Shown here: one piece after another, positions 1 to 39,027 of the stretch
Numbering within the stretch: position 1 is the stretch's first letter
Layout: each line of letters begins with the position of its first letter
Assembly: GCA_030681615.1 (NCBI GenBank)
Contig: JAUXSA010000177.1
Span: 1 to 39,027, forward strand
Length of the DNA stretch: 39,027 nt
Direction: 5' to 3'
DNA from: Bacteroidota bacterium
GTDB taxonomy: Bacteria; Bacteroidota; Bacteroidia; B-17B0; Aurantibacillaceae
Translations under genes and position numbers: made by a program
The notes under the pieces: generated by a model
Database searches by the model: none
The model's input: only the letters and a program-made list of their open reading frames with translations
What the model was told of the DNA's origin: nothing

Positions 1-8
1 AACCCATT

Positions 9-722
9 ATGAAAGATCTATCTCCTGCTGAGAAACAATCCTATAGCTATCGGATTCACTGTGTCACGAATTTTCAAGACCTTGTTTCCACGCCTTTTCA
101 TGGAGAAATGAATGCGATCTGCTGGGATCGTCAACTCGCAGGCGATTTTTCTGAGATCGTTAAGAAGTTAGAACTAAATGGAAATATAGCAGTAATTGAT
201 CAGGAAGATCTTTTGAAACTTCAGTTAAGTGAACAAGGGCAACTTGCGCGTGACATTCTTTTAAATGATCTGAAGTTGCTGAAAGCTCATGGCGCATCTC
301 CCATCCTTAATTTGATCAAATACTATGAGAGAGATACTACCTACCCCTTCTTTCCAACCGATGTGTATTCTTTTCATGTAGATCGCTCGCCTGTACCAAC
401 CGATACCTTTTTATGCACTTATTATGGCGAGTCGAGTGAAATATTGCCAAACTCACAAGCCGAACAAAAAGTGCTTGTTCCCGAAATATGTAATGAACTC
501 AAAAAACTATATCGTGGACCTGACGAAGAATTTGAATCATTTTTAAGCGACCATTTTTTTGACCTTCACTATCGGGCTAAAGCTAACGCAAGTCCTGTCA
601 GTTTAGGCCAGGGACATTTATGGCGGTTGGCAGTTGATCATCCTGAAAGCAAAGTCCTTCCTTGCATTCACCGTGCACCAAAAGAAAAAAAAGGCCAGAA
701 CCGTTTGTTGATGATCTGCTGA
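9..722 (+). CDS. DUF1826 family protein
   Basis: A 237-residue soluble protein with no signal peptide or membrane segment, recognised as a DUF1826 protein by its central block FHVDRSPVPTDTFLCTYYG and its C-terminal CIHRAPKEKKGQNRLLMIC. The family has no established function; its members often sit beside metal-related GTPases, but the upstream neighbour lies outside this window. H123-x-D125, H221 and R232 are arranged like the HxD...H...R set of Fe(II)/2-oxoglutarate oxygenases; that is inference from spacing only. The ATG at 9 is used because the reading frame is continuous from there, but only eight bases precede it, so an upstream start cannot be excluded. It is followed by a gap of about 230 bases and looks like the last gene of its unit. 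Confidence 0.7.
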   Translation: MKDLSPAEKQSYSYRIHCVTNFQDLVSTPFHGEMNAICWDRQLAGDFSEIVKKLELNGNIAVIDQEDLLKLQLSEQGQLARDILLNDLKLLKAHGASPILNLIKYYERDTTYPFFPTDVYSFHVDRSPVPTDTFLCTYYGESSEILPNSQAEQKVLVPEICNELKKLYRGPDEEFESFLSDHFFDLHYRAKANASPVSLGQGHLWRLAVDHPESKVLPCIHRAPKEKKGQNRLLMIC

Positions 723-849
723 ATACAAACTATTTTTAAGAACTTCCTTCCTAAAAGATAACTGCAATTGGCAGATGTATGCGTGTCAAAAACTGGTTAT
801 AACAGCTCCTACCAGTAATTGGCGCAGACTTAATGTAACAGAAAGTTTG

Positions 850-857
850 TATCTTTA
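850..857 (+). promoter_or_regulatory. -7 box upstream of the Ca2+-type ATPase gene
   Basis: TATCTTTA resembles the Bacteroidota -7 element (TAnnTTTG). The position 19 bases upstream reads GACT rather than TTTG, so only half of the promoter is convincing. Transcription would start near 863 and give a leader of about 87 bases. Confidence 0.4.
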
Positions 858-877
858 AGCACCATTACCAAAGCAAG

Positions 878-905
878 CTCGGGATTGGTGCTACTTGTAG
901 CCGAG
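878..905 (+). other. leader hairpin before the P-type ATPase gene
   Basis: CTCG (878-881) can pair with CGAG (902-905), and inside it GCTA (890-893) pairs with TAGC (898-901) around a CTTG tetraloop, leaving a bulge on the left arm. It lies between the candidate -7 box and the ATG at 950. No poly-T tail follows, so it is not a simple terminator, and it lacks the conserved core of a yybP-ykoY manganese riboswitch. Confidence 0.3.
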
Positions 906-949
906 ATCAGTTACAGGCAATCACAACTACCAATGATTCTATTATTAGT

Positions 950-3643
950 ATGAAAATTAAATATCCACTGGCCAACCCTCATGCTTTTTCAGTAGAAGAA
1001 ACTTTACTTGCTTTTCAAACAAACACAACCACAGGATTAAGTCAGGCTGAAACAGAAAAACGGACAAAAGAGTTTGGTTCAAATGCTTACCAGACCAAAA
1101 AGCAAAAAAGCATTTTGCTAATGTTATTTCTGCAATTCAAAAGTCCTATCGTTTATTTATTACTTTTAGCTGCAGCAGTTACACTTTCCTTTCAACATTA
1201 TATTGAATCTGTTTCTATCATTGTAGTAATTCTGATAAATGCCCTTATTGGATTTGTAATGGAGTTGCAGGCGCGCAATTCTATGAAAGCATTAAAGGAA
1301 ATGGATGTGATACTTTCAAAAGTTGTGCGCGATGAAAAAGTTCAGGAAATTCCCTCTGAAAAAATTGTTCCCGGAGATATTATATTGCTTGAGGCGGGGG
1401 ATATAATTCCCGCAGATGCCCGTTTAATAGAGTCTAACGAGTTGCAGTGTGATGAATCCTCACTTACGGGAGAATCGCTTCCTATAGCAAAGGATATTGA
1501 AAAACTCCCAAATGAAACAATGCCCGGAGACCGTTTTAATATGGTTTTTAAAGGCGCTTCAGTAACCAACGGCAATGCAAAAGCAGTTGTAACAGGAATT
1601 GCTGGCCAAACTCAGTTAGGCATCATCACCACACTGGTAGAATCCTCGGAGGAAGAAGACACCCCTCTTGATAAACAAATACAACTACTTAGTAAAAAGC
1701 TGATATGGATAACATTAGGCTTAACAGCCGTTTTTGCCATTACCGGATTTATTCAGGGCAAAAACTGGATATTGATCTTAGAAACATCTATTGCCTTAGC
1801 GGTAGCCGCTTTTCCTGAAGGTCTTCCGGTTGTTGCTACTGTAGCGTTGTCTTACGGAATGCTGCTCATGGCCAGGCGAAATGCAGTAGTTAAAAAACTA
1901 TCAGCTGTAGAAACTTTAGGAAGTACCAACGTGATATTGACAGATAAAACAGGCACACTAACAGAAAATAAAATATATGTTGATACCATTTCTTTTTATG
2001 AAGAAACATTAAAGGTTTCAATTAATAATAACGTATTGCGTTTTGAAAAAGGGAATATTGATAAAAGTAGCGAAGCGTTTAAAAAGTTAAGATTAGTGGG
2101 TGCGTTGTGCAATAATGCTTACACTAAAAGTGAAGATGGTAAAACAGAATTGATGGGCGACCCGATAGAAATTGCCCTTATTCACCTGGCAAATTCGTCA
2201 GGCTCCTCTTCCGAAGATCTAAAAATTCAATACAAAAGAATTGACGAAATTCCCTTTAGTTCTGAAACCAAGATGATGGGCACCCTGCATAAAAGTAGTG
2301 AGGGTTATTTTATTGCTGCAAAAGGTTCGGGAGAACACCTGTTGAAAAAATGCAGCAAAGTGCAAACCAATTCAACCATCGCAGAACTTAGCAATGAAGA
2401 AAGAAAAAAGATCCTGTACGAGGCAGAAAAAATGGCAGCAGATGGGCTCCGCGTATTGGCCTTTGCTTATAGAGAAGGGAATGAAATTCCTGGGGACGAT
2501 TATTTAAATTCGCTTGTATTTATAGGCATGATCGGTTTTCTTGATCCACCCAGAGTGGATATTAAGGATGCCATGCTTTTGTGCAGAAAGGCAGGAATTA
2601 AAATTGTAATGATAACCGGCGACCATCCATTAACCGCGTTGAATATTGCTAAAAAGGTTGGACTTGTAGATGAGGGCGAACAAAATGTAATTACAGGTGC
2701 GGATATTCCGCCTATGGAATCACTTTCGGATGAATGGAAAAGAAAGATCCTTTCCACGTCAGTGTTTGCACGCACCACTCCCAGGCAAAAGTTAGAAATT
2801 GTTTCGATCTATCAACAAGCAGATAATATTGTTGCTATGACAGGTGATGGTATAAATGATGCACCTGCCCTGAAAAAAGCAAACATAGGTATTGCCATGG
2901 GAATAAGAGGCACGCAGGTGGCAAAAGAAACGGCAGGTATTGTATTAAAAGACGACTCATTTACAACTATAGAAAGAGCAGTAGCGCATGGAAGAGCTAT
3001 ATTTGATAACATTCAAAAATTTGTCATCTATCTCGTATCGTGTAATTTGAGTGAAATATTTATTGTTACTGCCATGGGCTTTATTGCCCCTGCTTCAACT
3101 TTACTACCCTTACAAATTTTATTCTTAAACATGGTAACAGATGTATTTCCGGCATTGGCGCTTGGTTTAGGCAAAGGAGATAAAGCCGTAATGGAAAGAC
3201 CACCAAGGAAAGCCGGCAACCTTATTGTATCAAAAGAAAACTGGATAGCAGTATATACCTATTCAATTCTCATTACCATTTCTGTTATAATTGCCATCAT
3301 CTATTGTAAACAAACCTTTTCTGATGATCATAAGATCACAAACAATATTGCTTTTCTTACGCTGGCATTTGCACAGATCTTCCATGTCTTTAATATGTCA
3401 TCAAAATATTCTAATTTACTGGTAAACGAAATAACTAAAAATAAATTTGTGTGGATAGCTATTATAATTTGTATTTCATTGCTGTTGTTGGTTTATGCTT
3501 TACCACAATTGCATTTAGTTCTGGGACTGGAAAAACTTTCTGCAGAACTTTGGTTGGTGGCAATTTTGGCCGGACTGATCCCTTTAGTTTTAGTTCAGTT
3601 ATATAAAATTATTATGCAAGTGCGGAGAAAAGCCCTTGCTTGA
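950..3643 (+). CDS. P-type (type II, Ca2+-like) cation-transporting ATPase
   Basis: An 897-residue P2-type ATPase that should export a cation, most likely Ca2+, across the inner membrane using ATP. Visible motifs: actuator loop TGES (173-176), M4 PEGLP (289-293), phosphorylation site DKTGT with Asp332, and hinge TGDGINDAP (631-639). The SERCA cation ligands are largely conserved: Glu290 in M4, Asn699 and Glu702 in M5, and Asn727, Thr730 and Asp731 in M6 (NMVTD). In M8 the position of the SERCA site-I glutamate appears to be Gln. There is no N-terminal CxxC metal-binding domain, which argues against a copper or zinc pump. About ten membrane helices are placed as usual for the family. The gene is probably transcribed alone. 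Ca2+ rather than Mn2+ or Na+ is inference from the ligand set. Confidence 0.9.
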   Translation: MKIKYPLANPHAFSVEETLLAFQTNTTTGLSQAETEKRTKEFGSNAYQTKKQKSILLMLFLQFKSPIVYLLLLAAAVTLSFQHYIESVSIIVVILINALIGFVMELQARNSMKALKEMDVILSKVVRDEKVQEIPSEKIVPGDIILLEAGDIIPADARLIESNELQCDESSLTGESLPIAKDIEKLPNETMPGDRFNMVFKGASVTNGNAKAVVTGIAGQTQLGIITTLVESSEEEDTPLDKQIQLLSKKLIWITLGLTAVFAITGFIQGKNWILILETSIALAVAAFPEGLPVVATVALSYGMLLMARRNAVVKKLSAVETLGSTNVILTDKTGTLTENKIYVDTISFYEETLKVSINNNVLRFEKGNIDKSSEAFKKLRLVGALCNNAYTKSEDGKTELMGDPIEIALIHLANSSGSSSEDLKIQYKRIDEIPFSSETKMMGTLHKSSEGYFIAAKGSGEHLLKKCSKVQTNSTIAELSNEERKKILYEAEKMAADGLRVLAFAYREGNEIPGDDYLNSLVFIGMIGFLDPPRVDIKDAMLLCRKAGIKIVMITGDHPLTALNIAKKVGLVDEGEQNVITGADIPPMESLSDEWKRKILSTSVFARTTPRQKLEIVSIYQQADNIVAMTGDGINDAPALKKANIGIAMGIRGTQVAKETAGIVLKDDSFTTIERAVAHGRAIFDNIQKFVIYLVSCNLSEIFIVTAMGFIAPASTLLPLQILFLNMVTDVFPALALGLGKGDKAVMERPPRKAGNLIVSKENWIAVYTYSILITISVIIAIIYCKQTFSDDHKITNNIAFLTLAFAQIFHVFNMSSKYSNLLVNEITKNKFVWIAIIICISLLLLVYALPQLHLVLGLEKLSAELWLVAILAGLIPLVLVQLYKIIMQVRRKALA

Positions 3644-3669
3644 TCTGTAAATCAGTCCTTAATATGTGC

Positions 3670-3700
3670 TTTTTCTATACAAAATCCTTTTGTATCTTTA
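3670..3700 (+). promoter_or_regulatory. promoter of the DUF2200 gene
   Basis: TTTT (3670-3673), a 19-base spacer and TATCTTTA (3693-3700) resemble the Bacteroidota primary promoter TTTG-N19-TAnnTTTG. The start codon at 3719 lies 18 bases downstream of the -7 box. Confidence 0.5.
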
Positions 3701-3718
3701 AATTATAATTTCAAAAAG

Positions 3719-4069
3719 ATGGATAATTCAAGAGTATTTAAAATGTCTTTTGCGAGTGTCTATCCACACTATATTCTAAAAGCGGAAAAAAAGGGGCGAA
3801 CAAAAGCAGAGGTAGATGAAATTATATTTTGGTTAACCGGATATAATAAACAAACATTACAACAACAGATCGACAATAAATGTGACTTTGAAACTTTTTT
3901 CGCACAGGCACCACAACTTAATCCAAATGTTTCAAAAATTACGGGTGTAATTTGTGGTTATCGTGTAGAAGATATTGAAGATAAGCTCATGCAAAAAATT
4001 CGTTACTTAGATAAGTTAATAGATGAATTGGCAAAAGGAAAAACAATGGAAAAAATTTTAAGGAAGTAA
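3719..4069 (+). CDS. DUF2200 family protein
   Basis: A 116-residue small soluble protein, recognised as DUF2200 from the block [20 protein letters not shown], followed by [16 protein letters not shown] and a basic, helical C-terminus. The length is typical of the family, which has no experimentally assigned activity that I know of. No catalytic motif, signal peptide or membrane segment is visible. It has its own promoter-like sequence and stands 75 bases upstream of the CAP-domain gene, which also has its own promoter, so the two are probably separate units. The ATG at 3719 gives the canonical N-terminus of the family. Confidence 0.8.
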
Positions 4070-4101
4070 GAAGAAGCTTCACAAATTTTGTACTGTTCTT
4101 T

Positions 4102-4132
4102 TTTGCAAAATTATTTTGCATTTGTATCTTTA
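4102..4132 (+). promoter_or_regulatory. promoter of the CAP-domain gene
   Basis: TTTG (4102-4105), exactly 19 bases, then TATCTTTA (4125-4132): a very good match to the Bacteroidota promoter. It overlaps the 5' part of the longest open frame (from 4088) and therefore rules out that start in favour of the ATG at 4145. Confidence 0.65.
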
Positions 4133-4144
4133 TTAAAGCTTGTT

Positions 4145-4732
4145 ATGAAAAAACTAATTTTATTTACGCTTATAATTTTTAGCAGCGCTGCTGTTGCCCA
4201 AAAGTGGACAGCCAAACAATTAGCGGATGCCAATACAGCTAAAGACATACCTTCTTTATCAACCATCGAGATAGAAATAATCATGTATATAAATCTTGCA
4301 AGGCTTTTCCCTAAAGAATTTGTAAAATATGAAGTGGTTAATTATAACGCCTTGCCTAAATACAAGAAAGACCTCACGAAATCAACCTACAAAGCATCAT
4401 TAATAAAAGAACTAAACGCATTAAAACCACTGAACGCTTTAGTTTTTGACAAAGTGCCCTACGAGAATGCCAGATGCCTTGGCGAAGAACAAAGCAAAAA
4501 TGGTAAAACCGGGCACGAAAGAACAACATGTAAAGATGCCCGATATGGCGAGAATGTTTCATACGGTATGGATAATAGCAAGGATGTAGTTATGCAATGG
4601 CTTATTGATGAAGATCTGGTGAGTCTTGGCCACAGAAAAAACTGTTTAAGTAACTCATACACAAAAATTGGGGTAAGCGAACATACTCACACAAAATATG
4701 CCACCAGTTCTATCGCCGACTTTTTATGGTAA
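4145..4732 (+). CDS. secreted CAP (SCP/PR-1-like) domain protein
   Basis: A 195-residue exported protein. The start at 4145 is chosen because it opens a clean signal peptide (MKKLILFTLIIFSSAAVAQ) and because a consensus promoter occupies the upstream in-frame extension from 4088. After the signal peptide come a helical segment (STIEIEIIMYINLARLFP) and the CAP-domain core: the GHERTTC segment, GENVSYG, a VMQWLIDEDL helix, GHRKNCL and the strand IGVSEHTH. The CAP fold forms a cleft with conserved His and Glu residues. Bacterial members are extracytoplasmic and mostly of unknown role, with lipid binding and cell-surface functions proposed. There is no C-terminal sorting domain, so a periplasmic location is more likely than surface export. 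It is a single-gene unit. Confidence 0.8.
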   Translation: MKKLILFTLIIFSSAAVAQKWTAKQLADANTAKDIPSLSTIEIEIIMYINLARLFPKEFVKYEVVNYNALPKYKKDLTKSTYKASLIKELNALKPLNALVFDKVPYENARCLGEEQSKNGKTGHERTTCKDARYGENVSYGMDNSKDVVMQWLIDEDLVSLGHRKNCLSNSYTKIGVSEHTHTKYATSSIADFLW

Positions 4733-4811
4733 TTAAAACATCAAAAAGGGTCTTGTTTTTTATAAATTAATGGGCAATTTTTAGTTTAAACCAACTGTTT
4801 AACCAATAAAT

Positions 4812-4842
4812 TTTGCTATCTCAATACTTGGTAGTACCTTTC
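4812..4842 (+). promoter_or_regulatory. promoter of efp
   Basis: TTTG (4812-4815), a 19-base spacer and TACCTTTC (4835-4842) match the Bacteroidota promoter. A start near 4848 would give a leader of about 20 bases before the ATG at 4868. Confidence 0.6.
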
Positions 4843-4867
4843 TGCTTCTAAAATAAAACAATAATCA

Positions 4868-5419
4868 ATGGCTACTACATCCGATATTTCAAGAGGCGCT
4901 TTTTTCAGATACAATAACGAATTAGTTCAGGTAATGGACTACGATCATATTACACCCGGTAAAGGAAATGCCATTTACTCTGTAAAATGTCGTAACGTTG
5001 AAACCGGTAAACAAAGTGAGATCCGTTTTAGGTCAGGCGAAAAAATTGATTTTATACGTGTTGATGAATTTGATATGCAGTACCTTTTTACCGAAGGTGA
5101 TGCTTTGGTTTGTATGAACCAGGAAACCTTTGACCAGGTTCATATCCCAAAGATTATTTTTGGAGACGCTATAAAATTCTTACAGGAAGGTATGATACTT
5201 ACTATTCGTTTTGACGAGAACGAAAAACCATTAAGTGGCAACTTACCAAAGTATGCCGAGTTAGTTGTAACTTATACCGAAGAAGGCGTAAAAGGAAAAT
5301 TATTAAAACCTGCCGAAGTTGAAGGCGGTATAAAGATACAGGTGCCGCTATTCGTAAACATTGGCGATAAACTTAAGATCAGCATAGAAGATTCAGAATA
5401 TGTTGAACGCGTGAAATAA
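4868..5419 (+). CDS. efp: translation elongation factor P, divergent type
   Basis: A 183-residue EF-P that binds ribosomes stalled at polyproline stretches and promotes peptide bond formation. Domain I carries the loop DHITPGKGNA, with a lysine at the tip (Lys32) available for modification; domain III is recognisable from ELVVTYTEEGVKGK and IQVPLFVNIGDKLKI. The protein is slightly short: the usual loop after GVKG, which normally reads like D-x-A-T-N-A-T before KPA, is reduced to KLL. The domain II segment FDMQYLFTEGDALVCMNQET is typical. No modification enzyme (EpmA/EpmB, EarP or YmfI type) is encoded nearby. The shortened loop and low similarity to common Flavobacteria sequences leave room for it being a paralogue, but every diagnostic segment is present. 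Single-gene unit with its own promoter. Confidence 0.9.
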   Translation: MATTSDISRGAFFRYNNELVQVMDYDHITPGKGNAIYSVKCRNVETGKQSEIRFRSGEKIDFIRVDEFDMQYLFTEGDALVCMNQETFDQVHIPKIIFGDAIKFLQEGMILTIRFDENEKPLSGNLPKYAELVVTYTEEGVKGKLLKPAEVEGGIKIQVPLFVNIGDKLKISIEDSEYVERVK

Positions 5420-5469
5420 GAGGGGAGTTTTTACCTCATAGTTTTTAAAAAACCCATAATTCTTATATT

Positions 5470-5500
5470 TTTTTAAGCCATTTAACTGGAATTACTTTTG
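5470..5500 (+). promoter_or_regulatory. promoter of the lipocalin gene
   Basis: TTTT (5470-5473), 19 bases, then a perfect -7 box TACTTTTG (5493-5500). The -7 box overlaps the TTG at 5498 that opens the longest frame, so translation must begin further down, at the ATG at 5528. Confidence 0.6.
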
Positions 5501-5527
5501 CATGATCTGTTAAAGGAATTCTATTTT

Positions 5528-6028
5528 ATGAAATTAATTAAATATCTAATCATGGTAACTTCAATTGTAAATTCAGGTATTGCACAAACAAACGTAAAAA
5601 GCATTGACCTTGAAAGATACTCGGGTAAATGGTTTGTAATAGCATGTATTCCAACAAGTTTTGATAAGCATTGGAACTATGTTACAGAAACCTATTCTGT
5701 TAACGCAAAAGGTAAAATTGATATTTATACAACTTATATAAAACACAATGATCCTAACCAAAAAGAAGTAAGATCAAAAGGTTTTCCGGATAAAAAATGC
5801 AATAATACCAAATGGAAAGTGCAGTTTGTATGGCCATTCAGAGCAGATTATTTAATTGAAGAAATAGACAATAATTATTTTTATACTGTTGCAGGCCATC
5901 CAAAAAGAAAGTATCTATACATTATGAATAGAACCGGAATAATGGGTGATATTCAATATAAAGAGATCGTTGACAGGTGTGCCGCAAAAGGCTATGACGT
6001 TACTAAGATCCGTAAAGTACTACAATAA
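5528..6028 (+). CDS. Blc-like lipocalin, exported
   Basis: A 166-residue lipocalin. The start at 5528 is preferred over the TTG at 5498 because the promoter -7 box covers that codon and because the ATG begins a signal peptide (MKLIKYLIMVTSIVNSGIAQ). The lipocalin hallmark G-x-W appears right after it in LERYSGKWFVIACIP, followed by alternating strands that should form the eight-stranded barrel, the segment FPDKKCNNTKWKVQFVWPF, and a C-terminal helix. Bacterial lipocalins of this kind (Blc type) bind fatty acids or lysophospholipids and help in envelope stress or lipid recycling. No lipobox Cys follows the signal peptide, so a soluble periplasmic form is likely, unlike the E. coli lipoprotein. 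Monocistronic. Confidence 0.8.
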   Translation: MKLIKYLIMVTSIVNSGIAQTNVKSIDLERYSGKWFVIACIPTSFDKHWNYVTETYSVNAKGKIDIYTTYIKHNDPNQKEVRSKGFPDKKCNNTKWKVQFVWPFRADYLIEEIDNNYFYTVAGHPKRKYLYIMNRTGIMGDIQYKEIVDRCAAKGYDVTKIRKVLQ

Positions 6029-6034
6029 CCTTAT

Positions 6035-6065
6035 TTTAATTTCTATTTATTAAATGCTATTTTTG
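6035..6065 (+). promoter_or_regulatory. promoter of the PEGA-like membrane protein gene
   Basis: TTTA (6035-6038), 19 bases, then a perfect -7 box TATTTTTG (6058-6065). The ATG at 6091 lies 25 bases downstream. Confidence 0.55.
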
Positions 6066-6090
6066 CGGTCTAATCATTCACAACTATTTG

Positions 6091-6495
6091 ATGGGTACCG
6101 GAAAATTAATATTATACCGCAAAAAGAATTTTAATGGTCTTGCGGTTGGAATGGATGTTTACATAAACGATACTTTGTATGGAAAAATGGCCAGCGGCGA
6201 AAAAAAAGAATTTGATCTTGAGCCCGGCACGTATAAAATAAGAGTGCAACAAAATATCAAAAGTGGAGAACAAGATGTTATAATAGAAGCGGGTAAAACA
6301 ATAAGCTATGCGTTTTATCCAAGCATGTTAAGCCTTGTTTCGTTTGTTTCGCCATTAATTGGTTTGGGTTTGTTATTCCTTTTTAAAATATCGCTTTCGC
6401 TTGCAGCATTGATCTTGCTGCCAGGAGCTATAACAGCTATTTATTTACTTACAGCTGGGAAAACAAAGTACTTTTTATTTTCGAAAAGTAAATAG
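6091..6495 (+). CDS. small membrane protein with PEGA-like N-terminal domain
   Basis: A 134-residue protein not recognised as a named family. The N-terminal ~75 residues form a beta-rich segment resembling PEGA/DUF2846 domains (MDVYINDTLYGKMASGEKKEF, then LEPGTYKIRVQQ, then DVIIEAGKTISYAFYP). Two hydrophobic helices follow (about residues 78-96 and 100-118), and the tail is basic. The ATG at 6091 is used rather than the TTG three bases earlier. It ends 17 bases from the convergent lipoprotein gene. A function cannot be given; beta domains of this type usually sit on the periplasmic face as binding or structural modules. The topology here is uncertain because no signal peptide precedes the domain. 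Confidence 0.6.
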   Translation: MGTGKLILYRKKNFNGLAVGMDVYINDTLYGKMASGEKKEFDLEPGTYKIRVQQNIKSGEQDVIIEAGKTISYAFYPSMLSLVSFVSPLIGLGLLFLFKISLSLAALILLPGAITAIYLLTAGKTKYFLFSKSK

Positions 6496-6512
6496 CTAAA
6501 ACCTAACAGCTA

Positions 6513-6986
6513 CTAGGGTGATGTTGCAGCAAATTTGATCCCAAGAAAGACCAACACAACAGGTAATGTTACGGTCAAAAAAGTAATTACTTTATCAATA
6601 TCAAACTTTTTTTCCTGTATCTCAGTTTCATCACAATCGCTACAGCTTTCTATGCGGGTACTTTTTCCGGAAGTTGCATCGTAAGTGACCATTAAATTTA
6701 CATATTTACCGCGTACACTCTTGCCGTTATTTTCTTTCAATAAAAAAGGAATAACAGCTCTATCGGTAACCCTGTATTTGTATAATAACACACTCACAGT
6801 ATCGGTTAATAGTTTAAAATTATATGGTTTTGTATCAAGCGCCTGAGATATTTCTTCCTTTGTCATTCCCACTTTCAGTTCAAATACTTTTTCAACCCTT
6901 GTATAACGTGGGGCCCGAACAAAGCATGCGCTAAATAGAGCGGCAAAGATCAAACTAAAAAAGGAAAAGGATACTATTTTGCTCAT
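6513..6986 (-). CDS. lipoprotein with BamE/SmpA-like domain and C-terminal membrane helix
   Basis: A 157-residue predicted lipoprotein. The start at 6986 (MSKIVSFSFFSLIFAALFSAC) gives a standard lipobox with the Cys at residue 21. Upstream in-frame starts (7001, 7004) are disfavoured because a -7 box lies at 7002-7009. The segment VFELKVGMTKEEISQAL resembles the VGMTxxxV start of SmpA/BamE-like domains. It is followed by strands ending in a SCSDCDE motif, then a hydrophobic helix near the C-terminus (about 17 residues within FLTVTLPVVLVFLGI). A lipid anchor plus a second membrane helix is unusual. No function is recognised. It ends tail-to-tail with the preceding plus-strand gene and is followed upstream by the STAS-like gene on the same strand. 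Confidence 0.6.
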   Translation of the reverse strand: MSKIVSFSFFSLIFAALFSACFVRAPRYTRVEKVFELKVGMTKEEISQALDTKPYNFKLLTDTVSVLLYKYRVTDRAVIPFLLKENNGKSVRGKYVNLMVTYDATSGKSTRIESCSDCDETEIQEKKFDIDKVITFLTVTLPVVLVFLGIKFAATSP

Positions 6987-7001
6987 GCAAGAATTTTGCA
7001 T

Positions 7002-7009
7002 CAAATATA
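7002..7009 (-). promoter_or_regulatory. -7 box of the lipoprotein gene
   Basis: Read on the minus strand this is TATATTTG, a perfect TAnnTTTG. No good -33 TTTG is found 19 bases upstream. It supports the downstream start codon at 6986. Confidence 0.45.
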
Positions 7010-7041
7010 AAATTAATTATCGGTCTTTCTTGTAGAAAAAA

Positions 7042-7461
7042 CTACTCAATAAACTGTTGCAGCCATTTAACGCCGGCATCAGGGCTTGTAAATAAACGCG
7101 TGGGGCGTTTTGGTTTATTGATCCTTAAATACCCATTGCCAATAATAGTAAGAGCCAATCCTTTTATAATTAGTGCATCTGCCATTACAACAGTTGACAC
7201 TTCGTCGCTGGCAATATATTCGCGTGCTTCTTTACTAAACGTATTATCTTCCTGGTAAATAACAAGTATCCTTGCCCTACCCTCCGGCATTATTTTCCTA
7301 AAGGTCTTTATCATATTTCGTGCATCATCCGCGTCACCATTAAATCCTTCTTTAAATTGGAGTTGCATAATACCATCCTTACGCATAAAAATATAATAGC
7401 CATCAAATTCATGTATATCTGAAAAAGCAATATCTTTAAATGTATCTTTTATTAGAATCAT
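7042..7461 (-). CDS. STAS/SpoIIAA-like protein (DUF7793 type)
   Basis: A 139-residue soluble protein of the small STAS-like family common in Bacteroidota. Characteristic segments: FDGYYIFMRKDGIMQLQF at the N-terminus, a strand ILVIYQEDNTF followed by SKEAREYIASDE, then LALTIIGNGYLRINKPKRP and LFTSPDAGVKWLQQF. The start at 7461 is chosen because the upstream extension to 7494 (FIFIVVFYKL) is not conserved-looking and overlaps a -7-like box. STAS domains are regulatory binding modules, for instance in anti-sigma antagonists, but members of this group lack an assigned partner. The serine in FSKEAREY occupies the position where anti-anti-sigma factors carry the phosphorylated residue; that parallel is inference. 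It is divergently oriented from the VOC gene, with a 50-base shared intergenic region. Confidence 0.65.
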   Translation of the reverse strand: MILIKDTFKDIAFSDIHEFDGYYIFMRKDGIMQLQFKEGFNGDADDARNMIKTFRKIMPEGRARILVIYQEDNTFSKEAREYIASDEVSTVVMADALIIKGLALTIIGNGYLRINKPKRPTRLFTSPDAGVKWLQQFIE

Positions 7462-7481
7462 TAATTTGTAAAATACTACTA

Positions 7482-7512
7482 TAAATATAAACAATTCTCT
7501 AAATTTAGAAAA
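7482..7512 (-). promoter_or_regulatory. promoter of the STAS-like gene
   Basis: On the minus strand, TTTT (7512-7509), 19 bases, then TATATTTA (7489-7482). It would start transcription near 7475, giving a leader of about 14 bases. It overlaps the region that must also hold the promoter of the divergent gene at 7512. Confidence 0.4.
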
Positions 7513-7901
7513 TGAACCTGTTTAAAAAAATACACCACATAGCCATTATCTGTGCCAACTACGAGGCCTCCAAAAAATTTTACACCGAATTTTTAGGTTT
7601 AAAAATAGAACGTGAGAATTTTAGAAAAGACCGTAACTCTTATAAACTCGACCTTTCGTTAAATGGAGAATATGTTATTGAATTGTTTTCTTTTCCACAA
7701 ACACCCAAACGATTGAGCAGGCCCGAAGCAACAGGCTTAAGACACCTTGCCTTTGAGGTAGATAATATTTTAGAAGCTACGCGTTATCTTGAAAAAAATA
7801 ATATTATTTTTGAACCCATAAGAATAGATGAGTACACCAATAAAAAATTTACCTTCTTTTCAGACCCCGATCAATTACCAATTGAACTTTATGAAAAATG
7901 A
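7512..7901 (+). CDS. gloA2: SMU1112c/YaeR-type VOC metalloprotein (glyoxalase I-like)
   Basis: A 129-residue single VOC-domain protein, the same length as E. coli YaeR and very similar along its whole length (KIHHIAIICANYEASKKFY, GEYVIELFSFPQTP, EATGLRHLAFEVD, DPDQLPIELYE). Expected metal ligands are His9, Glu57, His78 and Glu125, in the pattern of glyoxalase I. The family is glyoxalase-like, but its substrate has not been established, so lactoylglutathione lyase activity should not be assumed. It heads a plus-strand run: the GNAT gene follows after 30 bases. The start ATG at 7512 leaves only a short untranslated region because the divergent STAS-like gene begins at 7461. Confidence 0.88.
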   Translation: MNLFKKIHHIAIICANYEASKKFYTEFLGLKIERENFRKDRNSYKLDLSLNGEYVIELFSFPQTPKRLSRPEATGLRHLAFEVDNILEATRYLEKNNIIFEPIRIDEYTNKKFTFFSDPDQLPIELYEK

Positions 7902-7931
7902 GTAATTTTAAATTTTAAAAGCCACCAAAAA

Positions 7932-8480
7932 ATGTTAGAACTAAACTTTAAACCCTTTCCTGTTTTAGAGACCGAAAGATTGGTGCTTCGCGAAATAAAT
8001 AAAAAAGATATAGATACTTTATTCTTGTTAAGAAGTAACAAGCCGGCCATGCAGTATATTGATAAGCCATTAGCTATTTCTAAAGATGAGATAAAGCCTT
8101 TCATTAAAATGATCAATAAAAAAACAAAGGATAACGAAACCATTGCATGGGCCATTACATTAAAAACAAAAAATGAATTAATAGGCACCATCTCCTACCA
8201 TCGCATAGAGCGCGAAAATTACAGGGCAGAAATTGGTTATATGATCATGCCTGAATATTGGAACACAGGCATATTAAGCGAAGCCATGCCATCAGTAATT
8301 GCTTACGGTTTTAACAAAATGAAATTGCACAGCATTGTAGCTAACATCAATCCAAATAATGCCATATCGCGTAGGCTGTTAGAAAAATTTAACTTTAAAA
8401 AAGAAGCTTATTTTAAAGAGAACTATTTTTATAACGGCAGGTTTTTAGATACCGAGATCTACTCATTACTAAAGAGTTAA
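7932..8480 (+). CDS. GNAT acetyltransferase, RimJ/RimL type
   Basis: A 182-residue N-acetyltransferase of the RimJ/RimL group, transferring acetyl from acetyl-CoA to an amine (a protein N-terminus or a small molecule; not determined). The family opening LETERLVLREINKKDIDTLF is clear, and the body carries the strand AEIGYMIMPEYWNTGILSEA. This corresponds to motif A, although the usual R/Q-x-x-G-x-G/A acetyl-CoA loop reads YWNTGI. The C-terminal segment NPNNAISRRLLEKFNFKKEA is the typical GNAT end motif. It follows the VOC gene by 30 bases and is probably co-transcribed with it. Confidence 0.85.
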   Translation: MLELNFKPFPVLETERLVLREINKKDIDTLFLLRSNKPAMQYIDKPLAISKDEIKPFIKMINKKTKDNETIAWAITLKTKNELIGTISYHRIERENYRAEIGYMIMPEYWNTGILSEAMPSVIAYGFNKMKLHSIVANINPNNAISRRLLEKFNFKKEAYFKENYFYNGRFLDTEIYSLLKS

Positions 8481-8484
8481 GCTA

Positions 8485-8516
8485 TTTGTTCAACTGCTTA
8501 CTATTCTGTAATTTTA
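8485..8516 (+). promoter_or_regulatory. promoter of the ferritin-like gene
   Basis: TTTG (8485-8488), 20 bases, then TAATTTTA (8509-8516). The ATG at 8527 is only 10 bases after the -7 box, so the mRNA leader would be about 5 bases or absent. Confidence 0.5.
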
Positions 8517-8526
8517 ATCTATTCAA

Positions 8527-9090
8527 ATGCAGATCAACCATCCCGAATTAACCGACCTTTTAAAACAAGCATACTCTGCCGAAAAAGCAGCTGCGTTTGC
8601 TTATCAGGGCCATGCTGCTTCGGTAAAGAACCCGGAAGAAAAAAAAGCTATTCGGCAGATAGAGATAGATGAATGGGGCCACCGGGAGGAAGTACTAAAG
8701 ATCATGCAACAATACGATATCCCTATTTCAAAATATTACGAATTAAGGTTTCATATTATTGGTAAAATAATTTCGGGTAGTTGTTTTGTAATTGGCTGGT
8801 TCATGCCTTTTTATTTTGCCGGCAGACTCGAAAGTGGTAACGTTTGCGAATATTTTAGAATGAAACAGTTCTTTAATTCTATGGGTATTATAGAACATGA
8901 TAAAGTACTTTACGAAATGGGCATTAAAGAAAAAGAACACGAAGTGTATTTTTTACAACAGATAAAAAATAATAAGTTACTCCCCTACTTTGAAAAAGTA
9001 TTTAAATGGGGTATTATTGAAAGTATGAATAATATTGATCTTGATAAAAAACGTCCTGTAGAAGAATCGGATCACTATTGCAAAAAATAA
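8527..9090 (+). CDS. ferritin-like diiron-carboxylate domain protein
   Basis: A 187-residue helical protein with a ferritin-like/COQ7-type pattern. Two ExxH motifs are visible: Glu49-x-x-His52 in DEWGHREEV and Glu135-x-x-His138 in IKEKEHEVY. Glu19 (SAEKAAAFAYQGH) and Glu108 (NVCEYF) occupy the remaining ligand positions, giving a complete set for a two-iron site. A hydrophobic stretch (about residues 77-98, ISGSCFVIGWFMPFYFAG) separates the two halves, as in membrane-bound demethoxyubiquinone hydroxylase-like proteins. The reaction is unknown; an oxygenase or peroxide-reducing role is possible. The following GNAT gene begins three bases after the stop, so they form an operon. Confidence 0.7.
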   Translation: MQINHPELTDLLKQAYSAEKAAAFAYQGHAASVKNPEEKKAIRQIEIDEWGHREEVLKIMQQYDIPISKYYELRFHIIGKIISGSCFVIGWFMPFYFAGRLESGNVCEYFRMKQFFNSMGIIEHDKVLYEMGIKEKEHEVYFLQQIKNNKLLPYFEKVFKWGIIESMNNIDLDKKRPVEESDHYCKK

Positions 9091-9093
9091 AGC

Positions 9094-9930
9094 ATGCTGA
9101 ATTTAAAAATATATACAACTGTTAACGGGTATTTAAAAGAGAATCTTGAAGTGCTTGAACAACGCGAGTTGGAGAACAATATTATTTTAGGTATTTGCAA
9201 CAGTTTTAAAGACAAAGATGTTCAAATGCCCGATTGTCATTTTATAAGTGTGTTTGAGGGAAATGAGTTTAAAGCAACCGCAGTAAGAACATTACCAAAA
9301 GTAATAATAAGTGGCACTACAAAAAACAAAGAGGATATTGAATTGCTGGCCAATTATTTTACTGAAAATAAAATAAATATTAAAGGTGTTGTTGGCGAAA
9401 CATTATATTCGGAAGCCTTTACTGACTTTTTAAAAAAAAATAAAGCAAGTAACAGGCAATTGCTGGTGCATAAACTGGAGAAAGTAAATGATCTTGTTTT
9501 AGCAGAAGGCGAATTTAAAATTGCTAAGCACGGTGCGGTTGAGTATTTGTCTGAATGGTCAAACCAGTTCCAGCATGATGCGCATGCATTTCCTAAAAAA
9601 ACAAAAACAGAAATTCATTATTTTATTAAAAGCCTGATTGCAAACGGTGAGCTCTTTACCTGGGTAAAAAATGGTGACCTTGTGAGCATGGCAGGTATCG
9701 TTCGCAAAACAAATAATATTGGTATAGTTGGACAGGTTTACACACCAAAACATTTACGTGGAAAAGGATATGCTAAAAGTTGTGTACTTAAATTAAGCGA
9801 ACATATTTTAAAGAGTGGCTATAAACACTGTGGGCTTTTCACCGAAAGCTCTAACCCAACTTCAAACAAGATCTATAAAGAGATAGGTTATAACGTATCC
9901 ACACAATTCAGCGATATTGCCTTTGAATAA
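9094..9930 (+). CDS. GNAT acetyltransferase with N-terminal extension
   Basis: A 278-residue protein whose C-terminal ~130 residues form a GNAT domain: LVSMAGIVRKTNNIGIVGQV, then YTPKHLRGKGYAKSCVLKLSE with the acetyl-CoA loop R-G-K-G-Y-A, then GLFTESSNPTSNKIYKEIGY. The first ~140 residues lack a clear motif and resemble the N-terminal half of two-domain GNATs. The substrate is not recognisable. It begins three bases after the ferritin-like gene and should be translated from the same mRNA. The ATG at 9094 lies directly behind the upstream stop codon. Confidence 0.8.
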   Translation: MLNLKIYTTVNGYLKENLEVLEQRELENNIILGICNSFKDKDVQMPDCHFISVFEGNEFKATAVRTLPKVIISGTTKNKEDIELLANYFTENKINIKGVVGETLYSEAFTDFLKKNKASNRQLLVHKLEKVNDLVLAEGEFKIAKHGAVEYLSEWSNQFQHDAHAFPKKTKTEIHYFIKSLIANGELFTWVKNGDLVSMAGIVRKTNNIGIVGQVYTPKHLRGKGYAKSCVLKLSEHILKSGYKHCGLFTESSNPTSNKIYKEIGYNVSTQFSDIAFE

Positions 9931-10058
9931 TACCTGGGCTTGCAGAATAATTGACATTTATTATTGCCATCTCATTTTGGGAATTTTTTTCCACTAGTCT
10001 TTTACAATACTGTTTAATTAACTTGGTATTGTATTTGAAACATAGGTATAAAAAACTT

Positions 10059-11159
10059 ATGATCGAAAAAATATCATTAAAACGTGTCAATCGTTTTTTG
10101 CTGCTTGGGATATTGTTAACTGCAATCTTATACTTTGCCAAACAGGTTCTAATTCCGGTAAGTTTTGCCATTTTTTTCGCAATGCTATTTACAAAGCTAT
10201 CCAATAAAATGGAAACCAAAGGTATAAACCGCGCGTTCTCGGCTTTGATCTCGGTACTAATGATTGTTGTGGTAAGTTTTGGTATTGGCTGTTTGGTTTT
10301 CATGCAAGCTAAATCGTTATCTGATGAATTTCCTGAAATAGAAAAAAAATCTCAAAAATTTATGGAAAAAGCACAGAATTATGTTAGTTGGAAACTAGAT
10401 GTGCCTAAAGAAAAACAAGATGAGATGATCAATAAAAAAATTAAGTCTTTTATTGAATCATCTGGTCAGGGTTTAAAAGATTTTTTTGCAGGTTTTATAG
10501 GTATACTTGGTTCGTCGGTAATGGTACTACTCTTTACTTTCCTATTTCTTTATCAACGCGAAAAATATGAAAGTTTTTTTCTGCGGCTTTGCGATACTAC
10601 CAAACCCGATGAAGCAAAAAAACTCATCCATAAAATAAGCGCTGTTTCACAAAATTATTTAACAGGCAGGGCTTTATCTATTCTGATCTTTACTGCACTA
10701 TTTACAACCGGATTTTTAATAATAGGTTTAAAGGGTGCCTTTTTGTTGGCTTTTATTGCAGCTTTATTAACCATCATTCCATACATCGGTTCTATTATAG
10801 GAGGTTTGTTTCCTTTTGCGGTGGCTTTGGTAACCGAAGATTCAACCGATGTTGCTATTGGTGCATTAGCGGTTATTGGTATTATACAGGCAATTGATAA
10901 CTATTTTATTGAGCCGTACATTATTGGCGGCGAAGTTAACATCAGCGCATTTTTTACGATCTTGATTTTATTGATAGGCGGCTTGATATGGGGAGTTGCA
11001 GGTATGATCTTATTTTTACCAATGCTGGGGGTTGCTAAAATTGTTTTTGATAATGTACCCGAGTTAAATGCTTATGGATATTTGATCGGCGACCAACAGG
11101 GAGAAAAAACATCAGGCCGTATGATGGAAAAAATAAAAGGTTGGTTTAAAAAGAAATAA
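10059..11159 (+). CDS. AI-2E family (TqsA/PerM-like) membrane transporter
   Basis: A 366-residue integral membrane protein of the AI-2E exporter family. The start at 10059 (MIEKISLKRVNRFLLLGILL) is used; the frame extends back to 9951, but the extra 36 residues follow a TTG codon and do not resemble the family. Two helices lie near the N-terminus, followed by an extramembrane helical region (residues ~75-135) and six further helices. Family-typical segments include ILVLLFTFLFLYQREKY-like residues, LIFTALFTTGFLIIGLKGAF, IPYIGSIIGGLFPF and IDNYFIEPYIIGGEVNISAFF. Members transport varied solutes (autoinducer-2, Na+/H+ exchange, Li+); the substrate here is unknown. It ends 12 bases from the convergent lactonase gene. 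Confidence 0.88.
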   Translation: MIEKISLKRVNRFLLLGILLTAILYFAKQVLIPVSFAIFFAMLFTKLSNKMETKGINRAFSALISVLMIVVVSFGIGCLVFMQAKSLSDEFPEIEKKSQKFMEKAQNYVSWKLDVPKEKQDEMINKKIKSFIESSGQGLKDFFAGFIGILGSSVMVLLFTFLFLYQREKYESFFLRLCDTTKPDEAKKLIHKISAVSQNYLTGRALSILIFTALFTTGFLIIGLKGAFLLAFIAALLTIIPYIGSIIGGLFPFAVALVTEDSTDVAIGALAVIGIIQAIDNYFIEPYIIGGEVNISAFFTILILLIGGLIWGVAGMILFLPMLGVAKIVFDNVPELNAYGYLIGDQQGEKTSGRMMEKIKGWFKKK

Positions 11160-11171
11160 AAAAACTACATT

Positions 11172-12293
11172 TTAATCAGCCCCAACCATCTGCAAACACG
11201 AAGGCATTGGCACTTTTATTTGTGTGCCGGTTGCTTTTAATTTGCCGTTTTTTTGGTTGCGTTTAAAAACTACAATAGTACCGCTAACCTGGTTAGCAAC
11301 CAATAAATAATTACCCGAAGGATCGATGGTAAAATTACGGGGAATCTCACCCAAAGTAGATTGATAAGCAACATGCGTTAACTTTCCAATATCATCAATT
11401 GAAAAAATGGCGATGTTATTTTCCTTACCACGATTGGCTGCATATAAAAATTTACCATCCGGTGAAACATGAATATCGGAAGCTGAATAAGGTCCTTTTG
11501 TGTCAGGTGTATGAATTAAAACGCGTTGCAGTGTATCTAATTTTCCTTTATTAAATGTATAAGCTTGTACCGTGCCTGATAATTCTTCTATACAATAAAC
11601 AAATTTTCCGTTTGGATGAAACGTTATGTGTCGCGGGCCGCTGCCGGGAACAACATATCCCAACTGCGGTGGATTTGGATTTAATGGTTCTTCGTTATCT
11701 GCATTAAATGGATAACACCTTAACATATCAGAACCAAGATCGGGCACTACAAAATAATTATAGTCAGGCGAAAAAACAGCTGAATGCGGGTGCGCTTTTT
11801 CTTGTCTTTCTATATTTACGCTTTTACCACTTAATTGCAGTTCCATAGAAACAGGTTTAATACTTCCATCAGTATTAATACCATAAACAGTAATGTTACT
11901 ACCAGTATAATTTGAATTGATGATGAATTTATTTTTGTTGTGAAGCGTAATGTAAACCGGGTTGGCACCATTGCTTCGCTCTTTATTAATGAATGTCAAT
12001 TTGCCTTTTATCTTATCGAAAGAAAATGCACTCACGCTACCACTTGTATCAGTTTTTGTATCAGTGCAGGCATATACATATTTGCCATCCGAAGTAACTG
12101 TAAGGAACGACGGATTAATAATTGTTTTTTCTGTATTGGTTATCTCTGTTAGCTTTCCTTTTTTACCATTGAATTTATAAACGTAAATACCTTTACTGTC
12201 TGTTTGTGTATATGTACCAACAAACAAATAATAGTTTTGCGCAGTTGCAAAAAAATAAAATACCGAACAGAAAAATAGTAATATGTTCTTCAT
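11172..12293 (-). CDS. exported seven-bladed beta-propeller lactonase-family protein
   Basis: A 373-residue protein of the lactonase/6-phosphogluconolactonase (YbhE/Pgl) propeller family. The start at 12293 gives a signal peptide (MKNILLFFCSVFYFFATAQ) followed by the family opening YYLFVGTYTQTDSKGIYVY. Blades repeat with motifs such as FLTVTSDGKYVYAC, HPHSAVFSPDYNYFVVPDLG, PRHITFHPNGKFVYCIEEL and DIHVSPDGKFLYAANRG. Cytoplasmic Pgl hydrolyses 6-phosphogluconolactone, but this protein is exported, so a different lactone or a non-enzymatic role is more likely. Such secreted paralogues are common in Bacteroidota. It is convergent with the AI-2E gene and divergent from the DsbA-like gene (148 bases between start codons). 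Confidence 0.85.
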   Translation of the reverse strand: MKNILLFFCSVFYFFATAQNYYLFVGTYTQTDSKGIYVYKFNGKKGKLTEITNTEKTIINPSFLTVTSDGKYVYACTDTKTDTSGSVSAFSFDKIKGKLTFINKERSNGANPVYITLHNKNKFIINSNYTGSNITVYGINTDGSIKPVSMELQLSGKSVNIERQEKAHPHSAVFSPDYNYFVVPDLGSDMLRCYPFNADNEEPLNPNPPQLGYVVPGSGPRHITFHPNGKFVYCIEELSGTVQAYTFNKGKLDTLQRVLIHTPDTKGPYSASDIHVSPDGKFLYAANRGKENNIAIFSIDDIGKLTHVAYQSTLGEIPRNFTIDPSGNYLLVANQVSGTIVVFKRNQKNGKLKATGTQIKVPMPSCLQMVGAD

Positions 12294-12387
12294 AATTATA
12301 TATAAATGTTTGACAAGTTTAACCAAAAAAAACCGATTTATAATTACTTATTCTTTTACATAAATTAGCATTGTTCCGGCAAATGAG

Positions 12388-12419
12388 TTTGTCATCCAAC
12401 ATTTTATACTTTAACTTTA
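12388..12419 (+). promoter_or_regulatory. promoter of the DsbA-family gene
   Basis: TTTG (12388-12391), 20 bases, then TAACTTTA (12412-12419). The -7 region lies inside a short tandem repeat of ACTTTA (three units, about 12408-12425), so neighbouring registers offer further -7-like boxes. The GTG start at 12441 is about 15 bases downstream of the expected transcription start. Confidence 0.5.
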
Positions 12420-12440
12420 ACTTTAATAAAAAATTATATA

Positions 12441-13097
12441 GTGAAAAATAAATTTAAAATAGAGATCTGGTCGGATATACAATGTCCGTTTTGCTACATA
12501 GGCAAACGTAAAATAGAAAAAGCGTTGGAATCGTTTAAAGAGAAAGATAGTGTGGAGATAGAATGGCGCAGCTACCAGTTAGATCCTGATTCCACATCGC
12601 AACCGGGCGTTGACCTGTATGATTACCTTGCCAAACGTAAAGGACAAACAAGAGATTGGGCAATAGAGATGCATAAGAATGTAACACAAATGGCAAAAGA
12701 AAATGGTTTGGATTATCATTTTGAAAAAGCAATTCTTGCAAATTCATATAATGCACACCGTTTAATCCATCTTGCAAAAAAATACAAACTTGGCAATGAA
12801 GCAGAGGAAAAAATATTTAAAGCTTACTTTACAGAGGGAAAAGATATTGCAAACATTGCAACATTAACTGCTCTTGGAATAGAATTAGATTTAAAGGAAG
12901 AAGAACTAAAAGAAGTACTTAACTCTGATAAATTTGGAGACGAAGTAAGAGCAGATATTGAAGAAGCTCAAAACATTGGTGTAAAAGGTGTTCCGTTTTT
13001 TGTATTTAACAGGGCTTATGCTATTTCAGGTGCGCAGCCTGTTGAGATCTTTACCGAAACGTTAAATAAATCTTTTGAAGACTGGAAAAAGAATTAA
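12441..13097 (+). CDS. DsbA-family (FrnE-like) dithiol oxidoreductase
   Basis: A 218-residue thioredoxin-fold protein of the FrnE/2-hydroxychromene isomerase-like DsbA group. The active site is Cys15-Pro-Phe-Cys18 in IWSDIQCPFCYIGKRK, and the cis-proline loop is GVKGVPFFVF with Pro185. A helical insertion separates the two halves of the fold. There is no signal peptide, so it should act in the cytoplasm, unlike classical DsbA; family members are linked to oxidative stress or polyketide-like isomerisation, and the substrate is not known. Translation starts at GTG 12441, the first codon of the conserved N-terminus. Monocistronic, convergent with the POT transporter downstream. Confidence 0.88.
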   Translation: MKNKFKIEIWSDIQCPFCYIGKRKIEKALESFKEKDSVEIEWRSYQLDPDSTSQPGVDLYDYLAKRKGQTRDWAIEMHKNVTQMAKENGLDYHFEKAILANSYNAHRLIHLAKKYKLGNEAEEKIFKAYFTEGKDIANIATLTALGIELDLKEEELKEVLNSDKFGDEVRADIEEAQNIGVKGVPFFVFNRAYAISGAQPVEIFTETLNKSFEDWKKN

Positions 13098-13133
13098 TGC
13101 CTGGCTTTTAAATTATTAATTCTAAATTTGAAA

Positions 13134-14636
13134 TTACTTAACGCCCCCCATTAACTTCTTCACTAAAGGAGAAATTAAAATTAATAACACACCCGCAATT
13201 AAAGCGTATAACCCTAACTGTTTATAACCATCGGCATAAATATTTAATTTTTCAAGATTAGTTGAATTTTCGGATGCACCGGCAATGTTAGCGCCTAAAA
13301 GGCCTGCAAAGTATTGTCCGTAAGCGCTTGCTAAGAACCACATGCCCATCATCACTGCCTGTGTTTTTTGAGGTGATAGTTTTGTCATAATAGACATGCC
13401 TATTGGCGACAAACACAATTCGCCAAAAGTAATTACAAACCAGCCAAAAGTAAAAAGATCTAAAGAGGTCATACCATTGGCGTCGGCAAAAAATTTGGTA
13501 TAATAAAAAACATAAAAACCACCGGCTAAGAATAAAAAACCCAAACCAAATTTTACAACAGTGTTGGGTTCTATTTTTCGTTTGCTCATCCATATCCAAA
13601 GTATGCCTATTAACCCTGCAAATACAATTACAACTAAAGAGTTTGCTGCGTTATTCACGCCATTAGGATCCATCGTCATTCCAAGCACTGTATTATTTAA
13701 ATTATTAGCTGCAAATAAACTTAACGATCCTCCACTCTGCTCAAAGAAAGCCCAGAATACAATGGAGAAGAAAATGAATACCATTGCTGCAATTAGTTTT
13801 TTATTTTCTGCCAACGAAAAATTTCTCATCTCGTAAGCAAGGTATGCCAAAGCGCAAGGACCAATAATGAACATAAAAATATCGGTGTACTGCGAGTTGG
13901 AAACAAGCAAAATAATAAATGGTATAACAGCAATTGAAAGTCCGTAAGTAATGTACTCGTAAGTTTTTCTTTTTGCGGGTGCTAAATTTAATAAGGGCGA
14001 AATACCAATAGGTCCCAAACTTTTTTGTGTTTGTGTAAAGGTGAGTAAACTAATAACCATTACAATAGCTGCTAAACCAAACGCAATGTTCCATTCTAAA
14101 CCCTGTGGCACATAACTATCAAACAAGGTTCGTTTACCAATAGCAATGCAAAGATACCCTCCAAGCAAAGCACCCAAATTTACGCCGGCATAAAACAATG
14201 AGAAACCTGCATCTGTGCGGGGGTCGCCATCTTTATACAAACGGCCAACAATGGTAGAGATGTTGGGTTTAAAAAAACCGGTACCAATAATATTAAAACC
14301 AATACCAATAAAAAAAAATTCTTTAGGATCAACAGCTAAAATAATACTTCCAACGATCATGAGCAGTCCACCCCAGAAAAGCGATTTGCGATAACCTAAG
14401 ATCTTATCGGCAAACAAACCACCTATGAATGTGAAAGCATAAACAAAAGCCTGTGTAGCGCCGTATTGCAAATTAGCCTCTACTTCATCGAGCTTAAGCT
14501 GGTCGACCATAAAGAAGGCCAGCATACCGCGCATACCGTAAAAACTAAAACGTTCCCACATTTCACTAAAAAACAAATACCACAGTTGCCTGGGGTATTT
14601 GCCTTTAAAATTCTGTATTTGTGATAGATCTTCCAT
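13134..14636 (-). CDS. POT/PTR-family proton-coupled peptide transporter (copy 1)
   Basis: A 500-residue major-facilitator protein of the POT family, importing di- and tripeptides with protons across the inner membrane. The POT signature E-x-x-E-R-F-S-F-Y-G (SEMWERFSFYGMRG) sits in the first helix, followed by the PTR2 segment FFKPNISTIVGRLY and FSLFYAGVNLGALLGGYLC. About fourteen membrane helices are predicted, matching the family. It is the last of three same-strand genes: POT copy 2, GxxExxY protein, POT copy 1. The gap to the GxxExxY gene is 52 bases with no convincing promoter. The two transporters share the signature and overall plan but have diverged, so the duplication is old. Confidence 0.92.
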   Translation of the reverse strand: MEDLSQIQNFKGKYPRQLWYLFFSEMWERFSFYGMRGMLAFFMVDQLKLDEVEANLQYGATQAFVYAFTFIGGLFADKILGYRKSLFWGGLLMIVGSIILAVDPKEFFFIGIGFNIIGTGFFKPNISTIVGRLYKDGDPRTDAGFSLFYAGVNLGALLGGYLCIAIGKRTLFDSYVPQGLEWNIAFGLAAIVMVISLLTFTQTQKSLGPIGISPLLNLAPAKRKTYEYITYGLSIAVIPFIILLVSNSQYTDIFMFIIGPCALAYLAYEMRNFSLAENKKLIAAMVFIFFSIVFWAFFEQSGGSLSLFAANNLNNTVLGMTMDPNGVNNAANSLVVIVFAGLIGILWIWMSKRKIEPNTVVKFGLGFLFLAGGFYVFYYTKFFADANGMTSLDLFTFGWFVITFGELCLSPIGMSIMTKLSPQKTQAVMMGMWFLASAYGQYFAGLLGANIAGASENSTNLEKLNIYADGYKQLGLYALIAGVLLILISPLVKKLMGGVK

Positions 14637-14649
14637 GGAACACTGATGA

Positions 14650-14658
14650 CGCAGATAG
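14650..14658. repeat. left inverted copy of the TATCTGCG motif flanking the GxxExxY gene
   Basis: CGCAGATAG, reverse complement CTATCTGCG, lies just beyond the 3' end of the GxxExxY gene. It matches, in inverted orientation, TTATCTGCG copies at 15080-15088 and 15108-15116 on the other side of the gene. Confidence 0.4.
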
Positions 14659-14688
14659 TTATGATTGAATATGATTTTTTTTAAATAA

Positions 14689-15096
14689 TTAGGATTGCAG
14701 ATGATGTTTGGGATTATTAGAAAAAACTCTACGCTTCACTTCCGGTTTTTTTCCAAAATTTAAAAGTAAACCAACTTCAATTTCTGTAGCTTTCAAATAA
14801 TTTATCAATTGGAACTCATGTTCCTCACACAGACTTTCAGCTGCTTTTAACTCCACAATAATTAATTCATTTATCGCCAGATCAGCAAAATATTCTCCAA
14901 CTTCTTTATTCTCGTAAAATACTTTTATTCGCTTTTGTTTTTCAACTTGCATGCCTAATGCCTGAAGTTCAATGATCATAGCATTTTCATACACCTTCTC
15001 TAAAAAACCGTAACCGAGAGTGTTATACACTTTATAAAAGGCGATTATAATTTTTTCAGTGATATCTGAATGCTTATAATTATCTGCGCCTATCAT
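14689..15096 (-). CDS. GxxExxY family protein (PD-(D/E)xK-like)
   Basis: A 135-residue protein of the GxxExxY family, named for Gly30-x-x-Glu33-x-x-Tyr36 in GYGFLEKVYENAM. Asp72 (FADLAI) and Glu82-x-Lys84 (VELKA) complete a PD-(D/E)xK-type nuclease-like set, so a nuclease fold is probable but activity is unproven. The gene lies between two POT transporters on the same strand and has no functional link to them. It is flanked by short inverted TATCTGCG repeats, a pattern that suggests it arrived as a small mobile or repeat-associated unit. The ATG at 15096 begins MIGADNYKHSDITEKII; a longer start cannot be excluded but would run into the repeat. Confidence 0.8.
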   Translation of the reverse strand: MIGADNYKHSDITEKIIIAFYKVYNTLGYGFLEKVYENAMIIELQALGMQVEKQKRIKVFYENKEVGEYFADLAINELIIVELKAAESLCEEHEFQLINYLKATEIEVGLLLNFGKKPEVKRRVFSNNPKHHLQS

Positions 15097-15116
15097 ATTA
15101 ATCAGCGTTATCTGCG
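15080..15116. repeat. two direct copies of TTATCTGCG upstream of the GxxExxY gene
   Basis: TTATCTGCG occurs at 15080-15088 (inside the 5' end of the gene) and 15108-15116, 28 bases apart. An inverted relative lies at 14650-14658, so the gene is bracketed by the motif. Confidence 0.4.
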
Positions 15117-15118
15117 TT

Positions 15119-16795
15119 CTATTTAACTCCGTGCATTAATTTTTTCAATACCGGTGTCAATAAAAATAAAATGATAGCTGCTAAACCGGTTAACACAACA
15201 AACACCATAAAGAACTGGAACAGGTTATGGATCTCGAAACCTGCAAAAACGGGGTTAGTAGGGTTAATTTGATTGGTAGCTAAAATTTGTAACTGCTCTG
15301 CAGTTGGTGTAACGGTCTTATCTAAAATAGCTTGAAGGTCGATACCTAATTCTTTTGCTTTATTAAATTTATCGCCAGTTGCAGGCATAATAGAACCTAA
15401 TGTTCCCGCTAAGGCATAACCAGAAGCGTTAGATAAAAAGAATACACCGTATAATAACGAAGAGAATCTTTTTGGCGCTAATTTCCCAACTAATGATAGA
15501 CCAATTGGTGATAAACAAAGCTCAGCACATGTTTGAATTAAATATAAAAGTATTAACCATTTAATTGCTAAAAGCCCGTTGTTACCAAGATCTTTTACAT
15601 TATGCGCGATGATGAAATAACTAATAGCGATCAGAGCTAAACCAAACGCCTGTTTCATTGGAGAGATGGGCTCGCGGTTCTTTGCACGTAATTTATCCCA
15701 AAGCATACTAAAAGGCACTGCAAAAGTAACCACAAATAAACCGTTAAATATCTGTACCATAGATGGTGGCATGTTCCAACCAAAGAAAGTTCTGTCGGTT
15801 TGATTATCTGCAATAAAGGTTAAAGATGAACCTGCCTGTTCGAAGGCGGCCCAAAAGAAGATCACGAAAAAGGCAATGATGTAGATCACATAAATTCTTT
15901 CGCGTTCTACTTTAGTTAAAGAGCTATCAGAAATAATTAAACCTGCTAATGATAAACCGCTTGAATAAATTAAAGTATAGATCCAGTTTTGGCCAAATAC
16001 AAAATGAATTAAAGCGCCTAATACTAAAAAGGCAACAAGCGCACCAATTAAAGCCTTTGTTGAGAAAACCGCTTTTTGTGATTCACCTTCTTCAAAATCG
16101 GCAGAGTCGTTCTTTGATGGTAAGCCACCTAATGGCCTGCCTTCAGGAGTTACAACATATTTATTCTTTAATGCGTAGAAGATCGCAGTTCCAATTAACA
16201 TAGCAATACCTGCTGCTAAGAACCCCCATTTAAAGGCGTGAATATCACGAATACCATTTGCATCCTTTACATCACCAATAATTGGGCAGATCAACTGGCC
16301 TAAAAAAGCGCCAAGGTTAATACCCATGTAAAAAATAGTGAAGGCGGAGTCTAATTTACTTTTCTCTTGTTTAGGATATAAACTTCCCACCATACTAGAG
16401 ATGTTTGGTTTAAAGAAACCATTCCCAAAAACGATGATACCTAATGCTATCCACATTAATGTGTTAGCAAGACTTATATTTGAACCAAAGATGCTGGCAC
16501 TAAAGAACAAAAAGAATTGTCCTATGGCCATCATAAGACCACCAAGCATAATACAGTTACGGTTACCCATAAAACGATCAGCCACAAAACCACCTAACAT
16601 AGGTGTTAAATAACAAAGGCCCAGAAAACCTCCATAAATTAATGAAGCATCATTTTCCTTCATCATTAATGAATTAACCAGGAATAATGTAAGAATAGCA
16701 CGCATGCCATAAAAGTTGAACCTCTCCCACATTTCAGTTCCAAATAATACCCAAAGTCCCTTTGGATGCCCTTTTTCTTTAATAGTTTGTTCCAT
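15119..16795 (-). CDS. POT/PTR-family proton-coupled peptide transporter (copy 2)
   Basis: A 558-residue POT-family transporter for small peptides. It has the same signature as copy 1 (TEMWERFNFYGMRAIL), the second segment FFKPNISSMVGSLYP, and FYMGINLGAFLGQLICP. It is about 58 residues longer, mainly through a hydrophilic loop of about 30 residues (near residues 215-245, PEGRPLGGLPSKNDSADFEE) and a longer loop before the last helix. It has a promoter-like sequence immediately upstream and is insulated from rplS by a terminator. It should be the first gene of a unit reaching through the GxxExxY gene to POT copy 1. Confidence 0.92.
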   Translation of the reverse strand: MEQTIKEKGHPKGLWVLFGTEMWERFNFYGMRAILTLFLVNSLMMKENDASLIYGGFLGLCYLTPMLGGFVADRFMGNRNCIMLGGLMMAIGQFFLFFSASIFGSNISLANTLMWIALGIIVFGNGFFKPNISSMVGSLYPKQEKSKLDSAFTIFYMGINLGAFLGQLICPIIGDVKDANGIRDIHAFKWGFLAAGIAMLIGTAIFYALKNKYVVTPEGRPLGGLPSKNDSADFEEGESQKAVFSTKALIGALVAFLVLGALIHFVFGQNWIYTLIYSSGLSLAGLIISDSSLTKVERERIYVIYIIAFFVIFFWAAFEQAGSSLTFIADNQTDRTFFGWNMPPSMVQIFNGLFVVTFAVPFSMLWDKLRAKNREPISPMKQAFGLALIAISYFIIAHNVKDLGNNGLLAIKWLILLYLIQTCAELCLSPIGLSLVGKLAPKRFSSLLYGVFFLSNASGYALAGTLGSIMPATGDKFNKAKELGIDLQAILDKTVTPTAEQLQILATNQINPTNPVFAGFEIHNLFQFFMVFVVLTGLAAIILFLLTPVLKKLMHGVK

Positions 16796-16815
16796 ATTTT
16801 TTGATAGTTAGGGGC

Positions 16816-16847
16816 TAAAAATAGAATAATAATTTAACTTAAACAAC
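16816..16847 (-). promoter_or_regulatory. promoter of POT copy 2
   Basis: On the minus strand, GTTG (16847-16844), a 20-base spacer and TATTTTTA (16823-16816). Transcription would begin near 16810, 15 bases before the ATG. The -33 box abuts a short CCCC/GGGG hairpin (16847-16860). Confidence 0.45.
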
Positions 16848-16864
16848 CCCAAAAAGGGGGATAA

Positions 16865-16898
16865 AAAAAGCCGTATCGTTTGGGCGATACGGCTTTTT
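16865..16898 (-). terminator. rho-independent terminator of rplS
   Basis: The arms AAAAAGCCGTATCG (16865-16878) and CGATACGGCTTTTT (16885-16898) are perfectly complementary over 14 bp with a six-base loop. Tracts of T flank the stem on either strand, so it could end transcription in both directions. It follows rplS by 23 bases and separates it from the POT genes. Confidence 0.88.
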
Positions 16899-16920
16899 GT
16901 TAAATATAATTTTATAAAGC

Positions 16921-17289
16921 TTAAGCTTTAACAGTTTTGTTTTGAATTTTTTCGCGGATACGTGCTGCTTTACCAGTAAGATCGCGTAAGTAAAATAATT
17001 TAGCACGACGAACGATACCTACTTTATTTACTTCAATTTTCTCGATAAAAGGAGAAGTTATTGGGAAGATACGCTCTACACCAACTCCGTTACTGATCTT
17101 ACGAACTGTAAAAGATGCTGTAGCTGTTTCGTTCTTGCGTTGAATTACAACACCATTAAATTGCTGAACACGTTCTTTTTCACCCTCTTTAATTTTATAA
17201 GATACAGTGATAGTATCGCCTGCTTTGAAGTTTGGATGTTTAACTTCGTTAGTAATTTGTTTTTTTACGTAGTCTAATAAAAGGCTCAT
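16921..17289 (-). CDS. rplS: 50S ribosomal protein L19
   Basis: A 122-residue ribosomal protein of the large subunit, located at the 30S-50S interface. It is recognised from [20 protein letters not shown], the hallmark [28 protein letters not shown] and [21 protein letters not shown]; the length fits the family. In many bacteria rplS follows rpsP-rimM-trmD, but here it stands alone with its own promoter and a strong terminator, as is usual in Bacteroidota. Its ~67-base leader may contain an autoregulatory structure. The adjacent tRNA-derived region shares the intergenic space upstream. Confidence 0.97.
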
Positions 17290-17369
17290 TTTGTAAAATA
17301 TTTAAGTTATTATTTCCAGCATACTTTACCCAGTGTAAACAGCGGCTTTGAAATAGGGACGCAAATATA
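17290..17369 (-). promoter_or_regulatory. rplS -7 box and leader
   Basis: TATATTTG on the minus strand (17369-17362) is a perfect -7 box; the -33 element is poor. The resulting leader of about 67 bases contains a small hairpin, TTTAC/GTAAA with a five-base loop (17325-17339). A ribosomal leader that binds L19 is possible, but only this short stem is visible. Confidence 0.4.
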
Positions 17370-17412
17370 TAAATAAATTGTTTAAAAACCGCAAAAAGAC
17401 GGCACATTTTTA

Positions 17413-17420
17413 TAATTTTG
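17413..17420 (+). promoter_or_regulatory. -7 box ahead of the tRNA-leader copy
   Basis: TAATTTTG is a perfect TAnnTTTG box on the plus strand, about 35 bases upstream of the duplicated tRNA leader. No TTTG lies 19 bases upstream. If active, it would transcribe through the partial tRNA toward the GIY-YIG gene. Confidence 0.35.
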
Positions 17421-17454
17421 CCCTCAAATATAGCCTTTTTGGCTGTAAACCCTG

Positions 17455-17486
17455 GCGTTTGTTCCGACTGTTGCCGGAAAGTATAC
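17455..17486 (+). repeat. diverged copy of the tRNA-Leu 5' leader
   Basis: These 32 bases match 17948-17979, just upstream of the intact tRNA-Leu, at 26 of 32 positions. Both copies hold a stem around a TGTT loop: CTGGT/ACCAG at the tRNA and CCGAC/GCCGG here. Four of the six differences form two compensatory pairs (T:A to C:G). Confidence 0.65.
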
Positions 17487-17497
17487 TAAAACCCTAT

Positions 17498-17603
17498 ATA
17501 ATGTCGTACTGAGCTTGTCGAAGTATGCCCAGGTGTTGGTCCCGATAGCTATCGGGAGGTATCAAGTACGCTTGAGGTTTTATCGAACTGAAAAAGACAT
17601 TAT
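17498..17603. repeat. 106-bp element with inverted ends enclosing a partial tRNA-Leu
   Basis: ATAATGTC (17498-17505) and GACATTAT (17596-17603) are perfect inverted repeats. Just inside them ACTGAGCTTGTCGAAG and TTATCGAACTG are imperfectly complementary, a motif type seen in dispersed intergenic repeats of Bacteroidota. The interior holds the tRNA-Leu 5' fragment and an 18-base perfect palindrome. The right end runs into the promoter of the GIY-YIG gene. Confidence 0.55.
17527..17578 (+). pseudogene. partial tRNA-Leu(GAG) copy interrupted by a palindrome
   Basis: GCCCAGGTGTTGG (17527-17539) and the segment 17558-17578, ending CAAGTACGCTTGAGGT, reproduce the 5' half of the tRNA-Leu gene at 17982 through the anticodon loop, with one base missing. 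In place of the D-loop AAT there is the palindrome TCCCGATAGCTATCGGGA (17540-17557). The 3' half is absent, so no functional tRNA can form. Confidence 0.75.
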
Positions 17604-17608
17604 TTTTG
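17578..17608 (+). promoter_or_regulatory. promoter of the GIY-YIG gene
   Basis: TTTT (17578-17581), a 19-base spacer and a perfect -7 box TATTTTTG (17601-17608). The -33 box starts at the last base of the partial tRNA and the -7 box overlaps the inverted-repeat end. The ATG at 17616 would be at or next to the transcription start, so the mRNA is probably leaderless. Confidence 0.55.
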
Positions 17609-17615
17609 TTTAATA

Positions 17616-17900
17616 ATGGCATCAGTATACATTCTATTTTCTCCTAAACTTAATAAATTCTATGTTGGAAGTTGCCTTGATTTGGAACAAAGGCTGTTAG
17701 ATCATAAAAACAAGATCTATTCAAATTCGTACACTAAAATAACCGATGATTGGGAGTTATATTCTGAAATAAGTGGATTAGATGGCCTGATAGCAAGAAA
17801 AATAGAGACACATATCAAGTCCATGAAATCAAAAAAATATATAGAAAATTTAAAGAAATATCCGGAAATGAGACTGAAATTAATTTCTAAATTTTCTTAA
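17616..17900 (+). CDS. small GIY-YIG nuclease-domain protein
   Basis: A 94-residue stand-alone GIY-YIG domain. The family core is recognisable as VYILFS followed ten residues later by FYVGSC (the G-I-Y and Y-I-G elements), then the helix LEQRLLDHKNKI and KIETHIKSMKSKKYIE in place of the catalytic helix. The arginine of the usual R-x-x-x-H is represented by the LEQRLLDH segment, and Glu64 in ARKIETHIK fits the metal-binding glutamate. These small proteins are abundant in Bacteroidota and resemble the UvrC N-terminal nuclease, but their role is not established. Here the gene lies between a partial and an intact tRNA-Leu, both preceded by the same leader hairpin, which suggests it entered together with the duplication. 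Confidence 0.75.
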   Translation: MASVYILFSPKLNKFYVGSCLDLEQRLLDHKNKIYSNSYTKITDDWELYSEISGLDGLIARKIETHIKSMKSKKYIENLKKYPEMRLKLISKFS

Positions 17901-17928
17901 GGCTGATTATTAAACATTAAAAAAATTG

Positions 17929-17936
17929 CATCTTTG
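17929..17936 (+). promoter_or_regulatory. -7 box of the tRNA-Leu gene
   Basis: CATCTTTG differs from TAnnTTTG at its first base only. Transcription would start near 17942 and give a leader of about 40 bases that includes the duplicated hairpin. No good -33 box is seen. Confidence 0.35.
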
Positions 17937-17947
17937 CACTAGCTTAA

Positions 17948-17979
17948 GTGTTTGTTCTGGTTGTTACCAGAAAGTATAC
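17948..17979 (+). repeat. tRNA-Leu 5' leader with hairpin (parent copy)
   Basis: It contains CTGGT-TGTT-ACCAG, a perfect 5-bp stem. The segment recurs in diverged form at 17455-17486. It ends two bases before the tRNA. Confidence 0.65.
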
Positions 17980-17981
17980 AT

Positions 17982-18062
17982 GCCCAGGTGTTGGAATGGT
18001 ATACAAGTACGCTTGAGGTGCGTATGCCGCAAGGTGTGGGAGTTCGAGTCTCCTCCTGGGTA
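17982..18062 (+). tRNA. tRNA-Leu (anticodon GAG)
   Basis: An 81-base cloverleaf. The acceptor GCCCAGG pairs with CCTGGGT (one G.U), with discriminator A at 18062. The anticodon stem TACGC/GCGTA encloses the loop TTGAGGT with anticodon GAG, reading CUC and CUU leucine codons. A long variable arm (GCC-GCAA-GGT) marks a class II tRNA, and the T arm is GGGAG-TTCGAGT-CTCCT. The sequence closely follows E. coli tRNA-Leu(GAG). CCA is not encoded. A terminator follows directly. Confidence 0.95.
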
Positions 18063-18072
18063 CAAATAAATT

Positions 18073-18105
18073 AAAGGGTTAAAGCTATTGCTTTGACCCT
18101 TTTTT
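18073..18105 (+). terminator. terminator of the tRNA-Leu gene
   Basis: AAAGGGTTAAAGC (18073-18085) pairs with GCTTTGACCCTTT (18090-18102), with one G.U pair and a TATT loop, followed by TTT. The stem of 13 bp plus the T-run is a standard rho-independent terminator. Confidence 0.88.
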
Positions 18106-18149
18106 CTCGAATTCAGGTCTATTAAGTGCAATAACTAAATTAAATGTCA

Positions 18150-19172
18150 TCAATACCTCCTTCCCAAAATTCTTTCACACAAATCCGCAAAATTCTTTTT
18201 GAAATCCATATTTTTCTCATTGGCCTCTTCCATGCCCATTATCTCTTTGCCATTTTTTTGATATAGTTTGTAATGAAAAACGAATGTTTTTTTCAAATCG
18301 TTTTCGAGCATGTTTGTCCTGCCAAATTTTACAGCGTATATATTAAGTGTATCGCCATTGGTTTGTGCAATGGTGTATGGGTAGCTAAACCATTTAAGTA
18401 TTGCAATATCTTTTTTGCTTTTGCATTTCTCCATTAAGTGCTGGTTACGCGGGTAGCTATGCCATGTTATTGGATTTTGCTTATTTAATAAACTAAATTC
18501 TCCTATAAAAACCGTACTGTCATTACTTCCAACCGAATACCATAAAATATTATTAAGCATGGTTGGATTTGTCATATGCGCTGTTACAGGAATATTATTT
18601 TTCTCGATCGATGCCCGAACAATATTCTCTGCTTGCGCTTTATTAAAAAAGGTAAGTGCCAAATAAACAAAGCAATAGATTAATGAGGCTTGGGCAAGCT
18701 TGTTTCTTCGCCCTTCATTTTTTCGATGACAAACGGCTATCAAAACCAGAATAAACATAGGTATTGTAAATAATAGGTCTATGATAGCAAGATTGTTTAA
18801 TGAGTAGTTTTCGTTGGTAAAAGGTAGTAATAGTTGGGTGCCAAAGTTCGTGCACCAATCAAGAAGCGAATGGCCCCATAAACAAGCTAACATAAATAGC
18901 AACATCCGTTTAAATGACACTTTTTGCTTAAACAATTTAACCAACAACCAGGCTATAGGTATAGCGTAAAGCGCCTCAATAAATAAGGAATGTGTATGAG
19001 CTCTATGTTCGCACATGTAGGCACGCGGGTCGCTCAAACCTGTGTAAAACAGATCAAAATCGGGCGCACTTTTAGCAATTGCGCCTAGTAGCATTCCCCA
19101 ACGCCCTATTTTTTTTCCAAGAAACATTTCGCCAATAGCAGCGCCAATAACAATGTGTGACAAGGAATCCAT
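18150..19172 (-). CDS. YdjM-like membrane-bound metal-dependent hydrolase
   Basis: A 340-residue membrane protein of the YdjM/LexA-binding, membrane-associated metal-dependent hydrolase family. The histidine-rich N-terminal half carries the diagnostic motifs MDSLSHIVIGAAIGE, SAPDFDLF, EHRAHTHSLF and GHSLLDWCTNFGTQLL. These match the conserved His/Asp positions of the family; the reaction is unknown. About five membrane helices fill residues 1-190, and the C-terminal ~150 residues form a hydrophilic domain that is probably extracytoplasmic. The ATG at 19172 gives the family-standard N-terminus. It is a single gene on the minus strand between the tRNA terminator and the SpoIIE-type phosphatase genes. 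Confidence 0.82.
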   Translation of the reverse strand: MDSLSHIVIGAAIGEMFLGKKIGRWGMLLGAIAKSAPDFDLFYTGLSDPRAYMCEHRAHTHSLFIEALYAIPIAWLLVKLFKQKVSFKRMLLFMLACLWGHSLLDWCTNFGTQLLLPFTNENYSLNNLAIIDLLFTIPMFILVLIAVCHRKNEGRRNKLAQASLIYCFVYLALTFFNKAQAENIVRASIEKNNIPVTAHMTNPTMLNNILWYSVGSNDSTVFIGEFSLLNKQNPITWHSYPRNQHLMEKCKSKKDIAILKWFSYPYTIAQTNGDTLNIYAVKFGRTNMLENDLKKTFVFHYKLYQKNGKEIMGMEEANEKNMDFKKNFADLCERILGRRY

Positions 19173-19405
19173 TTTAATTATTCTTAATGTTTATAGTTTC
19201 AATATGTAATTGTCCAAATTTCGCTAAAATATTTACTGTTCAACAAAAAAAAAACACAGATTCCCTTTAAACGACGTTTTTTTTCTATCTCTGGTTTTAG
19301 TTCTATATTTAACCTTTAGTAAAAAAACGTTTTATATATCTCCTTTTTTTTATTACTTGGCTTTCTGAAAGATTTTGGCCAAATACTTATAATTAATTTT
19401 TACCT
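19173..19405. other. intergenic region between divergent genes
   Basis: No gene or clear promoter is seen. It contains a 10-base inverted repeat, ACGTTTTTTT (19274-19283) and AAAAAAACGT (19321-19330), 37 bases apart, and long A/T runs that suggest bent DNA. It must carry the start signals for both flanking genes. Confidence 0.35.
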
Positions 19406-21487
19406 ATGAAAACAAAAATATTTTTATTCTTTTTATGCCATTTGAGTATATCCGTCTTTTCACAAAATTCAAAAAACATAGACTCTCTGATAAGCATTGC
19501 CAAAATTGCCAAAGATGATACCTCAAAATCAAACCTATTAAATAAAATTTCAACTACATATTTAGAAATTGATCTTGAAAAGTCACTAGATTTTGCTAAA
19601 AGATCACTTGCCTTATCAGAAAAGCTTGGATATAAAAAAGGGATCGCCAATGCCTACTTTTTAATGGGGAATATTTGTAATTACAAAGCAGAACACCTCG
19701 AAGCAATTAGTTGGTATAAAAAATCTTTAGCTATTAGAAAAGAGCTTTTTTTAATGCCAGACGTTGGCCAAACATACAGCAGTATAGGTTACTGTTACGA
19801 AGATATGGGCAACTTTCCGGAGGCTAAAAAAAATTACATTGCCTCCCTTAAAATTCGCGAACAGTTAAAAGATAAAATAGGCATTGCTAAATGTAATTCA
19901 AATATTGGGACCGTTTATTATCAAAACCAAAATTTACCTGAGGCGCTTAAATATTTGCTTCCGGCTTTAAAAGTGTTTGAAGAATTTGGCGACAAAAGAA
20001 TGATCGCCGCTGTTAGTCACAATGTAGGTACGATCTACATGTATCAAAATAAACCAGAGGCTATTGATTTTTTACAAAAAGCATTAAAAATTAATGAAGA
20101 AATGGGCAACAGATTTTGGATAACAAGTAATCTTGGATCCATGAGTGAGCTTTATAGAAGACAAGGTAATTTACCGGAAGCAGAAAAGTGCTTAAAGAGT
20201 GCGTTTAAGATATTAGAAGAATCCGGACAAAAGGAAGGGATGGTAAACATTTATAATTTATTGTCGCAATTAAATATGTCTCAAAAAAAGTATGACGAAG
20301 CAAGAACAAATTTAAATAAAGCTTTGACACTTGCAATAAGATCAAATAGTATAACCCGGCGCCAAATTTGTTACGACCATTTAGCTGAGTTGGAACAAGC
20401 AGTTGGTAATCATAAAAAAGCGCTTGAATATTTCAAATTATCAATTATCCTTCGCGATAGTGTATTTAGTAAAGAAAATATTAAAAAAATGACACAACAA
20501 CAAATGCAATATGATTTTGACAAGAAAGAAACATTGGCCAAAGAAGCGCAGGAACGAAAGGATATTTTAATTCAAAATGAGATTCAAAGTCAAAAAAATC
20601 TTCGTAATGCATTTGTTGGCGGATTTATTTTAGTGCTTCTTGCCGCGTCATTATTCTTTTTTCAACGTAACAAGATCAACAAGGAAAAGAAAAGAAGCGA
20701 TCAACTCCTACATTTGGTAGAAGAAAAACACAAGGAAATAACAGATAGTATTAATTACGCTGAGAGAATACAGCGAAGTTTTATAGCAACTAAAGAAATA
20801 CTTGATGAAAATTTAAAAGATCATTTTGTTTTCTTTAAACCAAAAGATATTGTAAGTGGCGATTTTTATTGGGCCGGTAAGTTGAGTAACGGAAACTTTG
20901 TTTTAGTAACTGCAGATAGTACAGGGCATGGTGTACCAGGCGCTATTATGAGTTTATTAAACATTACAAGTTTAGAATCTGCAATAAAGGATGGTTTTAC
21001 CAGCCCATCAGAAATATTAAATGACACCCGCAAAACAATTATTGAACGACTTAAAAAAGATGGCACAACCGAAGGAGGCAAAGATGGCATGGATGCCAGT
21101 TTGATCAGTTTTGATTTTAAAAACAATAGGTTTACTTATTCAGCAGCCAACAATCCAGTTTGGATTGTAAGAGAAAACCAGATCATTGAACTTGATCCAG
21201 ATAAAATGCCGGTTGGTAAACACGATAGAGATTATGTTTCATTTACCCAACATGAATTTGTATTACAAAAAAATGATGTAGTATATACTTTAACCGATGG
21301 TATGCCAGATCAATTTGGTGGACCAAAAGGAAAAAAATTCTTATATAAAAGACTAAAAGAATTATTGATCACCATTTCTGATGCATCAATGGAAATTCAA
21401 AAACAAAAACTTGATGTTGCCCTAAACGATTGGAAAGGTAACAAAGAACAGGTAGACGATGTTTGTATTGTCGGAGTGAGAATTTGA
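19406..21487 (+). CDS. TPR sensor - transmembrane - SpoIIE/PP2C phosphatase (paralogue A)
   Basis: A 693-residue membrane phosphatase. Order: signal peptide (residues 1-19, ending VFSQ), about eight tetratricopeptide repeats (residues ~45-345) predicted in the periplasm, one membrane helix (401-420), a coiled-coil linker with EKHKEITDSINYAERIQRSF, and a cytoplasmic SpoIIE-type PP2C domain (~475-693). Metal-binding aspartates are visible: Asp486 (SGDFYWAG), Asp504 (TADSTGHGVPGA), Asp560/Asp563 (GKDGMD), Asp631 (TDGMPDQFGG) and Asp684/685 (QVDDVCIVG). Such proteins dephosphorylate serine or threonine on partner-switch or signalling proteins; the partner is unknown. It is followed after 85 bases by a paralogue with the same architecture. 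Confidence 0.87.
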   Translation: MKTKIFLFFLCHLSISVFSQNSKNIDSLISIAKIAKDDTSKSNLLNKISTTYLEIDLEKSLDFAKRSLALSEKLGYKKGIANAYFLMGNICNYKAEHLEAISWYKKSLAIRKELFLMPDVGQTYSSIGYCYEDMGNFPEAKKNYIASLKIREQLKDKIGIAKCNSNIGTVYYQNQNLPEALKYLLPALKVFEEFGDKRMIAAVSHNVGTIYMYQNKPEAIDFLQKALKINEEMGNRFWITSNLGSMSELYRRQGNLPEAEKCLKSAFKILEESGQKEGMVNIYNLLSQLNMSQKKYDEARTNLNKALTLAIRSNSITRRQICYDHLAELEQAVGNHKKALEYFKLSIILRDSVFSKENIKKMTQQQMQYDFDKKETLAKEAQERKDILIQNEIQSQKNLRNAFVGGFILVLLAASLFFFQRNKINKEKKRSDQLLHLVEEKHKEITDSINYAERIQRSFIATKEILDENLKDHFVFFKPKDIVSGDFYWAGKLSNGNFVLVTADSTGHGVPGAIMSLLNITSLESAIKDGFTSPSEILNDTRKTIIERLKKDGTTEGGKDGMDASLISFDFKNNRFTYSAANNPVWIVRENQIIELDPDKMPVGKHDRDYVSFTQHEFVLQKNDVVYTLTDGMPDQFGGPKGKKFLYKRLKELLITISDASMEIQKQKLDVALNDWKGNKEQVDDVCIVGVRI

Positions 21488-21518
21488 CAACATCAAAGAG
21501 CGAACTCCAGATAATAGA

Positions 21519-21540
21519 AATCCTCAGCTCGACTGAGATT
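21519..21540 (+). repeat. hairpin between the phosphatase paralogues
   Basis: CTCAG (21523-21527) pairs with CTGAG (21533-21537), with flanking AAT/ATT extending the stem past a bulged C. There is no T-run, so it is a repeat-type dyad or an mRNA processing structure rather than a strong terminator. Confidence 0.4.
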
Positions 21541-21572
21541 CTTAATAACTAATAATCATCTAAAAAAATACT

Positions 21573-23972
21573 ATGAAATCTAAAAAGACGCTACTTCTTT
21601 TAACTTTTAGCTTTATTAGTCTAGCATGTTTTACTCAAAATAGAAATCTCGACTCCCTACTAATTGCTTTAAAAATAGCGAAAGAAGATACCATTAAGGT
21701 GAATACCTTAATCGATTTAAGCAAACAACTTACAAATAAAGGCGATTACAAACAAGCAAAAAAACTGGCAGATCATGCATTTACCCTTGCCCAACAATTA
21801 AATTTTATAAAGGGGATAGCGAGCGCCCACCACAATATCGGAAATATTTATTTCGATCAAGGCAATTACACTGAAGCCATAAAAAGTTATTTTGCTTCAC
21901 TTAAAATAAGAAAAGAAATTGTAGTGGCACATCCTGATGATTTCGGGAATAAAAAGGCAATAGCTGCCTGTTATAACAATCTCGGAAGAATTTATTCAGA
22001 TCAAAGTAATTACCCTAATGCCTTAAAAAGTTTTTTTTATTCGCTTAAAATTAAAGAAGAGATTGATGATAAAAAGGGGATTGGCAATTCATACAATTGC
22101 ATAGGAATTGTTTATGAACATCAAGGCAATTACCCCGAAGCCTTAAAACATTATTTCTCTTCCTTAAAAATTTTCGAAGCAATTGGTGTGCCAAATCCAG
22201 ATGATTTCGTAAATAAAAAGGCAATAGCTAATTGCTATAAAAATATCGGAAATGTTTATTACCGTCAAAATAATTATGCAGAAGCCTTAAAAAATCAGTT
22301 ACTTTCTCTTAAAATCCAAGAAGAAATTGCATTAGTACATCCGGATGATTTCTTGAATAAAAAGGGAATAGCTGATTCCTATGTAAACATAGGGAATGTT
22401 TATTCCGATCAAAAAAATTACTACGAAGCCTCAAAAAAAAATTTCGCCGCACTTAAAGTTTATGAAGAAATTGGAGTGGCAAACCCCAATGATTTTGGGA
22501 ATAAAAAAGGAATAGCAAATACCTACAATAACATCGGAAATATTTATGCCGATCAAGGTAATTACACCGAAGCCTTAAAAAATCAGTTACTTTCCTTTAA
22601 AATAAAAGAAGAAATTGGTGATAGAGAAGGAATGACTACTTCTTACCTTAATCTCGGTTCAATCAACATAAAACTAAAGAAAGTTGTAGCTGCGAAAAAA
22701 CATTTGGATAATGCACTTGCCCTTTCATTAGAAATAGGAAGTAAAGATAACATCAAATTAGTTTACGATCGCTTATCAACCATAGATAGTGTGCAAGGTA
22801 ATTGGAAAGCGGCTTACGAACATCACAAATTATTTATTATCTACCGTGATAGTATAGACAATGAAGAAACTCAAAAGAAAACCATACAAGCCGGTATGAA
22901 ATATGAGTTTGAGAAAAAGGAAGCCTTAACCAAAGCAGAACAAGATAAAAAAGATGCCATGGCTGCTACCGAAATGAAAAAACAACAAATTATCCGATAT
23001 GCAGTAAGTGGTACTTTAGCTCTAGTTCTTTTATTTACTTTTTTTCTCTACAACCGTTTTCGGTTAATTCGCAAACAAAAAAATATTATTGAACTAAAAG
23101 AAAAAGAAACACAACAACAAAAACATATTATTGAAGAAAAACATAAAGAAATAACCGACTCTATCAATTATGCCGAACGTATCCAGCGTAGTTTTTTAGC
23201 AACAACCAAAATGTTGGATAAAAACTTAAAAGATTACTTTGTCTTTTTTAAGCCAAAAGACGTGGTAAGTGGAGATTTTTATTGGGCCGGAGAATTAAAC
23301 AACGGCAACTTTGCTTTCTGCTGTGCCGATAGTACAGGACATGGTGTCCCCGGTGCAATTATGAGTATTTTAAACATTTCCAGTTTAGAAAAATCTATTG
23401 AGCAAGAAGTCGAACCCAATGAAATATTAAATAAAACCAGGAAAATTATCATAGAGCGTTTAAAAAAAGATGGTAGTGCAAAAGGTGGTAAAGATGGGAT
23501 GGATTGTAGTCTGCTAGTTATCAATAAAGTGAGAACGCATCTTACGTTTGCCGCTGCTAACAACCCTGTTTTTATCGTCCGCCAACGTCATTACGAGAAA
23601 AGAAGCGATATTTTAATTAGTGAGATCGCTTCGCGTTCTATGGTCGTTCGCAAAGACGCATTTGAACTCATCGAATTCAAACCCGATAAAATGCCCGTAG
23701 GCAAACATGATAAGGATTTTGAATCGTTTAATATCCAAACCGCTACTTTACAACAGGGAGACCTCATTTACACTTTAACCGATGGTTTCCCCGATCAGTT
23801 TGGGGGAGAAAAAGGAAAAAAATATATGATTAAAAAGTTAAAAGAATTGTTACTACAAATTGCACCTTTAACCATGCCCAAACAACAGCAAAAATTAGCT
23901 CAGGAGTTTATTTCTTGGAAAGGAGACAACGAACAGGTAGACGATGTTTGCGTTATTGGAATAAAAATATGA
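21573..23972 (+). CDS. TPR sensor - transmembrane - SpoIIE/PP2C phosphatase (paralogue B)
   Basis: A 799-residue paralogue of the preceding protein with the same order: signal peptide (1-21, ending CFTQ), tetratricopeptide repeats (~45-425), a membrane helix (about 475-493), a coiled coil, and a SpoIIE-type phosphatase domain (~555-799) with Asp568, Asp586, Asp641/644 and the TDGFPDQFGG loop. Two things differ. The TPR array mixes 40- and 48-residue units; four units carry an extra loop of the form xxPDDFxNKK (residues ~119, 206, 254 and 302). The phosphatase domain also has about 25 additional residues (672-696) compared with A, produced by a palindromic DNA repeat inserted in frame. Catalytic aspartates are intact, so activity is expected. 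Probably co-transcribed with A. Confidence 0.87.
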   Translation: MKSKKTLLLLTFSFISLACFTQNRNLDSLLIALKIAKEDTIKVNTLIDLSKQLTNKGDYKQAKKLADHAFTLAQQLNFIKGIASAHHNIGNIYFDQGNYTEAIKSYFASLKIRKEIVVAHPDDFGNKKAIAACYNNLGRIYSDQSNYPNALKSFFYSLKIKEEIDDKKGIGNSYNCIGIVYEHQGNYPEALKHYFSSLKIFEAIGVPNPDDFVNKKAIANCYKNIGNVYYRQNNYAEALKNQLLSLKIQEEIALVHPDDFLNKKGIADSYVNIGNVYSDQKNYYEASKKNFAALKVYEEIGVANPNDFGNKKGIANTYNNIGNIYADQGNYTEALKNQLLSFKIKEEIGDREGMTTSYLNLGSINIKLKKVVAAKKHLDNALALSLEIGSKDNIKLVYDRLSTIDSVQGNWKAAYEHHKLFIIYRDSIDNEETQKKTIQAGMKYEFEKKEALTKAEQDKKDAMAATEMKKQQIIRYAVSGTLALVLLFTFFLYNRFRLIRKQKNIIELKEKETQQQKHIIEEKHKEITDSINYAERIQRSFLATTKMLDKNLKDYFVFFKPKDVVSGDFYWAGELNNGNFAFCCADSTGHGVPGAIMSILNISSLEKSIEQEVEPNEILNKTRKIIIERLKKDGSAKGGKDGMDCSLLVINKVRTHLTFAAANNPVFIVRQRHYEKRSDILISEIASRSMVVRKDAFELIEFKPDKMPVGKHDKDFESFNIQTATLQQGDLIYTLTDGFPDQFGGEKGKKYMIKKLKELLLQIAPLTMPKQQQKLAQEFISWKGDNEQVDDVCVIGIKI
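23586..23658. repeat. palindromic repeat inserted in frame in the phosphatase domain
   Basis: A 73-base imperfect inverted repeat. The outer arms are CGTCATTACGA (23586-23596) and TCGCAAAGACG (23648-23658), and the inner arms GAAGCGAT (23602-23609) and ATCGCTTC (23625-23632) are perfect. It encodes residues 672-696 of paralogue B, which are missing from paralogue A. The arm sequences resemble the dispersed GTCATTGCGAGGA...GAAGCAATCT-type intergenic repeats of Bacteroidota. Confidence 0.75.
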
Positions 23973-24008
23973 AAACGCAAACGGGAAAGTTTACCCTAAG
24001 CCTTATAA

Positions 24009-24035
24009 CTTCGCTCAAGATAAACTTAGTCGAAG
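24009..24035. repeat. CTTCG/CGAAG dyad after the phosphatase genes
   Basis: CTTCG (24009-24013) and CGAAG (24031-24035) enclose the segment TCAAGATAAACTTAG. It resembles the CTTGTCGAAG-type repeat seen near 17.5 kb. The surrounding arms (CCTTATAA and GATATAACG) extend the symmetry weakly. Without a T-run it is a repeat more than a terminator. Confidence 0.4.
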
Positions 24036-24060
24036 GGATATAACGTGGGGTAAGGGTTTA

Positions 24061-24243
24061 ATTACTTCTTCTAGACCGATCTTTCTAAATTTATTAATTG
24101 CCTTAAAACCATTCATGAATATCGATAAATTTAAACTAACAGGTACGGAAGGTGATATTTAAGAATTACGGAAAGTTTTTTTACCATTCAAAACTCTTGA
24201 TGACCTGGAATTTTGGCAAATAATTATGATTTGCATTAAAGTG
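24061..24243. other. intergenic region between convergent genes
   Basis: No gene is supported. A 15-codon frame begins at 24117 (MNIDKFKLTGTEGDI) and has no recognisable relative. No clear terminator for pdxH is seen. Confidence 0.3.
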
Positions 24244-24891
24244 TTATGGCGCAAGCCTCTTAATAAGCCACTTATCATCTTCAGGCTTTAATGAGAATTG
24301 TATTCTATCATGCAAGCGATTAGGTTGACCTTGCCAAAACTCATAAGAAAATGGTTTTAAACAATAACCGCCCCAAAAAGACGGATATGGAACTTCCTTT
24401 CCATTACATTCTATATCAAATAATTTATAGTTATTTTCGAGCGTAAATTTGTTATCAAGTTCACAACTTTGTGCAGATACCCATGCAGATATCTGACTGC
24501 CCCTTGGGCGCTCTTTAAAATATGCTTGAGAAACCACAGGATCTATTTGTGATACGGTACCATCAATTCTGATCTGCCGGTGAAGTTGTGGCCAGAAAAA
24601 TAAAATAGAAGCGTTTGGATTTTCATCAAGATCTTTCCCTTTCTTGCTATTATAATTTGTATAAAAAGTAAAGCCTTTCTGATCAAAATCCTTTAATAAT
24701 ACAGCACGGGCTGATGGAATACCCGATTTGCTTGCTGTAGCAAGGATCATTGCATTAGGCTCATCAACGTTTGAATTCAAAGCCTCATTAAACCAAAACT
24801 TAAATTGTTCTATTGGATCAGGGTAAACCGATTTTTCATCTAATAATTCTCCCTCGTAATGAGACCGTAGTTTACTAATATCATTTTCCAT
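24244..24891 (-). CDS. pdxH: pyridoxamine 5'-phosphate oxidase
   Basis: A 215-residue FMN enzyme that oxidises pyridoxamine or pyridoxine 5'-phosphate to pyridoxal 5'-phosphate using O2. Family segments: PNAMILATASKSGIPSARAV, LLKDFDQKGFTFYTNYNSKK (FMN phosphate binding), ILFFWPQLHRQIRIDG, YFKERPRGSQISAWVS and the C-terminal FWQGQPNRLHDRIQF. The length is normal. It is the last gene of the long cbb3-hemN array, 16 bases after the desaturase gene. Its position three genes after a PLP-dependent decarboxylase in the same unit may link cofactor supply with that enzyme, which is inference. Neither pdxA nor pdxJ is nearby, so it probably serves salvage as well. Confidence 0.95.
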   Translation of the reverse strand: MENDISKLRSHYEGELLDEKSVYPDPIEQFKFWFNEALNSNVDEPNAMILATASKSGIPSARAVLLKDFDQKGFTFYTNYNSKKGKDLDENPNASILFFWPQLHRQIRIDGTVSQIDPVVSQAYFKERPRGSQISAWVSAQSCELDNKFTLENNYKLFDIECNGKEVPYPSFWGGYCLKPFSYEFWQGQPNRLHDRIQFSLKPEDDKWLIKRLAP

Positions 24892-24907
24892 AATTATAAA
24901 TTTAATT

Positions 24908-25984
24908 TTATGCTTTACCTAATTCTTTTAATCGGTAAATGTGTGATAATAATGCATTTCTAAAGTTTGGTTTTAAGTTGTAACTCAACCCATACTCTTT
25001 AGCCGTTTGTTCTACAAGTGGTGCAAGTTGTTTATAATGTACATGACAAATATTTGGAAATAAATGATGTTCGATCTGAAAGTTAAGTCCACCAACGTAC
25101 CATGAAATAAAACTATTATTCCTGGCAAAATCGGAAGTAGTATTTAATTGATGAACACTCCAGTCTGTCTTTATATTCTCTTGTAAAACAGGTTGAGTGG
25201 CACCCTCAACTACGTGCGCCATTTGAAATACAAAACTTAAAATAATGCTGGCTGTCCAATGCATTATAAAAAAGCCAAGAACGATTTTCCATACCGAAAA
25301 ATTTGTAAACCAAAGTGGGAGACCAAAAATAATGGAAAGATAAATGATCTTTCTAAAAAACATTTTTGCAAATTCGTTAGCCATTTTTTTATTCTGACTT
25401 TTTATTAACCCGGCTTTATGATATTTATATAAGCGAGTAAAGTCGTTTGTAAGCATTGTTATCGTCATTAAACCATAAAATAAAAAAGCATAAATAAACT
25501 GGTATTTATGATATGCTTTAAGCGGTTTATTCTCTGATAACCTAATAGGGCCTTTGTCGTCTATATCTTCATCTAAGCCCGAAATATTTGTGTAGGTATG
25601 GTGTAAAACGTTATGCTGAATCTTCCAGTTTAAAACATTACTGCCTAAAAGATATAAAGTACCAGCCAATAAATTATTTACCCAATGCTTTTTAGAGTAT
25701 GCACCGTGACAAGCATCATGCATAACGCCCATGCCAATACCTGCAATTCCAAAACCCATTAATAAAACAAGGCCAAATGCAACTAACGTGTTTATAGGTA
25801 TAAACAAAATAATTAAAAATGGAACCAGATATGAACTGATCAAAACAACTGTTTTTAAAACCATTGCGGCATTTGCTTTTGTAGAAATATGATTTTCTTT
25901 AAAATAATCGTTAACTTTTTTTCTAAGATCAATTACAAATTGTTTCTCTACTTTATCTTTACTTGTAAATTTAATAGTTTGCAT
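24908..25984 (-). CDS. membrane fatty acid desaturase (acyl-CoA / front-end type)
   Basis: A 358-residue integral membrane diiron desaturase. The three histidine boxes are complete: His89-D-A-C-His93, His124-x-x-x-His128-His129, and Gln303-x-x-His306-His307 in NFQIEHHLFP. The glutamine in the third box is characteristic of front-end and linoleoyl-CoA-type desaturases, and a DesA3-like group is common in Bacteroidota. There is no cytochrome b5 domain, so a separate electron donor is needed. Four membrane helices are visible in two pairs. The start codon overlaps the stop of the preceding 4-TM gene by one base (TAATG), so translation is probably coupled. It consumes O2 and NAD(P)H-derived electrons, while its operon is controlled with a low-oxygen oxidase. 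Confidence 0.9.
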   Translation of the reverse strand: MQTIKFTSKDKVEKQFVIDLRKKVNDYFKENHISTKANAAMVLKTVVLISSYLVPFLIILFIPINTLVAFGLVLLMGFGIAGIGMGVMHDACHGAYSKKHWVNNLLAGTLYLLGSNVLNWKIQHNVLHHTYTNISGLDEDIDDKGPIRLSENKPLKAYHKYQFIYAFLFYGLMTITMLTNDFTRLYKYHKAGLIKSQNKKMANEFAKMFFRKIIYLSIIFGLPLWFTNFSVWKIVLGFFIMHWTASIILSFVFQMAHVVEGATQPVLQENIKTDWSVHQLNTTSDFARNNSFISWYVGGLNFQIEHHLFPNICHVHYKQLAPLVEQTAKEYGLSYNLKPNFRNALLSHIYRLKELGKA

Positions 25985-26448
25985 TATAGCTCCTTTTCCT
26001 TTTTAAATAATTTCACCCCAAAAATAAATAGGGAAACAACTTTTATAAATTCCATACCCACATAATAAAAATGAAGATTAGAAGAGGGTACTTCTAGCCC
26101 ACTAATATGCATCTCTGCCCTTTTATCCAAAGCAGGCAAAGCATATATAGTTTGCATTATAAGAATTATCAAAGCAAAAATCAAAAACAAATACTTCCAA
26201 TCTATTTCAATTTTTTTTGTAAGTATCAGATCAAAAATAATTCCCAATCCTAATACCAGTTCAACTTTGTTTAAAGCATTAAAAACAAGCCGTCCTATTC
26301 CTAACCCTAATTCCAAAGTAATTCCGGGAGCTTGAAATTTTAACCAGGCCTCCATAAAACTGATGGCACAAACAAAACCTATCCAAATACATGTTAAAAC
26401 AATAGTTAAGGGATATTTTACAGTTACTATGTATTTAATTTCAGCCAT
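25984..26448 (-). CDS. small four-helix membrane protein
   Basis: A 154-residue membrane protein with four hydrophobic helices (about residues 12-32, 55-75, 84-104 and 127-147). No family was recognised with confidence; conserved-looking polar residues lie in the loops (AWLKFQAPG, ALNKVE, LPALDKRAEM and SNLHFYY), which resembles DUF4149-type proteins only loosely. It overlaps the desaturase start by one base and follows hemN by 28 bases, so it belongs to the long operon. Translational coupling to the desaturase makes a partner role possible, such as membrane anchoring or electron transfer, but it has no haem-binding His pair or Cys motif that would prove it. Confidence 0.6.
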   Translation of the reverse strand: MAEIKYIVTVKYPLTIVLTCIWIGFVCAISFMEAWLKFQAPGITLELGLGIGRLVFNALNKVELVLGLGIIFDLILTKKIEIDWKYLFLIFALIILIMQTIYALPALDKRAEMHISGLEVPSSNLHFYYVGMEFIKVVSLFIFGVKLFKKEKEL

Positions 26449-26476
26449 TTGTTTTAATATCTCTTTTCATAGTTAA

Positions 26477-27826
26477 TTATGCAGTTGTGCTAAAAATACT
26501 TTTATCGGGTGTTTTATTCCAATAACGTTTATCAAAAGCAAGACAGATATTCCTTAAGAAAAATTTTCCGTTTTCTGAAAGAGATACTTTATTATGATCA
26601 ATACTTATCAAATGATCTTTAATTAATTCCGATAATCTTTCCATACTATTATCAAGTAGCATTTGATTACAAAATGTAGCGTTAAAATCACTTTCATGCC
26701 TACACATAAAATTTAAAATATGTTGCCTGATAAGCATATCTTCGTTACTTAGTATATGTCCTTTACCTATCGGAATTTTTCCTTTTGCAATACATGCCTG
26801 GTACTCCTCTACCGCTTTTATGTTCTGTGAGAAAGCCGACCATGTATCACTTATAGCTGAAGCGCCTAAGCCAATCAATAATTTTGTGTCGCTGGTTGTA
26901 TAACCCATGAAATTACGGTATAATTTTCCTTTCTTAAACGCCGATAAGAGCTCATCATCCGCTAACGAAAAATGGTCCATACCAATATCAGTATAACCTG
27001 CATTTGAGAATATTTCTTTTCCTGTTTCATATAATTTTCTTTTTTCTGAAGAAACGGGAAGATCTTTTTCTGTATATTTTCGTTGACCAGGTTTTAACCA
27101 TGGCACATGGGCGTAACTGTAAAAAGCGATCCGTTCAGGCCTTAACGCCACTATCTTCTCAATTGTAGATCGAACTGAATCGGTTGTTTGAAAAGGTAAA
27201 CCATACACAAGATCAATATTAATAGATTTGTAGCCAATGGCTCTTGCCTTTTCCATTACATCTCTTACCTCATTAAAAGTTTGATACCTATTAATAGTTT
27301 CCTGCACTTTATCATTAAAATCCTGAACACCAAAACTTACACGTTTAAAACCCAAATCATATAATGTTTGAAGATGTTGCGCTGTAGTGTTTCCGGGATG
27401 TCCTTCAAAACTAAAATCGGCACTTTCGCTAATATGGCAAGTACTTAAAATACTACTTAAGAGATAATGTAAATTCTCGTGCGAAAAAAAAGTAGGTGTG
27501 CCCCCGCCCAAATGTATTTCTTTTATTAAAGGTATTGCTTCAAATTGCGCCAAATATAAATACCACTCCTTAATTAGCGCCTCAATATATGGCAGCTCCA
27601 CTTTGTGATTAACTGTGATACGGGTATTACAGGCGCAGTAAGTACAAAGGCTTTCGCAGAAAGGTAAATGAATATAAAGACTAATACCGTCTTTATTATT
27701 TATGGTGAATGACTCCTTAACAAACTTCAACCATGCTTCCTCATTCAAATTATTTTCCCAGTAAGGCACCGTAGGGTAACTGGTATATCTTGGTGCCGGA
27801 ATGTTATATTTTGAGATCAGATCCAT
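26477..27826 (-). CDS. hemN: oxygen-independent coproporphyrinogen III oxidase
   Basis: A 449-residue radical-SAM enzyme that decarboxylates coproporphyrinogen III to protoporphyrinogen IX without O2. The [4Fe-4S] motif Cys57-x-x-x-Cys61-x-x-Cys64 lies in YIHLPFCESLCTYCACNTRI, followed by the SAM-binding HLGGGTPTF, the segment RVSFGVQDFNDKVQ and the C-terminal HemN domain (VYGLPFQTTD, ALVPWLKPGQ-type, GASAISDTW). Its length and an extended N-terminal RYTSYPTVPYW mark a true HemN rather than HemW. It begins six bases after the decarboxylase stop and supplies haem for the cbb3 oxidase under microaerobic growth, the usual reason for hemN to accompany cco genes. Confidence 0.96.
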   Translation of the reverse strand: MDLISKYNIPAPRYTSYPTVPYWENNLNEEAWLKFVKESFTINNKDGISLYIHLPFCESLCTYCACNTRITVNHKVELPYIEALIKEWYLYLAQFEAIPLIKEIHLGGGTPTFFSHENLHYLLSSILSTCHISESADFSFEGHPGNTTAQHLQTLYDLGFKRVSFGVQDFNDKVQETINRYQTFNEVRDVMEKARAIGYKSINIDLVYGLPFQTTDSVRSTIEKIVALRPERIAFYSYAHVPWLKPGQRKYTEKDLPVSSEKRKLYETGKEIFSNAGYTDIGMDHFSLADDELLSAFKKGKLYRNFMGYTTSDTKLLIGLGASAISDTWSAFSQNIKAVEEYQACIAKGKIPIGKGHILSNEDMLIRQHILNFMCRHESDFNATFCNQMLLDNSMERLSELIKDHLISIDHNKVSLSENGKFFLRNICLAFDKRYWNKTPDKSIFSTTA

Positions 27827-27831
27827 AATTT

Positions 27832-29076
27832 CTATTTCACATTTACCAGGCTTTCATTTTTTAATTCGGAAAGAAATTCATCAATAACCCCTTGCCTTAC
27901 ATGCGACATAACAACGATCTTGTACCATTCAGGCTTTAAATGGTTATCGGGTACCAAATGGTACTTTTTTGCAAGCGTATCACTAATACACTTTGCCATT
28001 ATGGTTACAATATTCAGATCGGGATTTCTAAAATATTGAATATTTAACTCAGTTAGTTTTTCGCAAAGGAATGTTGTCCGGTCAATTAAATGATGGATCT
28101 TTACACGCCATCCTGCCGATCCATGGATCCTTAAGATCATCCATACACAAACAGCATTGGCGCCCGAACGACTGCCACATAAGGTAAAATCCTTTCCTTT
28201 AACATAACCGGCTTCATTGGTACAAACGTATTTTAAATAATCTTTCCTGATCAAAAAAATACCTGTACCATAAGGAGCCTGTAACATTTTGTGTCCATCA
28301 ATTGAAAAAGAAGAAATGTTCTTGTTTTTAAATGTAAATGAACTTTCATGCTTGGTAAAAGGATATATAAAGCCTCCATACGCGCCATCCACATGCAATT
28401 TATAGTTAATATGTAACAGATCTAAAAATGAAGTAATTTTATCTATATCATCCACTGAACCAAACATGGTTGTAGACATATTCATATTTATGATAAAATA
28501 TTTAACACCCTTTGAAAGTGCTTCTTCAATTTTTCTTTCAAAATCTTTAATAAGAATTTCGCGCGAAACCTGATCTACCAAAATCTCTATTCCGCTTAAA
28601 TTCAAAAGATTTAAAGCTTTTGGTATAGAATAATGCGTATCTGTAGAATAAACAACAGCAATCTCATTCAATCTTGCATTGTAATTATCGATATAAAAAT
28701 TACGATAGATCCATAAAGCTTCTATATTAGCTTCGGTGCCACCACTGGCAACATAACCATCATAAGTGTCGGGCTCTGCCTCAAATATTTCTTCGCAACA
28801 AATTTTTATAAGATCTTTTTCAATTTCATGCGTACCGCTAAAAAAATCCTCATGCTCATCGCCAAAAGTATGTACACCAATGTGATTGGGATTTGCTATT
28901 AATGTAGATAAGAAGGGTGCGTCATTTAAAAACGCAGCATCATCATAAAATATTTCAGTATCTAAAAAAGTGCCTGGAATGCCCAGGATCTTTTCAGTTC
29001 TGTAATTTGTATTTTTACTTAAAGCATCAAATACCTTACTTTTAATTTGAGAGTATGAATATTTTTCCCAGAACAT
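27832..29076 (-). CDS. PLP-dependent group II amino acid decarboxylase
   Basis: A 414-residue PLP enzyme of the group II decarboxylase family (histidine/glutamate/tyrosine/aspartate decarboxylases). Key residues: the phosphate-binding SGGTEAN (111-117), His148 stacking on the cofactor (TDTHYS), Asp230 pairing with the pyridine nitrogen (HVDGAYGGF) and the Schiff-base Lys263 in DGHKM. The N-terminus FLDTEIFYDDAAFLND and the GDEHEDFFSGTHEIEKD segment most resemble bacterial histidine decarboxylase-like or MfnA-like enzymes, but I cannot fix the substrate. It lies between hemN (5 bases) and the SafE-like gene (1 base), within the cbb3 operon, which is an unusual position. Proton-consuming decarboxylation would fit respiration at low pH, but this is speculation. 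Confidence 0.85.
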   Translation of the reverse strand: MFWEKYSYSQIKSKVFDALSKNTNYRTEKILGIPGTFLDTEIFYDDAAFLNDAPFLSTLIANPNHIGVHTFGDEHEDFFSGTHEIEKDLIKICCEEIFEAEPDTYDGYVASGGTEANIEALWIYRNFYIDNYNARLNEIAVVYSTDTHYSIPKALNLLNLSGIEILVDQVSREILIKDFERKIEEALSKGVKYFIINMNMSTTMFGSVDDIDKITSFLDLLHINYKLHVDGAYGGFIYPFTKHESSFTFKNKNISSFSIDGHKMLQAPYGTGIFLIRKDYLKYVCTNEAGYVKGKDFTLCGSRSGANAVCVWMILRIHGSAGWRVKIHHLIDRTTFLCEKLTELNIQYFRNPDLNIVTIMAKCISDTLAKKYHLVPDNHLKPEWYKIVVMSHVRQGVIDEFLSELKNESLVNVK

Positions 29077-29077
29077 A

Positions 29078-29812
29078 TTATTTTTTATGACAACAATTAA
29101 TTTGTTTGTGACAAGTATTTACAACTGCAGAGCTATCTTCAGAAATTTTTGGACTGATATAGCTTATACCTAAATTTAAACCACGTAATATAAGTAAGAT
29201 CGCCATTACGCCAACAACAACCGGAACAGCTTTTCGGATCGAACTTCTTGTTTTTGCACCAAATAAATGGCTTGTGAAACTTATGGCAAACATAAAGGGC
29301 AAAGTACCAAAACCAAACGCGGCCATAAATAACATTCCATTAACTATATTTCCGGTAGCCACTGCTCCTGTAATTGCAATATAAACTAAACCACAAGGCA
29401 ATAAACCGTTCAATAAACCGATACTAAAAAAAGATCTTATTCCGTTTTTTTGAAACTGAGCGGCAATCTTATTTTTTAAATTATTTAATACAGAATATAG
29501 ATTTTTTAAAATACCCGATTTGTTTATTAACCTTTGCGGGATCAATAGGCCAAGTAATATTAATGAACCCAATATGATGGATAATATTTGCTGATAACCA
29601 AATAGCGCAAAACTTTGGCCTATTAAACCAAACACTAAACCAAATACTGAATAGGTTAAAATCCTTCCAAAATTATAAGTTAGAATAGCGATCAATTTTT
29701 CAGATCTTGTTTTATTATGCACCGGTAAAGCCAGTGCTATGGGCCCACACATACCAATGCAGTGAAAACTGCCTAAAAAACCTAATGATATGGCGGCTAA
29801 AATAAAACTCAT
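29078..29812 (-). CDS. SafE/UreH-like membrane protein of the cbb3 cluster
   Basis: A 244-residue membrane protein of the sulfite exporter TauE/SafE family, DsbD/UreH-like branch. Typical elements: LGSFHCIGMCGPIALALP with His17, Cys18 and Cys22 near the first helix, and GLLNGLLPCGLVYIAI in the second half. Six helices are visible. It begins immediately after ccoH, and in Bacteroidota this protein is a frequent companion of ccoH and ccoG. The conserved Cys/His residues in helix 1 and the C-terminal tail CHKQINCCHKK suggest copper handling or thiol transfer for CuB delivery, though the family label is sulfite exporter. The role is inferred from context. Confidence 0.75.
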   Translation of the reverse strand: MSFILAAISLGFLGSFHCIGMCGPIALALPVHNKTRSEKLIAILTYNFGRILTYSVFGLVFGLIGQSFALFGYQQILSIILGSLILLGLLIPQRLINKSGILKNLYSVLNNLKNKIAAQFQKNGIRSFFSIGLLNGLLPCGLVYIAITGAVATGNIVNGMLFMAAFGFGTLPFMFAISFTSHLFGAKTRSSIRKAVPVVVGVMAILLILRGLNLGISYISPKISEDSSAVVNTCHKQINCCHKK

Positions 29813-30247
29813 TTAAATAGTTATAATTGCTTCTTTATAAAAGGTCTTTTTATCATTCTTCCAGGAAATACACATTTTATAAACACCTTTACTGAGTTTA
29901 TCTTTGCTTATTATTTGTTCGCCTTCCTGATCAAACTTCAAATCTATTGTAAGGTCTTTTGTAGAATCTGAGGGGCGAAAAAAAAGAACTTCGCCTTTAA
30001 AATCTTTTTTAATTTCATTGGGTAAATATCCTAAAACAATAAACTGGTCTACTATTTCATAGTTGATCGTTACAGCTAATTTTTTTTCATTATTTACAGC
30101 GTCGATCCTATCCTGATATACTAGTTCCTGTTCATAATAATTCTTTGAAACCAATTCGCTTTTATTATTTACACTTATATATACCATGCTTACAATAAGA
30201 ATTACAAAGCCGATATATAATATTGTTATTTTTGTTCCCCAACTCAT
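29813..30247 (-). CDS. ccoH: FixH/CcoH family cbb3 assembly protein
   Basis: A 144-residue single-pass protein with one N-terminal helix (about residues 7-25, KITILYIGFVILIVSMVYI) and a periplasmic domain. The FixH motif appears as NNKSELVSKNYYEQELVYQD, where the KNYYEQ segment is the best-conserved part, followed by beta strands of the FixH domain. CcoH stabilises the assembling cbb3 oxidase and interacts with CcoN and CcoP. It follows ccoG by 17 bases and is directly adjacent to the SafE-like gene, without a gap. Confidence 0.88.
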   Translation of the reverse strand: MSWGTKITILYIGFVILIVSMVYISVNNKSELVSKNYYEQELVYQDRIDAVNNEKKLAVTINYEIVDQFIVLGYLPNEIKKDFKGEVLFFRPSDSTKDLTIDLKFDQEGEQIISKDKLSKGVYKMCISWKNDKKTFYKEAIITI

Positions 30248-30264
30248 TTTCTTTTGTTTTAAAT

Positions 30265-31668
30265 TTATACTGATACAGGTCCTAAGAAATTTGTTTTTAC
30301 TGTTTTTATTAATTTTCCATTACTATAGATGCCGATCTTTAATTCAGTTTTTCTTTTTTTAATATCGCTTTTATTTAAGAACAGGAAAAAACTTCCCTGG
30401 GTAACATCTTCTTTTTTAACCTGTAGCTCTTTACCAATTATTTGAATAGTTGCGTTTGCATAGCCTTCCACTTTTATAGTAACAGGTAAGATCTTGCGTG
30501 TTTTGTTAACCAACTTTATAGTAAACAAATTACTTACCTGGTTATTTGGTTGTTCCTGATACAACATACCTTTTGCACGAATAATAGTAGCATCATAATC
30601 CGATCGGCTAACCAATAAAAAAGTTTCAACACCTATCAGTAAAATTAAAACTGCAGAATACGCTTTCATTCTATTGGTAAAAGCCAGTTTAACTTTATTT
30701 TTGATCCCATTTTCAGAATCAAAACGTATCAATCCCTTTTCAAGCCCAACACTTTCCATCATATGATCACAGGCATCAATACATGCTGTACAATTTATAC
30801 ATTCAAGTTGTGTCCCATTCCTGATATCAATACCGGTTGGACAAACCTTTACACACAGATCGCAATCAATACAATCTCCTCCTACCCTTGTTTCATTCTT
30901 TTTAAATTTATGGCGGTTCTCTCCACGCAAATAATCATATGCAACAACTATAGAATTTTTATCCAATAAAACACCCTGCATTCTACCATAAGGACATACA
31001 ATGATGCAAACCTGCTCTCTAAACCAGGAATAAATAAAAAAATAAACGCCAGTAAAAATTAAAATAGACACAAAACCACCAACATGCGAGCTAATTGGTT
31101 CGGTCATGATTTTTAATAGTTCATCAATTCCAATAATATAGGCAAGAAAAGTATTGGCTATTAAAAATGATAATAAAAAGAATAAAGTATATTTTGATGC
31201 CCGCTTTATGATTTTTTTGCTATCCATGGGCGCTTTCTTTAAAGCCCTTTGATGCGGCGCATCACCATCGATCCAATATTCAACTCTACGAAACAACATT
31301 TCCATAAAAATGGTTTGCGGACAAGCCCATCCACAAAATACACGTCCGAAAATAACTGTAAAAAGCGCTATGAACACAATAAAAATAAGCATCCCAAGAC
31401 CAAATATGAAAAAATCCTGTGGCCAGAAGATCATACCAAATAAAATAAATTTTCTTTCAAGAATATTGATCAGGAACAAAGGCTCTTCGTTTACCTTAAT
31501 AAACGGCAAACCAAAAAAAACAAGAAGATAGAGATAGCTTAAATACTTTCTGTAATTAAATAGTTTTCCGGAAGGTTTATTGGGAAAGATCCACTTTCGT
31601 TTACCATTATCATCAATAGTACCAATATGATCACGAAACGATTCAGAAGTATCTTGTACGCTTTCCAT
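30265..31668 (-). CDS. ccoG: CcoG cbb3 maturation protein with two 4Fe-4S motifs
   Basis: A 467-residue membrane iron-sulfur protein (FixG/RdxA family) required for cbb3 oxidase biogenesis; it is proposed to reduce Cu(II) to Cu(I) for delivery to CcoN. Visible: several membrane helices in residues 40-215, the motif Cys112-GWA-Cys116-P of the membrane part, QVCIIVCPYGRMQG (221-231) and two bacterial ferredoxin motifs, Cys266/269/272/276 and Cys290/293/296/300. The C-terminal ~120 residues form an immunoglobulin-like FixG domain after a final helix (about 337-356). It lies 13 bases after ccoP. Confidence 0.95.
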   Translation of the reverse strand: MESVQDTSESFRDHIGTIDDNGKRKWIFPNKPSGKLFNYRKYLSYLYLLVFFGLPFIKVNEEPLFLINILERKFILFGMIFWPQDFFIFGLGMLIFIVFIALFTVIFGRVFCGWACPQTIFMEMLFRRVEYWIDGDAPHQRALKKAPMDSKKIIKRASKYTLFFLLSFLIANTFLAYIIGIDELLKIMTEPISSHVGGFVSILIFTGVYFFIYSWFREQVCIIVCPYGRMQGVLLDKNSIVVAYDYLRGENRHKFKKNETRVGGDCIDCDLCVKVCPTGIDIRNGTQLECINCTACIDACDHMMESVGLEKGLIRFDSENGIKNKVKLAFTNRMKAYSAVLILLIGVETFLLVSRSDYDATIIRAKGMLYQEQPNNQVSNLFTIKLVNKTRKILPVTIKVEGYANATIQIIGKELQVKKEDVTQGSFFLFLNKSDIKKRKTELKIGIYSNGKLIKTVKTNFLGPVSV

Positions 31669-31681
31669 TTTTAGTGCAGTT

Positions 31682-32842
31682 CTATTTTAAGGTGTCTTTC
31701 ATTACAACTAGTGTATCGCTAATTACCTGCGTTGAATCGGTAACAGTTTTAATTTCTTCTTTATAAAGATCGCCTTGTGCCGCTTTTGCTCCAGCAGGGT
31801 TGGTACCTTTCAATGTTCTTATAAAACTCGTAATTTGGGCTATTTGCATTGGCGACAAATCATCTTTCCATGACTTCATTCCTTTATCTACCCAACCGTA
31901 CTTTATTGTTTTAAAAATGTCTGCAACACTTCCGCCGTGCAACCAATATTCATCCGTTAAATTAGGACCAACTGTTCCCCTGCCATCTTTACCATGACAA
32001 GCTGCACAAGAAGCAATAAATAATTCTTTACCCACTTCAATATCCGGTCCGCTTAATTCTTTCACCGTTGTTTCGTCAACATTATTTGCTGCCGTTTTCA
32101 TGTATTCTTCAAGGTCAATTTTTGCCTGTACAATAGATTTATCGTATTCTGCTTTTTGAAGGTCGCCAGTACCTAATACATGGAAATTTATTAAATATAC
32201 AATAGCAACGCCTATGGTCAAATAAAATCCATATTTCCACCAAGGTGGCAGATCATTATCCAATTCTTTAATACCATCATAATCATGATCCAATAATATA
32301 TCATGTTCCTTTTCAATATCAACCGAGGCATTTAATTTTTCAAGAATTGTTTTTGTTTTAGGTTTTTGACTTAGTACTTGTTTTTCTGTTTTTATAAAAC
32401 CCATTATCTGGTAATATAGAATCATTATTACAACTGCTTCAAGAAATATTACAGTTAACATGCTGTAGAATGTTAGCATATCAAGCCCTCCTATTAACCA
32501 ACTCTCGGCACTATTATTTATGCCCTGAGCACTTGCGTGATAACCTGCAAACAACAACATTATTACAGTGGTTATTTTAGTTGCATTATTTTTATCATCA
32601 CCCTGTTTATCTTCTGTTTTTTTGAACCTGTTTAAAATATAATCACTTGCAGAAATGTTTTTAAGCGATTGAGCCAATGCAATTATTACAATAAGCAATA
32701 AAAAGATAGCGATCAAAAGTGTTACAAACAAGGCATTTGAAAAATAACTTGAATTATTTGTTGCCGTTACGTCCTGCGCATAATTAAATATTGGCAGAAA
32801 TAATAAAACGAAAAAAAAGAATCTATTTTGTGACTTCATCAT
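31682..32842 (-). CDS. ccoP: cbb3 oxidase subunit III, single-haem CcoP
   Basis: A 386-residue membrane c-type cytochrome that passes electrons to CcoNO. Only one haem motif is present, Cys279-Ala-Ala-Cys282-His283, with a probable Met322 ligand in DKGMKSW; proteobacterial CcoP has two. The canonical start of CcoP, the HDYDGIKELDNDLPPWWKYG segment and its helix, appears at residues ~186-222. Before it lies an N-terminal extension with two signal-like helices (FFFFVLLFLPIFNYAQ and TTVIMLLFAGYHASAQ), each followed by another helix (about 35-57 and 122-146), as if the unit had been duplicated. The start overlaps the end of ccoQ by 17-20 bases (ATG at 32842 or 32839). Confidence 0.93.
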   Translation of the reverse strand: MMKSQNRFFFFVLLFLPIFNYAQDVTATNNSSYFSNALFVTLLIAIFLLLIVIIALAQSLKNISASDYILNRFKKTEDKQGDDKNNATKITTVIMLLFAGYHASAQGINNSAESWLIGGLDMLTFYSMLTVIFLEAVVIMILYYQIMGFIKTEKQVLSQKPKTKTILEKLNASVDIEKEHDILLDHDYDGIKELDNDLPPWWKYGFYLTIGVAIVYLINFHVLGTGDLQKAEYDKSIVQAKIDLEEYMKTAANNVDETTVKELSGPDIEVGKELFIASCAACHGKDGRGTVGPNLTDEYWLHGGSVADIFKTIKYGWVDKGMKSWKDDLSPMQIAQITSFIRTLKGTNPAGAKAAQGDLYKEEIKTVTDSTQVISDTLVVMKDTLK

Positions 32843-33035
32843 AACCTTTAGTGTTTGGAGTTAATGTATCGTTTGAAGAATTTAATGGCAAATTGGAAAG
32901 GGTATTAAAATATTCCTTGCTTCCGAAAATGATGAAAAAAGCGACACCAATAAAAAAGACAAAAAAAATGATCAATGAGGTAAGAGGGTAAATACCCACG
33001 CCCGTCATGCTTTCAAGATAATTTATAAATTTCAT
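32823..33035 (-). CDS. ccoQ: CcoQ/FixQ-like small subunit
   Basis: A 70-residue protein with one membrane helix (about residues 18-40, TSLIIFFVFFIGVAFFIIFG) followed by a short cytoplasmic tail, the arrangement of CcoQ. CcoQ is a small, poorly conserved subunit that stabilises the oxidase. Identification rests on size, helix, and position between ccoNO and ccoP, since little sequence is conserved. It begins 15 bases after the ccoNO stop and its 3' end overlaps the ccoP start. Confidence 0.75.
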   Translation of the reverse strand: MKFINYLESMTGVGIYPLTSLIIFFVFFIGVAFFIIFGSKEYFNTLSNLPLNSSNDTLTPNTKGYDEVTK

Positions 33036-33050
33036 AGAATTATTTTTTAG

Positions 33051-35180
33051 TTATTTTCTTAAAGTATCTTTTTGTTGATTTTTAATATCAGTTCCCATGC
33101 GTTGTAAATAGGCGATCAATGCAACGATCTCTCTGTCTGCTAAAGTCTGTATTCCATCTTTGTTTAAATTTTCAGCAATGATCTTCGCCTGTTTCTCCAT
33201 ATCTTTTGCAGCAATGTTCTCAAAGCCTTCAGGATATGGTACCCCTAAACGTTTCATTGCTTTAATTTTTGCAACTGTTGACGAAACATCTATCTGATCA
33301 TCAAACAACCATGGATATGCCGGCATAATTGAGCCCGGTGACATAGAAGTAGGATCCAACATATGGGTATAATGCCAGCTATCGGGATATTTACCACCAA
33401 CACGTGCCAGATCCGGACCTGTACGTTTACTTCCCCATTGAAATGGATGATCATAAACAAATTCCCCTGCTTTTGAATACTCACCATACCGGGCTGTTTC
33501 ACTCCTGAATGGGCGGATCATCTGTGAGTGACATGTATAACAACCTTCTCTTACATAAATATCTCTACCATGCAATTCGAGAGGTGTGTAAGGTTTAACA
33601 CTTGTAATTGTTGGAATATTTGATTTCACTAAAAAAGTAGGAACAAATTCTATAATACCACCTATCATTACAACCACTAAACTCACGATCATCATCTGAA
33701 TTGGTTTGCGCTCGATCCAACGGTGCCAGTGTTCTTTTCCATGTGTAGTAAAATCCTTTTGTAAAGCCGGTGCTTCAGCATCTTCATTTGCAAGGAAAGA
33801 ACCCATTTTTGTAGTTTTAATTAAATTATAAACCATTAAAATAGTTCCAGCTAAATATAAAGTACCACCAATTGCTCTTGTGGCATAAAACGGGATCATT
33901 TTAGTTACCGTATCCATAAACTGCCATTTTAATTGGCCTTCTGGAGTAAATTCTTTCCACATTAAACTTTGCATAATACCGCTCCAATACATTGGCACAG
34001 CGTATAAAACAATTCCTAATGTGCCTACCCAAAAGTGGGCATTGGCCAGTTTTTTTGAATATAACTCTGTACGGAACATTTTTGGTATTAACCAATACAG
34101 GATACCAAAAGTTAAAAAGCCATTCCAACCCAAAGCCCCAACGTGTACATGGGCAACGATCCAATCTGTATAATGCGAAATTGCACTTACGTTTTTTAGC
34201 GATAACATTGGTCCTTCAAATGTTGCCATACCGTAAGCGGTAACTGCAACTACCATAAATTTTAAAACAACATCCTCGCGCACTTTATCCCAGGCTCCAC
34301 GAAGTGTGAGTAAACCATTTATCATTCCACCCCATGATGGTGCAATTAGCATGATCGAAAAAACCACTCCTAACGATTGTGCCCAATCTGGTACAGAAGT
34401 ATATAATAAGTGATGTGGCCCAGCCCATATATAAATAAAGATCAATGACCAAAAATGAATAATAGATAAGCGATAAGAATATACCGGACGGTTAGCGGCC
34501 TTAGGTAAAAAATAATACATCATACCCAGATAAGGGGTAGTTAAGAAAAAAGCAACCGCATTATGCCCGTACCACCATTGTACTAATGCATCCTGCACAC
34601 CGGCATACCACGAATACGATTTCCAGAATGAAACAGGAATTTCAATTGAATTAACAATATGCAGCATGGCAACGGTTACCAGTGTGCCTATATAAAACCA
34701 GATGGCAACGTATAAATGGCGTTCTCTTCTTCTTACGATCGTGCCAAACATGTTCCAGCCAAAAACAACCCAAACCAGTGTAATTAAAATATCAATTGGC
34801 CATTCTAACTCAGCATATTCTTTCCCGGTTGTTTTTCCAAGTGCAAGAGATATTGCTGCTAACACAATAATAAGCTGCCAGCCGTAAAAATGCACCTTGC
34901 TTAAAAAGTCACTAAACATACGGGCTTTCAACAAACGCTGTAAAGAATAATACACACCCATAAAAATTCCGTTCCCAACAAACGCAAAAATAACTGCATT
35001 TGTATGTATTGGCCTCACTCTACCAAATGTGGTAAAAGGCAAATTCATATTAAATGATGGGAGAAATAACTGTAATGCCGCTAGCAAACCTACCAGCATA
35101 CCTACTACACCCCAAAACATTGTAGCGTAGGCAAACCATTTTACAATTTTATTGTCGTATTGAAATTTTTGTAGTTCCAT
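33051..35180 (-). CDS. ccoNO: cbb3-type cytochrome c oxidase, fused subunits I and II
   Basis: A 709-residue fusion of CcoN (about 1-480) and CcoO (about 490-709), typical of Bacteroidota. It reduces O2 to water with high affinity and pumps protons. In the CcoN part, haem b and CuB ligands are visible: His59 (RPIHTN), His206 (YGHNAVAFFLT), His256/His257 (AGPHHLLY), and His344/His346 (VAHVHVGALGWNG). The CcoO part starts with a membrane helix (~494-516) and has one haem c motif, Cys547-Tyr-Thr-Cys550-His551, with a later methionine ligand (probably in SPGSIMPAY). The gene begins two bases after ccoS. Expression probably depends on the dyad 5' of ccoS. Confidence 0.97.
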   Translation of the reverse strand: MELQKFQYDNKIVKWFAYATMFWGVVGMLVGLLAALQLFLPSFNMNLPFTTFGRVRPIHTNAVIFAFVGNGIFMGVYYSLQRLLKARMFSDFLSKVHFYGWQLIIVLAAISLALGKTTGKEYAELEWPIDILITLVWVVFGWNMFGTIVRRRERHLYVAIWFYIGTLVTVAMLHIVNSIEIPVSFWKSYSWYAGVQDALVQWWYGHNAVAFFLTTPYLGMMYYFLPKAANRPVYSYRLSIIHFWSLIFIYIWAGPHHLLYTSVPDWAQSLGVVFSIMLIAPSWGGMINGLLTLRGAWDKVREDVVLKFMVVAVTAYGMATFEGPMLSLKNVSAISHYTDWIVAHVHVGALGWNGFLTFGILYWLIPKMFRTELYSKKLANAHFWVGTLGIVLYAVPMYWSGIMQSLMWKEFTPEGQLKWQFMDTVTKMIPFYATRAIGGTLYLAGTILMVYNLIKTTKMGSFLANEDAEAPALQKDFTTHGKEHWHRWIERKPIQMMIVSLVVVMIGGIIEFVPTFLVKSNIPTITSVKPYTPLELHGRDIYVREGCYTCHSQMIRPFRSETARYGEYSKAGEFVYDHPFQWGSKRTGPDLARVGGKYPDSWHYTHMLDPTSMSPGSIMPAYPWLFDDQIDVSSTVAKIKAMKRLGVPYPEGFENIAAKDMEKQAKIIAENLNKDGIQTLADREIVALIAYLQRMGTDIKNQQKDTLRK

Positions 35181-35182
35181 AA

Positions 35183-35365
35183 CTATTTCTTTTTTTCTTT
35201 GTTAACAGGTTCTGTAGTTTGTTTGACTTCGTTTTCGAAAAGTATTCTTACTGATGGCGTATAATCATCCTCGTACTGATTGGTTTTAACTGACCATATA
35301 AAGGCTATCAAGAAACCGATGGCTATAAGGAGGCTAGTGATTATTAGTACAAAAATTACGCTCAT
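35183..35365 (-). CDS. ccoS: CcoS cbb3 maturation protein
   Basis: A 60-residue protein of the FixS/CcoS family, required for incorporation of haem b and CuB into the cbb3 oxidase. It has a single N-terminal helix (about residues 3-25, IFVLIITSLLIAIGFLIAFIW) followed by the conserved Q-Y-E-D-D segment in TNQYEDDYTPSVRILFE and a charged tail. It opens the array that runs to pdxH. Its promoter lies in the 82-base gap to ccoI. Confidence 0.9.
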   Translation of the reverse strand: MSVIFVLIITSLLIAIGFLIAFIWSVKTNQYEDDYTPSVRILFENEVKQTTEPVNKEKKK

Positions 35366-35377
35366 TTATTTGGATGG

Positions 35378-35385
35378 GTCAAAGG
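35378..35385 (-). promoter_or_regulatory. -7 box of the ccoS operon
   Basis: TACCTTTG on the minus strand (35385-35378), a perfect TAnnTTTG. The start would lie near 35372, a few bases before the ATG at 35365. The -33 region reads CTTT at 19 bases or TTTT at 18. Confidence 0.6.
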
Positions 35386-35432
35386 TATTTTTGTTGCACT
35401 TGTAAAAGAATGAGGATTGTCAACCTGCAACA

Positions 35433-35444
35433 TGATTAATATCA
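35433..35444. promoter_or_regulatory. FNR/CRP-type dyad upstream of ccoS
   Basis: TGAT-TAAT-ATCA is a perfect inverted repeat matching the inner part of the FNR consensus TTGAT-N4-ATCAA. It is centred about 53 bases upstream of the -7 box, close to a class I activator position, and lies just after the ccoI stop codon. Confidence 0.6.
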
Positions 35445-35447
35445 GGA

Positions 35448-37868
35448 TTACTCTTCATTCTTTATTTTTAATCCTGCTTTTTTTAGCTTATATGCAAACA
35501 AAGAACTCATTCCTGTTGTAAACAAAACAATGGTAACAGAACTCACCGGCATAAGTATTGCAGCTATAACCGGTTGCAGTTTATCCTGCACTGCGAAATA
35601 CAGCCCTACAATATTATATAGAACAGATATGACAAAACTTATATTAATTATAAGCTTATTATATTTACAATAACTTAATAGCAGATCGAAATAACTAAAG
35701 CTTTTGCCGCTCATAATTACATCGCAGGCAGGTGAAAAATTATTTACGTTATCGGTGATGGCTATGCCTACATTGCTTTGCTGTAAAGCTCCTGCGTCGT
35801 TTAAACCATCCCCAACCATAATTACTTTATGCCCACTATCCTGTAAGGCCTTTATATAATCAAGTTTTTGTTGGGGTGTTTGATCAAACAAAAGTTCAGA
35901 ATTAAAATTAGACTTCAAATTATTTTGTTCAGCATCATTATCCCCTGAAAGTAGAGAAAGTTGATACTCCTTTTTTAAAGATCTAAATAACGATTTTAAG
36001 CCATTTCTATACTTTGTTTTGATCGTAAAACAACCCATTACATCGCCATTAATTTTTACATAAACCTTACTGCCATTTTCATGATCGATCCCTTTTTCTT
36101 CTTTTACGTAAATAGCAGATCCAATAACAACATGGTTCCCAAATACCTCACCTTCAATTCCAGATCCCGGTTTCACTTTAAATGATCTAACTTGCAGGAG
36201 TTTAGAAACCGGTAATGCTTGTACTATGGCTTTACTGAAAGGGTGCGCAGATTGACTGGCTAAAGATCTTATCAATTGTTCCTTTTCGTCACTTAATTTT
36301 ATTCCTTCATAAAAAAACGTGGATCTCTCTTGTCGGGTAATAGTTCCTGTTTTATCAAAAACGATCGTATCAGCTTGCGCAACCTGTTCAATTACGCTTG
36401 CATTCCTGGCATAGAAACCAAATTTTTGCAGTACCCGCAACATATTTCCATTTGTAAAGGTTGACGATAATAAAAGGGCACAAGGACAGGCTACAATTAA
36501 AATTGAGGTAACAGAATTCCAAAAATGTGCGGGATTGTTAAAGAACCAATAAGCTCCTGTTAAAGCTGCAATACTAAGTAAAACAATTGTGAAATATTTA
36601 CTGGTTGTGTGAATATAGGAAGTTCCCTTTTCTTCGTTCTTTTGAAAGGCTTCGTTATTCCATAGTTGTGTGAGGTAACTTTGAGAAACGTCTTTAACAA
36701 CTTCCATTTCAATGGCACCTCCTAATTGTTTTCCACCGGCATAAATGATCTCACCAATATTTTTTTCTATTGGTAATGATTCTCCCGAAACAAAACTATA
36801 ATCGATCTTTGCCTTACCAAAAAAAAGTATACAATCGGCAGGAATAATTTCTTCGCTCCTGACTTTGATCCGTTGACCAGTTTTGAGATCAGAAACAGGT
36901 ATTTGTTTTTCCTGTTCGTCCTGTATAACTGTAACACTTAATGGGAAATAAGAAGTATAATCCCTGTTGAATGATAAAGTATTGTAAGTTTTGTTTTGAA
37001 AAAAACGCCCAACCAACATAAAAAAAACAATACCGGTCATAGAATCCAGGTATCCTGCGCCAGTACCAGTAATTATTTCATAAATACTGCGGGTAAATGT
37101 AATAAGGATCGCCAAAGCAATAGGTGCATCAATATTTAGAAATTTTTGTTTTATGCTTTTCCATGCAGAAATAAAAAACTCAGACGCTCCGTAGAAAAAA
37201 ACAGGAAGCGATAAGAACAAGATCAAATAAGAAAATAATTGTACTAATCCTTTTTCTTCGATCTTGCCAAGTGAAAAGTACTCCGGGAAACTTAAAAGCA
37301 TAATGTTACCAAAACAAAATCCTACTATCCCTATCTTATAGATCCGGCTTTTATCATACTTTTTTATTTTCTTTTCAGAAATATTATTCAAACTTAAATG
37401 AGGTTCATAACCAATAGAGGAAAGAAGTTCGGTAACTTCCCTTAACGAAGTATTTTTGTGGTCAAATACAATACTAATTTCTTTCTTTAAAAAATTAACC
37501 TGTGAACGGATGATATTTTTATCAAGTTTCATTAAATGCTCTAAAAGCCAAATACACGAACTACAATGCATTTGAGGCAAATAAAATGTTACGTGACTTT
37601 GCTCAGCATCTTTAAAATGAATGAGTTTTAACTGAATTTGTTCGTCGTCTAAAAAGGCAAATTTGTCGCTCCGTGTTTGGTTTTTTTGACTTATACCCGG
37701 GTGAGGCTTGATAGAATAATAATTGCACAGTTCAACCTTATTTAATATCTCATAAACAGTTTTACAACCCTGGCAACAAAAATTCTTATATTCAATATGA
37801 ATAGTTTCATCATCACAAGATTCGCCGCAATGATAACAAATAGTTTTGTTTTCAATTTCCTTTTTCAT
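35448..37868 (-). CDS. ccoI: CcoI/FixI copper-transporting P1B-type ATPase
   Basis: An 806-residue copper P-type ATPase needed to supply the cbb3 CuB centre. Order: an N-terminal Cys-rich metal-binding zone (Cys11-x-x-Cys14 and a CCQGC segment), a heavy-metal-associated domain with Cys102-x-x-Cys105 (MHCSSCIWL), eight membrane helices, actuator loop SGES (361-364), the ion-binding CPC (461-463, ACPCALLLSS), the phosphorylated Asp505 in DKTGT, and GDGLNDAGAL. The CPC motif marks the P1B class. The start is set at ATG 37868; the frame extends to a TTG at 37877, but the -7 box occupies that stretch. It is separated from ccoS by 82 bases that hold a second promoter and dyad. Confidence 0.95.
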   Translation of the reverse strand: MKKEIENKTICYHCGESCDDETIHIEYKNFCCQGCKTVYEILNKVELCNYYSIKPHPGISQKNQTRSDKFAFLDDEQIQLKLIHFKDAEQSHVTFYLPQMHCSSCIWLLEHLMKLDKNIIRSQVNFLKKEISIVFDHKNTSLREVTELLSSIGYEPHLSLNNISEKKIKKYDKSRIYKIGIVGFCFGNIMLLSFPEYFSLGKIEEKGLVQLFSYLILFLSLPVFFYGASEFFISAWKSIKQKFLNIDAPIALAILITFTRSIYEIITGTGAGYLDSMTGIVFFMLVGRFFQNKTYNTLSFNRDYTSYFPLSVTVIQDEQEKQIPVSDLKTGQRIKVRSEEIIPADCILFFGKAKIDYSFVSGESLPIEKNIGEIIYAGGKQLGGAIEMEVVKDVSQSYLTQLWNNEAFQKNEEKGTSYIHTTSKYFTIVLLSIAALTGAYWFFNNPAHFWNSVTSILIVACPCALLLSSTFTNGNMLRVLQKFGFYARNASVIEQVAQADTIVFDKTGTITRQERSTFFYEGIKLSDEKEQLIRSLASQSAHPFSKAIVQALPVSKLLQVRSFKVKPGSGIEGEVFGNHVVIGSAIYVKEEKGIDHENGSKVYVKINGDVMGCFTIKTKYRNGLKSLFRSLKKEYQLSLLSGDNDAEQNNLKSNFNSELLFDQTPQQKLDYIKALQDSGHKVIMVGDGLNDAGALQQSNVGIAITDNVNNFSPACDVIMSGKSFSYFDLLLSYCKYNKLIINISFVISVLYNIVGLYFAVQDKLQPVIAAILMPVSSVTIVLFTTGMSSLFAYKLKKAGLKIKNEE

Positions 37869-37874
37869 ATTGCA

Positions 37875-37882
37875 CAAAACTA
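37875..37882 (-). promoter_or_regulatory. -7 box of ccoI
   Basis: TAGTTTTG on the minus strand (37882-37875), a perfect TAnnTTTG. It overlaps the TTG that opens the longest frame and puts the start of transcription at or next to the ATG at 37868, so a leaderless mRNA is likely. No TTTG lies 19 bases upstream; the nearest, at 37902-37899, has a 16-base spacer. Confidence 0.55.
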
Positions 37883-37927
37883 AGTACTCTTACAAAAACA
37901 AAACATGACCGTGATTTGAGAACAATA

Positions 37928-37939
37928 TGATATAAATCA
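37928..37939. promoter_or_regulatory. FNR/CRP-type dyad upstream of ccoI
   Basis: TGAT-ATAA-ATCA, a perfect inverted repeat of the same type as at 35433. It is centred about 51 bases upstream of the -7 box. Its left edge is shared with the stop codon (37937-37939) of the preceding gene. Confidence 0.6.
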
Positions 37940-38932
37940 GTTTGCCTTTTTCATTAATAATGTACTTTCATGAAAAATTCCCCTAATAGAAACAACATTT
38001 AAAGGAAGTTCAAGAAGCACGTGTAAAAAACTAAGTAAAAAAAGGCAGGTAAATCCAACTTTGTAATCATAAATATAAAGTGAAATAGATGTAATCCACA
38101 ATATGGCAATAACAACAAGGCGCCCTTTAGGAACTTTATGCCATTTAATAATATTTGTTTTTGAAAACCAGTTAAGATAATGATAGGTATATGCAAATGC
38201 TATAAAGCGCATAAGCAGGATACCGCTTTTTGAAAAATAAATGTTTTCCATCAAATTATCTTTGGCTATTTCGACATTAAAAAAATGTTTTAACGAATAA
38301 AAATTCATAGCTTCAAAACTATTATATGCCTTTAGGCTATAATCAGAAAATAGCGCATCACCTTGTTCCGGCAGCGCCAGAAATAATATAAAAGGGCTCA
38401 CCACCATTACTGCAAAAGAAATATAGCCACTTTTACTTTTTGTTTTTAACGCGCCATAAAGCACAAATACTGCTGTAAAAACAAAAACATGTATTAAGGT
38501 TGGCAGGAAAACAGAGAAAAATAAAAAGAAATTATCTGCAATTCGAAAACTTAGAAAGGCTAACAGTAAACCAACAATTCGTAAATAAACATTTTTAGTT
38601 AACGCAAAGAGTACACCAGCCACAACAGCCAAATAAATATAATGATTGATATCGTTACCATTTGCAGTACTTTTTATATTTAGTAAAGGTCCAATTACCG
38701 GCAGAGATATTAAAATGCCCAATACAAGGAAAAACCAAACGTCATATTTTCCTTTAGAATAATATTGCCTGTCGTGTAGCCAGCTAATTTCCGTTAAATA
38801 ATGCAGAGGGCCTAAAATAGCATAGGCAAATAAAAACAATTCAAAGGGCATAATAATAGCAACAACACAACTAATCAACATCAAAACGATATTGAAATAA
38901 TTTATCTTGTCTAATTCGGTTAGTTTGATCAT
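37937..38932 (-). CDS. multi-pass membrane protein with conserved-looking histidines, unknown function
   Basis: A 331-residue membrane protein with about nine hydrophobic helices and no recognised family. The start at 38932 (MIKLTELDKINYF) follows a poor extension running to 38998. Histidines sit in or near helices: GPLHYLTEISWLHDRQYY, TLIHVFVFTAVFV, YHYLNWFSKTNIIKWHKV and FLHVLLELPLN. Histidines distributed in this way can hold metal or haem, and the pattern recalls membrane diiron or Brp/Blh-type oxygenases, but I cannot assign it. It sits directly upstream of ccoI with a 68-base gap (to ATG 37868) and its stop codon overlaps the ccoI regulatory dyad. It may be read with the cbb3 unit or independently. 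Confidence 0.6.
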   Translation of the reverse strand: MIKLTELDKINYFNIVLMLISCVVAIIMPFELFLFAYAILGPLHYLTEISWLHDRQYYSKGKYDVWFFLVLGILISLPVIGPLLNIKSTANGNDINHYIYLAVVAGVLFALTKNVYLRIVGLLLAFLSFRIADNFFLFFSVFLPTLIHVFVFTAVFVLYGALKTKSKSGYISFAVMVVSPFILFLALPEQGDALFSDYSLKAYNSFEAMNFYSLKHFFNVEIAKDNLMENIYFSKSGILLMRFIAFAYTYHYLNWFSKTNIIKWHKVPKGRLVVIAILWITSISLYIYDYKVGFTCLFLLSFLHVLLELPLNVVSIRGIFHESTLLMKKAN

Positions 38933-39027
38933 TTTTTCAACTGCACACAAATTAACACTCAATACTTTTAGTTTCAAATGACCCAAGTCATAAAACAATT
39001 ACCCTATTATTTTATAAAGGCCGTAAA

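Follow-up and report, generated by a model that had tools for sequence, protein, structure and literature searches.

A small GIY-YIG nuclease gene between a displaced half and an intact copy of tRNA-Leu(GAG) in a Bacteroidota genome: a putative minimal tRNA-invading element

tRNA genes are classic landing sites of mobile DNA, and the tRNA-targeting elements known to us employ integrases and extend over many kilobases. Short dispersed palindromes can be tied to a small nuclease gene, as in the case of REP palindromes and the RAYT transposases, which are HUH tyrosine transposases. Ultra-short hairpins have also spread through mitochondrial genomes as double-hairpin or repetitive hairpin elements. 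SegB of phages T4 and T6 is a free-standing GIY-YIG homing endonuclease (PMC2988022). Its cuts fall inside tRNA genes and lead to tandem amplification of tRNA-segB segments, without an isotype preference noted by the authors (PMC13096335). In fungal mitochondria, mORFs have been described in Allomyces atp6 and in Glomus atp6, atp9, cox2, and nad3; here the endonuclease gene brings along a substitute gene end, which displaces the native one while the host gene remains functional (PMC3630166).

The locus analysed here (positions 17455-18063) contains a 94-aa GIY-YIG gene between a displaced 5' half-tRNA and an intact tRNA-Leu(GAG). It is part of the window, the whole analysed stretch of 39,027 nucleotides of a Bacteroidota bacterium (assembly GCA_030681615.1, contig JAUXSA010000177.1); below, genomes are labelled G and loci L. 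Like REP/RAYT, it links short dispersed palindromes to a small nuclease gene, but the adjoining gene is of the GIY-YIG type, there are only 1-27 exact copies, and the hairpin replaces tRNA loop bases. The mitochondrial hairpin elements share the property of being ultra-short and spreading but belong to organelles, not bacteria. Unlike integrative elements with a tRNA attachment site, the window element has no integrase gene, no other ORF of at least 80 aa being present from the displaced half to the intact tRNA. With SegB it has in common a small GIY-YIG gene beside tRNA genes, but SegB genes are phage genes, whereas those described here reside on bacterial chromosomes without a phage match, form isotype-bound subfamilies, lie on the tRNA strand, and are accompanied by hairpin-bearing displaced halves. 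In our own reading, the SegB motif RAWTSGAAC is similar to the tRNA T-loop when taken as its reverse complement, GTTCSAWTY, and the T-loop hairpins found here mostly follow TTCG; the main text of PMC13096335 contains neither "palindrom" nor "hairpin". As in the mORFs, a replacement end is supplied, the native end is displaced, and the target gene is kept working, but the mORFs, according to the part of that source available, concern carboxy-terminal ends of organelle protein genes and larger ORFs, and no loop-to-hairpin swap was found there. The features of the locus are as follows.

17287-17456, forward strand: rplS-tRNA-Leu intergenic region in its native state, including the putative native promoter (17287-17486 aligned to the G006 empty site: 186 identities in 200 positions)
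17457-17486, forward strand: displaced native leader with a hairpin (83% identical to the leader at 17950-17979; collinear with G006)
17487-17524, forward strand: 38-nt insert with the dispersed repeat CTGAGCTTGTCGAAG (17509-17523), located between the leader and the tRNA fragment; not present in G006
17527-17539, forward strand: displaced tRNA-Leu(GAG), positions 1-13 (100% identical to the intact copy)
17540-17557, forward strand: 18-nt palindrome (hairpin) TCCCGATAGCTATCGGGA in the D-loop, replacing AAT
17558-17578, forward strand: displaced tRNA-Leu(GAG), approximately positions 17-38 (one base fewer than in the intact copy)
17616-17900, forward strand: GIY-YIG nuclease gene, 94 aa (PF01541)
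17920-17948, forward strand: second promoter block AAAAAATTGCATCTTTGCACTAGCTTAAG, 5' of the intact tRNA (copies in other genomes)
17950-17979, forward strand: second leader with a hairpin, repeating the first leader
17982-18063, forward strand: intact tRNA-Leu(GAG) (ARAGORN)
18073-18105, forward strand: terminator-like hairpin and T-run, 3' of the tRNA (read from the sequence)

The sequence-only reading of this DNA had placed the GIY-YIG gene after a partial and before an intact tRNA-Leu(GAG), and repeats, ARAGORN, and PF01541 agree with this. According to ARAGORN, the intact copy is the only tRNA of the window. The same reading proposed that the 5' half of the tRNA is duplicated ahead of the gene, as borne out by two collinear pieces with 100% identity: ATGCCCAGGTGTTGG (15 nt, at 17525 and 17980) and CAAGTACGCTTGAGGT (16 nt, at 17563 and 18004). 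Its claim of a duplicated leader holds, the two leaders being 83% identical over 30 nt (17457-17486 and 17950-17979); the blocks upstream of them are not one duplicated promoter, the first being native and the second different. The leader repeat and both tRNA pieces are collinear, which is far above chance. The native promoter is presumably TATAATTTTG at 17411-17420, judging from the Bacteroidota consensus. Positions 17540-17557, which interrupt the partial tRNA, form a perfect 18-nt palindrome where the intact copy has AAT in its D-loop, a feature that the sequence-only reading had not noticed. The same swap was found in L159, L161, and L010. The hairpin changes the displaced half, yet an unaltered tRNA adjoins it. 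The repeat CTGAGCTTGTCGAAG is a second dispersed one, present once in the own genome and found in 24 of 38 genomes.

A DNA query comprising the leader and the tRNA had matches, some of them partial, in 26 of 41 genomes. tRNA-Leu(GAG) loci lacking the GIY-YIG gene, which the sequence-only reading had proposed to look for in relatives, were found in eight of these 41 genomes (G005, G006, G008, G009, G010, G014, G015, and G017). In these empty sites, the tRNA is divergent from rplS at a spacing of 143-232 bp, versus 693 bp in the window. The GIY-YIG gene adjoins rplS in G012, as in the window, and alleles with and without the gene both exist at the same rplS site, which meets a criterion for a free-standing homing endonuclease. 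The spacing is 696-1385 bp in G001, G016, and G021, without a GIY-YIG match there, and in G019 rplS is located on the opposite side of the tRNA. From rplS through the first leader, the window is identical to the G006 empty site at 186 of 200 positions (93%), which indicates that the displaced half kept its native upstream region. Close copies of the second block AAAAAATTGCATCTTTGCACTAGCTTAAG precede tRNA-Leu in G012 (copy 2), G011, G007, and G001, and a more diverged copy was found in G030, while the block was not found in G006, G009, G010, or G017. Since the intact tRNA has a different block with copies elsewhere, the inserted DNA most likely carried a promoter, a leader, and a tRNA 5' part of its own, as far as comparison of sequences can tell. 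Counted against this is that the empty site of G015 has TTGCATCT in common with the second block. Both leader blocks are alike in L159 and nearly so in G030 and G011, and both terminators are alike in some downstream cases (L011, L014, and L021); these loci also fit local duplication. The like blocks of L159 are as a later tandem round would give and are no proof of insertion. In G007, the GIY-YIG gene is truncated and the second block is kept, and G001 keeps the block without a GIY-YIG match at that place; we read both as scars, without a supporting test.

The earlier suggestion, a small unit, mobile or homing, with a copied portion of its target tRNA, was supported, but the window is not a simple local duplication, since the block before the intact tRNA differs from the native block kept by the displaced half. 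Comparison with relatives thus demonstrates insertion into the window, displacement of the old half, and retention of an intact tRNA, insofar as such events can be read from present-day alleles. The search for further tRNA-associated copies in the same genome revealed a second case at tRNA-Val, where the GIY-YIG gene lies between hairpin-bearing fragments in the order hairpin-bearing tRNA-Val fragment, intact tRNA-Val, GIY-YIG gene, and hairpin-bearing tRNA-Val 3' fragment. Both empty sites and another copy of this kind exist, and the absence of both would have refuted the idea.

Protein searches gave matches in 33 of 60 genomes, including the own one, and a tRNA was present in 21 of 29 loci of relatives. 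Named genome records, limited to the best 80 of 181 stretches, provided 79 loci. According to the record titles, all of these belong to Bacteroidota except one from Algicola sp., which taxonomy places in Pseudomonadota. Within this set from the best 80 of 181 stretches, ARAGORN found a tRNA at a distance of up to 800 bp in 64 of 79 loci. The nearest tRNA was on the GIY-YIG strand in all 64 cases, upstream in 46 and downstream in 18, and was of the Asn (26), Leu (25), or Met (13) isotype; L195 had one additional tRNA on the opposite strand. Among the other 15 loci of the same set, seven had a hairpin-bearing tRNA fragment and eight had neither. The rule of a shared strand is therefore established by comparison for the loci considered. 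As a control, we used the GxxExxY nuclease gene of the same window, for which a tRNA was located within about 800 bp in none of 30 loci. Control distances were taken from the middle of the locus, so that loci at contig ends were only roughly centred, and one control locus had a tRNA further off. This GxxExxY gene, of the PD-(D/E)XK type (window 14689-15096), had at least one relative in 48 of 60 genomes.

Counts of tRNA flanks, multiple GIY-YIG genes, loop centres, and junctions refer to 99 loci, the 79 from named records (best 80 of 181 stretches) and 20 more. The latter were taken from 35 distinct GIY-YIG loci (L001-L036, with the window counted once), leaving out L001, L003-L005, L008, L009, L011, L019, L020, L029-L032, L035, and L036, of which L008, L009, and L011 recur as L160, L161, and L168. 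This set still holds the same-place pairs L012/L176 and L013/L228 and the near-copies L168/L169. A tree was built from 96 of the 99 proteins, three shorter than 70 aa being left out, and rests on few columns; seven of its rows without a nearby intact tRNA were labelled with the isotype of the hairpin-bearing fragment. The isotype label required 20 changes on this tree versus a mean of 53.4 after shuffling, and none of 200 shuffles gave so low a value. All 29 Leu rows, along with two unlabelled ones, fell into one starred branch, whose hosts are labelled as Flavobacteriaceae, Chitinophagaceae, Sphingobacteriaceae, Cytophagaceae, and other groups. Asn (11 changes) and Met (8 changes) were clustered without forming single groups, and near-copies raise the clustering. 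The inferred phylogeny of the GIY-YIG proteins thus tracks the tRNA isotype, and comparison demonstrates isotype specificity within this tree. The side of insertion as a lineage property was considered and dropped: the tree needs 10 side changes versus 12 isotype changes without unlabelled rows, which we do not interpret.

More than one GIY-YIG match was found in 20 of 99 loci, always on the same strand. The arrays included five copies in L179, three with 96%-100% identity in L226, and two identical ones in each of L174 and L184, and hairpins were spaced from unit to unit by 361-447 bp (L174, L179, L184, L200, L215, and L226). Such near-identical neighbours allow tandem growth to be recognized by comparison. 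Tandem arrays of tRNA 5' fragments (69-75 bp) with a D-loop hairpin also occur for tRNA-Cys (L096, 1009-1162), tRNA-Val (L053, 1500-1665), and tRNA-Leu (L107, 266-356), with no room for a GIY-YIG gene between the fragments. No match to the GIY-YIG protein was found on 72,556 plasmid or 50,697 phage records, nor on viral contigs, and hence no vector was seen.

The ORF at 17616-17900 matched PF01541 with an E-value of 1.1e-7 and 32.5 bits, above the cut-off of 22.6. The score for TIGR01453 (group I intron endonuclease), 31 bits, was below the cut-off of 56.05, and the protein was not assigned to this family. Residues Y5, Y16, G18, R26, H30, and E64 are invariant in sets of 19 and 37 sequences; we take Y5, Y16, R26, and E64 to be the catalytic Tyr, Tyr, Arg, and Glu of the GIY-YIG superfamily. 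The structure model had a pLDDT of 95.6, and its top Foldseek matches were UPF0213, Slx1, and the I-TevI catalytic domain (probability 0.94-1.00, none with E≤0.001). The PDB profile search retrieved UPF0213 (E-value 3.7e-7) and, weakly, SLX1 (0.01). An internal stop in the matched range was present in 4 of 99 loci. The dN/dS ratio was 0.05-0.08 in five pairs (L007-L158, L007-L159, L196-L202, L217-L219, and L172-L176), of which L007-L159 (dS 2.8) and L007-L158 (dS 1.2) are near saturation. Comparison of these genes demonstrates what appears to be purifying selection on the protein. Values for L002-L022 and L022-L023 are meaningless because the starts were unaligned, and the pairs L203-L221, L207-L211, and L007-L161 (saturated) and L214-L216 (no synonymous change) were not used. 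A role as a defence system was considered and rejected, there being no PADLOC match; PHROG gave no match either.

Within 1 kb of the 99 GIY-YIG genes, 781 hairpins were found, and 105 of them had tRNA sequence on both sides (9 nt each, with at most one mismatch), compared with two in the control with reversed tRNAs. Such tRNA-flanked hairpins were present in 74 of 99 loci. The hairpin of the window is not among the 105, since the missing base beside it breaks the 9-nt match. In 98 of 105 cases, the centre of the hairpin was located in a tRNA loop. When each tRNA and site were counted once, this was the case for 34 of 41, while loops account for 0.52 of inner positions; several sites recur by descent, so that they are not independent events. 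Exact mapping was possible in 84 of 105 cases: 78 hairpins were 18 nt long, 50 replaced 3 nt (mostly AAT, GTT, ATT, AGT, or ACC), and 26 replaced 5 nt (mostly ATAAT or GGTCC). The 3-nt swaps were mostly found in the D- or T-loop, those in the T-loop mostly directly after TTCG, and the 5-nt swaps in the anticodon or variable loop. The core CCGA...TCGG was constant in 18 variants of 18 nt, and outer pairs co-varied, pairing being a condition of the search. In the tandem locus L009 (the same as L161), the hairpin replaces ACT in a loop of the tRNA leader. The exchange of loop bases for a hairpin is thus evident from comparison as a rule for tRNA fragments. Quasi-palindromic ends of the replaced bases were present, but partly as a product of the choice of alignment, and were not used.

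With no tRNA in between, the distance from the end of the GIY-YIG gene to the downstream hairpin had a median of 20 nt (8-110 nt, 45 cases), and that from the upstream hairpin to the gene start 50.5 nt (32-124 nt, 26 cases); about 10 of the 26 upstream cases look like 3' remnants of the unit before. Between the junction and the hairpin, the downstream cases had 8-49 nt of tRNA, with at most 21 nt in 40 of 45. Given these short distances, the hairpin tends to occupy the loop close to the break. The insertion point varies between loci.

The hairpin also occurs elsewhere. The pattern TCCCGAN{4,8}TCGGGA had 16 forward matches in the own genome versus one when read backwards, and the exact core was present in 18 of 38 genomes versus none backwards, with 1-27 exact copies per genome having any. 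Hairpins were found in 14 of 23 genomes with a match to the GIY-YIG protein versus 4 of 15 without, kinship not being controlled, and G008 had 27 exact copies and no match to the window protein. Among 95 unique copies with complete 40-nt flanks, GIY-YIG loci included, 24 were located in tRNA fragments by a looser 8-nt match, versus nine with reversed tRNAs. We considered and rejected the idea that the hairpin sits in every stem-loop: the excess of pairing between own over swapped flanks was weak (mean -7.0 versus -5.9, SD of means 0.29), and 10 of the 95 copies passed the 5% threshold and four the 1% threshold. The loop rule is therefore claimed for tRNA fragments only. Most dispersed copies are not explained by tRNA fragments or terminator loops.

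Hairpins were observed in the loop of terminator-like hairpins in L055 (about 1501), L046 (1501), L086 (1005), and L012 (upstream of the GIY-YIG gene). In the own genome, hairpin-bearing tRNA-Leu(CAA) fragments adjoin the intact gene (L064, 1501-1647), and there is a hairpin-bearing tRNA-Met fragment (L058, 1501); the contigs of both had no PF01541 match. Another small GIY-YIG gene of this genome (L001; 1315, 1501-1716) has a hairpin about 170 nt from the matched range, in a non-tRNA repeat.

Our preferred explanation, which is probably correct, is a minimal homing-type element of about 0.4 kb that invades tRNA genes and restores them. Such an element would comprise one GIY-YIG gene of about 94 aa and a copy of part of its target tRNA gene. 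It would enter the tRNA gene on the same strand, pushing the old half upstream, as in the window, or downstream, and would itself supply the displaced tRNA part, so that one intact tRNA would remain. In the displaced half, the loop near the break would be swapped for the hairpin of about 18 nt. Insertion with restoration of the tRNA is well supported at the level of sequence, while cutting by the nuclease, for which there are no cleavage data, and the role of the hairpin are inferred. The nuclease may cut an empty tRNA gene near its loops, and repair by homologous recombination from an element-bearing copy could then insert the unit. Homology between tRNA parts could let arrays grow, and the hairpin may mark the cut site and block re-cutting or reversal by recombination. 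For such cutting and growth SegB is a phage precedent, and the mORFs are one for a gene end supplied by the element. Counted against a homing-type element is that the intact tRNA beside the gene has the same sequence as the presumed target, and its protection is unexplained. So are the lack of a visible vector, the 15 of 79 loci (best 80 of 181 stretches) with no tRNA within 800 bp, the wide rplS spacing without a GIY-YIG match in G001, G016, and G021, the hairpins outside tRNAs, and the varying insertion point.

The hairpin could instead be the working site, an ultra-short REP-like mobile hairpin recognized and moved by the GIY-YIG nuclease as in RAYT/REP, with the tRNA-plus-GIY segment being a cassette between two sites. 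We hold this to be possible but rather doubtful. It is consistent with units flanked on both sides in L168 (the same as L011), L182, and the own tRNA-Val, with the excess of forward repeats over the genome (16 versus 1, and the exact core in 18 of 38 genomes versus none backwards), and with the higher frequency of hairpins in genomes having the GIY-YIG family (14 of 23 versus 4 of 15, without control for kinship). Hairpins in tRNA fragments without a GIY-YIG gene between or beside them (L053, L096, L107, and L064) and in terminator-like loops (L055, L046, and L086) would also fit. However, the 27 copies of G008 coexist with no match to the protein, the dispersed copies are mostly not in tRNA fragments (24 of 95, reversed control nine), their flanks show no more than a weak excess of pairing (10 of 95 under the 5% threshold), and the window has one hairpin, not two.

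Local duplication alone, by recombination or replication slippage around a resident gene with a housekeeping function, the hairpins being neutral decay, appears improbable. The like leaders or terminators of both copies in some loci and the tRNA-fragment arrays without a GIY-YIG gene between them would be expected from it, but the window has two unlike promoter blocks, the second with matches in other genomes, at least five isotypes are involved, the strand is the same in 64 of 64 cases (best 80 of 181 stretches), the tree follows the isotype, and the hairpin rule is nearly constant. Still less credible, in our view, is a system acting at the RNA level, resembling a toxin with an RNA antitoxin, in which the hairpin-bearing tRNA fragment is a mimic that regulates or neutralizes a tRNA-acting GIY-YIG enzyme. 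In its favour, the fragment shares its strand with the gene and perhaps also a transcript, it is similar to the tRNA next to it, and the hairpin arms stay paired despite base changes, pairing again being a search criterion; against this, the nearest PDB profile relatives are UPF0213 and the DNA nuclease SLX1, PADLOC gave no match, and the fragment may be upstream or downstream and covers different parts of the tRNA.

No description of such elements was found among the literature matches listed (full text of open-licence papers, without preprints), the two hairpin strings occurred in no open-licence full-text paper searched, and the accessible part of PMC1564403 contains nothing on such elements. 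A broader proposition, which we put forward only tentatively and with considerable doubt, is that Bacteroidota carry undescribed mobile DNA: tRNA-invading GIY-YIG units of about 0.4 kb linked with a mobile hairpin of 18 nt, which takes the place of 3 or 5 loop bases in tRNA arms, leader hairpins, and terminators. The nuclease would make or use the hairpins, and tRNA genes would be repeatedly broken, hairpin-capped, and rebuilt.

To our knowledge, units of about 0.4 kb with a single gene of about 94 aa are among the smallest self-coding mobile elements. On chromosomes from across a phylum, a nuclease gene of this size seems to be enough, and the target tRNA is preserved. These units would be a bacterial counterpart of phage SegB and the fungal mitochondrial mORFs and would provide a source of tRNA fragments in these genomes. 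They would also suggest how the loop of an RNA gene comes to be exchanged for a short hairpin, a route open to experiment, and the loop-to-hairpin rule would be simple to test.
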